Assembly: GCF_011065895.1 (NCBI RefSeq)
Contig: NZ_JAALCR010000028.1
Span: 1-64,000 of the forward strand
Direction of reading: 5' to 3'
Source of the DNA: Paludisphaera rhizosphaerae
GTDB taxonomy: Bacteria > Planctomycetota > Planctomycetia > Isosphaerales > Isosphaeraceae
Length of the DNA stretch: 64,000 bases
Part shown: piece after piece, positions 1-64,000 of the stretch
Layout of the letters: every line of letters begins with the position of its first letter
Position numbering within the stretch: position 1 is the stretch's first letter
Position numbers and translations under genes: made by a program
Notes under the pieces: generated by a model
Database searches by the model: none
What the model was told of the DNA's origin: nothing
What the model saw: only the letters and a program-made list of their open reading frames with translations

Positions 1-25
1 GGCGATCTTTTATCCGATGGCGATC

Positions 26-46
26 GGGCACCCACAAGGGGTGCCC
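26..46. repeat. Short palindrome at left edge
   Basis: Positions 26-33 (GGGCACCC) pair with 39-46 (GGGTGCCC) across a 5-nt loop. The palindrome lies in the non-coding stretch downstream of the HD-domain gene, which reads leftward and stops at 140. It may act as a terminator for that gene, although no T-run is visible, or it may be a dispersed extragenic palindrome. The window begins too close to decide. Confidence 0.45.
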
Positions 47-139
47 CTACGACGGTAGGACCGACGTCGGTCGGGTGCCAATCCTCAATGTTCGGCGCGG
101 GGCGCAATCCAAACGGTCGGCACTCGAGAATCCTCGACC

Positions 140-802
140 TCAAACCTCCCCCGACTCCAACCGTCCGGTCGTCTCCAACTCCTGCGCCTCGCGGGCCAGG
201 TTGGCGAGGGCTTCGGCCTGGCGGGGAGCGTAGGCTTCGGTGAGGAAGATTCGGCCGCGGGCGAGCATGTGGCGGAGGAACTTCTCGACGCGGCCTTTGC
301 GGTAGACGTCCTCGCCGAAGATGGGGGCGTATTCGCGCAGGACGCCCTCGGCGTAGCGGGCGTATTCGGGCCAGGGGGCGGCGAGGATGGAGAGGTCGAC
401 GTCGAGGAAGAGGTCGACGTCGGGGTCGCCCGTCGCGGAGTGGCCGCAGGTCGCCAGGATCATCGCCTCGGCCCGCTCCAGGAGGGAGGCCGAGACGGAT
501 CCGGCAAGCAGGTCGTGGAGCGCGGAGGCGCTGCGGGCCTCGTTGTCGCGGCGGGAGGGTTCGTATACGGCGTCATGGAAGAAGACGGCCAGTTCGACGG
601 CGTCGCGGTTCTGGAACAGAGATCCGTGGGCCTCGACCTCGTCGAGCATCCGCGCGACGTGATCGAGGCCGTGGTAGTATCGGCCCTCAGCCGTGTACTG
701 GTCGACGAGGTAGTCCGCGATCAGCGCGGTGCGATCGTCGTCCAGGCCCAGGCGGCGGGCCAGGAGGATCCACGCACGACGTGATCGGTCGGCGGCGGTC
801 AT
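140..802 (-). CDS. HD-domain predicted metal-dependent phosphohydrolase
   Basis: This 220-residue protein has the metal-binding pattern of the small HD phosphohydrolases annotated as predicted metal-dependent HD proteins. The visible motifs are RYYHGLDHV (H44, H48), FFHDAVY (H76-D77) and [10 protein letters not shown] around residues 130-140. Such proteins are cytosolic and probably hydrolyse a nucleotide or phosphoester, but the substrate of this subfamily is unknown to me. The start codon overlaps the stop of the upstream acetyl-CoA synthetase gene by four bases (ATGA), so translation is probably coupled to acs. There is no signal peptide or membrane segment. The family call is firm; the function is open. 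Confidence 0.82.
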
Positions 803-2778
803 TCCTCTTCCTGCTGTTCCTGTTTCCGCAGCATGGCCAGGACGCCGGCGTCTTCCAGCGTCGAGGTGTCGCCCGTGCTCTCAACCCCGGCGGCGATGTC
901 GCGGAGAAGCCTCCGCATGATCTTGCCGCTGCGGGTCTTGGGCAGGGACTCGCTGAAGTGGATGTCGTCCGGGCGGGCGAGGGCCCCGATCTCCTTGGCG
1001 ACGTGGGCCTTCAACTCCGCCTTGAGCTTGTCCGTGGGCGTCTGGTTGAGTTCCAGCGTGACGAAGCAGGCGATCCCCTGGCCCTTGATCTCGTCGGGCT
1101 TGCCGACGACGGCGGCCTCGGCCACCGCCGGGTGGCTCACCAGGGCGCTCTCGATTTCCATCGTGGAGAGCCGGTGGCCGGCGACGTTCAGGACGTCGTC
1201 GACGCGACCCATGATCCAGTAGTTGCCGTGCTCGTCGCGGCGGGCGCCGTCGCCGGTGAAGTACACGCCCGGCACGTCGCTCCAGTACTGGTTCTTGTAG
1301 CGCTGATCGTCGCCGTAAATGGTCCGGAGCATCGACGGCCAGGGCTTGGTGATGACCAGGAAGCCCCCTTCGTTGACGCCCACGGGCGTGCCGTCCTTGG
1401 TGACGATCTCCGGGACGATGCCGGGGAGCGGGCGGGTCGCCGAGCCGGGGATGGTGGGCGTCGCGCCGGGGAGCGGGGCGATCATGATCGCCCCGGTCTC
1501 GGTTTGCCACCAGGTGTCGACGATCGGGCAGCGGCCGCCGCCGATGACCTCGTGGTACCACATCCAGGCCTCGGGGTTGATCGGCTCGCCGACCGAACCC
1601 AGCAGGCGGAGGCTCGTCAGGTCGTGCTTCCTGGGGTGCTGCTCGCCCCACTTCATGAAGGCGCGGATGGCGGTGGGGGCGGTGTAGAGGATCGTGACCT
1701 TGTAATCCTCGATGATCTTCCAGAACCGGGCCTCGTCGGGCCAGTTCGGGGCGCCCTCGAACATCACGCACGTCGTCCCGTTGGCGAGCGGGCCGTACGT
1801 CAGGTACGAGTGGCCGGTGATCCAGCCCACGTCCGCCGTGCACCAGTAGGTGTCGTCGGGCTTCAGGTCGAAGACCCACTTGGTCGTGGCCGCCGCCTGG
1901 AGCATGTAGCCGCCGGTCGTGTGCAGGATTCCCTTCGGCTTGCCCGTCGACCCCGAGGTGTAGAGGATGAACAGCGGGTGCTCGCTGTCGAGTTCCTCCG
2001 GCGGACAGTCGGAGGAGGCGTTCGCCTCAAGCTCGTGCCACCAGTGGTCGCGGCCGGCCGTCCAGGCGACCTCGTGGCCGGTTCGCTTGGTGACCACGAC
2101 CGCGGTGAGGGTCGGGCACTCGGCGGCGGCGCCGTCGGCGTTCTCCTTCAGCGGCACGATCTTCCCGCGCCGCCAGCCGCCGTCGGCCGTGACGAGCACC
2201 TTGGCCTTGCAGTCCTGGATCCGGCCCGCGAGAGCCTCCGAGCTGAACCCGCCGAAAACGACCGTGTGCGGAGCCCCGATCCGGGCGCAGGCGAGGGCCG
2301 CGATCACCAACTCGGGGATCATCGGCAGATAGAGCGCGACGACGTCCCCCTTCTTGACGCCCAGGCCCTTGAGCACGTTGGCGAACTTGCTCACCTCGCG
2401 CTGGAGATCCTGATAGCGGAGGACCCGGCGGTCGCCCGGCTCGCCTTCGAAGATGAGGGCGGCCTTGTTCTTGTCCGGCCCCTCGCAATGGCGGTCGACG
2501 CAGTTGTACGAGGCGTTGAGCTTGCCGCCGACGAACCACTTGGCGAACGGCGCATCCCAGTCGAGGACGCGGTCCCACGTCTTGAACCAGTGGAGGGACT
2601 TCGCCTGCTCGGCCCAGAAGCCTTCGGGATCGTCCTTGGCCTTGTTCCAGAGGGCCTGATACTCGTCGAGGCTCTTGATCCCGGCGGTCTTGGCGAACTC
2701 CGCGGGGGGCGGGAAAACGCGGGTCTCTTGCAGGACGCTCTTGATGGCTCCGCCGCCGCTGGGATTCTCGGGGGGCAT
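799..2778 (-). CDS. acs: Acetyl-CoA synthetase (AMP-forming)
   Basis: The 659-residue product matches the usual length of Acs, which converts acetate, ATP and CoA to acetyl-CoA through an acetyl-adenylate. The nucleotide-binding loop [11 protein letters not shown], the [10 protein letters not shown] adenylate-forming motif, the [20 protein letters not shown] hinge region and the C-terminal [10 protein letters not shown] motif, whose lysine is the usual acetylation-regulated residue, are all visible. A frame extends 25 codons upstream, but the ATG at 2778 begins MPPENPS, fits family N-termini and is preferred. It ends with a 4-bp overlap into the HD-domain gene. The enzyme is expected in the cytosol, in acetate assimilation. 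Confidence 0.96.
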
Positions 2779-2865
2779 GCTCGCTCGCTCCAGGATCGCT
2801 CGACCGGGGAAAGGGGTGATTCGGATCTTAAACCCCTCCCCGGCGCGAGTCAATCAGCCCGAAGC

Positions 2866-3480
2866 TCAAGCTATCGCGGCTTCTGCGGTCGCCTTCAGGA
2901 GAATCGCCATTTCCAGCCGCTGAAGTCGGCGAGCCGCCCGCTCGTCGTCGGTCCCCGGACGGGAGCGGGTGCAAACATCGATCATGGCGAACGGATCCCA
3001 CGAACCGCCCGCGACGACCCGGCGCGTCCCCTCGGTCAGCAGGGGTTCGGCCGATTCGGCGAGCGTCGGGAAGAGGGGGTGTCGGCCGACGCGGCGGAAC
3101 CAGTACGAGGCGTTGCCGGCGTCGGGCTCGCGGCGATGAGCGACGCCATGCCAGTAGGCGGAGAACCGGCGCTCGCCCAGGTCCTCGGCCTCCTGCGCGG
3201 CCTCGTGACTGGCGTCCCAGGCGTTGAGGATCTGGAGCAGGCCGGCCGAAAGCGCCAGCCGGGTCGGGCGCGAAGCCTTCGGGAAGAGCCCGGCGAGGGC
3301 GGGCTCGGAGACGGCGGCGACCAGCTTCGGACGCTCGGGACGCGCCTGAACCAGCTTCGGGCCGAGCGATTCGTCGTCGCCGAGAGCCTCAAGGGCGACG
3401 GCCGCAACGAAGTCGAGCGGCCGGCCCGCGAAGACGTCGGCGGGGGCCTCTCCGGCCTCCAGCCGCTGGAGAACGCTCAT
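2866..3480 (-). CDS. Conserved protein with HGVAHRREPDAGNA motif, function unknown
   Basis: This 204-residue soluble protein has no signal peptide or membrane segment. Its centre carries a strongly patterned stretch, FSAYWHGVAHRREPDAGNA followed by SYWFRRVGRHPLF, which I recognise as a recurring motif of uncharacterised proteins in bacteria and fungi. The conserved His, Arg, Asp and Tyr residues look catalytic or ligand-binding, but no reaction is known to me. The N-terminal half is alanine-rich and helical, with the sequence RLALSAGLLQILNAWD. It lies between the rseP-like gene (17 bp upstream) and acs (87 bp downstream), probably in the same minus-strand transcript. That context does not reveal a role. 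Confidence 0.8.
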   Translation of the reverse strand: MSVLQRLEAGEAPADVFAGRPLDFVAAVALEALGDDESLGPKLVQARPERPKLVAAVSEPALAGLFPKASRPTRLALSAGLLQILNAWDASHEAAQEAEDLGERRFSAYWHGVAHRREPDAGNASYWFRRVGRHPLFPTLAESAEPLLTEGTRRVVAGGSWDPFAMIDVCTRSRPGTDDERAARRLQRLEMAILLKATAEAAIA

Positions 3481-3497
3481 CCCCGCCTCCGCTCAGA

Positions 3498-5519
3498 TCA
3501 GAAGAAGAGGTAGTCCTTGAGCAGCCGGTAGACGTCCTGGTAGGTCGCGAAGACCATCAGGCAGAGGACCAGCAAAAGCCCCACGTACGTCCCGGCGATC
3601 ACGGCCGATTCGGGCAGGGGACGGCCTCGGATCTTCTCGGCGATCAGGAAGATCATCTGGCCGCCGTCCAGAGGCGGGATCGGCAGGAAATTCAGGACGG
3701 CCAGGTTGATGCTGATCAGCCCGAGGAAGTTGAGCAAGTCGGTCAGGCTGGACTTCGCCGCGGAGTTGGCCATCCGGAAGATGCCGATCGGCCCGGCCGT
3801 CTGGTTCATGCTGACGCGGCCCGTCGAGAGGCTGCGGATCGTCGCGTAAACCAGGGCGATGTTCTCGACCGTCTCGTTCACGCCCTTCTTGACGGCGTCC
3901 ACGAAGCCGAGCGGCGGCATCGTGCGGAAGGCGGGGAAGAACTCCAGGCCGCGGTTGGGGTTGAACCAGTCGGCCACGACCTCGGGCTGAACGGGAACCG
4001 GTTCGTCGCGGCCGTGAACCTTCAGGTTCAGGGTCTGGATCGGCAGCTCCTGGAGCAGTCCGAAGACGAACGGCCAGGCGGCCGTCTTGTCGTCGAGCTT
4101 GAGCGTCTGCTCGCGGGTCCCCGAGGTGGGCTCCATCGCGGAGCCGCCGTCGCGGCGAGGGCGAGGTTTGGTCGCGGGGATGACCACGGCGTCGATGACG
4201 TCGCCGGCCTTCAACCCGGCCTTGGCGGCGGGCGAATCCGCGACGACCCCCTGAACGACGGGCTTGATCGGGAAGGCGATCCCCAGGCCGGGGATCTGGA
4301 TATCCTCGGACGGAGAGACCCGCCAGAAGGAGTCGCCCAAAGGCGAGTCGTTCGGGGTGACCGTCAGCGATATGGTTTCCGTCGCTGCTCCCTCGCCGCG
4401 CTGGACTTCAACGGTCATGGGCGAGCCGGCGTGGTCGAAGCAGGCCAGGGGCAGCCGCATCGGGTCGACGTCGTCGCGGCCGTCGACTTTGACGATCCGA
4501 TCGCCCACGCGGAAGCCGGCGGCCTCGGCCGGCGAACCCTTGGCGATCGACCGGATCGGCTCGAATGCGAACTTCAGGCCCAGATCGACGAAGTGGTTGG
4601 GGGGGAGCGTCGCCTTGACCTCGACGCCGCCAGGGACGGCCTTGCCGCCGGCCGTCCGGGGCTCGAAGGTCACTTCCAACGGCTTGTCGCGGTTCCGCGT
4701 CGACGCCTGCACGAACGCTTCGTGGTTGGCCATGGGGACGAGCGGTTCGCCGGCCGGCGCGGCGGCTTTCACCGCCAGGGCGTCCAGGGGCTTGGACTGG
4801 GCCGGCCAGGGGAGCTTCGCCGCCTCGGGCGTCCCGGCCAGGGGCTGGTAGTCGCCGACTTCCAGCGACGAGCCGTACACGACGCCGATCGTCGGCTTGT
4901 CGGCGTTGGCGTCGCGACGGGGGGTGATCGTCAGGTTGATCGGGGCGGAAGCGCCAGGGCGTTCGACCTGAAAGTCGACGATCTGGCCTTCTCTGCTAAG
5001 GCTCACCGTCTTCATCAGGTCCTGAAAACCGACGTCGCGGCGGCCGTCGATGGCGATGATCTCGTCGCCGGCGCGGAGGCCGGCCTCGAACGCCGGCGAG
5101 CCTGACAGAACCGCCCCCACCCGCGCCGCCATCTCCTCGCGAGGCTGGCCGAAGACGTAGGCGAAGCAGACCATCGCCAGCAGGATGTTCATGATCACCC
5201 CCGCGGAGATGATCGCCATCCGGGCGCCGACCGGCTTGTTGTTGAACGCGCGGGGGTCGCTGGCGGCCTCGGCGTCAGGCGGCCCTTCGCCGACCTCGCC
5301 CCCTTCGCCGAGCATCTTGACGAAGCCGCCCAGCGGGATCGCGGCGATGACGTATTCGGTCTCTCCCCGCTTGAAGCCGAACAGGGTCTTGCCGAAGCCG
5401 ATGGAGAACTTCTCGACCTTAACGCCGTTCCACTTGGCCAGCAGGAAGTGGCCGAGTTCATGAATGAAGATCACGAACCCGAGCCCGAGCACGACCTTCG
5501 CGATGTTCCAGAGCTGCAT
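3498..5519 (-). CDS. rseP: RseP-like site-2 zinc metalloprotease with PDZ domains
   Basis: This is a membrane-embedded M50 protease that cleaves within membranes, typically anti-sigma factors. The first transmembrane helix contains the zinc motif HELGH (H20, E21, H24), followed by the family's KWNGVKVEKFSIGFG region. A C-terminal helix carries PIPPLDGGQMIF with the third metal ligand Asp. At 673 residues it is much longer than the 450 or so of E. coli RseP; the middle holds at least three PDZ-like segments (for example GLRAGDEIIAIDGR, GFRVGDRIVKVDGR, GLKAGDVIDAVV). The ATG at 5519 shares its A with the dxr stop (TGATG), which fixes the start over an upstream alternative. Coupling to dxr resembles the common dxr-rseP order. 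Confidence 0.94.
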   Translation of the reverse strand: MQLWNIAKVVLGLGFVIFIHELGHFLLAKWNGVKVEKFSIGFGKTLFGFKRGETEYVIAAIPLGGFVKMLGEGGEVGEGPPDAEAASDPRAFNNKPVGARMAIISAGVIMNILLAMVCFAYVFGQPREEMAARVGAVLSGSPAFEAGLRAGDEIIAIDGRRDVGFQDLMKTVSLSREGQIVDFQVERPGASAPINLTITPRRDANADKPTIGVVYGSSLEVGDYQPLAGTPEAAKLPWPAQSKPLDALAVKAAAPAGEPLVPMANHEAFVQASTRNRDKPLEVTFEPRTAGGKAVPGGVEVKATLPPNHFVDLGLKFAFEPIRSIAKGSPAEAAGFRVGDRIVKVDGRDDVDPMRLPLACFDHAGSPMTVEVQRGEGAATETISLTVTPNDSPLGDSFWRVSPSEDIQIPGLGIAFPIKPVVQGVVADSPAAKAGLKAGDVIDAVVIPATKPRPRRDGGSAMEPTSGTREQTLKLDDKTAAWPFVFGLLQELPIQTLNLKVHGRDEPVPVQPEVVADWFNPNRGLEFFPAFRTMPPLGFVDAVKKGVNETVENIALVYATIRSLSTGRVSMNQTAGPIGIFRMANSAAKSSLTDLLNFLGLISINLAVLNFLPIPPLDGGQMIFLIAEKIRGRPLPESAVIAGTYVGLLLVLCLMVFATYQDVYRLLKDYLFF

Positions 5520-6688
5520 CAGGGCTTCCAACGTTGCACCTCCAGGCGAGCCGCGGCATCGACCTTCCACAGGCGGTCGAGCGTCGGGCAGGGGTCGTAT
5601 TCGTGATCGTCGAGCGCGGCGCGGCAGGCCGCGGGGATGTCCAGGAAACCGATCTCGCCGCCGAGGAACCGTCCCACGGCGACCTCGTTGGCGGCGTTCA
5701 GGGCGGCCCCGGCGGTGCCGCCCTTCCGCATAACCTCGTAGGCCAGGTCGAGCGCCGGGAAGGTCTCCCGGTCGGGGGGCTCGAAGTGCAGGGCCGAGGG
5801 CTTCGTGAGGTCGAGCCGCGGGCCAGGGCAGGGGTGGCGGTCGGGGTAGGTGAGGGCGTACTGGATCGGCAGCCGCATGTCGGGCGGCGAGAGCTGGGCG
5901 ACCACGCTGCCGTCGACGAACTCGACCATCGAGTGGATCGTGCTCTCGGGGTGGATGACGACCTCGATCTGCTCCGGCGCGAGGTCGAACAGCCAGCGGG
6001 CCTCGATCACCTCGAGCGCCTTGTTCATCAGCGTGGCCGAGTCGATCGTGATCTTGGGGCCCATGCTCCAGGTCGGATGCTTCAGGGCCATCTCGGGCGT
6101 GACGTCTTGCAGCTCGCGGCGGGTCTTGCCTCGGAAGGGGCCGCCGGACGAGGTCAGGATGACGCGCTTGACCTCGCGAGGCCCGCCCGACTTGAGGGCC
6201 TGGAAGATGGCCGAGTGTTCGCTGTCGACGGGGAGGAGGTCGGCACCTCGCTTCCGGGCCAGGTCCATGACCAGCGGGCCGGCGACGACGAGCGTCTCCT
6301 TGTTCGCCAGGGCCACCGTCTTGCCGGCCTCAAGCGCCGCCCAGGCTCCTTCCAGCCCGGCGGCGCCGACGATGGCGTCGAGCACGCGGTCGGTCTCGGG
6401 ATCCTGGACCATCCGGATGACGCCGTCGCGTCCCGAGAGGACCTCGACGCCGGTGCCTCGCAGGGCCTCGCGAGCCTCCGCGACGGCCCCATCGCCGCCG
6501 ACCGCGACGAATCGCGGGGCCGTCGAGCGGGCCTGATCGGCGAGCCGCTTCCAGTTCGTGTGCGCGCTGAGTCCGTGCGCCCGGAGCCTCGCCGGCCCGT
6601 CCGCCCCGATCACGTCGAGGGCGCTGCGCCCGATCGACCCCGTCGAGCCCAGGACCACGACGCGCGTGGTGGCTTCCCCTCGCTCCAT
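5519..6688 (-). CDS. dxr: 1-deoxy-D-xylulose-5-phosphate reductoisomerase
   Basis: Dxr catalyses the NADPH-dependent conversion of DXP to MEP in non-mevalonate isoprenoid synthesis. The 389-residue length is typical. The N-terminal NADPH site reads VVLGSTGSIGRSALDVI, the cofactor/metal region LANKETLVVAG and LLPVDSEHSAIFQAL follows, then the flexible-loop region ASSGGPFR-like sequence (LTSSGGPFRGK), HPTWSMGPKITIDSATLMNKALEVIEA and a C-terminal NAANEVAVGRFL segment. A GGGAG ribosome-binding site lies five bases before the ATG. It is the first gene of the minus-strand block, and its 5' region (6689-7206) should hold the promoter. Confidence 0.97.
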   Translation of the reverse strand: MERGEATTRVVVLGSTGSIGRSALDVIGADGPARLRAHGLSAHTNWKRLADQARSTAPRFVAVGGDGAVAEAREALRGTGVEVLSGRDGVIRMVQDPETDRVLDAIVGAAGLEGAWAALEAGKTVALANKETLVVAGPLVMDLARKRGADLLPVDSEHSAIFQALKSGGPREVKRVILTSSGGPFRGKTRRELQDVTPEMALKHPTWSMGPKITIDSATLMNKALEVIEARWLFDLAPEQIEVVIHPESTIHSMVEFVDGSVVAQLSPPDMRLPIQYALTYPDRHPCPGPRLDLTKPSALHFEPPDRETFPALDLAYEVMRKGGTAGAALNAANEVAVGRFLGGEIGFLDIPAACRAALDDHEYDPCPTLDRLWKVDAAARLEVQRWKP

Positions 6689-7206
6689 CTCGGCTCCCGT
6701 ATCTCAGGCCGCATCGCGGATCCCGGCCTCGCGACCCAAGTCTCGCCGCGTTCGACCTTTGGGCGAACACGCCCGCACGGCGGATCATTCCCTCCTAGCA
6801 CTATAAATCCTCCCCCGCGCCCCGACAAGTCCGCCCGCCGGGCGGTTGCCAACCCAATGCCGGCCGCGACCGATCACTTGCCGCCGACGACCGATCAGAC
6901 AGGACCAGCGTGGCACCGACTCCTCACCGGGGAGGTTCCGGGCCGGAAATGATTGATATTGAGAGGTGGAAGAGCAGTCCGCCCTCGACGGCTGCCGCCA
7001 CCACTCGGCCGGAGGATCAGGCCCCGTGCCCCGGGATCATCTCATCGTCGAGCACTTGCCATCCGTGGATGTATCTTCCATTCGGCCGCGAGACGCCTGC
7101 TGGAGTGGAAACAAGCTTTTCCAAATTCCCTGAACGGCGGCGAAATCCAGACGTGCTGCCGTTTCAGCTCCTCCCTGCCCCTCGTCTTCCCTCACCTCCC
7201 GGACAT
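6689..7206. other. Non-coding gap between dxr and the hydrolase cassette
   Basis: No supported gene is seen in these 518 bases. The left part must hold the dxr promoter. It contains copy A of the 89-bp dispersed repeat at 6768-6856. The right end (7200-7260) is clearly richer in A and T than its surroundings and forms the 3' flank of the metallo-beta-lactamase-fold gene. No perfect hairpin with a T-run was found. Confidence 0.7.
6768..6856 (+). repeat. 89-bp dispersed repeat, copy A
   Basis: This stretch aligns without gaps to 15546-15634, with 78 of 89 positions identical by hand count. It includes the shared segment CCCTCCTAGCACTATA and ends in a GC-rich palindrome (CCGCCC GCC GGGCGG). Both copies are in the same orientation, in non-coding DNA. 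The function is unknown; it could be a mobile-element remnant or a conserved regulatory RNA or promoter element. Confidence 0.8.
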
Positions 7207-8772
7207 TTACGGATTTATAAGCAAATCAAAATATAGCGGCGTTTCTTTAACTCGCTTTAAAAAGCCATGAAAGTTTCCGGACACGTCGACGGCGGGCGCG
7301 GCTGGCACGGGCGAGTCGGTTTGCAGAACACGCCCATTGGCTTTTTTCAGGAGAGCCTGCTTAATTTCAGGGAGCGGATGGTTCCAGTCAGGTTTGGGCT
7401 TCCGGCGAGCCCATGCTTCGACGGCCGTGATCATGGCGACGAATTCGGCCTCGTGCTTGCCCCGCGCCATGATGGCGAGGCCCGCCTCATGGGAGCCGAC
7501 CTTGCCTTTCAGCGTTGCGTTGTGACTGCCGTGATGGCCGACCTTATAGAGAACGGTGCGCCCCAGCAGGTCCTCCGCCGTGACCTCGGCACCGTCATCC
7601 TCGAACTTGCCGTCGGACCAGGATCTCCAGTTGCCGGCCTGCGCATCGCCGACGAACAGCAACACTTTGCCGCCCTTCGAGAGCTCGAACGCGAGGACAA
7701 GGCTCGCATTGTTGGTGGCATTATTCATTGCGAGGGCCAACGCGCCCGCGTCAGCGGCGTCGTCAGCGGTCATGCGGCGCCAGCCGGCGTTGGACGGTAT
7801 CTCCTGGCCGTCGCCCGCTTCCGAGGCGAAAGCCCCCGCTTCGCCGTAGAAGTCGCTGAAGAACCATCCGGACTTAACGTCGGCGAAAGCTTGCTCGAGC
7901 GGAATCACATAGCGCCGCGAGAACGGCGAGGCTTTCGGCAGGTCCGCCCCCCCGCCGCCGACGGCGTTCAATGCGTGGCCACCGAAGGTCTCGTCCCCGA
8001 CCGGATCGAGGTCGTCGATCTTGTCGATGTCGCGCGGAGGCCCCAGCGAGAAGACGCGAGCGCTCTTGGCGCCGGGCACCGCGAGTACTTTCTGGTGCGG
8101 ATAGAGATACTCCGTCTTTCCCGCCGCACACTCGCTGAGGAACTTCATTGCCCGCTTGTTTGCTGATTTTGCGGGGTCCTTCCCTGTGGCGGCGAGGTGT
8201 TCGGCACCGTTGAAATCACAGGGCTCCTCGCCAAGCTCGAACTCGAGGAAACAATCCAGGTCCTCGGCCGCTTCGGACTTGCCGAGGCCCATGAGGCTGG
8301 CTCGGGCGTCGATGAGCCCGAGCAGCCTGTCCCTGAACTTCTTGCGCAGCTGGTTGGCGACCTCGTCTTTGGGATTCTCGGTCCAGGCGAACCAGACCTT
8401 CCCGACTTCGAGGCCTGGGAAGTTGTCAGGGGTCAGGCCGTTGAGGTGGTCCTGGTGCTCGTGGGTCGCGACGGCGACGTCGACGAAACCGCCGGTGGTC
8501 GCGATGATGTGCGCGCCAATGTCCTTCGCCTTCGTGGGCTGGCCGAGCATGTCGGGCGATTTGGGCTTGTAGCCGCAGTCGATCAGCACGTAGGCCGGCT
8601 TCCCAGGACTTTCGCCATCGAACGCCACCAGGAAGCAATCGCCGTGGCCGATGCGGTACATGCGGATCGCGGCACCGCCGGGCGGCGGTATCAGGGCCTC
8701 GGGGGGCGAGGCGAGCGTATCGGGCTTGGAGCTGGATTTCACGGTTTTCTTGCCGGCCTTCTTCTTGGCCAT
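7207..8772 (-). CDS. Metallo-beta-lactamase-fold hydrolase, ComEC-like type
   Basis: The 521-residue protein has a Lys/Ser-rich N-terminus (MAKKKAGKKTVKSSSKP) and then the ComEC-like beta-lactamase core: RMYRIGHGDCFLVAF, YVLIDCG, and the metal motif VATHEHQDHLNGL (H104, H106, D108, H109). A second half carries LLFVGDAQAGNW and LYKVGHHGSHNATLKG, which supply further ligands. There is no signal peptide or membrane helix, so it is probably cytosolic; nuclease or phosphodiesterase activity is an inference from the fold. The ATG at 8772 has GGAG seven bases upstream; a GTG two codons earlier is possible. It begins 2 bp after the protease gene's stop, so the two are surely cotranscribed. Confidence 0.88.
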   Translation of the reverse strand: MAKKKAGKKTVKSSSKPDTLASPPEALIPPPGGAAIRMYRIGHGDCFLVAFDGESPGKPAYVLIDCGYKPKSPDMLGQPTKAKDIGAHIIATTGGFVDVAVATHEHQDHLNGLTPDNFPGLEVGKVWFAWTENPKDEVANQLRKKFRDRLLGLIDARASLMGLGKSEAAEDLDCFLEFELGEEPCDFNGAEHLAATGKDPAKSANKRAMKFLSECAAGKTEYLYPHQKVLAVPGAKSARVFSLGPPRDIDKIDDLDPVGDETFGGHALNAVGGGGADLPKASPFSRRYVIPLEQAFADVKSGWFFSDFYGEAGAFASEAGDGQEIPSNAGWRRMTADDAADAGALALAMNNATNNASLVLAFELSKGGKVLLFVGDAQAGNWRSWSDGKFEDDGAEVTAEDLLGRTVLYKVGHHGSHNATLKGKVGSHEAGLAIMARGKHEAEFVAMITAVEAWARRKPKPDWNHPLPEIKQALLKKANGRVLQTDSPVPAAPAVDVSGNFHGFLKRVKETPLYFDLLINP

Positions 8773-8774
8773 GG

Positions 8775-10871
8775 TCACGCTCCGCCGTGGGAATGGAGGA
8801 ATGCGAAGGGCTCGGCATCCGGCCTGAAGCGTTTCGAGGCAGGCGCGAAGGCGTTGAGCGGGGCCAGCCCTTCCAGTAGGTAACTCCGCATGCGGTCGAA
8901 CTCGCTCTCGTCAGCTACCGTGGCGGGCGTTCGAATGACCCGGCGGATCTGCATCTCCTGAGGGTCGATCAGCAGCGTACAGCCGGCGCGGTATTTGAAG
9001 TCGCAAGCTGAGTCTTTCTCTGATTTCGGGGTGGAGTCCCTTTCGTTCTGGATTTCCTTGTCGAAATAGCCGTCGCGGCTTTGCGTCAGGACGACGACCA
9101 TGTGCGGCTCCGGCCATCCCAGAGCCCCCTGCTTCAGGGCGGTGCGCACCGAGTGCACTTCGATCCTCGCCCGGCCGTTCCTGGAGGAGATCGTCAACGG
9201 AAGGCCGGCAACGTCGACGACCAGACCGAGCGCGAGCGACAGCCATGCCAGGTCCTCGTCCATCAGCCAGCCGTGGAACATCGCCGCCTGCTTCTCGGCG
9301 TCCAGCCAGATGTCGAAGCGGGGCATCGACAATCTGGCCGGCGTCAGCACGTCGCCGGACCGGGCCGATGGATACGGCTCCGGTTTACCACGCCTCGTCT
9401 TGTGGGCGTAGTTCTCGTCCGACGACGCGGGAGCCGATTCCCTGAACAGTTTGGTCAGCGCCCGATGGCTGCGTTGCCTCGCCATTTCGACGTCGCCGCC
9501 GAATGCGCCAGGCTTGTAGGAAGCCTGCTTCTCCTCGTAACCGACGGGTGCCTGCTCGATCCTCACTTGCTCTTTGATCACGTCCTGTTCTCTCGGCCAA
9601 AGCAGGCTGTCCTCCGCCATGGAGCGCGCCCCACGAGGGGATATCCCCCATTCGCGAAAGCTCTCGATAAACGCCAGGCGCCAATTCTGGCGATCGATCG
9701 GATTTATGTCGTAGTCGGCCGTGACGACCGCACGCAGGTAGGCACCGAACGTAATCCCGACCGGCGGGCAGTAGTCGATGGCGCGTATGCACATCTGGAG
9801 CGCGCGATCGGCGGCTCGCTGCGCCTCCTCGGCGAGGCGGTTGACGAGATCGGGATGGATGTCGCCGTCGCGGAGGACGCCAGTGCCCTCGGTGGCGATC
9901 CGGAAGAGGTCGCTGGTACGCGACCGGTACACCTTCGAGAAGGCACCGAAGACCGCCGCCACAAGAATCGCCCCGCGGGCATGCGGTTCGGCCGTCGACC
10001 CGAGCTTGGTCGGCTCTGGCCTCATCGGCGTCCATTCACCGTTTTTCATCTCGCCGAGGTAGCTGCGCAACGCGTCGCCGCGCCCCGAGGCCAGCGCGAA
10101 CTGCTGTGCGAGCTGTCCAAGCACGCTCTGGCGGGCGAGGTCGCCGCGGGTGCGCGCGATCTGGTCGCGCAGCACTCCCGGATACGAGAAGTGCTGGAAC
10201 AGCGCGACGATGTCGGCGAAGGCCTCGTGGAACGCCAGGACGTCCTCATTGACTGGGTCGTTGAAGCGAGGGTGCACGCCGTCGAGGAGCGCGTGCGTCG
10301 TCTCGTGGGCGATGATGTCGTGGGACAGGCAGCCGAACACGGTCGTCCCCGGCGTATTCCTTCCGTCGTTCGCGGTGGAAGAGAAGTACCCGAAGAGCAG
10401 GGCCTTCTTGGGCGGGCTGTAGAACGCGTTCTGCTGCCGCAAGGCGTGCGGGTAGATCCGCAGCCGCGGGACGTAGTTCTCGACGAAGCGATCGCCCTCC
10501 TTTCGGCGGTGTGTCGACCAGAGCGCTTTCCGTCCTAGGGCACGTTCGAAGTGCTCGATCGTCTTCATAGCGACGGCGTAGCACATCTGCTGATGAAAAC
10601 GAGGGTCGGATTCCGACGGCTGAAGACCGTCGGTCGCGAGCAGTGCGGGCTCGTTCAGGTCGACCGGCGGATAAGCGGCGTTGCTGGCGGGATCGACGTC
10701 GACGACCTCGATGTACTCGCCGACTGGGCCCGGCCTGAGGCCATCTTCCCACGGGACTTCGATCGTGATGCCGCTCACGCCGGCCAGCTCATAGCGGGCG
10801 GCGAGCGCCGGATCGAAGGAGAAGATCCGTAGACGGCGTACGGCGGGACGCGGATAGTCCTCAGCTGTCAC
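8775..10871 (-). CDS. Gluzincin-type (HExxH...E) zinc metalloprotease-like protein
   Basis: The protein is 698 residues from the GTG at 10871, which has AAGGGG seven bases upstream; a frame continues 58 codons further but looks non-coding. The N-terminus reads RRLRIFSFDPALA, then VPWEDGLRPGPVGEYIEVVD and a conserved-looking block with FHQQMCYAVA. The zinc motif is HETTH at 189-193 (preceded by GCLSHDIIA), with the third ligand probably E216 in NEDVLAFHEAFADI, a layout like thermolysin-type gluzincins. A roughly 400-residue C-terminal part has no domain I recognise. No secretion signal is visible, which is unusual for a thermolysin-like protease and argues for intracellular action. It lies 286 bp after the patatin gene and abuts the hydrolase gene. 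Confidence 0.8.
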   Translation of the reverse strand: MTAEDYPRPAVRRLRIFSFDPALAARYELAGVSGITIEVPWEDGLRPGPVGEYIEVVDVDPASNAAYPPVDLNEPALLATDGLQPSESDPRFHQQMCYAVAMKTIEHFERALGRKALWSTHRRKEGDRFVENYVPRLRIYPHALRQQNAFYSPPKKALLFGYFSSTANDGRNTPGTTVFGCLSHDIIAHETTHALLDGVHPRFNDPVNEDVLAFHEAFADIVALFQHFSYPGVLRDQIARTRGDLARQSVLGQLAQQFALASGRGDALRSYLGEMKNGEWTPMRPEPTKLGSTAEPHARGAILVAAVFGAFSKVYRSRTSDLFRIATEGTGVLRDGDIHPDLVNRLAEEAQRAADRALQMCIRAIDYCPPVGITFGAYLRAVVTADYDINPIDRQNWRLAFIESFREWGISPRGARSMAEDSLLWPREQDVIKEQVRIEQAPVGYEEKQASYKPGAFGGDVEMARQRSHRALTKLFRESAPASSDENYAHKTRRGKPEPYPSARSGDVLTPARLSMPRFDIWLDAEKQAAMFHGWLMDEDLAWLSLALGLVVDVAGLPLTISSRNGRARIEVHSVRTALKQGALGWPEPHMVVVLTQSRDGYFDKEIQNERDSTPKSEKDSACDFKYRAGCTLLIDPQEMQIRRVIRTPATVADESEFDRMRSYLLEGLAPLNAFAPASKRFRPDAEPFAFLHSHGGA

Positions 10872-11157
10872 AGTTCGCCCCTTTCGTCGAGCTGTCAGCG
10901 ACAGATAATCGTGTCTTTCGACGTGATTTCCCGGATGAGCATCGACCTCGTTGTCCTCGCTCCCGCTCTCTAGAGGCCCGGTCCTAACTGACCGAATTCT
11001 CGCGCCCGACGTGAATCGACGGGATCGGAGCGCCCGGCGAGCCATACGGGTGAACCGACGTCTGGCGGCCCAGTTCGACTCGTGCTCCGGCGTTCCCCCT
11101 CACTTCAGGCCATCCCGACGCTCATCGGCCGCGCCTGCCGACTTCTCTGCTTACGCC

Positions 11158-12363
11158 TCACGGCCGAACTCCTCGCGGGTACGGGAATTTCGGAGTTGGG
11201 GGAGTGCCTTGCGGCGGCCAATGCCGCCGGATCGCAGCGTCGCATACCGCGTAGCCCCAATTGATGAGGCGTTCCTGCAGCTCCTCTGTAAGCTTGGCCA
11301 GCCGGGTGGGCACCTCAGCCAGTTCGAGAGTATGCGTGTGCAGACAGTCCGCGTTGAGGGCGCTGTCGAGTCCATAGTCGGCGATGTCGGTCCGGATGCC
11401 CCAATACGCACCCCTTCTCGACGTATGCGGATTGCCGGAGGCGTCCCGGTAGGCAGCGATCAGTGCGCGCTTGCGCAGACTGCGCACTTGGTTGTCATTG
11501 ATGTTCAGCATCCTGTAGGAATGGCGGGCCCAGTCGCCGCTCGGCACCTCTTCGGCCGCGATCTTCGCCCCCGCGTCGCTGACCAGAACCGTGTCGAGGC
11601 GCTTGAACACCGTCTCGAGTCCAAGGTTGTCGTAGCCTCCGCCGTCGCTCAGAACCACGCTCGTCGTGAACGGGGGCCGCCGCAAGTCGGCGATAGTATC
11701 GGGCTCGAAGTTCAGGCCGGAGGTATCCAGCGTGACCGGCGAGAGAAACGGCGGGAAGGCGGATGAGGCGGTAACCGCCAGAGCCAGCGCTGTGGGCGGG
11801 TTCTTCGTGATCCCGACGCGGTAATCACCCATGAAGGACCTGGAGAACCGCCAAAGTGCGCCGGTTTGGACGTTGGTGGCGTTGAGGACGAAACTCGGCG
11901 CCGGCGGGCCAGGGAGGTCCTGCAAAGTCGCGTCCCCGTAGAGTTGCTCTCGATAGGCCGAGTGAATTTGGTCGGCGATACTGCTGAATGGGTTGAGCAG
12001 CCCTCCGAGCACGGACCCGGCGTCGATCGTGCGGCGGGCCAGCCCCCGGATCGGCTCGACCACAAGCTTCCCGAAGTTCCGTGCCACGCCATCGCCGTCG
12101 AACCCCAGGTCATTCCACGCCAATGCCAGGGTCGCCGCGGTGATCGAACCGCCGGAAACACTCGAGACTCGCTTAAGCGCGGGGAGCAGGCCGAATTCGT
12201 TGAGGCGCGACAGGGCCCCGACGTGAAACAGCATCGCCCTATAGCCTCCGCCGGACAAACACAGTCCGGGTCCCGACTCCGGCGCGCGATCGGCCTCATC
12301 ACTCTCACCAGGCTCTAGCAGGTCCTGGCTAGAATCGCTCAGCGGGCTTACAGCTTCTTGCAT
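11158..12363 (-). CDS. Patatin-like phospholipase
   Basis: The 401-residue protein has the patatin fold signature: an oxyanion-hole loop CLSGGGYRAMLFHVGAL (residues 35-51), a nucleophile elbow RVSSVSGGSI with Ser70 as the likely nucleophile, and the catalytic Asp in VVLSDGGGYDNLGLE (D240). The elbow reads S-x-S-x-G in place of the classical G-x-S-x-G. It should hydrolyse acyl esters of phospholipids. No signal peptide is visible, so membrane lipids would be reached from the cytosol. GAGGTG lies five bases before the ATG. It is the first gene of the minus-strand hydrolase cassette. Patatin-like enzymes serve as effectors in several anti-phage systems, but no cyclic-nucleotide synthase is nearby. 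Confidence 0.9.
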   Translation of the reverse strand: MQEAVSPLSDSSQDLLEPGESDEADRAPESGPGLCLSGGGYRAMLFHVGALSRLNEFGLLPALKRVSSVSGGSITAATLALAWNDLGFDGDGVARNFGKLVVEPIRGLARRTIDAGSVLGGLLNPFSSIADQIHSAYREQLYGDATLQDLPGPPAPSFVLNATNVQTGALWRFSRSFMGDYRVGITKNPPTALALAVTASSAFPPFLSPVTLDTSGLNFEPDTIADLRRPPFTTSVVLSDGGGYDNLGLETVFKRLDTVLVSDAGAKIAAEEVPSGDWARHSYRMLNINDNQVRSLRKRALIAAYRDASGNPHTSRRGAYWGIRTDIADYGLDSALNADCLHTHTLELAEVPTRLAKLTEELQERLINWGYAVCDAAIRRHWPPQGTPPTPKFPYPRGVRP

Positions 12364-12926
12364 CGAAGCACCTCGTTCGCGTTGGCCTTGTCAGATGCGC
12401 TTCAAAATAACACAAAAACCACACCAAAAACAAGACCGCCGACACGCAAAATGAAATCCCCCGGCTCTTTTGTGGTCCACAGCTAACTTACAGGCCCCCG
12501 CAATATGTCCCTTAGGAGCCGGCCACGATGAGTGCGCCGCCGACGCCTCGCCGAGGAAAACCGCACCTAAAGCAATGACTTCCGGGAGACCTCCCCCTGA
12601 CGACTCCCCGTCAGGCCCCCCGAATGACGTAAAGCCATAGGGAGGCCCCGTCAAACCCTCCCGTCAGATCCCAGGGATCTCCTCGTCAGATCCCTGCATC
12701 TATAGTGCAGCAACTCTGGGGGCTGCCAGGGCCGCCAAGCCATTGACTCCCGACGCGCGGCGTGGTCAGGTGAGGGGCAGCATTAACCCACCTGAAAACG
12801 CGCATCCTTCCAGGCTGAGAGATGCGCGCGGTTTTGCGTCGGGCGCCGGCCCCGGTCTCTCCTGGTTTTCTTCGCTGGGGCGATCTCTCGACGGCAAGAG
12901 GTGCCTTCGACGGAGGAGCCAGACGC
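12364..12926. other. Divergent intergenic region, patatin gene and heparinase gene
   Basis: No supported gene. These 563 bases must carry the promoters of the leftward hydrolase cassette and the rightward heparinase gene. The left 80 bases are A/T-rich for this genome. Around 12594-12698 there is a cluster of CCCCGTCAG/CGTCAGATCCC repeats and a short palindrome, AGATCC CAG GGATCT (12668-12682). A hairpin at 12799-12828 lies in the heparinase leader. Confidence 0.6.
12799..12828 (+). promoter_or_regulatory. Leader hairpin upstream of the heparinase-like gene
   Basis: CGCGCATC (12799-12806) pairs with GATGCGCG (12821-12828) across a 14-nt loop; the sequence continues CGGTTTT. It sits about 100 bases before the start codon at 12927. 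It could be an attenuator or terminator-like element or an mRNA structure. I do not recognise a named riboswitch. Confidence 0.4.
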
Positions 12927-15329
12927 ATGAGGACGAACACCGCACGGCTGGTGATGTTGCCGGCCCTGGTCCTGGTTTGCGTTGGGATGGGCGGGCCGTC
13001 GATCGCCGCCGAGAGGGTCTCGAATCGCCCGGCCAATCCGGACGAGTGGGGTTATCGGCCGGGCGACGGCGCCGTGGTTCGGATGAATCCGCCCTCGCTC
13101 AACTGGGTCCACGAGACCCAGGCCAAAACCTACACCGTGCAGTGGAGCCGTCGTGACGACTTCGGCGACGCCGTCACCATCAAGGACGTCCCCTGGCCGA
13201 CATATACTCATCACGAGACTCTAACGCCGGGCAACTACGTCTGGCGCTATCGGTTCCAGACTCAAAAAGGGGAGGACTCAGACTGGAGCCTCACCCGGCG
13301 ATTCATCGTGCCGGCCGACGCCGTGGCCTTCCCCATGCCGTCGAAAGCCCAGCGGGCCGAGCGCATTCCCAAGGGGCACCCCCGGCTCTTCCTCCGTCCC
13401 GAAGACCTACCGCGCATCCGAAAGGCCGCAGAGGGAACGCAGGCCGAGGCATTCCGTCGCCTGACACGCGAGGCCGATGCGCTGATCAAGGCCGGGCCGA
13501 CGCCCGAGCCCGAACATCTGGGATCGGCCCGCGACAAGGACAACGCCGAGATGGTCAAGTACTGGTGGCCCAACCGCGTACAGACCGAGAAGGCGTGTAA
13601 GGAAGCGGAAACCCTGGCCTTCGTCGGCCTGATCACCGGTGAGCCGAGGTACAAGCAGGCCGCCCGGCGTTGGATCCTGCACCTGGCCTCCTACAACCCC
13701 GACGGCCCGACGAACTTCGCCCTCAACTGCGAGGCCGCCAAGCCAATGCTCCATCGGCTGCCCCGAGCCTATGACTGGGCGTTCGACGCACTGTCGGAGG
13801 AAGATCGGCAGGTCGTTCGCAAGGCCATGATTCGGCGGATCTATGACGCCTGGGTCAGCGGCGAAGTCCAGCGCGGGGTCGGTCATCTGAACCGCCCGTA
13901 CAATAGCCACGGCAACCGAGTCTGGCACAAGATCGGCGAGGCGGGCATCGCCTTCTTCGGCGAGGTTCCGGAAGCCGACGTCTGGCTCGACTACGCCCTG
14001 AACAAGTTCTACGGAGCCTACCCCGTCTGGTCCGACGACGACGGCGGCTGGCACGAAGGCGTCGCCTACTGGGCGGGCTACATGACCAAGGTCGTCTGGT
14101 GGCTCCAGGCCGCCGACTCGGCGCTTGGGATCGACGGTCTGAAAAAGCCCTTCTTCGCCCAGGTCGGCGACTTCCCGCTCTACGTCGCACCGCCGGGATC
14201 GCCCAACATGGGTTTCGGCGACCTGTCCAGCGGAAAGCCGGGATCGTCCTGGGGAGGCTTCCTCGGTTACTTCATCCGGGCCTCGGCCGGACGCCCCGAA
14301 GCCGGCCGCGACGGTTACTGGCGGTGGTGGGCCGAGCAATGGGGGATGAAGGACGAGTCGGGCGTGCTGGGATTCCTCTACGACGCGAACCTGCCCCCGA
14401 AGCCGGCCGCCAAGCCCCCCAAGGACCTGCCGTCCTCGAAGGTCTTCCACGGCATCGGCGTCGCCAGCCTGCACACGAACCTGCTCGACAGCCGCCGCGA
14501 CGTTCACTTCCTGTTCAAGTCGAGCCCCTTCGGATCGCAGAGCCACGGCCACAACCCGCAGAACATCTTCCAGCTCAACGCCTACGGCGAAGCGCTCCTG
14601 ACCACGTGCGTCTACCGGGACCTCCACGGCAGTAAGTTCCATTACGGTTGGGCTCACTCGACCGTCGCGCACAACGCCGTGCTCGTCGACGGCGAAGGCC
14701 AGATCAAACACACGGCGCGACCGCTCGGTCGGATCGTCGACGAGTCGCTGTCGCCGGCTCTCGACTATATCGAAGGCGACGCGACCCCCGCCTATGACGG
14801 TCGGCTCAAGCAGGCCCGCCGCCGCGTCGCCTTCGTGAAGGATGCGGCCACCCCGTTCCTGGTGGTCTACGACCATCTCGAAGCCGCGAAGCCGGCGACC
14901 TACCAGTTCATGCTCCACGGCCTCTCGCCGTTCAAGATCGACGAGCCGAACAAGGCCCTTTCGCTTCAGCGCGACAACGCGGGGGTTCAGGTTCGCTACC
15001 TAGCCTCTGAGGCGCTGAACTTCCGGCAGTGGGACGGCTATGAGCCGCCGCCCACCCGCGAGTTCCCGAACCAGTGGCACGTCGAGGCCGGCACGTCGAC
15101 CAAGAGTGATCAAGTCAATATGTTGACCTTGATCGTTCCCCATCAGGACGACAAGGCGCCCCGACTGGAAGCCCAACGGTTCGACACGCCCGAATCCATC
15201 GGCGTCAAGGGAACCCTCGACGGCCGCCCCTTTTACGTCGCCTTCCGTCGCGAAGGCGTCACCAGCCCCTGGGGCGGTTCGCTCCAGGTCCGCGGCCCCG
15301 TCTTCGCGAACTCTAAAGCCGCGGAGTAA
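12927..15329 (+). CDS. Secreted DUF4962 / heparinase II/III-like polysaccharide lyase
   Basis: The 800-residue product starts with a signal peptide (MRTNTARLV, a hydrophobic stretch, then PSIAAERVS). It is followed by a Fn3-like DUF4962 segment (NPPSLNWVHE, TYTVQWSRRDDF, GNYVWRYRF) and an alpha/alpha-toroid region with GHPRLFLRPEDLPRIR, RAYDWAFDALSEEDR and NSHGNRVWHKIGEA. The C-terminal heparinase II/III-type beta domain holds SQSHGHNPQNIF and AHSTVAHNAVLVDGEGQ, with candidate catalytic His and Tyr residues. Such enzymes cleave uronic-acid polysaccharides by beta-elimination in the periplasm or outside the cell. The ATG at 12927 was chosen because GGAGGAG precedes it and the signal peptide begins there. 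Substrate (alginate, heparin-like or other) cannot be read from the sequence. Confidence 0.88.
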   Translation: MRTNTARLVMLPALVLVCVGMGGPSIAAERVSNRPANPDEWGYRPGDGAVVRMNPPSLNWVHETQAKTYTVQWSRRDDFGDAVTIKDVPWPTYTHHETLTPGNYVWRYRFQTQKGEDSDWSLTRRFIVPADAVAFPMPSKAQRAERIPKGHPRLFLRPEDLPRIRKAAEGTQAEAFRRLTREADALIKAGPTPEPEHLGSARDKDNAEMVKYWWPNRVQTEKACKEAETLAFVGLITGEPRYKQAARRWILHLASYNPDGPTNFALNCEAAKPMLHRLPRAYDWAFDALSEEDRQVVRKAMIRRIYDAWVSGEVQRGVGHLNRPYNSHGNRVWHKIGEAGIAFFGEVPEADVWLDYALNKFYGAYPVWSDDDGGWHEGVAYWAGYMTKVVWWLQAADSALGIDGLKKPFFAQVGDFPLYVAPPGSPNMGFGDLSSGKPGSSWGGFLGYFIRASAGRPEAGRDGYWRWWAEQWGMKDESGVLGFLYDANLPPKPAAKPPKDLPSSKVFHGIGVASLHTNLLDSRRDVHFLFKSSPFGSQSHGHNPQNIFQLNAYGEALLTTCVYRDLHGSKFHYGWAHSTVAHNAVLVDGEGQIKHTARPLGRIVDESLSPALDYIEGDATPAYDGRLKQARRRVAFVKDAATPFLVVYDHLEAAKPATYQFMLHGLSPFKIDEPNKALSLQRDNAGVQVRYLASEALNFRQWDGYEPPPTREFPNQWHVEAGTSTKSDQVNMLTLIVPHQDDKAPRLEAQRFDTPESIGVKGTLDGRPFYVAFRREGVTSPWGGSLQVRGPVFANSKAAE

Positions 15330-15365
15330 ATCTCAAGGATGCACCGACATCGTCCCCACGACGGC

Positions 15366-15400
15366 GCCGCGACTCCAACCGACACGGCGACCGTCGCGGC
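15366..15400 (+). terminator. Possible terminator hairpin after heparinase gene
   Basis: GCCGCGAC and GTCGCGGC form an 8-bp stem 37 bases after the stop codon, with a 19-nt loop. There is no T-run, so a Rho-independent role is uncertain. Confidence 0.35.
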
Positions 15401-15545
15401 GGGGCGAGCCGTCGACGGGGAGACGTGAAGGGGGGTGAGGAAGACGTATCACCAAAGCGCAGCGCCCCTCGCGGAGTCAAGTTGGTAGTAGTTCATCCTT
15501 TTGGGAGGGGGGCCAGATCGAAGGCTCTACGAGGAAGACCGCCAA

Positions 15546-15634
15546 CACGCCCGCACGGCGGATCAGTCCCTCCTAGCACTATAGATTCTCCCCAACGCTC
15601 TGATAAAGCCGCCCGCCGGGCGGTTGACAACCCA
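15546..15634 (+). repeat. 89-bp dispersed repeat, copy B
   Basis: Partner of 6768-6856, same orientation, 78 of 89 positions identical by hand count and no gaps. It lies alone in non-coding DNA after the heparinase gene. The two copies bracket the hydrolase cassette and the heparinase gene, but there is no target-site duplication or transposase to show that they delimit an insertion. Confidence 0.8.
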
Positions 15635-15930
15635 CTTCGACGGACGACTTGCCGAGGCCGACCCAGCTTCCAGGGCCGGACCGACGCGTATGCCCTCCGG
15701 TGAATACCTGATATCGAGAGTCCTGGGAGGAGTTCCCTGCTGACGACCAAACTTGAGGAATGATCGCCTCGCGTGGTTCACCCTCGCGCTGCCGTCGTCC
15801 ATGGGAAGTGGAGAGGGATGTTCCATGGCCACCTCCCTCGACCCCAAGGAGCCTCCGGATGGCGAATTCACCATCCCGAACGACCGTCCTCGAACCGGAA
15901 GGAGAGTACCTTACCAGCCCTCCCCTAGAC

Positions 15931-16005
15931 GACGGAGAGCAAGAGGGAGATCGCCGTCAGCTTTTCCCCCGACGAAGAGCAATAGGGATATCTCCGTCAG
16001 CTTTT
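15931..16005 (+). repeat. 35-bp tandem duplication, period 40
   Basis: Positions 15931-15965 and 15971-16005 match at 31 of 35 bases by hand count, both ending in CCGTCAGCTTTT. The second copy ends 25 bases before the start codon at 16031, so it overlaps the promoter or leader of that small gene. Confidence 0.7.
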
Positions 16006-16030
16006 ATGCACTAAACGGAAGGTCCTCGAC

Positions 16031-16501
16031 ATGGAACCATCACGCATCCACGATATGACTGGAGTCGTAAAAGACATCGTCGAAATCATCGGCTTCTCGG
16101 CGGCAGCCATGTACTTCGTATGGCGAGTCTTCTTTCAAAGGATGTTTCAGCGACTCTCCGTCGACATCGGTTTGACACCACTGGGACCGTCGAACGGTGT
16201 GCAGCCGAGGCAAGTTGCCGTGGAGTGCAAGATTGAGAACAAAGCGGAAGTGCGGATCGAGCTCGAGTGGTTGAAATACCGGTTGGTCTGGGGTGGGGAG
16301 CCGACTTGTGGCGACTTCCCCGGGAATATGAGCCGCCACGCTGCCGCGAGCTATCACGCAATCGACGCAGACGCAAGTTCCCGATTCGTTGCGGAAGCGG
16401 AGATACCGGCCAATACTCACGTGGTCATTGTCATTGTGGAGTTCCGCCCTCGGCTGACTGACAACACGTACACATTCCAAAAGGCAGTAACTCTCGTGTA
16501 G
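16031..16501 (+). CDS. Small N-terminally membrane-anchored protein, unknown
   Basis: The 156-residue protein has a single hydrophobic segment near residues 15-33 (IVEIIGFSAAAMYFVWRVFF) and then a soluble beta-rich domain. That domain has alternating charged and hydrophobic stretches (VAVECKIENKAEVRIELEWLK, AEIPANTHVVIVIVEFRP). I do not recognise the family. GGAAGG lies eight bases before the ATG. Codon use is clearly less GC-biased than in neighbouring genes, suggesting a transferred or accessory gene. It stands alone between repeat-bearing non-coding regions. Confidence 0.6.
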   Translation: MEPSRIHDMTGVVKDIVEIIGFSAAAMYFVWRVFFQRMFQRLSVDIGLTPLGPSNGVQPRQVAVECKIENKAEVRIELEWLKYRLVWGGEPTCGDFPGNMSRHAAASYHAIDADASSRFVAEAEIPANTHVVIVIVEFRPRLTDNTYTFQKAVTLV

Positions 16502-16939
16502 CGAGAAAATACGTACCCTTCATCGCGGCTCACATCGGCACTGTCTGGATCGGAATCGTCCCCGAGTTGTTGAGCAAGGCAGAGGTAAGGCAAAGGAAGG
16601 GAGTTAAGGCAAAGTGGCCACTCCCGAATTCGGGGCAAAACGGCAAGGAAGAGGGGACTCTCTTAGGCAAGGCAGAGGGACCAGCCTTAATTTCGCTGAC
16701 AGCCTAGGCTTACTAATGACAGCTTCGTCCTGGAAAGCCTGAGGAACATGATCGGGATGCTGCTCAGATCCGGATAAGGGTGGGAAATACAGTGCGGTTC
16801 GAGAGTCGCGGAGAAAGAGGACTCGCGTCTCGTGGTCGCTCCTGAAAACGAGGCGGCGGAATCAGGCTGTCCTATCCCTGAGAACCGCGGGTCGTCGCCG
16901 GGAGGCGAGGGCCGACTTACGCCTTGGGAGATTTCGAGA
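16502..16939. other. Intergenic region with degenerate AAGGCA-type repeats
   Basis: No gene seen in 438 bases. Between about 16575 and 16680 the plus strand is purine-rich and repeats units of the type AAGGCA-A/G-AGG (for example GCAAGGCAGAGG at two places). The right part contains the ribosome-binding site and probably the promoter of the membrane protein at 16940. Confidence 0.55.
16575..16682 (+). repeat. Degenerate purine-rich AAGGCA repeat tract
   Basis: At least five imperfect copies of GGCAARG-type units occur in about 100 bases, interrupted by other sequence. The function is unknown; slippage-derived or regulatory origin are both possible. Confidence 0.45.
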
Positions 16940-17374
16940 ATGACGACCGATGCCGCACTGGCCGGGAACAAGCGGACTCTCTTCTTGCTGGTGGCGGCCA
17001 ATGTCGCGACGTCCATCCTGCACTACGTCGACAACGTGATCTTCTTCAAACAGTACCCCGAGCCGACCTGGCTGAACCCTCACCTGGTGGACATGGCCTG
17101 GTTCGTCATGACGCCCTTTGGTCTCGCCGGCTGCTTGCTTTTCCTCGAAGGTCGTCGGACCGCCTCGTTCGTCTGTCTCTACATCTTCGCGCTGATGAAC
17201 CTGCTCGTCCTGGGGCACTACCTGATCGCCCCGCCCTGGAAGGTCTCGTTCAAAATCAATCTGTTCATCATGCTGGAAGCCGCCGCAGCCCTCATCCTGG
17301 GCGGCTATATGGCCTGGGTCCAATCTCAAGGCTCCACAGGAGTGCCTCAGCGGGAGGTCGTTCCGGGAGCCTAA
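16940..17374 (+). CDS. Small four-helix membrane protein, unknown
   Basis: This 144-residue protein is almost entirely hydrophobic, with about four transmembrane helices (FLLVAANVATSILHYVDNVI, MAWFVMTPFGLAGCLLFLE, ASFVCLYIFALMNLLVLGHY, LFIMLEAAAALILGGYMAWV). The HYVDNVIFFKQYPEPTWL loop after helix one looks conserved and resembles uncharacterised integral membrane proteins in other bacteria. The ATG at 16940 was chosen because GGGAG lies nine bases upstream and the membrane protein starts there, although the frame is open further left. It converges with the sigma factor gene to the right. No function can be assigned. Confidence 0.72.
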   Translation: MTTDAALAGNKRTLFLLVAANVATSILHYVDNVIFFKQYPEPTWLNPHLVDMAWFVMTPFGLAGCLLFLEGRRTASFVCLYIFALMNLLVLGHYLIAPPWKVSFKINLFIMLEAAAALILGGYMAWVQSQGSTGVPQREVVPGA

Positions 17375-17448
17375 AGTTCGGCTCGTCGACGGCTACCATT
17401 CCACCGTCGACGAGGCGCTGCGGACGGGGCGGCCAGGCGAAGCGCGCG

Positions 17449-17511
17449 AGAGCGTGGACATGGATCGGTTTGGACGGCTGCATCACCGTCGCCGATCGCA
17501 TGCCCACGCTC
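17449..17511. repeat. REP-like inverted repeat between convergent genes
   Basis: GAGCGTGGACATGG (17449-17462) is an imperfect complement of GCATGCCCACGCTC (17498-17511). The segment 17487-17509 is identical over 23 bases to 51140-51162, placing it in the palindromic family also seen at 28169-28265 and 51084-51182. Its position between the 3' ends of convergent genes suits a terminator or REP function. Confidence 0.7.
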
Positions 17512-17535
17512 GTGGTACTCAACTTGAAGGGAACG

Positions 17536-18492
17536 TCATCCGACCTCGCAGCACTCGCGGTGACGGGCGAAGGCTCGGAGCTTGGAGAGGGCGGCGTCCT
17601 GGATCTGGCGGATCCGTTCCTTGGAGACGTCGAGGATCTCGCTGACCTGGCTCAGCGAGTGGGCCGGAGCGCCGTCGAGGCCGAAGCGGAGGCGGAGGAC
17701 GGTCTGCTCGCGGGGCTTGAGCTGGCCGATCAGGCCGGCGATCTGCTCCTCATGGTCGCGGTCCTCAACCTCGTCGTCGGTCGAGACGCTCAGCATGTCG
17801 AGCATGCTCGTGCGGCCGGAGTCGCCCACCGGGGCGTTGAGCGAGACGACGGGCCGGGTGGCCGCGTGCAGTTGCTTCAGGGTCGCCTCGGCGGCGGCGG
17901 AGCGGACTCGCTTGGTCTTCGTCGGCTGGCTCCCCTCGTCCTCATGCGAGCTTTCGGCCAGCTTCTGGAGGTGACGCGGGTTGAGCCGGACCGGGTAAAC
18001 GCCGGCCGCCACCGCCCGCTGCAAGGACTGGCGAATCCACCACACGGCGTACGACGCCAGGCGGGTCGTGTTCGAGACGTCGTAGCGGTCGATGGCCGTC
18101 AGCAGACCGCAGAACCCTTCCTGAAGGAGGTCCGAAATGGACATCCCCCGGTCGCGGTAGCGGCGGGCGACGTGGGCGACCAGTCGCAGGTTGGCCATCG
18201 CCAGCCGGGTGCGGGTCTCGTTGTACGCCCGGGCCGTGGCCTGAAGGACGGCCTCGTCGTCGCTGAGCGGCGGGCCGCCGGCCAGCACGAAGCGGACGAA
18301 CCCCTGGACGTCGAATTCAGCCTCGGCGTGAAGGTCAAGCTCCCCCGCGGCGGCGGCCAGCAGGGTGCGAAGGTCGTGAAGCTGCATCAGAATCCGCCGC
18401 TCTTCCTCGGGCTTCAGAACGCGAACGTCCTTGCGGCTGAGGAGAAGCAGGGTGCTGAGGTCGTCATTGGGAATGCGTGCGGCGGCAGCCAT
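17536..18492 (-). CDS. Sigma-70 family RNA polymerase sigma factor (group 2-like)
   Basis: The 318-residue protein has the regions of a primary-like sigma factor. Region 2 reads RLVAHVARRYRDRGMSISDLLQEGFCGLLTAIDRYDV then FASYAVWWIRQSLQRAV-like sequence (LASYAVWWIRQSL). Region 3 follows, and region 4 holds LKPREQTVLRLRFGLDG and SLSQVSEILDVSKERIRQIQDAALSKLR. It lacks the long N-terminal domain of RpoD, so it is probably an alternative sigma factor rather than the housekeeping one. AAAGGAA precedes the ATG by seven bases. No anti-sigma gene is adjacent. Confidence 0.93.
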   Translation of the reverse strand: MAAAARIPNDDLSTLLLLSRKDVRVLKPEEERRILMQLHDLRTLLAAAAGELDLHAEAEFDVQGFVRFVLAGGPPLSDDEAVLQATARAYNETRTRLAMANLRLVAHVARRYRDRGMSISDLLQEGFCGLLTAIDRYDVSNTTRLASYAVWWIRQSLQRAVAAGVYPVRLNPRHLQKLAESSHEDEGSQPTKTKRVRSAAAEATLKQLHAATRPVVSLNAPVGDSGRTSMLDMLSVSTDDEVEDRDHEEQIAGLIGQLKPREQTVLRLRFGLDGAPAHSLSQVSEILDVSKERIRQIQDAALSKLRAFARHRECCEVG

Positions 18493-19226
18493 GGATCCGT
18501 TCCTTTCCCGATCTGGATCGATTCACGATCCATCTCGTGTGTTCGCGTCTCACTCTCGGGGCGCACCTTGGCCACCGCCCGTCACGCTCCGGGCGGGTGT
18601 GCACCGCGGAGCGGACGGGAACGGGCGCGGCCGGGCAAGGGGCCGGCCACGGGTTCGCCCATGAGGACCTGGGGGAGGACGTTATGTGGAGGAGTCAAGC
18701 CGTCGGCGTGGACGACTTATCTCCGATGGACCGCCCGCGAACGCCGAATCTTCGCGGCGGAAGCGTCGATCGGGATCGGTGCCAGGGCCGCCCGTCCCTT
18801 CAGGAGGAAGAGAATCAGGAAGGTGGCCGTCGAGTCGAGCCCGGACCGAACGTGATCCGCGAGCCGACGGCCGAGCGTTCGGCACGTCTCCAGCGGTGCG
18901 TTCCCTCGGCTCTCGATTCGACGTAAGCTATGATAAGTGCGGGACGAAGCGAGACCGAGAAACCCCGAGGTCCGACTTCGGCGCTGGGCTGTCTGACTCG
19001 GGTTTTTCATGGTTCGGCCTCCGTCTGTATGATAGAGAGAGATCAGGTCGTTCGACGTCTCCCTCTCACTATCAAGTACGTGCGCCGCACCGGACCGTTC
19101 CATGACGATCTTTCTTTTTTCTGACCGGCCGGACCGCAACGGCCGCCGCCGACGTCCCTGATCGACCTGACGCACCCAGTCGACGCCGCCGGAATCGGCG
19201 GGCGGATTTCGTCGAGGAGAACGGTT
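18493..19226. other. Large gap between two divergent sigma factor genes
   Basis: No supported gene is seen in 734 bases, although several arginine/proline-rich open frames cross it. Two TATGAT hexamers (near 18928 and 19032) could be -10 elements for the rightward sigma gene, without clear -35 partners. The length is unusual and could hold a small RNA or long leaders. Confidence 0.55.
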
Positions 19227-19988
19227 GTGAAATCCGGCGACGCCAAAGCCAAGCTCACCGAGCTGATGACCCAGACGACCCTCCTCTACAAGGCGCGCAA
19301 CGGCACCCCGGAGGAGATGAACCAGGCCAACCAGCTTCTGATGCTCCGCTATTCGGGCGCCGTCCACCGCTATCTCTTAAAGGTCGTGGGCGATCCTGAG
19401 GTCGCGCGCGACCTGAACCAGGAATTTTCGCTCAAGTTCCTGGACGGCAAGTTCCGCCAGTTCGACCGCAGCCGCGGCCGGTTCCGCGACTACCTCAAGC
19501 GGGCGGTCCACAACCTGATGATGGACCACTTCCGCAAGAAGAAGGGGGTCGCCCACCTCGACACCGACATGGAAGCCGCCATCGTCGGCGACGTCGGGCT
19601 GAAGGATTTCGACGAGCAGTTCCTTCTAAGCTGGCGGCAAGACTTGATGGCCCGCGCCTGGCAGGCCCTCAAGGACCACGAGCAGAACACGGGCCAGCCC
19701 TACTGGCAGGTCATGAGGTTGAGGCTCGCCAGGCCTCAGCTTCGCTCGCCCGACCTGGCCAAGGAGTTGTCGGAGCGGATCGGCCGCCCCGTGACCGCCG
19801 GCAGCCTCCGCCAGATCCTCCACCGCGCCCGGGACAAGTTCACCGAGTTCCTCATCTCCGAGGTCCGCGTGACCCTCGGCGATCCTTCTCGCGATCAAGT
19901 CGAGGAGGAACTCGGCGACCTGAAACTCCTGGAGTTCTGCAAGCCCTCCCTGGCTCGCATCAAGTTCGACGATGGAGACGACCGCTGA
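19227..19988 (+). CDS. ECF-like RNA polymerase sigma factor
   Basis: The 253-residue protein begins at a GTG preceded by GAGGAG. Residues about 40-100 resemble region 2 (LLMLRYSGAVHRYLLKVV, DLNQEFSLKFLDGKFRQFD, GRFRDYLKRAVHNLMMDHFRKKK). The C-terminal part resembles region 4, with RSPDLAKELSERIGRPVTAGSLRQILHRARDKFTEFL, a helix-turn-helix ending in the sigma-type helix. The pattern fits the diverse planctomycete ECF sigma factors. It is longer than a classical ECF factor, and the tail may be regulatory. No anti-sigma factor is adjacent. It converges with the SGNH hydrolase gene, the stops being 4 bp apart. Confidence 0.85.
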   Translation: MKSGDAKAKLTELMTQTTLLYKARNGTPEEMNQANQLLMLRYSGAVHRYLLKVVGDPEVARDLNQEFSLKFLDGKFRQFDRSRGRFRDYLKRAVHNLMMDHFRKKKGVAHLDTDMEAAIVGDVGLKDFDEQFLLSWRQDLMARAWQALKDHEQNTGQPYWQVMRLRLARPQLRSPDLAKELSERIGRPVTAGSLRQILHRARDKFTEFLISEVRVTLGDPSRDQVEEELGDLKLLEFCKPSLARIKFDDGDDR

Positions 19989-19991
19989 ACG

Positions 19992-21125
19992 TCAGCGCGA
20001 GGAGCCCCCGCCGATCGCCGCCGAAATCGCCGGCGCGAAGACGTCCGCCATTCGCATGAAGCCCAGATCGGTCGGGTGCGAACCGTCGACGGTCCCTTCG
20101 CCGTCGTCGCCGAGCTGCGGTTCGCCTTCCAGGTAGTACAGCTCGGGAATTCCTTCGGCCTTGAGCTTTTCATACACGGACTTGAGCGCAGCTCGGCTGG
20201 TTTCGTTGCGCTCAAGCTGAGACGGCCGGAAGATCGAATCGGTGTACGTGCGGTCCTCGACGAGGAGGATCGGCGTGTTCGGCCGGGCCTTGCGAATCGT
20301 CTTGACCAGCGGAGAGGTCCGCGCCGACACCATGGCCGCCGTCATGTTCGGCAGGCAGTCGATCACGTAGACGGCCGCGTCGATCTCGACGAGGAGATCG
20401 GAAATCGACTGGTCCATCGTGCCGTTGCCGCTGAAGCCCAGGTTGATGACGGGTCGCTCAAGCTTCCGGCCGACGATCGCCGGATGGCACATCCCGGGCC
20501 GCGAGGCGCAGCCGCCGTGGGTGATCGAGGTCCCGTAGAAGACGATCGGCTTGGCGGACTCGGCCTTGCGCGGGGCGGCCGGACGAACGGATCGATCGGT
20601 CGGAACGCCGACCTCGACCGAGGTGACGCCGTTGTAGAGCGGAAGATAGAGCATGTACTCCCGTTCGCCGGCGCTGAGTCCCTTCACCAGGGCCTTCGTG
20701 TTCGTCTGCTCGGTCGGCTGGCCGACGGCGACCCATCGCCACTTGCCCTGAGGATCCCGGGCGTACAGATCCAGTCCGCTGACCCCCGTCGCGGGCATGT
20801 GCGGCATGGCCAGGCGATCCTTCTTGTTGACCGTCCAGCGAGCGTGGATCTCCGGGGAATCGGTCACGAACCGGACGGCGATCCCCGCCGAGTCCCTCGA
20901 AAGGCTCCAGACCGGAGGCCGAGCGACTCCATCGGCCTTCGCGGGAAGGCGGTCGAACGGGGCCTTGAGATCGGCCTCCTTCCAGCCCTGGCCTTCCAGC
21001 GTCAGCGTCCGGACGTCGCTCCAGGTGAGCGCAGTCTGGGTCGCGGGCGCCTGGGCGCGAACGGCGACCGGCAGGGACAGGGTTACGATCACGAGACCAA
21101 TGGGGATGCGGAGTGGGGGCTTCAT
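19992..21125 (-). CDS. Secreted SGNH/GDSL-type esterase with GxDLY N-terminal domain
   Basis: From the ATG at 21125 the protein has 377 residues and a signal peptide (MKPPLRIPIGLVIVTLSLPV, then AVRAQA). The N-terminal beta-sandwich contains the GVSGLDLYARD segment typical of the GxDLY domain. The SGNH catalytic domain follows: IVFYGTSITHGG (nucleophile Ser), NLGFSGNGTMD (oxyanion Gly/Asn), VIDCLPNM, and the Asp/His pair in DGSHPTDLGFMRMAD. It probably deacylates polysaccharides in the periplasm. An open frame extends far upstream without signal-peptide character, so the shorter start is preferred; no strong ribosome-binding site is visible. Confidence 0.88.
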   Translation of the reverse strand: MKPPLRIPIGLVIVTLSLPVAVRAQAPATQTALTWSDVRTLTLEGQGWKEADLKAPFDRLPAKADGVARPPVWSLSRDSAGIAVRFVTDSPEIHARWTVNKKDRLAMPHMPATGVSGLDLYARDPQGKWRWVAVGQPTEQTNTKALVKGLSAGEREYMLYLPLYNGVTSVEVGVPTDRSVRPAAPRKAESAKPIVFYGTSITHGGCASRPGMCHPAIVGRKLERPVINLGFSGNGTMDQSISDLLVEIDAAVYVIDCLPNMTAAMVSARTSPLVKTIRKARPNTPILLVEDRTYTDSIFRPSQLERNETSRAALKSVYEKLKAEGIPELYYLEGEPQLGDDGEGTVDGSHPTDLGFMRMADVFAPAISAAIGGGSSR

Positions 21126-21432
21126 CAGGATTGTCGCCAGGATGGGGGGGGAAGGAGCGGACCGGCGCCCGCGAGATGGGGCGATCGTATCGCCGCCGGG
21201 GGGCCGGTTCCAGGTTCCTACGCCGGCATTGACGACTTCCGGGGTTCCCGCTACATTCCCGCCGCACGTCGCGTCCGCTGGGCGACGACGGGTGGACGAG
21301 ACCTCTTGAGAAGACATCGGCGCTTGTAAACGCCCCCGTTCGACGGCCACGGTCGAGGCCCGTGCTCGGGCGATCCCACGGATGGTGAACGCATTCCGGC
21401 ACAGGTCTACTTCAGACGGGCGAGGGTGAATC
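21126..21432. other. Divergent intergenic region, SGNH esterase and GT2 genes
   Basis: No gene seen in 307 bases. It should contain two divergent promoters. A G-run of eight (21144-21151) and C/G-rich sequence are the only notable features. Confidence 0.55.
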
Positions 21433-22584
21433 ATGGACGACTTCCCCGCCGGTCCGGCGAGCGCGGAGCCGGGGAGGCCGTCGCTCTCGGTTGTCGTTCC
21501 CGTCCACAACGGGGGCGTCGACTTCGAGCGCTGCCTCCGCCGGCTTCGTGAATCCACCTGGACCGACTTCGAGCTGCTCGTCGTCGACGACGGCTCGACC
21601 GATCAATCAGGACCCCTGGCGAAAAGCCACGGGGCTTTCGTGTTGCGCCTCGACCGCCCCATGGGCCCGGCCGCCGCGCGGAACCTCGGCGCCGAACGGG
21701 CGACCGGCGATTTGATCTTCTTCCTGGACGCCGACGTCGCCGTCCACCCGGAGACCATCGCCCGAGGCATGTCCCGCTTCCTGGCGGACGACGATCTCAC
21801 CGCCCTCTTCGGATCGTACGACGACCGCCCGAGCGCGCACGGAATCGTCAGCCGTTTCCGAAACCTGCTCCATCACTACGTCCATCAGCGCGGCGATTTC
21901 GTCGACGACGTCCGCCCCGCTCATACGTTCTGGACGGGATGCGGCCTGATCCGCCGTCGCGAGTTCCTCGAATTCGGCGGCTTCGACCCCCGGCTCTACG
22001 CCCGCCCCTCGATCGAGGACATCGAGCTGGGCTACCGGCTCACCCGCGCTGGAAGGCGAATCCTCCTGGCCCGCGACGTCCTGGCGACGCACTTGAAGCG
22101 CTGGACGCTGTTCGACATGGTCCGCACCGACATCTTCCGCCGGGGCGTCCCCTGGATGCTTCTGATCAAGCGGAGCGGGACGGTTGAGACCGATCTGAAC
22201 GTCCAGACCGGCCAGAAGCTGTCGGTCGCGGCGACCGGCGGGCTCCTGCTGGCGACGGCCGCGTTGCCGCTCTCGCTCTGGACCGGCGCGATCGCTCTGG
22301 CCTGCGCCGGGACCGTCGCGACGCTCAACGTGGACCTCTATCGGTTCCTGGCCCAACGCCGGGGCGTCGCTTTCGCGGCAGGGTCGTTCCCGTTGCACCT
22401 GGTCTATTTCGTCTGCTGCGGGTTGTCGGTCGTGATCGCGCTGGCTCGTTGGTACCTCGTCGACCGGCGAGGCGCGTCGATCGCCGAAGGCCAGGGTCGG
22501 ATCGACCGCGGCGGCCCCATTCCCTCTCCCGCCTGGGTTCGGCTGGCACGGAGGCTCCAGCGATGGACGACGCGGTCAAGGTAG
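21433..22584 (+). CDS. Family 2 glycosyltransferase with membrane anchor
   Basis: The 383-residue protein has a GT-A fold: LSVVVPVHNGG at residues 18-28, LLVVDDGSTDQS, the DxD motif in FFLDADVAVHP, and a downstream acceptor-site motif SIEDIELGYRLTRAG (ED). Two or three hydrophobic helices lie near residues 250-330 (LLLATAALPLSLWTGAIALA, FPLHLVYFVCCGLSVVIALA), placing it at the inner membrane. It transfers a nucleotide-sugar to an unknown acceptor. It opens a plus-strand cluster; its end overlaps the DUF362 gene by 22 bases, so the two are cotranscribed. Confidence 0.92.
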   Translation: MDDFPAGPASAEPGRPSLSVVVPVHNGGVDFERCLRRLRESTWTDFELLVVDDGSTDQSGPLAKSHGAFVLRLDRPMGPAAARNLGAERATGDLIFFLDADVAVHPETIARGMSRFLADDDLTALFGSYDDRPSAHGIVSRFRNLLHHYVHQRGDFVDDVRPAHTFWTGCGLIRRREFLEFGGFDPRLYARPSIEDIELGYRLTRAGRRILLARDVLATHLKRWTLFDMVRTDIFRRGVPWMLLIKRSGTVETDLNVQTGQKLSVAATGGLLLATAALPLSLWTGAIALACAGTVATLNVDLYRFLAQRRGVAFAAGSFPLHLVYFVCCGLSVVIALARWYLVDRRGASIAEGQGRIDRGGPIPSPAWVRLARRLQRWTTRSR

Positions 22585-23687
22585 CCGTAGTGCAGGGAGA
22601 TCGCCGCCGAGGGGCCGTGGCGCAAGCGCTCGCGCTGATCGCCGACGACCTCCGCACGGTCGTCGGCGCGTGTGGGGCCGCGGTCGTCGTGCCGACGCTC
22701 GACGAGTTGGCCCGCCCCTGGGCGTCGACCGACCGCGACAGCCTCTCGGCGACCGTCGACGCCCTCGCCGCCGCCGGCGCGGCCTCGATCGACGTCGTCG
22801 CCTCGTCGACGGCCGCTCGGCCGTCCGCCTCCACATGCTTTGAGAGCCTCGGTTATCGCGGCGAGACGTGGGGCCGTCCAGTGGCCTACCACGATCTCGA
22901 CGATGGTCCCGACGCCTGGACCGATCGCGAGGTGGTCGTCGCCGGCCGTCCTGAGACGCTCCGGGTCTCAACTCTGGCGATCGAATCGGGCTGCCGCGTG
23001 TCGCTGGGCGTGGCGAGGACGCATGGAGTCTTCCGGCTCGGACTGGGCGTCCCCAGCCTTGCGGCGGTGCTTCGCCGCGAGGACCGAAGAGGCTTCGACG
23101 GCCAGGCGCTGGCGACCCAGATTCCAGACTGGATGGTCCCCTATTGCTGCAGCCTGGAGACCACCCGAGGCCGGGTGGCTCGCGCCTGGCTGCGTCTCCG
23201 ATCCATCGACGGCGGGATGCGGCTGACGGGGGCGGAGAGACGTCGCCTGGAGCGGGCCGAACGCGCCACGGAACGGCTCGCGGTCCTGGCGGCGGCCGTC
23301 GCGCCCAAGATCAGCATCGTGGACGGTTTCTCGGGGATGCACGGCCAGGCGCCCAGGCTAGGGACCCAGCTCCGGCTTGGGACTGTCGTCGCGGGGACCG
23401 ACCCGGTCGCCGTCGACGCCGTGGCCGCGGCGATCATGGGATTCGACCCCCTCGACGTGGCCTATCTCCGGCGCGCGCAGGCGGCCGGTCTGGGAGTGGC
23501 CGACCTGGCGGCGATCACGATCGTCGGCGAGCCCTGGTCGCAGGTGCGCCGCAAGTGCCGTCGGCACGCCTCCGACCGGCTTCTCAGGTTGGTTTCCGCG
23601 ACGACCGGAACCGAATCGGCGGACGTCCGCGGCCCGTACTTCCTCCGCCGACGCCGGCGGCGAGCCCGCCGATCCTCGCCGGTTTGA
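22563..23687 (+). CDS. DUF362 family protein
   Basis: The 374-residue protein fits the DUF362 pattern: VAVVQGDRRRGAVAQAL near the N-terminus, a central SLGVARTHGVFRLGLGVPSL block, IVDGFSGMHGQAPRLG, and GTVVAGTDPVAVDAVAAAIMGFDP near the C-terminus. Biochemical function of the family is unknown; some members are fused to ferredoxin domains, but no cysteine cluster is visible here. The C-terminus is arginine-rich. It starts inside the end of the glycosyltransferase gene (22-bp overlap) and is followed 22 bases later by another glycosyltransferase. That context suggests a role in glycan synthesis or modification. Confidence 0.82.
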   Translation: MDDAVKVAVVQGDRRRGAVAQALALIADDLRTVVGACGAAVVVPTLDELARPWASTDRDSLSATVDALAAAGAASIDVVASSTAARPSASTCFESLGYRGETWGRPVAYHDLDDGPDAWTDREVVVAGRPETLRVSTLAIESGCRVSLGVARTHGVFRLGLGVPSLAAVLRREDRRGFDGQALATQIPDWMVPYCCSLETTRGRVARAWLRLRSIDGGMRLTGAERRRLERAERATERLAVLAAAVAPKISIVDGFSGMHGQAPRLGTQLRLGTVVAGTDPVAVDAVAAAIMGFDPLDVAYLRRAQAAGLGVADLAAITIVGEPWSQVRRKCRRHASDRLLRLVSATTGTESADVRGPYFLRRRRRRARRSSPV

Positions 23688-23709
23688 CACTTCCCCTCGG
23701 AGCGTCCTG

Positions 23710-24939
23710 ATGAGGATCGGTTACGACGGGACCTGCCTGGCCAATCGCCGGGGCTTCGGCCGATTCGCCCGCCGCCTCCTATCAGCGTTCGTCCCCCGCG
23801 CGACGGAAGCCGGCCACGAGGTCGTCGTGGTCATCGACGCCCCTTCCGCCGCCTCGGTCGAAATCCCCATCGGGGCTTCGCCGCTCGTCGTCGACGTCCG
23901 CAAGGCCCCCAGCGCGGCGGCGTCGGCCGACGGCCGACGGGGCCTGCTCGACATGCTCGCCATGGGCCGGGCCGTCTCGCGGGCGAAGCTCGACCTGATG
24001 TATTTCCCGGCCACCTACAGCTTCTATCCCGTCTGGGGCGTCCCGCGCGTCGTCGTCACCATGCACGACACGCTGACGATGGAGCACCCCGAGTTGGTCT
24101 TCCCCAACCGTCGGGGGCGGCTGGCCTGGCAGCTCAAGGAGTTCGTGGCCATCCGCTCGGCGGACCGCATCGCGACCGTCTCCGAAACCTCGAAACGATT
24201 CCTGATGAATCGGCTGCCGCTGCCCGAGGACCGCTTCCGCGTCGTTTCCGAGGCCGCCGACCCGATCTTCCGGCCGATCGACGACCCGTCGACGACAGCC
24301 GCCGCGCTCGAGCGATACGGCATTCCGAGGCAGGGCCGATTCCTGCTCTACGTCGGCGGCCTGAGCCCGCACAAGAACCTCGTCCGACTCGTCGAGGCGT
24401 TCGCGGTCGCCGCTCCTGACGACGTGTCGCTGGTCCTGACGGGCGACTTCAAGGACGTCTTCCACACCCACGTGCCTGAGATCCGCCGGGCGATCGCGGC
24501 GGCGGGCGTCGAGCGACGTGTGATCCTCACCGGCTACGTGCCGGACGAAGACCTCGCGGCGCTCTACAGCCGGGCGTACGCCCTGGTCTTCCCCTCGCTC
24601 CTGGAAGGCTTCGGGCTCCCCGCCGTGGAGGCGATGGCCTGCGGCGCGCCGGTGGTCGCCAGCCGGGCCGGGTCGCTCCCCGAGGTCGTCGGCGACGCGG
24701 GCCTCTTCTTCGCCCCCCTGAGCGTCGCCGACATCAGTCGAGCCCTTCGCACGATCCTCGACGATCCCGCTCTCCGAGACGGCCTCGCAGTCGCCGCACT
24801 CCGCCGAGCCTCGACGTTCGACTGGGACCGCTCCGCGGTGGACCTTCTCGCATGCATTGAGGAATTCGTCCCGCGACGTAAGGTTGCAGGAATTCCACAC
24901 CTCGGGCGAACGACGACGACGAGCCGCCGTTCCGGTTGA
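23710..24939 (+). CDS. Family 4 glycosyltransferase
   Basis: The 409-residue protein has the GT-B fold of mannosyltransferase-like GT4 enzymes. It begins MRIGYDGTCLANRRGFGRFA, has VTMHDTLTMEHPE and RIATVSETSKR in the N-terminal domain, then LLYVGGLSPHKNLVRLVEAF at the start of the C-terminal domain. The nucleotide-sugar site reads VFPSLLEGFGLPAVEAMACG and GSLPEVVGDAGLFF, with the EGFGLPAVE E-x7-E motif. The enzyme is retaining and cytosolic by family. The ATG at 23710 was chosen because the conserved N-terminus starts there and GGAG lies upstream. It is the third gene of the cluster. Confidence 0.93.
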   Translation: MRIGYDGTCLANRRGFGRFARRLLSAFVPRATEAGHEVVVVIDAPSAASVEIPIGASPLVVDVRKAPSAAASADGRRGLLDMLAMGRAVSRAKLDLMYFPATYSFYPVWGVPRVVVTMHDTLTMEHPELVFPNRRGRLAWQLKEFVAIRSADRIATVSETSKRFLMNRLPLPEDRFRVVSEAADPIFRPIDDPSTTAAALERYGIPRQGRFLLYVGGLSPHKNLVRLVEAFAVAAPDDVSLVLTGDFKDVFHTHVPEIRRAIAAAGVERRVILTGYVPDEDLAALYSRAYALVFPSLLEGFGLPAVEAMACGAPVVASRAGSLPEVVGDAGLFFAPLSVADISRALRTILDDPALRDGLAVAALRRASTFDWDRSAVDLLACIEEFVPRRKVAGIPHLGRTTTTSRRSG

Positions 24940-25067
24940 GAACTGGGGTTGAACGAAGCCGGCCGAAAGACTCACCTGGATAGAGACGCGACGGCCACGG
25001 GGGGAGAAACGCAAACGCACCGCGAACATGAACTACTCTTAAAACAAACCCCCGTGGAGTCACCGCT

Positions 25068-26264
25068 TTGTTTCTGACACTCCTGTTCTACGCGGGCGTC
25101 GTGATCGGCGAGGCGGCCTGCATCGCCTATGCGATCAACGTCCTGCACGGCTATCCCTGGCGGAGCCGATGGACCGAGGAGATCACGCTCGTCGCCCTGG
25201 CCGCCATCGGTCTAGGCTCGCTTGAACTGGCCCGGCGCTACTGGTTCGTCCCCGTCTCCTCCTGGCCGACTTCGGTGGCGGCCCTCGCGGGGGGCTTCTG
25301 CCTCATCGGTTTCGTCGGCGTCCCGGCCGCCCAGCTCTCCCGGTCGCTTCGGTCGAGGTTCGTCGGCGTGATCCCCAGCGAGCGCCGAGAGGAGCTTCAG
25401 GATCTGCCCAGAGAGGAGTTCATCGGCGACGGCCATCACGCCTGGCTGCTCCGGCTCCCCGGCAATCGATCGCTCGACCTGGAGGCCCACGACTTCTCGG
25501 TGGCGTTCCCGCAGCTTCCCGACGAGATGAACGGGCTCTCGGTCCTCCACCTGACCGACCTCCATTTCTCACGCGCGTACGACCGCCGCTACTTCCAGGC
25601 CGTGTGCGAAGCCGCGGCCGACATGCCGTCGGATATCGTGCTCGTCACGGGGGACATGGTCGACGACCCGGCGTGCATCGAGTGGATCGCGCCGCTGCTG
25701 AAGGACCTTCCCGGTCCGCTGGGGAAGTTCGCCATCCTGGGAAACCACGACCACTTCCACGACTCGGAATTAATCGCCGCTGCGCTGACCGAGGCCGGTT
25801 TCCGGGTGCTCGACGGCGAAACGACGCTCGTGGACGTCGAGGGCCGTCGCCTGGCCGTGGGCGGAACGTGCGCTCCCTGGGGCCCACCGATCCCCGACGA
25901 CGCCGTCCCCTCGGCCGACTTCTCCCTGTTGATGAGCCACACGCCCGACCAGGTCTACAAGTCGGCGAAGCAGGGGTGGGATTTCATCCTCACCGGCCAC
26001 AACCACGGCGGCCAGATCCGATTTCCGCTGATCGGCCCCTTGCTGATGCCCAGCGTCTACAGCCGGCGGTTCGACCGCGGCTTCTTCCGCATCCGACCCT
26101 CGTTGATGTACGTCAGCCAGGGGATCGGCGCCAAGCATCCCATCCGCTACGGCTGCGTCCCGGAAATCACCCGGTTCACCCTGGTCCGGTCTGAGGCGAC
26201 TGCTCGCCGCGACCTGGCCGCCTCCAGCGGCGCGACGAAGGCGTCTTCATGCTCTCCGACGTGA
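25068..26264 (+). CDS. Membrane-anchored metallophosphoesterase
   Basis: The 398-residue protein starts at a TTG with GTGGAG eight bases upstream. Three hydrophobic helices cover residues 1-95. The calcineurin-like domain follows: VLHLTDLHFSRAYDRRY (D-x-H), DIVLVTGDMVDDP (GDxxD), FAILGNHDHFHD (GNHD/E), LLMSHTPDQVY and FILTGHNHGGQIRFP (GHxH). This resembles YkuE/YaeI-type phosphoesterases, which act on lipid-linked phosphates such as UDP-sugar or lipid A intermediates. The gene follows the GT4 gene by 128 bp and probably belongs to the glycan cluster. Substrate is not determined by sequence. Confidence 0.9.
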   Translation: MFLTLLFYAGVVIGEAACIAYAINVLHGYPWRSRWTEEITLVALAAIGLGSLELARRYWFVPVSSWPTSVAALAGGFCLIGFVGVPAAQLSRSLRSRFVGVIPSERREELQDLPREEFIGDGHHAWLLRLPGNRSLDLEAHDFSVAFPQLPDEMNGLSVLHLTDLHFSRAYDRRYFQAVCEAAADMPSDIVLVTGDMVDDPACIEWIAPLLKDLPGPLGKFAILGNHDHFHDSELIAAALTEAGFRVLDGETTLVDVEGRRLAVGGTCAPWGPPIPDDAVPSADFSLLMSHTPDQVYKSAKQGWDFILTGHNHGGQIRFPLIGPLLMPSVYSRRFDRGFFRIRPSLMYVSQGIGAKHPIRYGCVPEITRFTLVRSEATARRDLAASSGATKASSCSPT

Positions 26265-26414
26265 CAACGCGCCGACCTTGACGGCCGTCAGAACTGTTCG
26301 GCCCCGATGACCGGGCGTCGATAACGCCCATTCGTCATGTAGCCTGGCGTACGGCGTGGGTTGGGTCTACATTAAGGCAATTCTCCGTCGGACAGCCCCA
26401 TAGGTAACCGACCC

Positions 26415-27152
26415 GTGAAGATGCCCCGTGTGCGGTTCACACTGCGGTCGATGATGGCCGCAGTGGCAGCCATAGCGGGCCTACTCGCCCTGCCGACCTG
26501 GCTGCAGCAATTCGTTGCTGTGGTCTCACTGCCATGTCTCGCCATCTTCTCGGCATGCCGCCTCGTAGCGAAACGCCGCCGACGGCTCGCTGCGGTCTGC
26601 TTCTGGACACTCGCGATCCTGGCCAATGTCCTCTTCGCGGTCATCTCGGTTTATCCCGGGATGATCTCCGTGCTCCTCCTGCTCGCCTGGTGCGTGATCT
26701 TCCTGCCCACGCTCGCCGGTTTTGGGGTCGCGTGGGCCGTGGCGGCGACCCCGGAGGCAGCGGCCCAGCAGTCGCCACGACGAGGCGCCTGGGCGTGGGT
26801 CGTCGCCCTCTCGGTGATGCCGGGCATCACCGCCTGGACCGCCTGGCCCTTTCACCTGGCGTTCCTGTCAGCCAGGGCCAGCCTCGAGCAGCTCGCAGAC
26901 CAGGTCGAGGCTGGTCAGGCCATCTCGTTCCCACAGAGTCTAGGGCCGTTCGAAATCGTGGCCTCGAGAATCGACGCCAGGACAGGAGGCATCGCCCTTT
27001 TGACCGACCCGAACCCGAGCGGCCCCAGTGGTTTCGTCCGCCACAAGGGCCTACTCATCGACGCCTACCGCTTCAACTGCTATGCCCCCATCCGAGGCGA
27101 TTGGTGGCACGTCGGGCTCGGCGACGGCTGGTGCTACCATGAGGAGGACTGA
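26415..27152 (+). CDS. Planctomycete-type membrane protein with RFTLRSMM motif
   Basis: The 245-residue protein starts at GTG 26415 or ATG 26421 and opens MPRVRFTLRSMMAAVAAIAG, a motif that recurs at the N-terminus of planctomycete membrane proteins of unknown function. About four transmembrane helices run to residue 150, followed by a soluble tail with many Trp, Tyr and His residues (GDWWHVGLGDGWCYHEED). No catalytic motif is seen. It stands alone, 150 bp after the phosphoesterase gene and converging with the ABC ATPase gene. Confidence 0.72.
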   Translation: MKMPRVRFTLRSMMAAVAAIAGLLALPTWLQQFVAVVSLPCLAIFSACRLVAKRRRRLAAVCFWTLAILANVLFAVISVYPGMISVLLLLAWCVIFLPTLAGFGVAWAVAATPEAAAQQSPRRGAWAWVVALSVMPGITAWTAWPFHLAFLSARASLEQLADQVEAGQAISFPQSLGPFEIVASRIDARTGGIALLTDPNPSGPSGFVRHKGLLIDAYRFNCYAPIRGDWWHVGLGDGWCYHEED

Positions 27153-27248
27153 ACCCGTCCTGTAGCTGGAACAGCCGAGATGATGAGATGATGCGGTAGG
27201 TACAACTCAGGATCAAGAAATACGGCACGATCGAGCCCTCGACCCCAT

Positions 27249-28097
27249 TCAATCGTGTCGTCGCAGCAGCGACGCCCACGCCCCCGGACTGACGCGGGAG
27301 TAGAACCGGCCGTCGGCCTGGACGACTTCGAGGGGGCAGCGGTAGACGGCCGAGAGCAGGTCCGACCGCAGCACGTCCTCGGGCTTCCCCTGGACGGCGA
27401 CGCGCCCCTCGTCGAGGACGAGGACGTGCGAGACGGCCGGCGGCAGCTCTTCCAGGTGGTGAGTGATCAGGACGACGGTCGGCGCGTCGTCCTCGTCGTG
27501 GAGCGACTGGATCGTCGCCAGCACCTGCTCGCGGGCCAGCAGGTCGAGGCCCGACGTCGGCTCGTCGAGGAGCAAGAGCCGGGGTTTCCGCACCATCGCG
27601 CGGGCCATCAGGCAGCGAATGTGCTCTCCGCTGCTGAGGTTCTGGTAGGGGGTTTTCATCGACCCCGAAAGACCGACGGTCTCCAGCAACCGCTTCGCCT
27701 CGCGACGGACCTCGTCCGACGTCTCCTGATAGAGCCCGACCGTACCGAAGGCCCCGGTGACCGCGACGTCGAAGGCCGTCATCTCAGGATCGGGCTCGGC
27801 GAGTCCCGTCGGCTGGACCAGGCGGAGGTCTTCGCGAAGCTCGTGGAGGTTCACCTCGCCGAAGGTCTCGCCTAGCACGGAGACCTCGCCGTCGGTCGGC
27901 CAGAGGTAGCCGGAGATGACCCGAGTGAGCGTGCTCTTGCCACTGCCGTTGGGCCCCAGCACGGCCACGCACGCGCCGGCGGGAACCTCCCAGTCGACGT
28001 CCTTCAGAATCCAACGGCCCGTGCGATAGACGCCGACGTTTTGGGCCCGAATGGCGAGGGCAGGGGAGGGTTGGTCATCGTGGGCGGGGCGTGTCAT
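27249..28097 (-). CDS. Orphan ABC transporter ATP-binding protein
   Basis: The 282-residue protein has a complete ABC ATPase: Walker A VLGPNGSGKSTLTR (residues 47-60), Q-loop LRLVQPTGL, signature LSSGEHIRC, Walker B RLLLLDEPTSGLD and the switch His in VVLITHHLEELPP. The signature LSSGE and the linker resemble the YlmA/ModF-like single ATPase group. No permease gene is adjacent, so either the partner is elsewhere or the ATPase has a non-transport role. The gene is monocistronic and followed at its 5' side by REP-like palindromes. Confidence 0.9.
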   Translation of the reverse strand: MTRPAHDDQPSPALAIRAQNVGVYRTGRWILKDVDWEVPAGACVAVLGPNGSGKSTLTRVISGYLWPTDGEVSVLGETFGEVNLHELREDLRLVQPTGLAEPDPEMTAFDVAVTGAFGTVGLYQETSDEVRREAKRLLETVGLSGSMKTPYQNLSSGEHIRCLMARAMVRKPRLLLLDEPTSGLDLLAREQVLATIQSLHDEDDAPTVVLITHHLEELPPAVSHVLVLDEGRVAVQGKPEDVLRSDLLSAVYRCPLEVVQADGRFYSRVSPGAWASLLRRHD

Positions 28098-28168
28098 GGC
28101 GGGACTCGATCGAGCGGGATGAGGACATCAGGAGACTCATCGCTCGCCTGCACCAGAACGAACGCCCA

Positions 28169-28265
28169 GGGTGCCATGGCCACGCTTGCGTGGCCATGTG
28201 ATTGGCGACGGTCGTGCGACAGTCCGACAGCGGTTCATGGCCACGCAAGCGTGGCCACGGTACCC
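28169..28265. repeat. Paired REP/BIME-like palindromes
   Basis: CATGGCCACGC-TT-GCGTGGCCATG (28175-28185, 28188-28198) is an 11-bp perfect inverted repeat. A second unit at 28236-28257 (loop AA) is its reverse complement, so the pair is in inverted orientation. The outer flanks also pair (GGGTGCC with GGTACCC). The inner arm is related to the segments shared by 17487-17509 and 51140-51162. Confidence 0.82.
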
Positions 28266-28326
28266 GAGTTCGACCGACGACTTCTGGTGGGCTCTCTTGG
28301 CGTGGAGCGAGGAGTCTCAAAACGAA

Positions 28327-28353
28327 CCCGCGCGCCGGAGGCCGGCGCGCGGG
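28327..28353 (-). terminator. Strong hairpin terminator of the Gfo/Idh/MocA gene
   Basis: CCCGCGCGCCGG (28327-28338) and CCGGCGCGCGGG (28342-28353) form a perfect 12-bp stem with a 3-nt loop. On the minus strand, 50 bases after the stop at 28403, the stem is followed by TTCGTTTT, which suits a Rho-independent terminator. Confidence 0.75.
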
Positions 28354-28402
28354 TGGTTGGTGGATTATAGACGATCGAGCGAACGTCGAGGTTCGGCCGA
28401 CT

Positions 28403-29533
28403 TCAGAAGGTCGGGATGTCGACGCGGCTGCCGCCGTTCATGGCCGACTCGTGGGCGCAGAGGCCGACCATCGTCCAGTTGGCGGAGGTCTCAGCGTCCG
28501 GGAGGGCGGCGCGGTTGCCCTTCACGGCCTCGAGGAACGCGTGCACGAGATGCGGGTGGGATCCGCCGTGCCCGCCTCCCTGGAGGAACGAAAGGTGGTC
28601 GGCGTCCTGGATGGCGGCCGGCTGGGTGAATTTCTGGATCCCTTCCGGAAGCCGAGAGGCGTAATCCGGCACCGTGACCCGCTTGGCGATCTCCGGCTCG
28701 GTGAGCGGGGCCTGCGGGGTGCTCTTGGTGTGGATGACGGGGTCCTCGCCCTCGACCTGCTGCCACTCGAACGACTTCTTGCTGCCGGTGGCGTCGAAGC
28801 TCTCGCGATACTGGCGGGCCGTGTCAAAGAGGCTGCGGGTGACCTCGGCGACGACGTCACTGTCCTTGATCTTGAACGTGGCCGTCTCGATGGCGAACGG
28901 GCTGTTGTACTTGGCGATCAGGTCGTCGCTGATCCGGCCGGAGCCGTGGCAGACGACGCTCTCCGCGTGTTTGCCCAGGAGCGCCAGGCAGGGGCTGACG
29001 CAGTGGGTGGCGTACCACATCGGCGGCAGGCCGGGCCAGTACTCGGGCCAGCCGTCCATGTCCTGCTGGTGGCTGCCGCGGAGGAACTGGAGCCGGCCGA
29101 GTTCGCCCTTGCGGTAGAGGTCCTCGACGAAGAGATACTCGCGGCTGTAGACGACGGTCTCCATCATCATGTAGACCTTGCCGCTGGACCGCTGAGCGTC
29201 GACGACCTTCTTGCAGTCCTCGATGCTCGTGGCCATGGGCACGGTGCAGGCGACGTGCTTGCCGGCGTTGAGGGCCTCGATCGACATCCAGGCGTGGTCG
29301 GGGATCGGCGAGTTGATGTGAACGACGTCGACGTCCGGGTCCTTGAGCAGCTCGCGATAATCCTGGTAGCGGGCCTTGATGCCGTAACGCTCGCCGACTT
29401 CGTCGAGCCCCTTCTTGTCGCGACGGCAGACGGCGTACATCTCCGCGCCGGGGTAGTTTTGATAGATCGGGATGAACTCGGCGCCAAAGCCGAGGCCGAT
29501 AATCGCCACGCGGATGGGCTTTTCGCTCGCCAT
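28403..29533 (-). CDS. Gfo/Idh/MocA family oxidoreductase
   Basis: The 376-residue protein has an N-terminal Rossmann fold, IRVAIIGLGFGAEFIPIY (residues 6-23), then VHINSPIPDHAWMSIEALNAGKHVACTVPMA, the sugar-dehydrogenase EKP-like site being CTVPM here rather than CEKP. The C-terminal domain contains the SHPHLVHAFLEAVKGNRAALPD segment and the common end of the family. It probably oxidises or reduces a sugar or cyclitol with NAD(P). The ATG at 29533 is preferred over a longer frame because the Rossmann core starts five residues later. It diverges from a second family member across 122 bp. Confidence 0.88.
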   Translation of the reverse strand: MASEKPIRVAIIGLGFGAEFIPIYQNYPGAEMYAVCRRDKKGLDEVGERYGIKARYQDYRELLKDPDVDVVHINSPIPDHAWMSIEALNAGKHVACTVPMATSIEDCKKVVDAQRSSGKVYMMMETVVYSREYLFVEDLYRKGELGRLQFLRGSHQQDMDGWPEYWPGLPPMWYATHCVSPCLALLGKHAESVVCHGSGRISDDLIAKYNSPFAIETATFKIKDSDVVAEVTRSLFDTARQYRESFDATGSKKSFEWQQVEGEDPVIHTKSTPQAPLTEPEIAKRVTVPDYASRLPEGIQKFTQPAAIQDADHLSFLQGGGHGGSHPHLVHAFLEAVKGNRAALPDAETSANWTMVGLCAHESAMNGGSRVDIPTF

Positions 29534-29655
29534 CGTCTGAACGTCCCCTGGTTGTCGTCGCGTTCGACCCTGTCGAGAATGGACTCCGAACGGAGTAACG
29601 TGCAGGATAGTGGGGCCGGAAGTTGAAGGCAAGCGTACCGCGAGGTTTGATCGAC
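29534..29655. promoter_or_regulatory. Shared divergent promoter region of two oxidoreductase genes
   Basis: These 122 bases separate the start codons of two divergently transcribed Gfo/Idh/MocA genes and must contain both promoters. No clear operator palindrome or consensus hexamer is seen. Confidence 0.5.
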
Positions 29656-30777
29656 ATGGCCGAGTTCTCTGAGTCCCGTCCCGTCCGCGTGGCCTTCATC
29701 GGCGTCGGCGCCGTGACCGCCTACCACCACCTGCCGGGCCTCCGGCTCGACCCCCGCGCCAAGCTGGTCGCCATTTGCGACGCCGACCCCGCGCTCCTGG
29801 AGCGTCGGAAGTCCGAGTGGGGCGTCGAGCACGCCACGACCGACGCCATCGCCCTCTGCGCGGACGACCGGATCGACGCCGTCGTGATCGCCACCCCCAA
29901 CGACACTCACCGGCCGATCGCCGTCGCCGCCGCCGAGGCCGGCAAGCACGTCATGGCCGAGAAGCCGCTGGGCCTGAACGCCCGCGAGGTCGGCGACATG
30001 TACGAGGCCGCCCGCGACGCCTCGGTCGTTCACATGACGGCCTTTACTTACCGCTTCGCCCCGGCCATGCGGTACATCCGGAGCCTGGTCAAGTCGGGCT
30101 CGCTCGGCGAGCCCCGGCACTTCCGGTCGCAGCGGTTCCTGGACTGGCCCGAGACCAGTTGGGGATGGCGGCAGTACAAGGAGCGAGCCGGCGCGGGCGA
30201 CCTCTTCGACATGACCATCCACCGGATCGACTTCGCCATCGACCTGATCGGCCCGATCGCCAGCGTCTGCGGAGCCGTCGCCCAGTTCGCCCCGCGCGAC
30301 CGGACGGTCGACGGCAAGAGCTGCCCGCCGTCGACCGTCGACGACTGGTCGTCGATCATCGGCGAGTTCTCTTGCGGAGCGACCGGCGTCTGGGAAGGGA
30401 CGACGCTGGCGAAGGGCTACCACCGCGACGGCTTCGGCCACGAATGGGCCGAGATCAACGGCTCCGAAGGCTCGGTCGTCTACCGACTGCACGAGCCCAA
30501 CGTCGTCCTCCTGGGCAAGACCGGCCAGGACCTGGCGCCCGTCGAGGTTCCAGCTGAGTTCCTCAAGCCCGCCGGCAGCCCGCGCGACCCCTCCGAGGGA
30601 GCGCCCGCGACCGTCTTCCGGTATGATCTGATGTGGGAGTTCATCTCGGCGATCGTCGAGAACCGCCCCGCCGTACCGAGCTTCCACGATGGTCTCAACG
30701 CCCAGATCGTCGCCGACGCCGTCCTCGACTCCCACCGCCGCCGGACCTGGGTGGAGACGCCGATCGCGCCGGCGTGA
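29656..30777 (+). CDS. Gfo/Idh/MocA family oxidoreductase
   Basis: The 373-residue protein has the Rossmann motif VRVAFIGVGAVTAYHHLPGL, the family signature VMAEKPLGLNAREVGDMYEAA, whose EKP lysine is the usual catalytic residue, and a C-terminal domain with AGAGDLFDMTIHRIDFAIDLIG, where the DxxxH motif gives a catalytic His. It is a typical sugar or inositol dehydrogenase by family. The ATG at 29656 is chosen because conserved sequence begins at residue 9. It is followed 32 bases later by the Uma2 gene. Its partner across the divergent promoter lacks the EKP lysine, so the two probably differ in chemistry. Confidence 0.9.
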   Translation: MAEFSESRPVRVAFIGVGAVTAYHHLPGLRLDPRAKLVAICDADPALLERRKSEWGVEHATTDAIALCADDRIDAVVIATPNDTHRPIAVAAAEAGKHVMAEKPLGLNAREVGDMYEAARDASVVHMTAFTYRFAPAMRYIRSLVKSGSLGEPRHFRSQRFLDWPETSWGWRQYKERAGAGDLFDMTIHRIDFAIDLIGPIASVCGAVAQFAPRDRTVDGKSCPPSTVDDWSSIIGEFSCGATGVWEGTTLAKGYHRDGFGHEWAEINGSEGSVVYRLHEPNVVLLGKTGQDLAPVEVPAEFLKPAGSPRDPSEGAPATVFRYDLMWEFISAIVENRPAVPSFHDGLNAQIVADAVLDSHRRRTWVETPIAPA

Positions 30778-30809
30778 GCATCGACCGATCGGCTGGAGGA
30801 TCAAGCATC

Positions 30810-31460
30810 ATGACTCCGACGACGCTGGAGCAAGCCCCGGCGAATCCCGCCGCCGACGGCGAACACTCCCCCGAGACGATGTTAGTCGTTCCCGAGGGGG
30901 TTCGGTTGATCATCGGCCTGGAGGACTTCGAGCGCCTTTGCCAGGTCCCGGAGAACCGGGACCTGAGGTTGGAACGCGAGTCGGACGGAGGCTTGATCGT
31001 CATGGCGCCCGCGGGGATGGAGGGAAGTTGGCGGAATGGGAATCTCTTCGGCCAGCTCTGGAACTGGAACCGGGAGAACGGCCTCGGTCGGATGTTTGAA
31101 TCGTCCGGCGGCATGACGTTCCCGAACACCGCCGTCCGCGCGCCCGACGTCTCCTGGATCGCCAGCCCCCGCTGGGAAGCGCTCTCCGAGGACGACCGCC
31201 GTCGGTTCACCCACGTCGTCCCCGACTTCGTCGCCGAGTTGCACTCCCCGAGCGACTCCCTGACGAAGGCTCGCGCCAAGATGGCCGAATATATTGCCCA
31301 GGGCGTTCGGTTGGGATGGTTGATCGATCCGTCCTCACAAACCGTCGAGATCTACCGCCCCGGCCGCGAGCCCGAGACGCTGACGAAGCCCGCCACGCTC
31401 TCCGGTGAGGACGTCATGCCAGGCCTGGTCCTGGATTTGAAGGGGATTCTGTTCGATTGA
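30810..31460 (+). CDS. Uma2 family endonuclease (PD-(D/E)XK-like)
   Basis: The 216-residue protein belongs to the Uma2/DUF820 group, which has a restriction-endonuclease-like fold. Visible are LRLERESDGGLIVMAPAG, RAPDVSWIA (active-site Asp), PDFVAELHSPSD (Glu) and KMAEYIAQGVRLGWLIDP, followed by a conserved EIYRPGREPETL segment. GGAGGA lies nine bases before the ATG at 30810. The family is expanded in planctomycetes and cyanobacteria and its role is unknown; mobile-element association is common. It sits between the oxidoreductase gene and the histidine kinase. Confidence 0.88.
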   Translation: MTPTTLEQAPANPAADGEHSPETMLVVPEGVRLIIGLEDFERLCQVPENRDLRLERESDGGLIVMAPAGMEGSWRNGNLFGQLWNWNRENGLGRMFESSGGMTFPNTAVRAPDVSWIASPRWEALSEDDRRRFTHVVPDFVAELHSPSDSLTKARAKMAEYIAQGVRLGWLIDPSSQTVEIYRPGREPETLTKPATLSGEDVMPGLVLDLKGILFD

Positions 31461-31529
31461 CCGCGGCGCGGCCTGAGTCCTCGAGGAGAACCAGGCCCTT
31501 CTGTCTTCTTCGACACCCAGGCTCTCCCG

Positions 31530-32954
31530 TTGAAGTACGCCCCCATCCGTCGCCAGATACTGATCCCGATCGTCGCCATCCAGACGGCGACGATCGCGGC
31601 GACGACGGCGGCCGGGGTGTGGCTGACGGCGGCTCGAGGGGAGCGACGGGACGTGGAGCGGCTCTCGGCGGTGATCGAGGTGCTCGACGGCACCACGTTC
31701 CCGCCGACCTCCCGCGTGCTGGAGCAGATGCACGGGCTGTCGGGGGCTCACTTCATCCTCGGCGATGCGACGGGACGGGTGCTCGCATCGAGCGACGAAG
31801 CCCTGGGCCGCGCCACGCCCTCCGGGGCGAACGTCCCCGACTTCCGCCGTCCCGACTTCCGCTCCTGGCGACAGTGGCCGACGCTCGCGATCGCCGGCCA
31901 GCGATACTTCGCGGCGAGGATTCGAGCCCCGCTCGCGGGGAGCGCCGGCGGGGCCTCGCTGCTGGTGCTCTATCCCGAATCGAGCTGGCGGTCGGCCCTG
32001 TGGGACGTGGCCGCCGCGCCGATCGCCCTCGGCCTGGCGGCCGTCGCGCTGACCGCCCAGGCGACCCGGTGGTTCGCCGAGCGGATCGCCCGCCGCGTCC
32101 ACCGGCTGCGGGGACAGGTCGCGCGGATCGCCGACGGCGACTTCACCGAGATCGACCCTGAAGCCGGCGCCGATGAGATCGCCGACCTGATCGAATCGGT
32201 CAACCAGATGAGCCGCCAGCTTCGCGAGATGCGCCGGACGATCGCCCAGGCCGAGCGCACGCAACTGCTGGCCCAACTGGCGGCGGGCTTCGCGCATCAG
32301 TTGCGGAATACGCTCACCGGCGCGCGGCTGGGCGTGCAACTCCACGGCAAGCGTTGCGGGGCGACCGGTCGCGATACCAGCCTGGGCGTGGCGGTTCGTC
32401 AGCTTGAGTTGGCCGAGGAGCAGGTGCAGGGGCTCCTGACGGTGGGCCGTCTGGAGCAAAGGCCCAACCGCCCCTGCGACCTCGCCGCCCTCGTGCGGGA
32501 CGTCGCCGGACTGTTGGAGCCGACGAGCCGCCACGCGCGCGTCGACCTCGAAGTCGAGACGCCGGCCGATCCGATCGTCGCCAGCGTCGACGAGCCGAGC
32601 GTCCGCGCCGCGGTGCTCAACCTCGGTTGGAACGCCCTGGAAGCGGCCGGCCCCGGTGGTCGGGTTTGCTTCCGATTGATTGCCGACGCGGATTCGATCA
32701 TGATCGAAGTCGGCGACGACGGCCCGGGACCGCCCGAGGAACTCGCATCGGCGATCTTCGACCCGTTCGTGACGGGCAAGCCGGAAGGCGTCGGCCTTGG
32801 CCTGGCGCTCGCGCGGCGGGTCGCGGAGTCTCACCGGGGCGAGTTGGCCTGGCGCCGGGAAGAGGGCTGGACCCGATTCCGCCTGACGACCCCCCGCCCG
32901 AACGACGAGCCGACGGAGGCGAGGAACGCCGATGAGCCGCGTCCTGATCGTTGA
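31530..32954 (+). CDS. Membrane sensor histidine kinase
   Basis: The 474-residue protein starts at a TTG. It has one helix at residues 10-33, a periplasmic sensor region (about 34-155) of unknown ligand, a second helix at 158-178, a HAMP-like segment (RIARRVHRLRGQVARIADGDF), the phosphoacceptor motif AAGFAHQLRNTLTGARLG (H256) and an ATPase domain with NLGWNALEA (N box), VGDDGPGPP (G1) and GVGLGLALARRVAESHRG (G2). It phosphorylates the NtrC-type regulator whose gene overlaps it by 23 bases. The stimulus is not evident. Confidence 0.93.
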   Translation: MKYAPIRRQILIPIVAIQTATIAATTAAGVWLTAARGERRDVERLSAVIEVLDGTTFPPTSRVLEQMHGLSGAHFILGDATGRVLASSDEALGRATPSGANVPDFRRPDFRSWRQWPTLAIAGQRYFAARIRAPLAGSAGGASLLVLYPESSWRSALWDVAAAPIALGLAAVALTAQATRWFAERIARRVHRLRGQVARIADGDFTEIDPEAGADEIADLIESVNQMSRQLREMRRTIAQAERTQLLAQLAAGFAHQLRNTLTGARLGVQLHGKRCGATGRDTSLGVAVRQLELAEEQVQGLLTVGRLEQRPNRPCDLAALVRDVAGLLEPTSRHARVDLEVETPADPIVASVDEPSVRAAVLNLGWNALEAAGPGGRVCFRLIADADSIMIEVGDDGPGPPEELASAIFDPFVTGKPEGVGLGLALARRVAESHRGELAWRREEGWTRFRLTTPRPNDEPTEARNADEPRPDR

Positions 32955-34347
32955 CGACGAGGCCAGCATCTGCTGGGCCTTCGGCGAGTACCTGGGTGAT
33001 CTCGGCCACGACGTCGCCGTCGCATCCTCAGCCGAGGAAGGGCTCGACGCCGCCCGAGCCAATCCTTTCGACGCCGTGGTTCTGGACGTCCGCCTCCCCG
33101 GCATGGACGGCCTCTCCGCGATGGGCGCCTTCCGCGAACGCCTGGGCGCCGCGCCCATCATCGTCGTCACCGCCTTCGGCAGCCTGGACACGGCCGTCAA
33201 GGCGATGGAGGCCGGGGCGTTCGATTACCTGGTAAAACCCTTCGACCTCGACGAGGCCGGCGCGGTCGTCCAGCGGGCCCTGGAAACCGGCGTCCCCGAT
33301 CTCGACGCCCCGCCGAGAGAACCGGCCGTCGGCCACGGCGTCCGACTGATCGGCTCGTCGCCGCCGATGCAGGCGTTGTTCAAGCAGATCGCGCTGGTGG
33401 CCGCAACCGACGTCCCGGTCCTCATCACCGGCGAGAGCGGGACGGGCAAGGAGTTGGTGGCCCGCGCCATTCACCAGAACAGCCCCCGACGCCCCAAGAC
33501 CTTCCTCCCCGTCTGCCTCGCGGCGCTCAGCCCGGGGCTCGTCGAAGGCGAGCTGTTCGGCCACACGCGCGGCTCGTTCACGGGTGCAAGCCAGGACCGC
33601 AAAGGTCTGCTGGAACTGGCCGCCGGCGGCACGGTGCTGCTCGACGAGATCGGCGACGTCCCCCTGGGAATGCAGGTGAAGCTGCTCCGGGCGATCGAGC
33701 ACCGCGAGGTGACCCCCGTCGGCGACGCCCGCCCCCGGCCGATCGACGTCCGGTTCCTGGCCGCGACGAATCGGCCGCTCTCCCGCCTCATGGCCGAGGG
33801 TGAGTTCCGCGAGGACCTGTTCTTCCGGCTCAGCGTCTTCCCCATCCACATCCCGCCGCTTCGCGAACGCCTGGAAGACGTCCCGGAGTTGGCCCGGTTC
33901 TTCCTCGGCCAGGTCGACCCGCGCCAGGGCGTCGATCCGACGCTCCGCGACGACACGCTGGCCGAACTCCGCCGACGGACCTGGGCGGGCAACGTCCGCG
34001 AGCTGCGCAACGCCATCGAGCGGGCCGCCATCGTCGCCCGAGGCGGGCCCATCCTCCCCGAACACCTTCCCCCCGCCGTCGACGCCCGCGCGCTCGACCC
34101 GAGCCCCGGAGGCGACGGCCTGGACGCGTCCATCGCCCGCTGGACCGAGGCCGCCCTCAAGGCGCTCCCCGACTCAGATTCCGACGAGGGCGAGACGCTG
34201 TACGACCGGTTCCTCGCCCAGGTCGAGCCGCCGATGCTGCGGGCGGTGCTTCGGCGCCAATCGGGCAACAAGGCCCTCGCCGCCCAGCGGATCGGCATCC
34301 ACCGATCGACGCTCCGCCAGAAGCTGCGCAAGTACGGCCTCGAATGA
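32932..34347 (+). CDS. NtrC-family sigma-54-dependent response regulator
   Basis: The 471-residue protein has a receiver domain (LIVDDEASICWAF; phosphoacceptor D52 in VVLDVRLPGMDG; conserved Lys in YLVKPFD), an AAA+ sigma-54 activator domain with Walker A GESGTGKE, the GHTRGSFTGA loop and Walker B GGTVLLDEIGDVP, and a C-terminal Fis-type helix-turn-helix (NKALAAQRIGIHRSTLRQKLRKYG). The sigma-54 contact loop is GSFTGA in place of GAFTGA, a conservative change at a key position. GGAGGCGAGGA precedes the ATG. It is cotranscribed with the kinase. Confidence 0.94.
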   Translation: MSRVLIVDDEASICWAFGEYLGDLGHDVAVASSAEEGLDAARANPFDAVVLDVRLPGMDGLSAMGAFRERLGAAPIIVVTAFGSLDTAVKAMEAGAFDYLVKPFDLDEAGAVVQRALETGVPDLDAPPREPAVGHGVRLIGSSPPMQALFKQIALVAATDVPVLITGESGTGKELVARAIHQNSPRRPKTFLPVCLAALSPGLVEGELFGHTRGSFTGASQDRKGLLELAAGGTVLLDEIGDVPLGMQVKLLRAIEHREVTPVGDARPRPIDVRFLAATNRPLSRLMAEGEFREDLFFRLSVFPIHIPPLRERLEDVPELARFFLGQVDPRQGVDPTLRDDTLAELRRRTWAGNVRELRNAIERAAIVARGGPILPEHLPPAVDARALDPSPGGDGLDASIARWTEAALKALPDSDSDEGETLYDRFLAQVEPPMLRAVLRRQSGNKALAAQRIGIHRSTLRQKLRKYGLE

Positions 34348-34372
34348 CGCCCGACGCCTCGCGGAGCACGCG

Positions 34373-36286
34373 ATGAACGAGACCGTTCACGCCGCCGAAC
34401 CCGCGAGCTGGGGTCCACGGCGATTACGAACGTACGTGGGACTGGCGATCGGGCTCGCTCCCCTCGTCCTGGGGGTCATCGTCGGTTCGTACTACATTTA
34501 CGACCACACGCCGAGGTGGGGCTACTGGGCGGCAGGAATGATCGCCTGCTGGCTCGTCGACGCTTGCTACTTCCTGGCGGTCGCCGCCGCTTGCGTCGGC
34601 CTGCCGATGGCCGTCCGTGTGTTGCGACGTCGCCCAACCGGTCGTTCGCGATGGTTCCGCATCGCCGCCCTGAGCGGCGTGGTCCTGCTCGGGGCTCTCG
34701 TGATGGAGATCGCCTCTCGGGTGATCCTCGCCGTGCAGGCGTACGAATCCGTGATGCCCGCCGGCGACCTGAACGCCCTGGCGGTCGAGCGAAAGGTCTC
34801 GCGGAGCCTTCCGGACGACCGCGGAGTGGTCAAACTTCCCACGGAATTCCCCCCCGACGACGGCCGAACAAGCATTGCCGTCGTCGGCGAATCCAGCGCC
34901 GAGGGGGTCCCCTTCGACCGTTGGTTGTCGATGGGCCGGGTCGTGGCCAGCGAATTGAGCCGGGCGATTCCCGGCCGACGGTTCGAGGCCGAGACCGTCG
35001 CCCAGGCGGGGGATACGCTCGAGGCCCAGCATCGAAAGCTCCGAGATCTCCGGTTCCACCCCGACGTCTTGATCGTCTACTGCGGCCATAACGAGTTCGC
35101 CGCGCGAATCCCCCTGCGGCGGGACAGAGCCTACTACATCGACGACGGCGCGCCTTCGGTCGCCAGCCGGGCGATGGCGAAAGCCCTCTCCTGGTCGTCG
35201 TTCCACGTTCTGATGCAGAGGAATATCGAAAAGTGCCGGATCGCAATCCCGCCGCCGGCCTTCGGGCGTCGCGCTCTGGTCGACGCTCCTGCGTTTCTGC
35301 CGAGCGAGCGGGCGCAGCTCCTGGCCGACTTCCGCCGCCGACTCGACGCGATCGCCGACTACGCCGCCGAAGTGGGTTCGATCCTGGTCCTGATCTCCCC
35401 CTCGGCGAATGATTCCGACTACGATCCCAATCGTTCCTATCTCCCTCCCGAGTCGCCCCGCGCCGAAAGACGAGCCTTTGAGACCGCTTACCTGGCCGTG
35501 AAAGAGCGAGAGGCGACCAATCCCTCGGCGGCGATCGAGGCCTACCGCGAGCTTCTGGCGCGAGCGCCCGGATTCGCCGCGGCTCACTGGCGACTCGCCC
35601 GGCTTCTGGCGGCCCAGGGGGACGTTGAGGGAGCCTACCACCACGCCGTCGTCGCCCGAGACCTGGACGGCTACCCCCAGCGCTGTCCGACCGACTTCCA
35701 GGAGGTCTACGGCGAGGTCGCCCGCCGCCATCCCGGGAGCATTTACATCAACGGCCAGGCTTACTTTCATGCACTCAGCCCCAACGGCCTGCTCGACGAC
35801 CGCCTCTTCCACGACGCGATGCACCCCTCGTTTCGCGGCCAGATGGCGCTGGCGCAGGCCGTGCTGCGGGGCCTTTATGAGCGTCGGGCCTTCGGCTGGG
35901 CGGCCGACGCACCCGCGCCGGTCGTCGACCCCGAGGAGATCGCCCGGCGCTTCGGCGTCGACGCTGATGCGTGGCGCGAGGTCTGCTGGTGGGGGATGAT
36001 GTCGTACCAGATCACCGGCCCCGCCGCGTTCGATCGGGGAGTGCGGAACGCCAAGGAGCAGGCCTTCCAACGCGCCGCCGTTCGGATGGGAGCGGGCGTC
36101 CTCCCTGAGCAAGCCGGTCTGGCCAGCATCGGCCGATTGGAGCCGATCCCGATCGTCCCCTACGGCGACCCCGACGCATCGGCTCGCTCCAACCTAGATC
36201 GGCACGACGGCCGTGCCGCTGAGACGGTCGTGGGGGCCTCGCGCGAGGAACAAAAGCCCCAGGGCGAAATAAACACCCAGCAATAA
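34373..36286 (+). CDS. Membrane SGNH-like hydrolase/acyltransferase with TPR-like segment
   Basis: The 637-residue protein has three transmembrane helices up to residue 130, then an SGNH domain: SIAVVGESSAEGVPFDRW (nucleophile Ser), IVYCGHNEFAARIP (GHNE replacing GxND) and the C-terminal LFHDAMHPSFRGQMALAQ (Asp and His). Between them, residues about 375-450 form helical TPR-like sequence (NPSAAIEAYRELLARAPGFAAAHWRLARLLAAQGD). It resembles planctomycete SGNH proteins thought to act on exported glycans. The ATG has GGAG seven bases upstream. It follows the regulator gene by 25 bases and is a plausible target or co-regulated gene. Its last 31 codons overlap the convergent kinase gene. Confidence 0.85.
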   Translation: MNETVHAAEPASWGPRRLRTYVGLAIGLAPLVLGVIVGSYYIYDHTPRWGYWAAGMIACWLVDACYFLAVAAACVGLPMAVRVLRRRPTGRSRWFRIAALSGVVLLGALVMEIASRVILAVQAYESVMPAGDLNALAVERKVSRSLPDDRGVVKLPTEFPPDDGRTSIAVVGESSAEGVPFDRWLSMGRVVASELSRAIPGRRFEAETVAQAGDTLEAQHRKLRDLRFHPDVLIVYCGHNEFAARIPLRRDRAYYIDDGAPSVASRAMAKALSWSSFHVLMQRNIEKCRIAIPPPAFGRRALVDAPAFLPSERAQLLADFRRRLDAIADYAAEVGSILVLISPSANDSDYDPNRSYLPPESPRAERRAFETAYLAVKEREATNPSAAIEAYRELLARAPGFAAAHWRLARLLAAQGDVEGAYHHAVVARDLDGYPQRCPTDFQEVYGEVARRHPGSIYINGQAYFHALSPNGLLDDRLFHDAMHPSFRGQMALAQAVLRGLYERRAFGWAADAPAPVVDPEEIARRFGVDADAWREVCWWGMMSYQITGPAAFDRGVRNAKEQAFQRAAVRMGAGVLPEQAGLASIGRLEPIPIVPYGDPDASARSNLDRHDGRAAETVVGASREEQKPQGEINTQQ

Positions 36287-39028
36287 GACGCCTCCGAACC
36301 AAAGGGCCCAGGCTGGGGCGATGGCGTCGGGCGCATAGTCCTGGAGCCATTGCGAGCCGATGAACAAAACCGTCGGCAGCGCCCAGACCAGGAAGGAACG
36401 CAGCCCGCAACGCCAACGAGCGGCGAGCCGGCCGTCGATCCCCACAAGGGTCAGCCCGGCGAGGGGAAAGCTGACGCCTCCGCGCATCAGGGCACCCCAG
36501 ACGACCCAGGCGAAGGGGATCGCCAGGAAGACTTCCGGCTCCCAGGGCATGTCGTAGGCGTCCATCTCCGGACAGCTCAGGCCGGCGAGGACGAGCAGAG
36601 CCGGCGAAATCAGGAAGGCGTGAATGAGCAGTTGGAGGCCGCGCCGCGCCGTCCCGACCTCGGTCGGTCGCTCGGCGGCGGCGGCGAGATCCGACCGCAG
36701 GTCGGTCAGTCGAGGGTAAGGCTGAAGACGTCCAGTGAGACGGTCGAGCATGACCCCGGCGCGTTCGGGGACGGTCCCCCGACTCCAGCCCCTGGTCGGC
36801 AACTCGGGAATCCCCCAGCCGGCCAGCGAGAGCCGCCGATGGGTCCGCCCTCCTTCGAGAGCGAGTTGAGCGACGTCGCGCAGGAAGGCGAAGGCCCGGG
36901 TCTCCTCATCGCCGGGGTCGGGCTCGGAGCGATCCCAGGCCAACGGATCGGCGAGTTGCACGCGGCCGTCAGGCTGGACCCAGACGTGGTCGAGCGAGAG
37001 CCGGGCGGGGAAGGTGCCGTCTCCGCGGGCCGCTTCCAGTTCTTCGGCCAGGTCCGTCAGGATCGGCAGGACGTCGCGCCAGGGGAGCCCACCGTCCTCG
37101 ACGACCTCTCGGAGCGGACGGCCGGTGGGAGCGATGAAGGCGTCCCAGCGTGCCTGAGGCTGCTCGCCCCCCCCAACCCATCGCGGCCGAGTCAGCCGGT
37201 TGAGCCCGCGCCGGGGGGCCTCGGGAGCGGGAGTCCCAGGATCGCGGAGGACAAGCCAAACCTGCCGATCCAGCGAACCGTCTCGGCCCGAGACGACCTC
37301 GCAGCCGTCGGCCGTCGCGACCGGCCCCTCCACGCGGTAAGGCCCGAGCTGACTGTCGCTCGGATCGACGTGCGAGGCGACGGCCTCTGGCCGACGCCCT
37401 GTCGCCGGGCCGCGACGCCGGCGATCGGCCAGCCTCCGGAGGCCCCTCGCCCGAACCACGCAGACCACCCGCGTCCCGCTCAGAAGCTCGTGCAGGCCCC
37501 GAAGGCCGGACCCCGGCCGCATCGGCGCGAAGACGAGCAGGCAGCCGACGGCGTTCAATCCGAGCACCAGGGCCGTGCGGAGGTTGTCCGATGCGCGCGG
37601 ATCGGGAGGCCGGAACGCATCGAAGACTTCGGTCCCCAGTCCCGTCAGCAGCACGAAGGCCAGGGTCCGCGCCAGGACGCGACCGACCCCCGGCGGCTCG
37701 CTGTCGGCCGCCCGAGCGATCCGAAGCCCGAGGAACCATTTCCCGATCGACGCCGCCAGGAAGCTCTCCAGCACGACGAAGTAGGCCACCCACGCCAGGG
37801 CGTCGACCATCTCGATGACGCGTCCGTGCCTCTCGCCGAATGCATACGTCTGCATAACCCCGCCGCGGTTGTACAGGAATACGGCCGCGACCCCCGCCCA
37901 CACGCCCACGTAGTAGAGGATCGCATCGATCGCATAGGCCCCGATCCGGAGCCCGATCGAGCCGATGTCCACTCGCTCCGGGACGAACGGCAGGAGCGCC
38001 TCGTGGAATTCGCGGAGGTCCCGCCAGCGGCGGGAGCGGTCGCGTTCGAGCCCCTTGTGGATGACCGCTTCAAGCGATCTGGAGATCTTCGGCGCGTAGT
38101 CATGCAGTGGCGGCGCCGGCTCGGAGGCGATCCTCGCCAGGGCCTCGGCCGCGTCCTGAGCCTGAACGGGCGCACGGCCGGAGAGCAGGTAGTAGAGCGT
38201 GGCGGCCACCGAGTAGACGTCGGTCCGCTCGTCCAGCGGCTCACGCTTGATCTGCTCGGGCGAGGCGTACAGGGGAGTCCCCAGGAACGCGCCGGTGCGT
38301 GTGAGATCGGCTCCGCCGTCGAGCGCCTTCGACAGACCGAAGTCGCCGATCTTGACCCGGTGGTCGTGGTCCAGAAAGCAGTTCGACGGCTTGACGTCGC
38401 GGTGGATCATCCCCAGCTTGTGGAATTCGGCCAGGCCCTCGATCACGTCGAGGATCCGTCCGATCGCCTCCGCCGGCGCGAGCGGCCCGTTCTCCTCAAC
38501 GTGCGACTGGAGCGTGGTCCCCGGCATCAGCTCCATCACGAGGTACGGCAGGCCGGCCTCCTCGTCGACGGCCAGGACGAAGACGCAACGGGGGTGCGTC
38601 ACCGCGCTGGCGGTCCGGCCCTCCTGGCGGAACCGCTCCAGGGCCTCGTGCGAGCCCAGGTTGCGAGGAGCGATCAGCTTGAGGGCGACGTGCAGCCCCT
38701 GCCTTTCCTCGACGGCCTCAAAGACGGTCCCCATGCCGCCGGAACCCAGCCGACGGACGAGCCGATAGCCGGCGACCTGTTCGGGGAAGGGCTCCTCGGC
38801 CTGTCGGGGGCGGGACGAGATGTAGTCGGTCGTCTCGTCGGCCGACCCGAAGGGAGTCGTCCGCGACGGGTCTGATTCGGTCACGGCCGACGGGTCGAGC
38901 GGCGAGCCGCAATAGCCGCAGAAGCGCGGGGCCTCGCCCGAGAAAATCAGCACGCGCCGGCAGTTTGAGCAGGCGGCCCGCCCCTCGGCCTGTCCCGGCT
39001 GCTCCAGCGTCGGATCGCGCTCCGGCAT
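36194..39028 (-). CDS. Multidomain Ser/Thr protein kinase with RDD and pseudokinase domains
   Basis: The 944-residue protein starts with a zinc-ribbon-like segment (C20-x2-C23, C37-x2-C40). A Hanks-type kinase domain follows (about 88-350): GSGGMGTVFEA, VALKLIA (K117), IHRDVKPSN (D211) and KIGDFGLSKAL (D229). Residues about 355-525 form an RDD domain ending LLSGTRVVC. Residues about 561-760 again begin like a kinase (LGPYRVEGPVATADG), but the catalytic loop reads ARLSLDHVWVQPDG, with no HRD Asp, and DFG is DPL, so it is probably a pseudokinase. The C-terminus is a second RDD-like membrane domain ending HDRLSGTAVVPI. This suggests an internal duplication of a kinase-RDD unit. The protein is an inner-membrane signalling kinase. 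Confidence 0.9.
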   Translation of the reverse strand: MPERDPTLEQPGQAEGRAACSNCRRVLIFSGEAPRFCGYCGSPLDPSAVTESDPSRTTPFGSADETTDYISSRPRQAEEPFPEQVAGYRLVRRLGSGGMGTVFEAVEERQGLHVALKLIAPRNLGSHEALERFRQEGRTASAVTHPRCVFVLAVDEEAGLPYLVMELMPGTTLQSHVEENGPLAPAEAIGRILDVIEGLAEFHKLGMIHRDVKPSNCFLDHDHRVKIGDFGLSKALDGGADLTRTGAFLGTPLYASPEQIKREPLDERTDVYSVAATLYYLLSGRAPVQAQDAAEALARIASEPAPPLHDYAPKISRSLEAVIHKGLERDRSRRWRDLREFHEALLPFVPERVDIGSIGLRIGAYAIDAILYYVGVWAGVAAVFLYNRGGVMQTYAFGERHGRVIEMVDALAWVAYFVVLESFLAASIGKWFLGLRIARAADSEPPGVGRVLARTLAFVLLTGLGTEVFDAFRPPDPRASDNLRTALVLGLNAVGCLLVFAPMRPGSGLRGLHELLSGTRVVCVVRARGLRRLADRRRRGPATGRRPEAVASHVDPSDSQLGPYRVEGPVATADGCEVVSGRDGSLDRQVWLVLRDPGTPAPEAPRRGLNRLTRPRWVGGGEQPQARWDAFIAPTGRPLREVVEDGGLPWRDVLPILTDLAEELEAARGDGTFPARLSLDHVWVQPDGRVQLADPLAWDRSEPDPGDEETRAFAFLRDVAQLALEGGRTHRRLSLAGWGIPELPTRGWSRGTVPERAGVMLDRLTGRLQPYPRLTDLRSDLAAAAERPTEVGTARRGLQLLIHAFLISPALLVLAGLSCPEMDAYDMPWEPEVFLAIPFAWVVWGALMRGGVSFPLAGLTLVGIDGRLAARWRCGLRSFLVWALPTVLFIGSQWLQDYAPDAIAPAWALWFGGVLLLGVYFALGLLFLARGPHDRLSGTAVVPI

Positions 39029-39126
39029 GCTCGGCTTTCGTCGGGGGGCGTGGGACCTGGATCGGCGTCTCGAAACGCCCGCGCGGATTCACGTTGGTTT
39101 TATGGTCGCGACGGCCGCGACGGTCG

Positions 39127-39975
39127 TCAAGGGGCGGCGTCTTTCCAGGCGGCCGCCTCCTCGCCGTCCACCCGCAAAGTCAAACACTTGGCGCTGCCGC
39201 CCGACTTGATGAACTCGGAAAGGTCCAGCGTTCGCGTGGCATATCCCAGCCTCTGGAGATCCGCCGCCAGTCCCGGCGCTCCCTGGTTGAGAACGACCGT
39301 CCGGCCCACCACGACTGCGTTGCAGCTAAAGCTCTGGGCCTCCTCGGCGCGGACCTCCACGAGCGTCGGGATGCGTTCGCGAATCACCGCGCGGCCGTAT
39401 TCGTCGAAGGCTCCCGGATAGTAGATCGCCGCGTCGGGGGCGATCGGGCAGAAGCAGGTGTCGAGGTGATAGTAGCGCGGGTCGACCAACTCCATCGGCA
39501 GGACCTCCACCCCAAGCCGCTCGCCGACCCACTGGTGGCTCCTCACGTCGCTGCGGAAGCGATAGCCCGCGAAGAGGGTGTCGCCGCAGAAGAGGGCGTC
39601 CCCGGCCCCCTCGAAGTTCATCCCCTCGGGCGTCTCGATGATCTCGAAGCCTCGCGAACGGGCCCAGGCCTCGAAATGAGGCGTTTCCCCCTGCCTCACG
39701 CCGAACCGAAACCGCGACGGGATGAACAGATCACGGAAGACGACCCCGGCGTTGGCCGTGAAGACCAAATCGGGCAATCCCTTCACCGGCGTCATCAGGT
39801 CGACGTCGACTCCCAAATCGACCAGCGTCCGCTCCAGGGCTTGCCACTGGGCGGCGGCGCGTGCGGGATCGCTGCCGTGCTCGACGCTCATCCACGGGTT
39901 GATCTCGTACTCGATCCCGAAATAATCGGGCGGGCACATCAGGATCCGAGGCTGGGACGACTTCGCAACGGTCAC
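39127..39975 (-). CDS. Arginine dihydrolase-like guanidino-group-modifying enzyme
   Basis: The 282-residue protein has the pentein fold of the arginine deiminase/DDAH superfamily. Candidate catalytic residues are N26 (INPWM), N75 (VFTANAGVV), E122 and D126 (FEGAGDAL), H170 (RYYHLDTCFCPI) and C264 (GGSAKCLTL). The pattern, including both Asn residues, matches the N-terminal domain of cyanobacterial AgrE/ArgZ, which converts arginine to ornithine, CO2 and ammonia. The GTG at 39975 overlaps the stop of the LOR/OCD gene by four bases (GTGA), fixing the start. In cyanobacteria the two parts are fused; here they are separate genes. Plain DDAH-like activity is the alternative. Confidence 0.8.
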   Translation of the reverse strand: MTVAKSSQPRILMCPPDYFGIEYEINPWMSVEHGSDPARAAAQWQALERTLVDLGVDVDLMTPVKGLPDLVFTANAGVVFRDLFIPSRFRFGVRQGETPHFEAWARSRGFEIIETPEGMNFEGAGDALFCGDTLFAGYRFRSDVRSHQWVGERLGVEVLPMELVDPRYYHLDTCFCPIAPDAAIYYPGAFDEYGRAVIRERIPTLVEVRAEEAQSFSCNAVVVGRTVVLNQGAPGLAADLQRLGYATRTLDLSEFIKSGGSAKCLTLRVDGEEAAAWKDAAP

Positions 39976-41225
39976 GACGGGGCCCTCTCGGTGGTCAGCT
40001 CCGCGGCCAGCGAGCGGAGGAACGGCTCGACGTCGGTCACGATCCCGATCGTCTGGAACGACCCGCGATCGGCCAGCTTCGTGACTGTGGCCGGGTTGAT
40101 GTCCACGCAGACGACCTTCACCCACGCCGGCAGCAGGTTGCCGGTGGCGATCGAGTGCAGGGCCGTCGCAATGCAGAGCGCGAAGCCCACATCCTTCACC
40201 GCCTCGCGCATCCGGTCCTGGGCCACGAGAACGTCGGTGATTACGTCGGGCAGGGGGCCGTCGTCGCGGATCGAGCCGGCCAGCACGAAGTCGACCCCTT
40301 TGCGGACGCACTCGTACATGATCCCCGAGGTCACAACCCCCTTCTCAACGGCCGCCTTAAGACTCCCCAGCCGACGGACTGTGTTGATCGCCCGTAGATG
40401 ATGCTCGTGGCCGTGCTCGATCGATTCCCCCTTCGCAATCGAGACGCCCAGGCTCGTGCCGAAGAGGGATTGCTCGACGTCGTGGGTCGCCAGGGCGTTG
40501 CCCGCGAAGAGGGTTTGGATCCAGCCTTCACGGACGAGCTTTGAGACGTGCGGCACCGACCCTGTGTGGACGATCGCCGGCCCGCCGACCAGCAGCACCT
40601 TCTTGCCGGCCTCGCGAGTCGCCCGGATGCCGTCGGCGACGCCTTGGAGGCTGACCGCCTTGGGTTTTTCGCTGGAGACGTTCGAGGACATGAAGCCGAA
40701 GAGCGACGTCTCCCGCGGCCGTTCCTCGGGGAGCACCCGGACTCCGGCGTGGCCGACGACGATCGGGTCGCCGACCTTCACGTGGACCATCGGAATGCAC
40801 CGCGCCGAGCCGACGACCGCGTCCAGGAGGATGCCGCAGTCCATCTCCTGATCGTCCACGTCGATCCAGCGCCCCTTCACGCGAACCTGGGTGCGCTGGT
40901 TGGTCGTGCTGTAGAAGTCCTCCGGGAAGGCCGTCGCCACGTCGGCGGGAACGACGCGCGCGTCCGCCGGATGCAGCGGCGAGGCCCCGTGCTCGACGAG
41001 GTCGCCGATGATCTCGGCCACCGCTTCGGGCGTGTCGGCCCGAACGGCGATTCGCGCATAGCTTGGGTCCGACCGACGAGCGCCGATCTTGCACTCGTGG
41101 ATCTCGAACGTTCCCCCCATCTGGAGGATCCGGTCGAGGATCTTCGGGAGCAGGAGCGAATCGACGATGTGCCCCCGGACCTCGATCTCGTCGACGGCCC
41201 CGGTCTTCTTCTCGGCGTTCGACAT
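39972..41225 (-). CDS. LOR/SDH bifunctional-region protein, ornithine cyclodeaminase-like
   Basis: The 417-residue protein matches the TIGR00300-type family found as the C-terminal domain of cyanobacterial AgrE and as archaeal ornithine cyclodeaminase. Visible features are the N-terminal VDSLLLPKILDRI segment and FEIHECKIG with PSYARIAV, the central CGILLDAVVGSARCIPMVHVKVGD, then a Rossmann-like KVLLVGGPAIVHTGSVPHVSKL, FAGNALATHDVEQSLFGTSLG, GHEHHLRAINTVRRLGS and VVCVDINPATVTKL. The likely reaction is ornithine to proline plus ammonia with NAD as cofactor. It precedes and overlaps the arginine dihydrolase-like gene by four bases, so the pair would run arginine to proline. Confidence 0.88.
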   Translation of the reverse strand: MSNAEKKTGAVDEIEVRGHIVDSLLLPKILDRILQMGGTFEIHECKIGARRSDPSYARIAVRADTPEAVAEIIGDLVEHGASPLHPADARVVPADVATAFPEDFYSTTNQRTQVRVKGRWIDVDDQEMDCGILLDAVVGSARCIPMVHVKVGDPIVVGHAGVRVLPEERPRETSLFGFMSSNVSSEKPKAVSLQGVADGIRATREAGKKVLLVGGPAIVHTGSVPHVSKLVREGWIQTLFAGNALATHDVEQSLFGTSLGVSIAKGESIEHGHEHHLRAINTVRRLGSLKAAVEKGVVTSGIMYECVRKGVDFVLAGSIRDDGPLPDVITDVLVAQDRMREAVKDVGFALCIATALHSIATGNLLPAWVKVVCVDINPATVTKLADRGSFQTIGIVTDVEPFLRSLAAELTTERAPS

Positions 41226-41294
41226 GGCCTCGGCTCCGCGGAAGTTACTTCGAACCCTCGGAAACTCCCAATCGATTGCCTCGTGGACTCAGAA

Positions 41295-41461
41295 GTCCCC
41301 TCTCCCCCCGGGAGAGGGCAGCCGCGCAGCGGCGGGTGAGGGTTGTGGGCGTTCGGAGGGCGTGTTGGACGCAGGTGATCAAAAACCCTGTCGCTATGCC
41401 TACAGGTCCGATGACCCTCACCCGGCCCTTCGGGCCACCCTCTCCCGGCGGGAGAGGGGAC
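41295..41461. repeat. 167-bp MITE-like element with palindromic ends
   Basis: Positions 41295-41343 and 41415-41461 form an inverted repeat of about 47 bases, beginning TCCCCTCTCCC and ending GGGTGAGGG in the first arm. Each arm is itself palindromic (CTCTCCC/GGGAGAG). The 71-base centre shows nothing else. The element resembles short intergenic repeats seen widely in bacteria. It lies between the OCD gene promoter and the cystathionine gamma-lyase gene. Confidence 0.75.
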
Positions 41462-41490
41462 CTGGGAGGGCTCCGCCCACCTCGGAATCC

Positions 41491-42663
41491 TCACTCCCCC
41501 AATCGATCCAGCGCCTGCTCCAAATCCGACCGAAGATCCCGCACGTCCTCAATCCCCACGCTCAGTCGGACAAGCCCGTCGTCCACGCCGCGCGCAGCGC
41601 GCACTTCGGCCGGGATGCTGGCGTGGGTCATGGTCGCCGGGTGCGAGATCAAGGACTCTACGCCCCCCAGGCTCTCGGCCAGGCTGAACAGTCGGGTGGA
41701 GGTCAACAGTTTCCGCGCCGCGGGCCCGCCCCCCTGGAGCCGGATGCTGATCATGCCTCCGTACCCGTTCATCTGCCGGCCCGCCAGGGAGTGGCCGAGG
41801 TGCTTGAACAGGCCCGGATAGTAGACGCGTTCGATCTCCCGCCGCGACTCCAGCCAGGACGCCAGCTCGATGGCGTTGGCGTTGTGCCGCTCCATGCGGA
41901 CGGCCAGCGTTTTCAGACCCCGAAGCGTCAGCCAGGCGTCGAACGGGCCAGGGACGCCGCCGGCCGCGTTCTGGTAGAACTTGATCGGCTCCAGCAGATT
42001 TTTCGGCCCCATGACGGCCCCGCCGACGACATCGGAGTGGCCGCCGATGTATTTGGTCGTGCTGTGGACGACGAGATCGGCCCCGAACCGAATCGGCTGC
42101 TGGATGTAGGGCGAGGCGAACGTGTTGTCCACCGCCAAAATCGCCCCCGCCTCATGGGCCACCCGCGCGACGCCTTCGATGTCCAGAATCTGGAGCAGCG
42201 GGTTCGTGGGAGTCTCGATCCAGATCATCCGCGTCTTCGAGGTCGTCAGCGACTTGAACGCGTCGGGTGCGGAATCCTCCGTGTATCGCGGGATAATCCC
42301 CATCGGCCGGCAGACGCGTTCCAGCAGGCGATAGGTGCCCCCGTAGAGGTCGGCTGAGGCGACGATCTCATCGCCGGGCCGAAGCGTCGAGAGAACTGCC
42401 GTTGAGGCGGCCAGGCCCGAAGCAAACGCCAACGCCTGCTCGGCCCCTTCGAGCGAGGCCAGGCAGGTTTCAAGCGCCGCGCGGGTCGGGTTGCCGCTGC
42501 GGGAGTACTCGTATCCCTTGTGGCTGCCCGGGGCCTCCTGGGTGAACGTGGAGGTCGCGTAGATCGGCACAACCGTCGCGCCGGTGGTCGGGTCGGCCTC
42601 CTGGCCGACGTGGATGGCCCTGGTGGCAAAGCCCAAAGTCGTCTTGGTCGATTCCTGGCTCAT
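41491..42663 (-). CDS. Cystathionine gamma-lyase/gamma-synthase family PLP enzyme
   Basis: The 390-residue protein is a Cys/Met-metabolism PLP enzyme: TRAIHVGQEADPTTGATVVPIY, YEYSRSGNPTR, ASGLAASTAV, the PLP contact LAVDNTFASPY and the lysine K204 in HSTTKYIGGHSD. The C-terminal SLAESLGGVESLISHPATMTHA is also typical. Because it follows the cystathionine beta-synthase gene by 14 bases, the likely step is cystathionine to cysteine (reverse transsulfuration). The synthase and lyase cannot be separated by eye. Confidence 0.9.
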   Translation of the reverse strand: MSQESTKTTLGFATRAIHVGQEADPTTGATVVPIYATSTFTQEAPGSHKGYEYSRSGNPTRAALETCLASLEGAEQALAFASGLAASTAVLSTLRPGDEIVASADLYGGTYRLLERVCRPMGIIPRYTEDSAPDAFKSLTTSKTRMIWIETPTNPLLQILDIEGVARVAHEAGAILAVDNTFASPYIQQPIRFGADLVVHSTTKYIGGHSDVVGGAVMGPKNLLEPIKFYQNAAGGVPGPFDAWLTLRGLKTLAVRMERHNANAIELASWLESRREIERVYYPGLFKHLGHSLAGRQMNGYGGMISIRLQGGGPAARKLLTSTRLFSLAESLGGVESLISHPATMTHASIPAEVRAARGVDDGLVRLSVGIEDVRDLRSDLEQALDRLGE

Positions 42664-42677
42664 CGGACGAGGCTCCG

Positions 42678-44027
42678 TCAGGGCTTGCCGTTGCGGTTCC
42701 AGTATTGAACGAGGTCGATCCGCGTGACGATGTCCACGACCGCCCCCTCGGCGACGGCCAGAACCCCCGTGTTGCCGGCGAGCAGCAGACGATACGCCTC
42801 GTCGAGATTCGTCGACACGTCGAGTTGGGGCAGGGGACGGGCCATCACCTCGCCCACCTTGACTTTCGAAGGGTCCCGGCGATCGTGGAGAATCCGGGCG
42901 ACGGTCACCTCCTGGATGCTTCCGACCGCCACGCCGTGGCTCACGACCGGCAGTTGCGAGATCCCCGCCTGCTGCATGGCGTCGACGGCCTCGCGCACGG
43001 TGGTCTCAGGCGCGACAGCGGTCAGCGTCCGAGGGCCGCGGTGGCGGAGCAGGTCGCCGATCGAATCCCGAGGCGCTTCCTCCCAGGCCAGGCCGGCTTC
43101 CGTCAGCCACTGGTCGTCAAAGAACTTGCTGAGGTAGTTACGTCCGGTGTCCGGGCAAAGTGCGACGACCAGGTCGTCGGCCGTCAGTCGGCGGGCGTAC
43201 CGCAGGGCCGCCGCGACGGCCGTGCCGCTGGAGCCGCCGACGAGCATCCCCTCCTTGCGGGCGAGTTGCCGGGCGACGTGGAAGGCCTCAGCATCTCCCA
43301 CGCGGACCCACTCGTCGACGACATGGCTGTTGAGCGTCTTGGGGACGAAGTCCTCGCCGATCCCTTCCACCTTCCACGGCTTCGGCGAGTCGCCCGAGAG
43401 GACCGAGCCCTCGGGGTCGGCCCCAACGATCCGGATGTCGGGGTTCTTCTCCTTGAGATACTTGCCGACGCCGGAGATCGTTCCGCCGGTCCCCGCGCCG
43501 GCGACGAACGCGGTGATCCGGCCGCCGCTCTGCTCCCAGATCTCGGGCCCGGTGGTCCGGTAGTGGACGTCCGGGTTGGCGAGATTCGCGAACTGGTTGG
43601 GACGCCAGGCGTCGGGGATCTCGCGGGCCAGCCGGTCGGCGACGCCGTTGTAACTCTCCGGCGAGTCGGGCGGGACGGCCGTCGGGGTGACGACGATCTC
43701 CGCCCCATAGGCGGTCAGCAGACGGATCTTCTCCGCGCTCATCTTGTCCGGCAGGACGAAGATGCAGCGGTATCCCTTGACTGCCCCGGCCATCGCCAGA
43801 CCGACGCCCGTGTTGCCGGCGGTCGCCTCGATGATCGTCCCGCCCGGCCGGAGGTTCCCACGCCGTTCGGCCTCCTCGATCATCGCCAGGCCGACGCGAT
43901 CCTTGATGCTGCCGCCGGGGTTCAACGATTCCAGTTTGACCGCGACCGTCGCCGCCAGCCCCTCGGCGAGCCTGCGCAACGGAACGAGCGGCGTCCGACC
44001 GACGAAATCCAGGATACTTCCCTGCAT
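42678..44027 (-). CDS. Cystathionine beta-synthase with C-terminal CBS pair
   Basis: The 449-residue protein has the fold-type II PLP domain: NPGGSIKDRVGLAMI with the PLP lysine K42, the ATAGNTGVGLAMAG loop, AGAGTGGTISGVGKYLKE phosphate-binding motif and GSSGTAVAAAL. Residues about 325-445 contain two CBS repeats (TTVREAVDAMQQAGISQLPVV and DVSTNLDEAYRLLLAGNTGVLAV), which in this family bind adenosyl ligands. The reaction is serine plus homocysteine to cystathionine. It is the first gene of a two-gene unit with the gamma-lyase family gene. A plain cysteine synthase would lack the CBS pair. Confidence 0.93.
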   Translation of the reverse strand: MQGSILDFVGRTPLVPLRRLAEGLAATVAVKLESLNPGGSIKDRVGLAMIEEAERRGNLRPGGTIIEATAGNTGVGLAMAGAVKGYRCIFVLPDKMSAEKIRLLTAYGAEIVVTPTAVPPDSPESYNGVADRLAREIPDAWRPNQFANLANPDVHYRTTGPEIWEQSGGRITAFVAGAGTGGTISGVGKYLKEKNPDIRIVGADPEGSVLSGDSPKPWKVEGIGEDFVPKTLNSHVVDEWVRVGDAEAFHVARQLARKEGMLVGGSSGTAVAAALRYARRLTADDLVVALCPDTGRNYLSKFFDDQWLTEAGLAWEEAPRDSIGDLLRHRGPRTLTAVAPETTVREAVDAMQQAGISQLPVVSHGVAVGSIQEVTVARILHDRRDPSKVKVGEVMARPLPQLDVSTNLDEAYRLLLAGNTGVLAVAEGAVVDIVTRIDLVQYWNRNGKP

Positions 44028-44194
44028 GGTGGTCCCTCCTGAGCCCGCCCACCGATCCAGGGCCGCGGCGTCGCGACCGCACCTATCGGCATTCTAGCAC
44101 CCACCACGAATTCGGCGAGGCCGAGACCGGGCGATCGGCCTTCTGTCACAACTGTCGAGTTGCAAGTTTTGGATCTCGACCCAGACTCCAGGTT

Positions 44195-44422
44195 TTGGGA
44201 ATGCATCTGGGGAGGTTCCGTAGATCCCCCGCCACTCTGGAAGACCTCGCCCACATCAAAGGCAAGGCCGAGTTAATCGACGGTCGGATCGTCTACCTTC
44301 CGCTCGCCTGCCACGGGTCAGGTAGGACGACGAGACGAATCCTCCACAGCCCTGGCGACCATGCCGACGCCGAGCCCGCCGTCCCAGGCTGGCGCATGGA
44401 CGTGGACCATATCTTCGCCTGA
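44195..44422 (+). pseudogene. Uma2 endonuclease N-terminal remnant
   Basis: A short frame encodes TLEDLAHIKGKAELIDGRIV near its start, closely resembling the N-terminus of Uma2 proteins. It then loses similarity and stops after 75 codons. The conserved catalytic Asp and Glu motifs of the family are not seen downstream in any frame. It is best read as a truncated, degraded gene; the complete relative lies at 30810-31460. Confidence 0.6.
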
Positions 44423-44928
44423 TTGATCAGGACCGGCTCCAGCGAGCGCCTCCTCAAATCTCATGTTCTCGACGTACGGCCGCCCTGTCACCACCTCGCG
44501 GAAGCCGCCGAAAAACGCCTGCCAACCGACGCATCAGGTCGAAAAAAGCTCGATCTCAGCACCGAGAATGTCGCTTTACAGCGACATGATTGATTTTTTG
44601 ATTCCTAAATGTGACTTCCTTAGTCACCATATTCATCTATGGATTGGCGGACGACGTGACTGTCGGTTAGTCTCGCGATCCTACTCATGACTGAACAGTT
44701 TTTTCTAACGCGCCCTCTCCATCCCGAAGTTGCATCGAGGTCGAGCTTCGGGCTTCCATGTCGACGAAGAATCGATGCCGTTGGACGCGATAGGTCGGCG
44801 ACGAAGACAGACGCCAACCAGGAGAAACGCGGCCTTCTTCTTTCGGCCGCGGCGTTCAGCGGGTCTCCCCGCAGCCCCATTAGATTGGACCGACAACGCC
44901 CTAGGTCGACCCAGGAGTTCCCCTTTCC
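44423..44928. other. Intergenic region before the FkbM gene
   Basis: No convincing gene in 506 bases. It contains a terminator-like hairpin (44568-44599), an A/T-rich stretch (44588-44720) unusual for this genome, and the probable promoter and leader of the FkbM methyltransferase gene. Confidence 0.6.
44568..44599 (+). terminator. Rho-independent terminator-like hairpin
   Basis: ATGTCGCT (44568-44575) and AGCGACAT (44580-44587) form a perfect 8-bp stem with a 4-nt loop, followed by GATTGATTTTTT (44588-44599). This is the clearest classical terminator in the window and would stop transcripts passing through the Uma2 remnant. Confidence 0.75.
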
Positions 44929-45942
44929 ATGCAGTTCATCCACCAGATCATCCGCCCGTGGATTAGACATGAACTCCCAGGATGGGGAAAACTCTACAGC
45001 AGGTTTATCGAGGGTCCGCGTTACCGCGAGCGGTGGGGTGAGGAAGGCCGTCGCATAATTCGGGGCAAGCTGCACGGATATACGATGGAGCTTGACCTGG
45101 GCCAGTGGTCTGATCGGCTGACTTACTTCCTGGGCCGCTTCTACGATCAGGAGATGCAGCTTCTGGCGATCGGCGTACTTCAGCCCGGCGACCGATTCGT
45201 CGACGTCGGTGCGAACGTCGGCATGGTCTCACTGCTCGCAGCCAGCCGCGTGGGCGCGACCGGCCTTGTAGACTCCGTCGAGCCCAACCCCACCTGCGTC
45301 GAACGACTCCGGTCGGCCGTCGATCGAAACCACATCTCTCATCTCCACGTCCATCCCTGCGCAGCCGCCGACGTCGAGACCGAGATGACCCTGTTCATCC
45401 CCAAGTTCAGCGGCGAGGAGGCGAGCCTCGCTGCATTCGACGTCGCGGAGAACGACGATCGATACGAACGCGTCTGCGTTAAGGTCCGGCCCGTTGAAGC
45501 GATGCTGGCGCACGACCCGAGACCGCCGATCCTGGTCAAAATCGACGTCGAGGGCTATGAATGCTCGGCCGTCCGCGGAATGGCCGACATGCTCCGCCAG
45601 GCGAGGCCCCTCGTGGCTACCGAGATCGCCGCGGATCATCTTGGACGGGCGGGTTGCACGCCCGCCGATCTCATCAGCCTGATGAAAAGTCTGGGCTACA
45701 CGGGCTGGACGATCGGCTCTCAACGCGCCGGGATCGAGCGGGAGTTCAATCTCACCACCATCGATCCGTCCGCGACCTTCTACAACGCCCTCTGGATCCC
45801 CACCGGCGGTCCCGGACTGGCCCGCTTCAATGAGAGCTTCCCCGATCTCGCCCGCCGAATCGGAACCGTCCCTCCCGTTCCCGCCGACTCCTTCGCCAGA
45901 CCTCGCACGTCGCCCCAAGGATCGGTCTCTCAACTGAATTGA
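44929..45942 (+). CDS. FkbM family methyltransferase
   Basis: The 337-residue protein has the FkbM SAM-dependent methyltransferase pattern: RFVDVGANVGMVSLLAASRVG (SAM motif I, residues 88-108), SVEPNPTCVERLRSAV, VKIDVEGYECSAVRGM near residue 205 and RPLVATEIAADH. FkbM-type enzymes usually O-methylate glycan or polyketide hydroxyls. The N-terminal 60 residues (RPWIRHELPGWGKLYSRFI) are charged and amphipathic. It is monocistronic, with A/T-rich DNA upstream. The acceptor cannot be inferred. Confidence 0.88.
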   Translation: MQFIHQIIRPWIRHELPGWGKLYSRFIEGPRYRERWGEEGRRIIRGKLHGYTMELDLGQWSDRLTYFLGRFYDQEMQLLAIGVLQPGDRFVDVGANVGMVSLLAASRVGATGLVDSVEPNPTCVERLRSAVDRNHISHLHVHPCAAADVETEMTLFIPKFSGEEASLAAFDVAENDDRYERVCVKVRPVEAMLAHDPRPPILVKIDVEGYECSAVRGMADMLRQARPLVATEIAADHLGRAGCTPADLISLMKSLGYTGWTIGSQRAGIEREFNLTTIDPSATFYNALWIPTGGPGLARFNESFPDLARRIGTVPPVPADSFARPRTSPQGSVSQLN

Positions 45943-46386
45943 CCGCCGATCGCGAGAATCGGCCCCCCGTCAGCCTGCGAGAACCGCAGCGGCGTTCCCG
46001 CAGGCTATCGGCGCGCGCTCTGAAAACCGCCCACAGTCTCGCAGAATCGTTACGACCGACCCCGCCGCTTCCGACGACTCGACTAGATTCCCGTTCCGTC
46101 CCCCTGAATTGGGAATCCGGGACCATGGTCTCTTCAGACAGGACTCTCGGCGGCCGTTCGCTCAGAGTCGGTCGACGGAAGAGCCGGTCGGAAGCGTGCG
46201 TGGTGAGAAATGGTCGGACGAACCCATTCCCGGAAGACCGCTTTCGACCCTAGAGCGTTGAGGACAAATGGGTTGCGTCGAACGGGTTCGATCCGCCTGC
46301 TCGACGAAGGAAGCCATTTCGAAGTGACGACGGCCGGCGACCTTCAAGAGACCGCCGGCCGCCGGGGATGTCGATCGGGGGTCGGG
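45943..46386. other. Intergenic region between convergent genes
   Basis: No gene supported in 444 bases. Besides the hairpin at 46331-46361, near the 3' end of the DUF1573 gene, I see only short arginine-rich shadow frames. Confidence 0.6.
46331..46361 (-). terminator. GC-rich hairpin after the DUF1573 gene
   Basis: CGGCCGGCG (46331-46339) pairs with CGCCGGCCG (46353-46361) across 13 bases. It lies 26-56 bases after the stop codon at 46387 on the minus strand. There is no T-run, so it may need Rho or be bidirectional. Confidence 0.5.
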
Positions 46387-47403
46387 TCAGGGGGCGGCGT
46401 GGATCGTCGCGGTGAGGTCGAGCGGGGGCTCGCCGGGGACGTCGGTGGAGACGCGGAAGATGCGCCGGAGGTCGCCGCGGGTGGTTCCGTCCTCAGGCTT
46501 GTAGGCGACGGTCAGGATGTGCATGGTCTTGCGCTGGCCGTCGAGCGGGGCGACCGAGAAGCCGTCGCCGGCTCCGTCGACCGCCGTGATGGCGAACGGC
46601 TGAGACGACCGGATGATGAACTTGCCCTGCTTGGCCTCGGCCGAGGTCGCCTCGCCCATCGCCAGCAGCGAGGGGGACGCGGTCAGGTCGCCGCGGACCC
46701 AGCCGGTGACCATCACGGGGATGCTGCGGGTCTCGCGGTCGTTGCTCAGAAGCTGGATCTCGTCCCGGAGCGGCCCGGCGGGGGCGTCGGGCTTGATGCC
46801 GACGTCCAGTCGGTACTGCACCGCGCCGGAGGGCTCGCGCTTGGTCTCAACGAGTTGGGCGGTGATCGCCCGGCTGGCGGAGACCATCCGCTCGAACCGC
46901 CAATTCGCCCCGTTGATCCGGTCGATCGTGATCGACTGGGTCGCCGACTGACCCTTCACCACGGTGCCGAAGTCGACGGAGCCTGGATTCAGGACGATGT
47001 CGGCCAGGATGTGCGAGGTGACGTGCAACCGGACCTCAGCCTCGCGCCCGCTGGCCGTGACGAGGGTCACGAACAGGATCGTGGACTTCTCGCCCAGGAA
47101 ATTGCGGGTGTCCATCTGGGCCTCGACGGTCGCCGACTGGCCCGGGTTGACCACCGACGCGCTCGCCTGGCCGCTGGTGCAGCCGCACGAGGGACGAAGG
47201 TTCAGAATCGTCACCGGCTCGCCCATCCGGTTGATCAGCGTGAACTCGTGCTTGACCTTCGCGCCGCGCGGGACCGGGCCGAAGTGGTGCGAACGCTCGA
47301 CGAAGAGGGAGTCCGCCCAGTTCGCCGCGTGGACCGTCGCCGGCCCGACCAGCCATACCGCCAGGCAGCCCGTCAGGGCCGCGATCATCCTGCGCCGAGT
47401 CAT
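46387..47403 (-). CDS. Exported DUF1573 domain protein
   Basis: The 338-residue protein has a signal peptide (MTRRRMIAALTGCLAVWLVG, then PATVHAANWA). The DUF1573 domain is visible as HHFGPVPRGAKVKHEFTLIN followed by ILNLRPSCGCTSG, whose CGC is typical of the family. An Ig-like region with SVDFGTVVKGQSATQSI follows. It is probably periplasmic and binds or scaffolds something; DUF1573 proteins are abundant in Bacteroidetes and planctomycetes but lack a defined role. AGGAGG lies five bases before the ATG, which fixes the start. It diverges from the Rieske oxygenase gene by 288 bp. Confidence 0.88.
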   Translation of the reverse strand: MTRRRMIAALTGCLAVWLVGPATVHAANWADSLFVERSHHFGPVPRGAKVKHEFTLINRMGEPVTILNLRPSCGCTSGQASASVVNPGQSATVEAQMDTRNFLGEKSTILFVTLVTASGREAEVRLHVTSHILADIVLNPGSVDFGTVVKGQSATQSITIDRINGANWRFERMVSASRAITAQLVETKREPSGAVQYRLDVGIKPDAPAGPLRDEIQLLSNDRETRSIPVMVTGWVRGDLTASPSLLAMGEATSAEAKQGKFIIRSSQPFAITAVDGAGDGFSVAPLDGQRKTMHILTVAYKPEDGTTRGDLRRIFRVSTDVPGEPPLDLTATIHAAP

Positions 47404-47691
47404 CGTCGCCTCCTGCGATCCCTTCTCTCCACGAATCGACCGAGGGCGCTGCATCCTGTCCCTCGCGACACCCACCTTATCGGCCGGTTCCACCCGTTCC
47501 ATCCATCGTGCGACGTACCGCCGTCGCACCATTTTCTCCAGACCTCCGCATCATGACGAATAATCGGCCTGTAGCGATCGACCGGGTCGTCTGGCAATCC
47601 TTGTCGCCTTCTTCATGAAGCCGTCTTACGATGAGACCCCGTCGGCGCGAAGTGCGACCGACGGGGCCGCCGCGACCCAGGATCCCACCCC

Positions 47692-48813
47692 ATGCCCCCC
47701 GCCGAAAAGCCTCGCCCCCCATTGCCGGCCGACGCATTGAGTTTGCCGGCCCGGTTTTACGTCGACGAGGCTCATTACGCGGCCGAACTGGAGCGGCTGT
47801 TTCTGGCCCGCTGGTTCTACGCCGGCCGCGAGGCGGAAATCCCGCGCCGGGGGGAATACGTCCTCCGCGAGGTGGGCGATGAGAGTCTGATCGTGACCCG
47901 GTCGGACGACGCCCGCATCCGGGCCTTCTTCAACGTCTGCCGGCATCGAGGGACCCGACTCTGCGAGGCCCCCGCGGGGAGTTTCGGCGGGGCGATCCGA
48001 TGCCCCTACCACGCCTGGGCCTACGACCTTTCGGGCCGACTCCTTGGCGCTCCCACGATGGAGCAATGCCCCGACTTCCGGGCCGAGGACTACCCGCTCA
48101 TCGAGGCCCGCACGACCGTCTGGGACGGCCACATCTTCCTGAGCCTCGCCGACGACCCGCCGCCGCTCGGCGAGAGGCTCGGGATGCTCGTGGACAAGTT
48201 CCAGCCCTGGAAGATGGCCGAGATGGTGCTGGCCGAGCGGGTCGTGTACGAGGTCGCCGCCAACTGGAAGCTCATCATCCAGAACTACTCGGAGTGCCTC
48301 CACTGCCCGGGAGTCCACCCGGCGCTCCAGCGGCTCTCCCACTTCCTCAGCGGGGAGAACGTCCAGCCGACGCCCGGGTATCTCGGCGGCAGCATGGAAC
48401 TACGCGACAAGGTTGAGACCCTCTCACGCGACGGCCGATACGTCGGCGCGTGCGTCCCTGGCCTTGCGCAGAACGACCTGCACCAGGTCCACTACTACGC
48501 GATTCTCCCCAACCTGCTCCTCAGCCTGCACCCAGACTACATGATGACCCACCGGCTTACGCCGAAAGGCGCAGGCCGAACGGAGATCGTCTGCGAGTGG
48601 CATTTCCGCCCCGAATCGGGCGACTCTCCTGAATTCGATCCTCAGAGCGCCATCGAGTTCTGGGACATGACCAACCGCCAGGACTGGCACGTGTGCGAGC
48701 AGATGCAGCTCGGCCTCAAGTCGCGAGCCTACCGCCCGGGACCGTACTCGCCTCGGGAGGATCTCCTGTACGCCTTCGACCGGCTGATCCGAGAGTCGGA
48801 GGAGTCGCGATGA
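47692..48813 (+). CDS. Rieske-type ring-hydroxylating or demethylating oxygenase
   Basis: The 373-residue protein has the Rieske [2Fe-2S] motif FFNVCRHRGTRLC...CPYHAWAY (C83, H85, C104, H107) and the mononuclear iron site NYSECLHCPGVHP (E201, H204, H209), with a later Asp ligand in a DWHVCEQMQLGLKS-like segment. The pattern fits the alpha subunits of glycine betaine/carnitine/choline-type oxygenases as well as aromatic dioxygenases. It needs an electron donor: a ferredoxin gene faces it 6 bp away on the other strand, but no reductase gene is visible. Cytosolic. The substrate is unknown. Confidence 0.88.
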   Translation: MPPAEKPRPPLPADALSLPARFYVDEAHYAAELERLFLARWFYAGREAEIPRRGEYVLREVGDESLIVTRSDDARIRAFFNVCRHRGTRLCEAPAGSFGGAIRCPYHAWAYDLSGRLLGAPTMEQCPDFRAEDYPLIEARTTVWDGHIFLSLADDPPPLGERLGMLVDKFQPWKMAEMVLAERVVYEVAANWKLIIQNYSECLHCPGVHPALQRLSHFLSGENVQPTPGYLGGSMELRDKVETLSRDGRYVGACVPGLAQNDLHQVHYYAILPNLLLSLHPDYMMTHRLTPKGAGRTEIVCEWHFRPESGDSPEFDPQSAIEFWDMTNRQDWHVCEQMQLGLKSRAYRPGPYSPREDLLYAFDRLIRESEESR

Positions 48814-48819
48814 CGCGGG

Positions 48820-49023
48820 TCAGCCGTCGCTGCGGATGGCCTCGACGGGGCAGGCCTCGGCGGCCTCGTCGTAGAGTTCGCGCTCCTCGGGGGTCGCTGG
48901 GGCGCGAAGGACCTCGCTGCGGCCTTCCTCCTCGTTGCGGACGAAGAGTTGGGGGGCCGTCTCGTGGCAGAGGTCGCAGTCGATGCAGTCTTCGTTGATG
49001 TAAAAGGGGCCATGTCGGATCAT
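48820..49023 (-). CDS. Single-cluster 4Fe-4S ferredoxin
   Basis: The 67-residue protein has C13-x2-C16-x2-C19 (DCIDCDLCHETAPQLF) and C58-P in EACPVEAI, which is the pattern of a small ferredoxin with one [4Fe-4S] cluster. It would carry electrons in the cytosol. Its 3' end faces the Rieske oxygenase gene, so a partnership is attractive but not shown. Convergent placement means that the two are not cotranscribed. It begins 18 bases after the zinc-ribbon protein stop and could be in that operon. Confidence 0.85.
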   Translation of the reverse strand: MIRHGPFYINEDCIDCDLCHETAPQLFVRNEEEGRSEVLRAPATPEERELYDEAAEACPVEAIRSDG

Positions 49024-49041
49024 CGTGGTGCGCCACCAGTT

Positions 49042-49980
49042 TCAACGGGGATCGTCGTCAAGGGCCGGCTTGTAAGCCACGTCTTCCAGGGATTCGGCCT
49101 GAGCCTCCCAGTAGAAGAGAAACAGGACGATGGAGCCGAGAGAGCCGAGGACGCCGAGCAGACTGTCGGCGACCGCTCTGATAATAGGATCGGCCAGAAG
49201 TCCCGTATCGTCGAGAAGCCCTCCCACAACGACCGAGACGAGCCCGATGATGAGGATCACGCCGCCGGCCCCCGCGACGATCCGCCAGGCCCTCCCGGCG
49301 ACGAGCCTCGCGCTGCGGCGCCTGGAGTCAAGGATCGGGGAGTGTTCGAGGACGATCACCTCGTCGACGAGGCAGTAGTAGACGTAAAGGATCAGCGCGG
49401 GGATCGCCCCGAGGAGACGAATCACCGGCGGCAGGCCGACCAGGAAAAAGACCACCCCGGCAGACAGGACGAAGAAGGTCGCCACGACGCGCGCCGCGAA
49501 GACCCGCCACCAGGCTTCGACGCCCGCACGGGCGACGTCCTGGAATGTCGATCGACGGCCGGACATCCGCTCGGCCAGCAAGACGATCAGGCCGGCGGCC
49601 GTGATCGGGCCGAAGAAGAGGTCGACGACGAGCTTCATCGGGATCGAGGCCAGAGGGTCGCCGCCCAGGCCTTCGCGCTCGACGATCAACTCAGCGGCGA
49701 TGTTCCCGGGAAGGCGAATCATCAGCACGAGCGCGGCGATCACCGGAAGCTGCTCGAAGAGGAGCCGCAGCGCGGTTGCGATCTTCGCGGGCGTCGTGGG
49801 GGGGACGGTCAGCGGCTCAAAGCCGCGTCCCTCGACGTCGGCCGGATGGGCGTCCCGGTCGACGAATTCGGCAGGTTCGCCGACGCGTGCGTCGCAATAC
49901 GGGCACGCGCCGGCGGTCGCCTCAAGTCGATCGCGGGTCAAGAGCGCCCGGCATTTCGGGCACTCCCAGTAGCTCCGCAT
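49042..49980 (-). CDS. Zinc-ribbon membrane protein, unknown
   Basis: The 312-residue protein starts MRSYWECPKCRALL (C7, C10) and GACPYCDAR (C26, C29), forming a zinc ribbon of the kind common in planctomycete membrane proteins. Five or six transmembrane helices follow from residue 65 (for example LFEQLPVIAALVLMIRLP, VVATFFVLSAGVVFFLVGLP, GVILIIGLVSVVVGGLL). The function is unknown. It is 18 bases downstream of ilvC, and the ferredoxin follows 18 bases later, so the three probably share a transcript. Confidence 0.8.
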   Translation of the reverse strand: MRSYWECPKCRALLTRDRLEATAGACPYCDARVGEPAEFVDRDAHPADVEGRGFEPLTVPPTTPAKIATALRLLFEQLPVIAALVLMIRLPGNIAAELIVEREGLGGDPLASIPMKLVVDLFFGPITAAGLIVLLAERMSGRRSTFQDVARAGVEAWWRVFAARVVATFFVLSAGVVFFLVGLPPVIRLLGAIPALILYVYYCLVDEVIVLEHSPILDSRRRSARLVAGRAWRIVAGAGGVILIIGLVSVVVGGLLDDTGLLADPIIRAVADSLLGVLGSLGSIVLFLFYWEAQAESLEDVAYKPALDDDPR

Positions 49981-49998
49981 GGGAAGAAGTCTCGAAGA

Positions 49999-51078
<1,080 letters not shown>

Positions 51079-51083
51079 TCAAC

Positions 51084-51182
51084 CGGGTGGCATGGCCACG
51101 CTGGCGTGGCCATGGACCGGTGCTGGAAGTTCGACGATCCGTCGCCGATCGCATGCCCACGCGAGCGTGGGCATGGCACCCG
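51084..51182. repeat. Paired REP/BIME-like palindromes between ilvN and ilvC
   Basis: CATGGCCACGC-TG-GCGTGGCCATG (51091-51101, 51104-51114) and CATGCCCACGC-GA-GCGTGGGCATG (51152-51162, 51165-51175) are two 11-bp inverted repeats of slightly different sequence in one element, flanked by GGGTGG and GGCACCC. They match the units at 28169-28265 and 17449-17511. Location inside the ilvN-ilvC unit suits differential expression within an operon. Confidence 0.85.
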
Positions 51183-51228
51183 TTGCGCGACCCTCGCGAG
51201 GAACTCGTTCAGGGTCGCCGGGGGAAAC

Positions 51229-51849
51229 TCAAAGCTCGGAGTGGCCGTGGACCATGGGGGCGGCGTCCTCGACGGGCGTCGGGGCCGGCTCGTCGGGTTC
51301 GTCGAAGCGGGGGAGGCCGCGAACGAGAGCGATCCGGCCGGTGCGGGCCAGCTCCAGAATGCCGTACTCGCGGACGGCCTCGACGAACGCCTCGACCTTC
51401 TTCTCCTGGCCGGAGATCTCGATCATCAGCGTCTCGGTCGTGACGTCGACGATCCGCCCGCGGAAGATCTGGACGATCGACTGGATCTCGGTCCGGTTGG
51501 CGGCGGTGGCCTTGATCTTGATCAGCATCAGGTCGCGCTCGACGAAGTCCTCGCTGGAGATGTCGTGGACCTTGACCACGGTCACGATCTTCTCAAGCTG
51601 CTTGCGGACCTGTTCGAGATAGCGCTCGTCGCCGCGGACGACCACGGTGATCCGCGAGAGATCCGGGGCTTCGGTCTCGCCGACGGCGAGGCTGTCGATG
51701 TTGAAGCCCCGCGAGGCGAACATGCCCGAGACGTGGGCCAGTACGCCGGGGCGGTTCTGTACGAGGGCGGAGAGGACGTGGCGGTTGCCCCTCGTCTGCG
51801 AGGGCTGCTTGGCGGAGGACGTCGAGGTCTGAGCCTTATCGTTTGCCAT
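51229..51849 (-). CDS. ilvN: Acetolactate synthase small (regulatory) subunit
   Basis: The 206-residue protein has the ACT domain of IlvN/IlvH: LSALVQNRPGVLAHVSGMFASRG with SLAVGETEAPDLSRITVVVRG, followed by the C-terminal ALS small subunit domain (VKVHDISSEDFVERDLMLIKI, GRIVDVTTETLMIEISG). It controls the catalytic subunit by valine feedback. GGGGAAGTGG precedes the ATG. The catalytic ilvB gene is not in the window. The N-terminal 20 residues (Thr/Ser/Gln-rich) and the C-terminal tail are longer than usual. Confidence 0.95.
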   Translation of the reverse strand: MANDKAQTSTSSAKQPSQTRGNRHVLSALVQNRPGVLAHVSGMFASRGFNIDSLAVGETEAPDLSRITVVVRGDERYLEQVRKQLEKIVTVVKVHDISSEDFVERDLMLIKIKATAANRTEIQSIVQIFRGRIVDVTTETLMIEISGQEKKVEAFVEAVREYGILELARTGRIALVRGLPRFDEPDEPAPTPVEDAAPMVHGHSEL

Positions 51850-52003
51850 CACCACTTCCCCAGGGATCGGCGGCCTCGCCGCCGGCTGGCGTCGTCCGGG
51901 TCTCGGCGACGCATCGGTTTCGGAAATCTGAAGTCGTACAAGGCCGGACGCGTCAGTGTACCACAACTCGGGCGGTTGCCGACACGTCGACCTAGAACAG
52001 AGG

Positions 52004-52043
52004 CGACCCCGCCCCGCCGGGTTCGGTCCGGCGGGCGGGGTCG
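52004..52043 (-). terminator. Strong bulged hairpin terminator of the Gld-like operon
   Basis: CGACCCCGCCCCGCCGG (52004-52020) and CCGGCGGGCGGGGTCG (52028-52043) form a near-perfect 16-bp stem with one bulged C and a 7-nt loop. It lies 38-77 bases after the DUF4340 stop on the minus strand. On the plus strand it is followed by GAGGCTTTT. It probably separates the operon from ilvN. Confidence 0.7.
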
Positions 52044-52080
52044 GAGGCTTTTCAGCAAGGTCGGGCCGTCCGGACCGTAC

Positions 52081-53601
52081 TCAGTGGCCGGGGATCGAGA
52101 AGCCCGGCGGCAGACCGCCGGCGCCGCCCGGGAAGCCGGGAGGCATGGCGCCGCCGGGGGCCGCGGTCTTGGGCTTCAGCGGGACGACCAGCGCCGCACG
52201 GTCCAGGTCGACGGAGCGGAAGCTGTCGCCGGGGGTGACGTAGTACCAGGCGGCGAAGCGATCGGTCAGCTCCTGGGCCCGCTTCTTGCCATCGGCGACC
52301 TTCTTGTCGTAGTCGGCCTTCTCGCGTTCGGCCTTCAGCTTGGCGGCCTTCTCCTCGGCCGGGTCGGCGGCGATGACCTTGTCGGGAAGCTCGCCCGGGG
52401 CCGGGGAGGGATCGGCCAGCGGTTCGGCCTGGGGCGCGGGGATGAGCGCGGGGTCGAAGGCGACGGTGACCATGACGTAGCGGTTGTCGGCCGCGCCGCC
52501 GGAGGTCTTCTCGTCCTTCTTGGCGGCGTCCTTCTTCGCCTCGGCGTCGTCGCGCTCGCCGGCCGTCAGCTGGTCGCCGACGCCCAGGGCGACCTCGCCG
52601 AAGCGGAGGGTGTAGACCACGCCGTCGTCGCAGTAGGCCCGAACGTCTCCCTGGTTGGACAGGAGCTGGTTGTCCTTGGTCATGTAGAAGCCCTTCCCCT
52701 GGAGCGAGGCGAGGGCCTGCGTGGAGATCGTGATGCCGCTGCCGTCGTCCTTCTTGAGATCGCGGGTCAGGCCGGCGGGCTTGGAACGGACGCCGACGAT
52801 CTTGAGGTCCGACAGAGTGTTCGTCAGGGTCCGCAGCTTGTCGTCGTCAAGCTGCATTCCTTCGGGGAGGCCGCCTACGAGCGTCCAGGGGTCGGTCGCG
52901 TTCTTGCGCTCGATATCCAGGACTTCGCCCTTCTGATAGCCCTGTTCGAGGTTGACCTTGTAGTCGTCGAACTCGACCTTGCGGAGCTTGCTGGCGTCCA
53001 GGCCCAGGAGGTTGGTCTCGATCCAGTCCGCGAACTTGGTGGAGGGCTCGGCCTTGAGCTTCACGCCGTAGATCCGGTTCTTGCCCGGGACTCGGACGTA
53101 ATACTCGTCGGTGCGGTCCTTGATCTTGCCGCCGATGATGAAGTCGGCGAGCACCTTTTCCGAGGCGTCCCGCAGAGTGATCCGCTTGCCGCGGCCCTTG
53201 AGCGAGGGTGCCTTGGCGTCGAGCGGGTCGACGACCCCCATCTTCTCCTGATCGTCGGGGGCGTCCGACCGGATCGTGTCCTTGGTCAGGTCCATGAGCG
53301 CCGCGGCCGTCTTGGAGAGGCGGTCGCGGGCGTCGGCCGGGTAGCCGTAGTGGGACGGGATGACCCACTTGTTGTTCTGGAACTTGACCTGGAACCGCGC
53401 GGCCGTGGCCGTGGACGGGTCGTAGTCGACCACGTCCAGATCGGTGCAGGCCAGGGGGTCCTTGAACTCGGGGAAGAACGGCTGGCCCTGGTCGGAGAAC
53501 GTCTCGGGCCGTGCGGTGTAGTCGCGGGTCGCGATCATCGCCATCCCGGTCAGCACCAGGGCGACGGCCGCGAAAACGGCGGTCTTGCCTGTCTCGGTCA
53601 T
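52081..53601 (-). CDS. DUF4340 domain protein of Gld-like ABC system
   Basis: The 506-residue protein has one N-terminal transmembrane helix (KTAVFAAVALVLTGMAMIA) and a periplasmic DUF4340 region with repeats such as DPLDAKAPSLKGRGKRITLRD, VLADFIIGGKIKDRTDEYYVRVPG and LRKVEFDDYKVNL. Near residues 350-460 it has a charged low-complexity region (AEAKKDAAKKDEKTSGG, DPAEEKAAKLKAEREKADYDKK), and the tail is Pro/Gly-rich (GGAMPPGFPGGAGGLPPGF). It is the last gene of the ATPase-GldFG-DUF4340 operon. DUF4340 proteins usually accompany Gld-like ABC transporters; their role is unclear. Confidence 0.87.
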   Translation of the reverse strand: MTETGKTAVFAAVALVLTGMAMIATRDYTARPETFSDQGQPFFPEFKDPLACTDLDVVDYDPSTATAARFQVKFQNNKWVIPSHYGYPADARDRLSKTAAALMDLTKDTIRSDAPDDQEKMGVVDPLDAKAPSLKGRGKRITLRDASEKVLADFIIGGKIKDRTDEYYVRVPGKNRIYGVKLKAEPSTKFADWIETNLLGLDASKLRKVEFDDYKVNLEQGYQKGEVLDIERKNATDPWTLVGGLPEGMQLDDDKLRTLTNTLSDLKIVGVRSKPAGLTRDLKKDDGSGITISTQALASLQGKGFYMTKDNQLLSNQGDVRAYCDDGVVYTLRFGEVALGVGDQLTAGERDDAEAKKDAAKKDEKTSGGAADNRYVMVTVAFDPALIPAPQAEPLADPSPAPGELPDKVIAADPAEEKAAKLKAEREKADYDKKVADGKKRAQELTDRFAAWYYVTPGDSFRSVDLDRAALVVPLKPKTAAPGGAMPPGFPGGAGGLPPGFSIPGH

Positions 53602-53664
53602 CGTCGGTCGGTCCTCTTCAATTCGTCTGCGTATCTCGTCGTGGACGCTGGGAACGACCTTCGG

Positions 53665-56433
53665 TCAGGCCATCCGCTTGGGGCTGGCGCCGAGGTTCTC
53701 GCGACGGAGGCGGCCCAAAAGCACGAGCAGGCCCAGGATCATCGGCGGGAGCGGCGGGACGAACGCGGCCAGGTAGCGAACCCGGTTCTCGATCGCCCGC
53801 GTCTTGCGCTCGGACTCGGCGCGGCCCTCGCGGATCTTGTTCAGCTTCTCGTCCTCGATCTTCTGCTTCTCGACGTCCAGCCGGCGCTGGGCGACGTCCT
53901 GGAGATTGGCCAGCATGATCTCCTTGGTCCGCTCGTCGAGGTCGGTCCGAGCCTTGACCTGTTCGACCTGCTTGTCGAACGCCTTCTGGGCGCCCTCAAG
54001 CTCGGTCTTGGCGGCGTCCTCGGCGACCTTGGTCTGGGCGTTGAGGTCTTCGAGGAAGTTGGACGTCTGGGCCTCGATCGTCGTCAGCGTCCGGTGCTCG
54101 GGCCGCTTGCCGCGAAGCGCGATGAACGACTCGTCGCCGGCCAGCACGTCGACGCAGTTGAGGACGAACGTCACGTTGTCGAAATCGAGGTTCTCGATCT
54201 TGCGACGACGGATTTCGAAGAACTGCTCGGAGACCATGTCGAGGTCGGCGATGGCGATGACGTTGATCGTCCCCGGCTTCGCCTCCTTGGCCGCTTCGTC
54301 CTTCTTCTCAGCAGGCTCAGCCTTCTTGGAAGGTGCGGCGTCCCCCTTCACTCGGGCGGCCAGGGTGTAGGCCGTATTCGTCGCGAAGTGGCGACGGCGC
54401 GGGTTGATGCCGCTGACGCCCATGAAGCCCTGCTGAACGGCCTCGGACCACTCGACCACGCCCCCCTTGGGACTGGTGCGGAGCAGGGGGGTGAACTCCG
54501 GCGAGCCGCCGCCGTTGCGCGAGCGGAGCAGGCCGGGGAACAGGGCGACGATCTCCTGGAGACCCGCCGACGCGGCCTGGTCGGGATTGAAGGCGTCCTT
54601 CGCGCCGCTCCCCTTGCCGATGAAGACGACCTCCGGGGGCATGTCGGCGAGTTGCGGGTGGGGGTTGTAGCTGTTCCAGACGATCTCAGTCGTCGGCCAT
54701 TCGACGTTGATCAGCTCCAGGAGTTCCTTGAGGTCCCCCTTGGGCTCGGGAGGCTGGCCGCCGCCGAACGGCCCGCCGGCTGGCTGGCGAGGAACCTCGG
54801 GGGCGATCTGCGGGTTGTCGACGGGGAACGGATCCATCAGCAGCAAGGTCGCGCCGCCGGCCTTGACGAAGGCCGTCAGGTTGTCGATCTGCGGCTGGGT
54901 CAGCGACGACGGTTGGGCGACCAGCAAGACGCCCAGGTCGGTCGCGATCGGCGCGTCGGGCGAAACCGAGCTGACCTCGTACTGCTTCTTCAACTCGGTG
55001 ACGATCGACCACTCGGGCGACTGACCGAAGCTCCGCTGGTCGAAGCCCCCCATCAGCTTGGCGTCGGTCGAGAGGATGCCCACCTTCTTGCGGGCGCTCC
55101 GCGAGGCCACCTGGATCGATCGGGTCAGTTCGTACTCCACCGGCAGGCCGCGGTCGAAGAAGGGGATGACCACCTCCTCCAGGCCCGACGTGAAGGCGAC
55201 GCCCAGGAAGATCTCCGAAGAACTCTGCTTGGCCTGGTCGGCCGAGAAGACCCGCTTAGGCTCGATACCGAACTGCTTCTCCGCGTCGCGGGCGGCCGTC
55301 GAGAAGGTCTCGGTCGGGATCAGGTTGAGCTGAATCCGGCCGCCGCTGCGGGCCTGGATCTCGTTCAGGTAGCGGAGCAGGTCGTTCTTGGTCTCCACGT
55401 AGTCTCGGGGGACCTCCGGGCTGTAGAAGGCCTGGATCAGAACGGGGCGGTCGGCGGGGATCTTGCGGATCAGCTCGATGGTCTCGGGCGAGAGCGTATT
55501 CAGGCCCTCGCTGCTGGCGTCGACGCGCCCCCCGATCAATCGGCCGACCAGCACGTTCGCGCTGAAGAGGGCCAGCAGCAGGCAGAGGAACCGGATAGCT
55601 GCATGACCTGCGCGTCCTCGACCAGCCTCGCCGCCCGTCCAGTGGCGACGGCCCAGCAGCAGCATGTTCAGGTAGAGCATCGCCGCCGTAAGGCTGACGA
55701 AATAGAAGAGCCCGGAGAGCGGGATCACCCCCTCGCCGAACGGGCTGAACTGCTGCGGGACCGACCAGCCCTCAAGCTGCCGACGGAGGTCGCCGCCGGT
55801 GGGCGAGCCCAGGTAGCCGATGAAGATCGGCACGGCGCAGAAGAGGGCCCCCAGGATGAACGCCACCGTCACGTTCGACGACAGCAGCGAGGCCACCATC
55901 CCCACCGCGATCAGCAGCGCCCCCATCAGCCAGTAGCCCAGGTAGGTGGAGAACATCACCCCCATGTCGGGCCTTCCCAGGTACCAGAGCACCAGCAGGT
56001 GGCTCATCGAGAAGAGCAGGGCGACCGTATAAATCCCCAGCGCGGCCAGGTACTTGCCCAGGACGACGTCCAGGTCGTGGGCCGGCAGCGTGAAGAGGAG
56101 TTCGTCGGTCCCCTGCCGGCGCTCGTCGGCCCACAGGCTCATGGTGATGGCCGGGATGAAGAAGAGCAGCAGATACGGCATGTACCGGTTGAGCTGATCC
56201 AGGTTCGCCAGGTTGTTCGTGAAGAACTCGTCCCGCCAGAAGGCGACGGCCGACGAGATCAGCACGAACAACGTGATGAACACGTAGCCGGCCGGGTTGC
56301 TGAAGTAGCTCTGCAGGTTCCGCTTGAAGACGGCCCCGACGACGTGGGGGCGGAACGGGTGGATCGCGGCCCGACCGGATCGGTCGACGTCGGGCGCGGG
56401 CTGCTTGCCGGGTTCGGTCTGGAGCGTGGCCAC
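53665..56433 (-). CDS. Fused GldF-GldG-type ABC-2 permease protein
   Basis: The 922-residue protein has an ABC-2 permease at residues about 25-260: RNLQSYFSNPAGYVFITLFV, MPYLLLFFIPAITMSLWADE, FTLPAHDLDVVLGKYLAALG and further helices. After residue 275 there is a GldG-like (IFT52-like) periplasmic region with ALFSANVLVGRLIGGRVDAS, LNTLSPETIELIRKI and ADLGVLLVAQPSSLTQPQIDNL-like segments. Residues about 830-890 are a coiled coil, and a final helix is near 895. The operon would export an unknown substrate or serve in motility-like secretion. Gld names come from Flavobacterium, where these genes are needed for gliding. Confidence 0.87.
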   Translation of the reverse strand: MATLQTEPGKQPAPDVDRSGRAAIHPFRPHVVGAVFKRNLQSYFSNPAGYVFITLFVLISSAVAFWRDEFFTNNLANLDQLNRYMPYLLLFFIPAITMSLWADERRQGTDELLFTLPAHDLDVVLGKYLAALGIYTVALLFSMSHLLVLWYLGRPDMGVMFSTYLGYWLMGALLIAVGMVASLLSSNVTVAFILGALFCAVPIFIGYLGSPTGGDLRRQLEGWSVPQQFSPFGEGVIPLSGLFYFVSLTAAMLYLNMLLLGRRHWTGGEAGRGRAGHAAIRFLCLLLALFSANVLVGRLIGGRVDASSEGLNTLSPETIELIRKIPADRPVLIQAFYSPEVPRDYVETKNDLLRYLNEIQARSGGRIQLNLIPTETFSTAARDAEKQFGIEPKRVFSADQAKQSSSEIFLGVAFTSGLEEVVIPFFDRGLPVEYELTRSIQVASRSARKKVGILSTDAKLMGGFDQRSFGQSPEWSIVTELKKQYEVSSVSPDAPIATDLGVLLVAQPSSLTQPQIDNLTAFVKAGGATLLLMDPFPVDNPQIAPEVPRQPAGGPFGGGQPPEPKGDLKELLELINVEWPTTEIVWNSYNPHPQLADMPPEVVFIGKGSGAKDAFNPDQAASAGLQEIVALFPGLLRSRNGGGSPEFTPLLRTSPKGGVVEWSEAVQQGFMGVSGINPRRRHFATNTAYTLAARVKGDAAPSKKAEPAEKKDEAAKEAKPGTINVIAIADLDMVSEQFFEIRRRKIENLDFDNVTFVLNCVDVLAGDESFIALRGKRPEHRTLTTIEAQTSNFLEDLNAQTKVAEDAAKTELEGAQKAFDKQVEQVKARTDLDERTKEIMLANLQDVAQRRLDVEKQKIEDEKLNKIREGRAESERKTRAIENRVRYLAAFVPPLPPMILGLLVLLGRLRRENLGASPKRMA

Positions 56434-56550
56434 CGCGGGTTTCCTCTTAGTGTTGCGTCGAACGGTCGAAACGAGCGGCGGGGGCGTCGGCGGCTTCGAC
56501 GCCGGCCCCGGCCAGTGGGCGATGGATGTCGGTCGCTGCGACGGCCGGCC

Positions 56551-57279
56551 TCAAACGGGCTGGGCCGTCAACTTGTAGAAGGACTCTTCAAGCGAGCCGT
56601 TGCGCTTGGCCAGTTCGGCCGGAGCGCCGTCGAAGACGAGCTTGCCGTCGTGGATGAACAGAACGCGGCCGGCGATCGGTTCGACCTCTTGCAGAATGTG
56701 GGTCGAGACCAGCACGGTCTTGGTCTTCCCCAGATCGCGGATCAGGGCGCGAACGCCCCGGATCTGGTTGGGGTCGAGGCCGCTGGTGGGCTCGTCGAGG
56801 ATCAGGACCTCGGGGTCGTGGAGGATCGCCTGGGCCATCGACGTCCGCTGGCGATAGCCCTTGGAGAGCTTGCCGATGGCTTTATGAGCGACGGTCCCCA
56901 GTGCGCACTGGTCGACGACCGCATCGAGGCGATCGCGAAGCCTCGCGCTGGACATCCCTCGGGCGGCGCCGAAGAACTTGAGCAGCCCGAGGGGGGTCAT
57001 GTCGGTGTAGAGCGGGCCGTTCTCGGGGAGATACCCCAGGCGCTCGGCGGCGGCGATCCGATCGGACTGGACGTCGATCCCGGCGATCCGGGCCTCGCCG
57101 TGAGTCGGGGCCGTAAAGCCGGTGAGCAGTCGCATGGTGGTCGTCTTGCCCGCGCCGTTGGGGCCGAGGAAGGCAACGACTTGCCCCTTGGGGATCGTGA
57201 ACGACACGTCGCGGACCGCCAGAAACGACCCGAATTGCTTGCAAAGTCCGTCGGCTTCGATCATGACCGGCGTAGACAT
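56551..57279 (-). CDS. ABC transporter ATP-binding protein, Gld-like
   Basis: The 242-residue protein has Walker A FLGPNGAGKTTTMRLLTGF, Q-loop LGYLPENGPLY, the signature LSKGYRQRTSMAQAI and Walker B VLILDEPTSGLDPNQI, followed by the switch His in VLVSTHILQEVEPIA. It belongs to the drug/Gld-type export group. It starts the minus-strand operon with the GldFG fusion and DUF4340 protein (117-bp and 63-bp gaps). An alternative is an ABC-2 antibiotic exporter. Confidence 0.93.
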   Translation of the reverse strand: MSTPVMIEADGLCKQFGSFLAVRDVSFTIPKGQVVAFLGPNGAGKTTTMRLLTGFTAPTHGEARIAGIDVQSDRIAAAERLGYLPENGPLYTDMTPLGLLKFFGAARGMSSARLRDRLDAVVDQCALGTVAHKAIGKLSKGYRQRTSMAQAILHDPEVLILDEPTSGLDPNQIRGVRALIRDLGKTKTVLVSTHILQEVEPIAGRVLFIHDGKLVFDGAPAELAKRNGSLEESFYKLTAQPV

Positions 57280-57726
57280 GCCGATTCACCCCTCCCAGAC
57301 CATGGAAAGCGCCGAGGCCGGCCGCTCGACGCGGCCCGGGCCGACGCGGGGCGGCCCGGCGGCCGATCGCGGCCGCCCCCCCTCGGATGTACCTACCCTC
57401 GCACTCGCGGACCGCGCGGACGCCGGGCGTCCAGCATCGATACGCGACTCCGGCGGAAGAGGTTCATTATGCGCCGGCCGCCCGGACGACGCAACCGGAC
57501 GAACCGACCGCCGAAAACTCATAGAAAGCCTTGGATGTCATGATTGACGCGACCCCTCTGTCCGAATAATCTCAAAGTTAGTCACATCGGAAGTCCCGCG
57601 TCGTATGAGTTGGATCAAGGAGGAGTGCCGGCCGCCGGCCCGCGTCTCCTCCCGCATCGCGGTTTCGTGCATCTCAAACCCCACGCTCGATCGCTCCAGA
57701 ACGATCCCCTTGAGGGAGTACCTTTC
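57280..57726. other. Divergent intergenic region, ABC ATPase and DUF1549 gene
   Basis: No gene in 447 bases. It must hold divergent promoters for the Gld-like operon and the DUF1549/DUF1501 pair. The last 15 bases carry GAGGGAG, the ribosome-binding site of the DUF1549 gene. The sequence at 57530-57580 is comparatively A/T-rich and could be a promoter. Confidence 0.6.
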
Positions 57727-59397
57727 ATGCACTCACGCGATGGAAGGGCCGAGGCCCGGACGTCTCGTCGTACCGTTTCGCGCGCGGCCGCCGCAGCCGT
57801 GGGCGTCGTCGTCGTTCTGGCGGCGGGCGCGCTAAGGTCGAACGCCGGCGACGGGCCGACGGACAAGACGCCGGCTGCGTCCAAGTCCTCGCCCGGTTCG
57901 GCGAGTTTTCTCGACCCACTGCTTCAGAAGGAGTGGAAGGACGCCGGCCTGAAGCCCGCGCCGGTCGCTCGCGACGAGGAGTTCCTCCGCCGCGTTTACC
58001 TCGACATCCTGGGGCGAACCCCCACCGTCGCCGAGGCCCGAGAGTTCCTCTCCGTCAAGGGTGGTCCCGAGAAGCGCAACCGTTTGGTCGACCAGCTTTT
58101 GGAGAACGTCGACTATCCCAAGAACATGGCCACCGAATGGTCGATCCTGCTGCTGGGACGCGGCCGCCAGGAGCGAAACGTCGACCGCGCCGCTCTGACG
58201 GCGTGGCTTCGGAAGCAGTTCTCGGCGAATCGTCCCTGGAACGAGATCGTCTACGACCTGGTGACGGCCAGCGGGTCGAACAAGGACAACGGCGCGGTCA
58301 ACTATACGCTCGCCCACCTGGAGAGCGAGGCCGTGCCGTTGACCTCGCGCACCGTCCGCCTCTTCCTGGGCCAGCAACTCCAGTGCGTCCAGTGCCATGA
58401 CCATCCCCAGAACGACTGGAAGCAGGCCGACTTCTGGGGGATCAACGCCTTCTTCCGCGGCATCAAGCGCGAGGAGAAGCGGATGGTCGACGGCACCGGC
58501 CTGGAAAAGGTCGACCACGTCGAGTTGAAAGACGTCCCAACCGAGGGGTTCGCCAAGTTCGACCGCCGGAACGGCATGATGGGGATCGCCTTCCCCAAGT
58601 TCATCGACGGCCGGAAGCTTGAGAAGCCGGAGAAGGCCCTGCGGCGGGTGGAACTGGGCAAGCTCATCACCGAACCGACCGGCGACCTGCTCCCCCGCGC
58701 CATGGTCAACCGGATGTGGGCCCACTTCATGGGCCGCGGGTTCGTCAACCCGGTCGACGACATCGGCCCCCATAACACGCCCGTGATGCCCGACGTCTTC
58801 GACAAGCTGACCCAGGAATTCCATGAGAGCGGCTACGACCTGAAGCAGTTGATCCGCTGGATCACCTCGTCGGCCGCCTATCAGGTTTCGAGCGTCCGTC
58901 CCGGCAAGGAGAAGCCCGAGGACGATCTGTTCAGCGTCGCGGCCCTCCGTCCGCTGAGCCCCGAACAGTTGTTCGACTCGCTGCTCACCGCCACCGCCGC
59001 CCACAAGACGGGGAGCGGCCGCAACGACGACAAGCGCGACGCCTGGATGCGCCAGTTCCTCTTCACCTTCGGCAACGACGAAGGGGACGAGGCCACGAGC
59101 TTCCAGGGGACGATCCCTCAGTCGCTGATGATGATGAACGGCGAGTTGATGCGCGACGCCCTTTCCGGCAAGCCGGGAAGCTTCCTGGCCGACGCCGTCG
59201 AGCAGGCCGGACGCCAGCGCAGGCCGTCGGCGTTCATGGTGGACCAGCTCTATCTGGCCGCCCTGAGCCGTCACCCTTCGAACGCCGAGGCCTCAGCGGC
59301 CGTACATCATTTAGAGTCATATCCCGACGCGATCCCGTTCCTCCAGGATCTGTTTTGGGCCCTGCTCAACTCGAACGAGTTCATCCTCAACCACTGA
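57727..59397 (+). CDS. DUF1549/DUF1553 protein with CxxCH motif
   Basis: The 556-residue protein has an N-terminal signal or membrane segment (AAAVGVVVVLAAGALRSNAG). DUF1549 follows: FLRRVYLDILGRTPTVAEAREFL, RNRLVDQLLENVDYPKNMATEW and the QLQCVQCHDHP motif that may bind haem or metal. DUF1553 is the second half, with RAMVNRMWAHFMGRGFVNPVDD, SGYDLKQLIRWITSSAAYQ, RPLSPEQLFDSLL and the C-terminal LYLAALSRHPSNAE and LFWALLNSNEFILNH. The ATG at 57727 has GAGGGAG before it. It pairs with the DUF1501 gene 28 bases later, an arrangement typical of planctomycetes. Confidence 0.93.
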   Translation: MHSRDGRAEARTSRRTVSRAAAAAVGVVVVLAAGALRSNAGDGPTDKTPAASKSSPGSASFLDPLLQKEWKDAGLKPAPVARDEEFLRRVYLDILGRTPTVAEAREFLSVKGGPEKRNRLVDQLLENVDYPKNMATEWSILLLGRGRQERNVDRAALTAWLRKQFSANRPWNEIVYDLVTASGSNKDNGAVNYTLAHLESEAVPLTSRTVRLFLGQQLQCVQCHDHPQNDWKQADFWGINAFFRGIKREEKRMVDGTGLEKVDHVELKDVPTEGFAKFDRRNGMMGIAFPKFIDGRKLEKPEKALRRVELGKLITEPTGDLLPRAMVNRMWAHFMGRGFVNPVDDIGPHNTPVMPDVFDKLTQEFHESGYDLKQLIRWITSSAAYQVSSVRPGKEKPEDDLFSVAALRPLSPEQLFDSLLTATAAHKTGSGRNDDKRDAWMRQFLFTFGNDEGDEATSFQGTIPQSLMMMNGELMRDALSGKPGSFLADAVEQAGRQRRPSAFMVDQLYLAALSRHPSNAEASAAVHHLESYPDAIPFLQDLFWALLNSNEFILNH

Positions 59398-59425
59398 CAC
59401 GGTCGTCCCAAAGGAGCCTTCGTCC

Positions 59426-60712
59426 ATGACGCCTCCGATCATCACCCCCCGAGGGATGCACCGTCGCCACTTCCTCGGACACCTTGCGGCCACCACGCTT
59501 GGCATCCCCGCGGCGCAGTTCTTCAGCTCGCTGCGGGCCAATGCGGCGGTGGCCAAGAAGAACCAACGAAGCTGCATCGTCCTCTGGATGTCGGGCGGCC
59601 CGAGCCACCTGGACATCTGGGACCTGAAACCCGACAGCGAGAAGAACGGCGGCCCCTTCAAGCCGATCGCGACCTCCGCGCCGGGGGTCTCGATCAGCGA
59701 GCATATGCCGAAGACCGCCAAGCAGATGCATCACCTGAACGTCATCCGCTCGCTGGACTCCAAGGAGGGGAACCACGAGCGCGGGACGTATCTGATGCAC
59801 ACCGGCTACGTCCCCAACCCGACGGTCGTCCACCCCGGCTGGGGTTCGACGGCCGCCTTCGAGCTGGGGAGCCAGATGGAGGACTTCGACCTCCCCCACT
59901 GCGTCTCGATCAACACGCCGGGGCAAGGCGCTGGGTTCCTCGGGATGTCGTACACGCCCTTCATGGTCGGCAACCCGAACGCCCCGATCGCCAACCTGGC
60001 CCCGCCGAAGGACGTCGATGAGATGCGGCTGGACCGCCGGCTCCAGATGCTCAGCCGGGTCGAGAACGACTTCATCAAGCAGCGCGGCGCGCAAGCGGCC
60101 CAGGATCACAAGGCCGTCTACGCGAAGACGATTCGGATGATGAACTCGAAGTACAAGGACATCTTCAAGCTCGACTCCGAGCCCGACGCCGTTCGAGAAG
60201 CCTACGGCAAGGGCCAGTTCGGCTCGGGATGCCTGCTGGCCCGCCGGCTGGTGGAGCAGGGGGTGACCTACGTCGAGGTCGCGATGGGAGGCTGGGACAC
60301 CCACGCCGACAACTTCGACGCCCTCTCGACGAGGCTCCTGCCGCAGCTCGACCAGGGGATGGCCGCCCTGACCGCCGACCTGGCGAGCCGAGGTTTGCTC
60401 GACACCACGACGATCGTCTGGATGGGCGAATTCGGCCGCACGCCGAGGATCAACCAGAACGCCGGCCGCGACCACTGGCCTCGTAGCTGGTCGGTCGTCA
60501 TGGGCGGCGGCGGCATGAAGGGGGGCCAGGTCATCGGCTCGACCGACAAGGACGGCGTCGACGTCTCCGACCGCCCGGTCGGCGTCATGGACTTGATCGC
60601 GACCATGACCAAGTCCATGGGCATCGGCCTCGATACATCCTACACGACCCCTCGCGGTCGGCCGATGCGAGTCGTCGACGGCGGCAAGCCGATCGCCGAA
60701 CTCATCGGCTGA
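59426..60712 (+). CDS. DUF1501 protein with twin-arginine-like leader
   Basis: The 428-residue protein has an N-terminus with HRRHFLGHLAATTLGIPAA, which resembles a twin-arginine (Tat) leader. The DUF1501 core, related to alkaline phosphatase/sulfatase folds, is visible as CIVLWMSGGPSHLDIWDLKP, VIRSLDSKEGNHERGTYLMHTG, GWDTHADNFDAL and the conserved TTIVWMGEFGRTPRINQNAGRDHWP with its metal-binding His. It is probably exported. It is cotranscribed with the DUF1549/DUF1553 gene. The function of the pair is not known to me. Confidence 0.93.
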   Translation: MTPPIITPRGMHRRHFLGHLAATTLGIPAAQFFSSLRANAAVAKKNQRSCIVLWMSGGPSHLDIWDLKPDSEKNGGPFKPIATSAPGVSISEHMPKTAKQMHHLNVIRSLDSKEGNHERGTYLMHTGYVPNPTVVHPGWGSTAAFELGSQMEDFDLPHCVSINTPGQGAGFLGMSYTPFMVGNPNAPIANLAPPKDVDEMRLDRRLQMLSRVENDFIKQRGAQAAQDHKAVYAKTIRMMNSKYKDIFKLDSEPDAVREAYGKGQFGSGCLLARRLVEQGVTYVEVAMGGWDTHADNFDALSTRLLPQLDQGMAALTADLASRGLLDTTTIVWMGEFGRTPRINQNAGRDHWPRSWSVVMGGGGMKGGQVIGSTDKDGVDVSDRPVGVMDLIATMTKSMGIGLDTSYTTPRGRPMRVVDGGKPIAELIG

Positions 60713-60742
60713 CAGCCGTGAAGTTCGATTCGAAACCTTCGC

Positions 60743-63700
60743 TCAGGCCCCCGCGACGCTCTCGCGGGGGCCTGGTCCTTTGGTGGCCCAGCCGGCCGCC
60801 AGCGCCAGCCCGCAGCCGATCAAGGCGAGCGGCCCGCCCGCCACCGCGGCCAACGAGAGGCTCGCCGCGGCGATGAGGCTCTGCGCTCCGATCCGCCGCG
60901 CCGAGGTCAGGCCAGCCAGACCCAGGCCGAGCAGCAGAGCGAGCAGCAGGAGCGAACGCGCCCGGCTTTCGGTTAGCACGGCGGGCTCGCCCGATGGATC
61001 GTCGACAGCCTCCAGGCGGAACGGCGGATCGGCCAGGCCAGGCGAAGGGCCGGCGAAGAACGTGGGCCGCCCCAGCCGCCGGATCCGCTCGCGGTCGGTC
61101 TGTTCGGGAACGGACGGCCCGGGAGAGGCCTCCTCGGGCCGCTCCAGTCCTAGGTAGTCACGGGCCGCGGCGATCGGCTCATCTAGACCGGTGGGCCGGA
61201 GCGCCTCGGCCATCTGAACCCGCGACGCATTGACCACTTCCAGATCCCTCGCCGCCCGCTCGCGGCGAGCCAGGTCGGGGCTCCGCAATGCGGCCAGCAG
61301 CGCGTGCTCGGCCTCGCGGAGTGCCGACTCGTGGTCGATCAGGAGCGATGACAGCCGCTCCCGATCGGCGCCTGAGCCCCGGTCCATCACGGCGATGAGG
61401 TCGAAGATCCGACGCCCGATCCGGTCGGCTCGATCAAGCTGAAGCCGCTCCGATCCGACGGCCTCCAGTCCGGCGGCCGACGGCCGGACCGTCCTCCCCG
61501 GCGGCGCGTAGACCGCCACCAGGGCCGGCGTCCGACCATCGCCGACGCGAGGGACGGCCAGCGAGGTCGACGCCGTCCCATCCAGCGCCCGCCGGTCCAT
61601 CATCCAGGTCAACCCGACGATCCCGGCGGCGTCGGCCCCCATTGGGATGGTCCATCGCGACTCTGCGTCGAGCAGCGGAACGACGGCTGCCCCATCGACC
61701 GAAGCCCTCAGCAAACGCCCCCCCTCCGGCGGCGCGACGGTCAGAAACCTTCCGGAGCGCGGCTCGACCTGGAACGAGGCCGTCCCCAGCGCCGGTCCGC
61801 CCCCGCCCAGGACATAAGACACCTCAGCCGACCGCGCCCGAGCCGCGGCGTCGAGCGAGCCGGCTCCGGCCTCCTCGGCGGGCGGCTGAACGGCGAGCAT
61901 CCAGCCTTCGCGACGTTCGACGTGATACGCCCTCGCGGGAAGGTCCACCGAAGCGCCGAACTCGTCGTCCTGAAACCGGCTCGCGTACGAGATCTCACGG
62001 AGCCCCGCCGATCCCGATGTGGCGGGGAGAGTCGCCGTGGCGAACACCAGCGCGAGCGAGGAGTCGACGAATCCCCGACCTAGTGGAACGATCTCCGGAA
62101 AAACGACCTCGCGGCCTGGGGTGATCGCCGTTCGAGACCGCAGCACCAGCCGTTGAGCCCCCCAGATCGGTCGCCCCGGGATGATCGTCCAGTACGTCGA
62201 GGAATCCCGCGACTCGGTCGTGGGCTGAAACTCCTGCCCTGCGAGCTGAATCTGTGCTGAGGCGTTCCACATGGTCGGCAACTTGAGATGGATCGCCTCC
62301 AGCGGGCCGCCGGCGACCTCGTAGCGGAGGACCGCCACCCACTCAGCCGAATCGGGATGAACGGTCAACTGGCTGCCGATCGTCACGTTGACGCGAGGCG
62401 GCTGCGGCGCCCAGCGCAGCTCCCCTGCGTGCCCAGGATCGTCGACGCGGTACGTCTGCCGAGTCCAGGGGCCGTTGGGAACAGCCCCGGTTTCGGCCTG
62501 CCCGGACGTGAGAAGCGAAACGCCCGAATCAGTCGCCAGATCAACGCCTCCGCGTGAGAGGACCTCCAGCGACCCGCCCGCCCCGCGCCCCTCGAACGCA
62601 TCGACCCAGGGGAGCCGGAGTCGATGCCGGCGGAGTCCTGACGCGGCGGCGAGTTGAGGAACGGGAATCCAGCCGCGGACCTGAATCGTGCGACGAGACT
62701 TCAGGTCGATCCGATCGAACCGCAGTTGAAGCGGCCCCTCGTCGCGACGGCTCCAGTCGGTCATCCCCGCCGACTCAACGTCCAGGACGATCAGCTCACG
62801 GGGAAGTTCAAGGTCGACCTTGTCGAGCAGGCCGCTGATCTCGGACAGTTCCACGTCGAACTGACAGTCGACTCGGCCGGAGTCGACCTGGAGGCGGGTC
62901 GCGACTCGTCGGCGATAGCGCGTGGGCGAGGGCCCCGTGCGGAACTCGACGACGTCCTTCGCGCTCAGCCGAAGCGTTCCGGCGAAGGTGAGCGGATCGT
63001 CGGGGAGCGTTCCCCAGGCTCGGACGAAGGTCTCGTCGCCGACCGGCTCGGAGTCGAGCGCGGGCTCCAGGCGACCCGTCCAGTGGCCAGGGCGGCGAAC
63101 GGCCAGCAGCCCGGATTCGCGGTCCACGCCCAGGGGCTCCACGCGCGGGAATCGGCGAGTCGCCGCACCCCCGGGATCGCCGCCGCGAAGGGGGCGCCAG
63201 AAGTCCAGGGCGACGGTCGTCCGTTCGGTGATCGGCGGGTCGATGCGCGCAATCCACTCGGGGTTTTGGGGCGTCCCTCCCCAGGAGGAGTCGACCAGCC
63301 CCGGGATCTGCACCGACCGCGGCACCAGCCCCGGCTCCAGGGCGACCCGGATCGTTGAGATCCGCCGTCGAGGGCGGTAGGTGAGTCGAGCACGAACGCG
63401 TTCGCCGGCCGGATCCAGGTCCCAGAGCATCAGACTTTCGACGGTCGCCGCAGCCTGATCGACGTCCTGGTCGCCAGCGTTCCAGCCCACGCTGATCCGG
63501 TCGACCGGCCCAAGGACGGCCTTGATCGTCTGATCCTCGCCGGCGACGACGCGGCCCCGCGCAACGATCCGCTGACGGGCGCCCAGCGGTTGCTCCAAGC
63601 TCAGGCGGGCCGCGGGCGCTGCGTTGATCCGAAGGTCGATCGCCTCCACGCCGCCGTCGCGGAGTGGCGAAGTTAGCCGACGCAGCCGCAGCCGGCTCGT

Positions 63701-64000
63701 CTTGTCGGCGGGGACCAGCACTGTCGCAGACTCTCCTCCGGCCGCGACGATCACCGGCGCACGACGGTCGTCAAGAAAGGCTTCGAGGTCGTGAGCGTCG
63801 CCGACAGGGAACTCAAATCGCGTGAACCCCGGCTCCGCCTGCACCTCGTACTCACTGATGATCACCAGTTCCCGCCCCTCGCCGCGCGTGACGCGGTGTT
63901 CGGCGGAGAGGATCGACGGCCCTTGCTCGGTCGCCGCCGCGGACGGGAGCGGTCGGGCGCGATCGAGGAGGCTCTTGTAGTCGGCTTCCCGAAGGACGAC
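60743..64000 (-). CDS. Large exported or membrane planctomycete protein, 5' end off window
   Basis: The frame is open from the right edge (64000) to the stop at 60743, at least 1085 codons; the start lies beyond the window. Beta-rich repetitive sequence dominates (for example LRLRRLTSPLRDGG, VEFRTGPSPTRYRRR, ARAYHVERREGWMLAVQPP). A helical region near the C-terminus (ALLAALRSPDLARRERAARDLE) precedes two transmembrane helices (SLLLLALLLGLGLAGLTSA and a LAAVAGGPLALIGCGLALAA region). No named domain is recognised. It is likely a large cell-surface or periplasmic protein. A hairpin lies inside its last codons. Confidence 0.85.
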   Translation of the reverse strand, partial: VVLREADYKSLLDRARPLPSAAATEQGPSILSAEHRVTRGEGRELVIISEYEVQAEPGFTRFEFPVGDAHDLEAFLDDRRAPVIVAAGGESATVLVPADKTSRLRLRRLTSPLRDGGVEAIDLRINAAPAARLSLEQPLGARQRIVARGRVVAGEDQTIKAVLGPVDRISVGWNAGDQDVDQAAATVESLMLWDLDPAGERVRARLTYRPRRRISTIRVALEPGLVPRSVQIPGLVDSSWGGTPQNPEWIARIDPPITERTTVALDFWRPLRGGDPGGAATRRFPRVEPLGVDRESGLLAVRRPGHWTGRLEPALDSEPVGDETFVRAWGTLPDDPLTFAGTLRLSAKDVVEFRTGPSPTRYRRRVATRLQVDSGRVDCQFDVELSEISGLLDKVDLELPRELIVLDVESAGMTDWSRRDEGPLQLRFDRIDLKSRRTIQVRGWIPVPQLAAASGLRRHRLRLPWVDAFEGRGAGGSLEVLSRGGVDLATDSGVSLLTSGQAETGAVPNGPWTRQTYRVDDPGHAGELRWAPQPPRVNVTIGSQLTVHPDSAEWVAVLRYEVAGGPLEAIHLKLPTMWNASAQIQLAGQEFQPTTESRDSSTYWTIIPGRPIWGAQRLVLRSRTAITPGREVVFPEIVPLGRGFVDSSLALVFATATLPATSGSAGLREISYASRFQDDEFGASVDLPARAYHVERREGWMLAVQPPAEEAGAGSLDAAARARSAEVSYVLGGGGPALGTASFQVEPRSGRFLTVAPPEGGRLLRASVDGAAVVPLLDAESRWTIPMGADAAGIVGLTWMMDRRALDGTASTSLAVPRVGDGRTPALVAVYAPPGRTVRPSAAGLEAVGSERLQLDRADRIGRRIFDLIAVMDRGSGADRERLSSLLIDHESALREAEHALLAALRSPDLARRERAARDLEVVNASRVQMAEALRPTGLDEPIAAARDYLGLERPEEASPGPSVPEQTDRERIRRLGRPTFFAGPSPGLADPPFRLEAVDDPSGEPAVLTESRARSLLLLALLLGLGLAGLTSARRIGAQSLIAAASLSLAAVAGGPLALIGCGLALAAGWATKGPGPRESVAGA
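60745..60773. terminator. Bidirectional hairpin terminator overlapping a gene end
   Basis: AGGCCCCCGCGA (60745-60756) and TCGCGGGGGCCT (60762-60773) form a perfect 12-bp stem with a 5-nt loop. It lies 33 bases after the DUF1501 stop on the plus strand and overlaps the last ten codons of the large minus-strand gene. It probably terminates the DUF1501 transcript; T-runs are weak on both strands. Confidence 0.7.

Follow-up and report, generated by a model that had tools for sequence, protein, structure and literature searches.

A predicted two-protein route from arginine to proline in Paludisphaera rhizosphaerae and related planctomycetes

Results and Discussion

We analyzed a 64,000-nucleotide stretch of the Paludisphaera rhizosphaerae genome (hereafter, the window), in which two neighboring genes appear to form a unit of two enzymes for arginine catabolism. 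One product, P0002, would act as an ArgZ-type arginine dihydrolase: using Cys264 as the nucleophile, it would hydrolyze arginine and yield ornithine, CO2, and two ammonia. The other, P0001, would convert ornithine to proline and ammonia. A PutA-like protein would then oxidize proline towards glutamate. We assign a probability of roughly 85% to the arginine-to-ornithine-to-proline chemistry of the two proteins. The first-pass annotation had proposed this route, and it is still the likeliest reading of the sequences; it is best supported because P0002 falls with ArgZ in the phylogenetic tree, both genes occur together almost without exception in the class (94 of 148 genomes carry both), and the active-site positions of ArgZ that were compared are conserved. 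From these comparisons we infer the substrates, the products, the cofactor use, the co-translation, and the catabolic direction of the pair.

Structure of the locus

Both genes lie on the minus strand. The cyclodeaminase gene of the TIGR00300 family, P0001, occupies 39972..41225, encodes 417 aa, starts with ATG, and ends with TCG-TGA, while the ArgZ-type dihydrolase gene, P0002, occupies 39127..39975, encodes 282 aa, and starts with GTG at 39975..39973. As read from the sequence, the stop codon of P0001 and the start codon of P0002 share a GTGA at 39972..39975 on the minus strand. The first-pass annotation had described two domains encoded by separate genes, joined by a GTGA overlap, in the order opposite to that of AgrE, and both frames agree with this description. 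A possible ribosome-binding site for P0002, GAGAGGG, is located at 39983..39989 (minus strand), 7 nt before the GTG, and inspection of the reading frame placed the next in-frame ATG within the conserved ILMCPP motif, making the GTG start plausible. Scanning for promoters and terminators gave nothing useful on the coding strand of the gene pair.

Family assignment of the two proteins

P0001 scored 536 bits against the NCBIfam profile TIGR00300, over the equivalog cut-off of 410.8, across positions 5-404 of 407, and also matched the Pfam models Saccharop_dh_N and ArgZ-like_C. It aligned with the C-terminal region of AgrE (361 bits, E 6e-107) and with the solved archaeal structure 3c2q (342 bits, E 3e-101). 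By family, P0001 is thus a predicted TIGR00300 ornithine cyclodeaminase, and an archaeal protein of this type, MMP_1218, is reported to convert ornithine to proline (PMC10809761, citing Burnat 2019).

The best solved relatives of P0002 were Sll1336 (ArgZ; E 4.7e-77) and Alr4995 (AgrE; E 2.9e-75), and the crystallized DDAHs were far weaker matches (best E 5.9e-11). P0002 was 48% identical to the ArgZ domain. Against NF052232, which represents arginine dihydrolase (the ArgZ/AgrE N-terminal domain), it scored 289.6 bits, missing the equivalog cut-off of 450 by 160 bits, and against NF045659, the dimethylargininase of the Mtb type, it scored 277.2 bits, under the cut-off of 300. The score is therefore only 12 bits nearer the arginine dihydrolase model, and because it lies below both NCBIfam cut-offs, the substrate of P0002 must be argued from other evidence. 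Scores of the class relatives against NF052232 ranged from 276 to 307 and the domain of a fused planctomycete gene (G077) reached 350; only ArgZ itself passed, with 531 bits, and the model may thus be tuned to sequences from cyanobacteria.

When P0002 was aligned with AgrE/ArgZ, a check suggested by the first-pass annotation, every ArgZ active-site position compared was conserved (N26, N75, R94, E122, H170, D172, and C264). Most of these positions are also common to relatives outside the ArgZ group, and the catalytic Cys, His, and Glu occur throughout the guanidino-modifying superfamily. In the solved ArgZ variant 6juz, Ser replaces the Asn that aligns with N75.

We then compared 105 aligned homologues, comprising one ArgZ, 78 of 80 named loci, seven rows from the phylum scan (six from the class and one fused), and 19 others, taken from genomes of planctomycetes in which TIGR00300 had no strong match; the named loci were picked as the best matches to the group alignment, and their uniformity is partly a product of selection. 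N26 was Asn in all 105 rows, including the 19 without a strong TIGR00300 match, and in those 19 the position of N75 was Asn in 15 and Asp in four. Both residues had been offered as hallmarks of arginine dihydrolase; their presence holds but their discriminating value does not, and as proof of an arginine dihydrolase they are ruled out, being common to outside relatives. Within this alignment, the ArgZ-like rows are instead separated by the residue after N75 and by the two residues before the catalytic Cys. The former is Ala in ArgZ, in 77 of the 78 named loci, and in all seven phylum-scan rows; the 19 outside rows carry Gln, Ser, or Pro at this position. Before the catalytic Cys, ArgZ-like rows have Ala or Cys followed by Lys, whereas the 19 have Val, Ile, or Pro followed by Phe (13), Lys (4), or Tyr (2). 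All 18 more distant phylum homologues that we read have AN at the place of N75 and GGS-x-FC at the Cys, and nine of these come from genomes with a TIGR00300 gene.

Phylogeny and gene fusion

A careful tree was constructed from 67 rows, namely 24 unfused, four fused or ArgZ, five actinobacterial, 30 other planctomycete, and four "GDS" rows, in which a single cyanobacterial row represents all ArgZ/AgrE and other actinobacteria represent the M. tuberculosis protein. Midpoint roots serve drawing only. The unfused and fused/ArgZ rows were set apart from all other rows with support of 99/97, and this branch joined P0002 to the single ArgZ row and to the three fused genes of planctomycetes. The unfused rows formed one clade (99/90) and the fused/ArgZ rows another (100/97). 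The same two groups appeared in a quick 103-row tree without actinobacteria, with support of 97 and 98; that tree did not resolve their order relative to a third group.

Of the five actinobacterial rows, four carry the annotation dimethylargininase and one has none. Together they formed a clade separate from P0002, and no cyclodeaminase was annotated within 4 kb at the four annotated loci, where the gene tables are incomplete. In Nonomuraea gerenzanensis (L176, 4001-5979), the gene directly after a homologue of this clade matches AstC of E. coli (36%, E 6e-68); similarly, Rv2323c is described as sitting in a cluster with rocD (PMC4569260). The dimethylargininase name given to members of this clade may be wrong, and they too may produce ornithine.

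Fused AgrE-type genes with the dihydrolase domain first were identified in three planctomycete genomes (L169 in G287, L170 in G311, and L010 in G077). The G077 gene, from outside the class but within the phylum, scored 965 bits against NF052231, the bifunctional AgrE/ArgZ family, for which the cut-off is 1025. Because these genes group with cyanobacterial ArgZ, the AgrE-type fusion, as judged from sequence, is not confined to cyanobacteria. NF052231 describes one polypeptide with the dihydrolase first, an arrangement that P0001 and P0002 do not have.

Distribution of the gene pair

Among 148 genomes of the class, 94 carried both genes, two the dihydrolase alone, three the cyclodeaminase alone, and 49 neither; a dihydrolase homologue was thus found in 96 and TIGR00300 in 97 (Fisher's p 6e-33 for co-occurrence, with kinship ignored). 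The exceptions were G213 (a 40% homologue), G278 (its match touches the edge of a contig), G226 and G294 (TIGR00300 matched in part), and G280. Related genomes tend to keep or lose both genes together, and the pair is common to most of the class sample, not peculiar to the Paludisphaera rhizosphaerae genome. The genes were adjacent in 52 of the 94 genomes with both, 50 in the P0001-P0002 order and two fused (G287 and G311, single frames with the dihydrolase first). In four more they lay within 5 kb. Another 19 genomes carry them on a shared contig at distances from 11.6 kb to megabases, and the remaining 19 carry them on separate contigs. Assembly breaks may account for some of these last cases; in G251 and G285, for example, the dihydrolase sits at a contig edge.

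Scanning genomes with the group alignment matched at least 588 stretches and at least 536 relatives, of which the best 80 were analyzed. The fetched DNA contained a TIGR00300 gene at 47 of these 80 loci (many other loci end early), and in 46 of the 47 the cyclodeaminase gene lay upstream in the same orientation, no more than 500 bp away in 45 of the 80. A 4-base overlap was found in only 4 of the 46 loci with the cyclodeaminase gene upstream, which rules out the GTGA-type overlap as a conserved feature. Among the best 80, the pair occurred in assemblies named Planctomycetota, Verrucomicrobia (with Spartobacteria and Chthoniobacterales), Nitrospirae, Thermodesulfovibrionia, Chloroflexi, and Deltaproteobacteria, most of them metagenome bins for which some names may be wrong. 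The nearest relative among the matches listed was Paludisphaera soli JC670 (86%). At one locus (L091, JAIXLE010000066.1), in a bin named Bacteroidales, the dihydrolase was 61% identical to P0002, within the planctomycete range, and this contig is possibly mis-binned.

Two further genes stand side by side on the minus strand of the window, a cystathionine gamma-synthase-type gene (41491-42663) and a cystathionine beta-synthase gene (42678-44027), both assigned by profile match, and both recur beside the pair in Paludisphaera soli. In the 6 kb flanks of the best 80 loci, the beta-synthase was matched once (Paludisphaera soli), the gamma-synthase twice, and a kinase five times; with flank matches in 1/80 and 2/80 loci, a larger operon with the cystathionine genes is not supported. 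Between the cyclodeaminase and gamma-synthase genes lies a 181-base imperfect palindrome (41290-41470), which as RNA would fold at -118 kcal/mol (z -6.9), holds two copies of CCCTCTCCCnnnGGGAGAGGG, the only ones in the window, and gave no Rfam match. It looks like a mobile or REP-like repeat. Elsewhere in the window, a 2864-aa open frame on the plus strand (48949-57543) gave no Pfam match and lies opposite a real-looking transporter gene on the minus strand (53665-56433; ABC_transp_aux). This frame is probably a shadow frame in GC-rich DNA.

Nickel-pincer nucleotide genes

NCBIfam names TIGR00300 as nickel-pincer-nucleotide (NPN)-dependent. The host genome encodes LarB (274 bits), LarC (211 bits), and LarE (327 bits), each over its family cut-off; these proteins make the NPN cofactor that is thereby assigned to the predicted cyclodeaminase. 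Two distant homologues of the LarA superfamily are also encoded (G000:C12:115694-116569 and C13:122603-123721; 119 and 68 bits, cut-off 460), and the host Lar genes therefore need not serve the cyclodeaminase, which weakens them as a specific sign of it in this genome alone.

We therefore turned to 199 planctomycete genomes, taking as presence of TIGR00300 a match under E 1e-50, a threshold of our choosing by which G003, with TIGR00300 fragments at E 2e-21, was not counted as a carrier. LarC was found in all 40 genomes with TIGR00300 and in 107 of the 159 others; among genomes without a LarA match (1e-10), it was found in 23 of 23 with TIGR00300 and in 61 of 104 without, kinship being ignored in both comparisons. 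LarA anchors NPN through a Lys, and a similar anchor is not evident in the cyclodeaminase family, because no strictly conserved Lys occurred in the TIGR00300 columns with a listed conservation of at least 98.5%. No paper linking NPN with ornithine cyclodeaminase was found in open-licence PubMed Central, and the pathway may nevertheless have been published elsewhere. Many cyanobacteria are reported to make NPN without LarA and hence to use it in an unidentified protein (PMC11796402). Taken as a whole, we consider it fairly likely that P0001 uses NPN.

Fate of proline

AgrE is described as converting arginine to proline, one CO2, and three ammonium, after which PutA makes glutamate (PMC8262935). 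In the host genome, a proline dehydrogenase domain lies in a PutA-sized frame of 1055 aa; this domain occurs in 135 of the 148 class genomes and is thus not specific to the pair. The host also has ProC (293 bits), which rules out the pair as its sole proline source.

Across the phylum sample, ProC was present in all nine genomes scored with both TIGR00300 and an ArgZ-type dihydrolase; seven of these belong to the class, in which ProC occurred in 12 of 12 sampled genomes regardless, and one (G145) has a stop inside the dihydrolase match. Another 31 genomes had TIGR00300 without an ArgZ-type dihydrolase, nine of them with a distant homologue not of the ArgZ type. Seven of the 31 had ProC and 24 lacked it (e.g., G016, G029, G035, and G045), compared with 102 with and 57 without ProC among the 159 genomes lacking TIGR00300. 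In those 24 genomes the cyclodeaminase may have replaced ProC. This distribution suggests to us that genomes with the pair use it catabolically and that the cyclodeaminase elsewhere in the phylum serves to make proline.

Alternative explanations

The first-pass annotation had presented the route as split into two coupled genes. Both trees rule out a split AgrE, since the unfused genes form a clade of their own, present in several phyla, and ArgZ is joined by the fused genes of planctomycetes. It is highly improbable that the pair derives from an AgrE that was taken up from cyanobacteria and then broken or secondarily split; fused genes do exist in the same phylum (G077, G287, and G311), which would favor it, but the gene order is reversed relative to AgrE, the unfused clade (99/90) stands beside a clade uniting fused planctomycete genes with ArgZ (100/97), and assemblies from several phyla contain unfused pairs. 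Also unlikely, if less so, is that P0002 is an arginine deiminase or a dimethylarginine dimethylaminohydrolase giving citrulline, with P0001 using ornithine from elsewhere. The dimethylargininase score near its cut-off is in keeping with such an enzyme, as is the conservation of the catalytic Cys, His, and Glu, which is superfamily-wide. However, P0002 groups with ArgZ, apart from the four actinobacterial genes annotated as dimethylargininase, and citrulline would not feed the partner gene, which 94 of the 99 carriers possess together with the dihydrolase. We regard as equally unlikely a dihydrolase for another guanidino compound, which would make ornithine or a relative without arginine as the main substrate: the shortfall on the arginine dihydrolase model would fit it, and AstB shares the ANA motif, so that the motif does not fix the substrate, but all compared ArgZ positions are kept and P0002 groups with ArgZ.

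A further alternative accepts the same chemistry and is compatible with the arginine-to-proline reading, differing in that the unit would mainly supply proline instead of releasing nitrogen. This is possible but rather unlikely. The absence of ProC from 24/31 genomes with TIGR00300 and no ArgZ-type dihydrolase, against 57/159, speaks for such a role, whereas the host itself has ProC, as do 9/9 phylum genomes with both genes (7/9 from the class), and the host carries a proline dehydrogenase domain, though one widespread in the class.

Extending the arginine-to-proline reading to the class, we tentatively suggest, at somewhat less than even odds, that arginine breakdown there is an unfused, nickel-dependent two-protein route, shared with several phyla, in which a dihydrolase from an unrecognized clade, sister to ArgZ, supplies a cyclodeaminase that uses NPN and is encoded in the order opposite to AgrE, and that elsewhere in planctomycetes a partnerless cyclodeaminase took over from ProC as the proline maker. 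If the proposed pathway operates, arginine would serve directly as a nitrogen source, with no need for arginase plus urease or for deiminase and carbamate kinase, and proline formation would require a nickel cofactor. Because P0002 falls below both curated cut-offs, current pipelines may misname it. The occurrence of linked, unlinked, fused, and stand-alone versions in one phylum offers a natural test of ornithine channelling, and genomes that have TIGR00300 and LarC yet lack a LarA match would be places to seek the non-LarA NPN user that PMC11796402 points to.

Comparison with known systems

The E. coli N-succinylarginine dihydrolase AstB, which has dihydrolase chemistry, shares the ANA motif with P0002 (ANAA, with Asn at 110); a profile comparison of the two, made to place N75, gave no convincing full-length match (probability 3.8%). 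Unlike the free-arginine route proposed for P0002, AstB acts in a succinylated pathway (ast genes). The Mtb-type dimethylargininase (NF045659; Rv2323c and actinobacterial relatives) belongs with P0002 to the same INPWM-type branch of the guanidino-modifying superfamily, but its relatives form a separate clade, and the five actinobacterial rows have ANGA or ANAA together with KCCTL. The stand-alone archaeal cyclodeaminase (MMP_1218 type; 3c2q) is of the same TIGR00300 family as P0001 and likewise unfused, whereas the planctomycete gene is paired with an arginine dihydrolase gene. Closest are AgrE (Alr4995, Anabaena) and ArgZ (Sll1336, Synechocystis), in which both domains are alike and from which the same overall conversion of arginine to proline would be expected. 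By sequence, the planctomycete pair is a variant of this ArgZ/AgrE chemistry, in which the two proteins are separate, the cyclodeaminase gene comes first, and the unfused dihydrolase rows form a sister clade to the fused genes.
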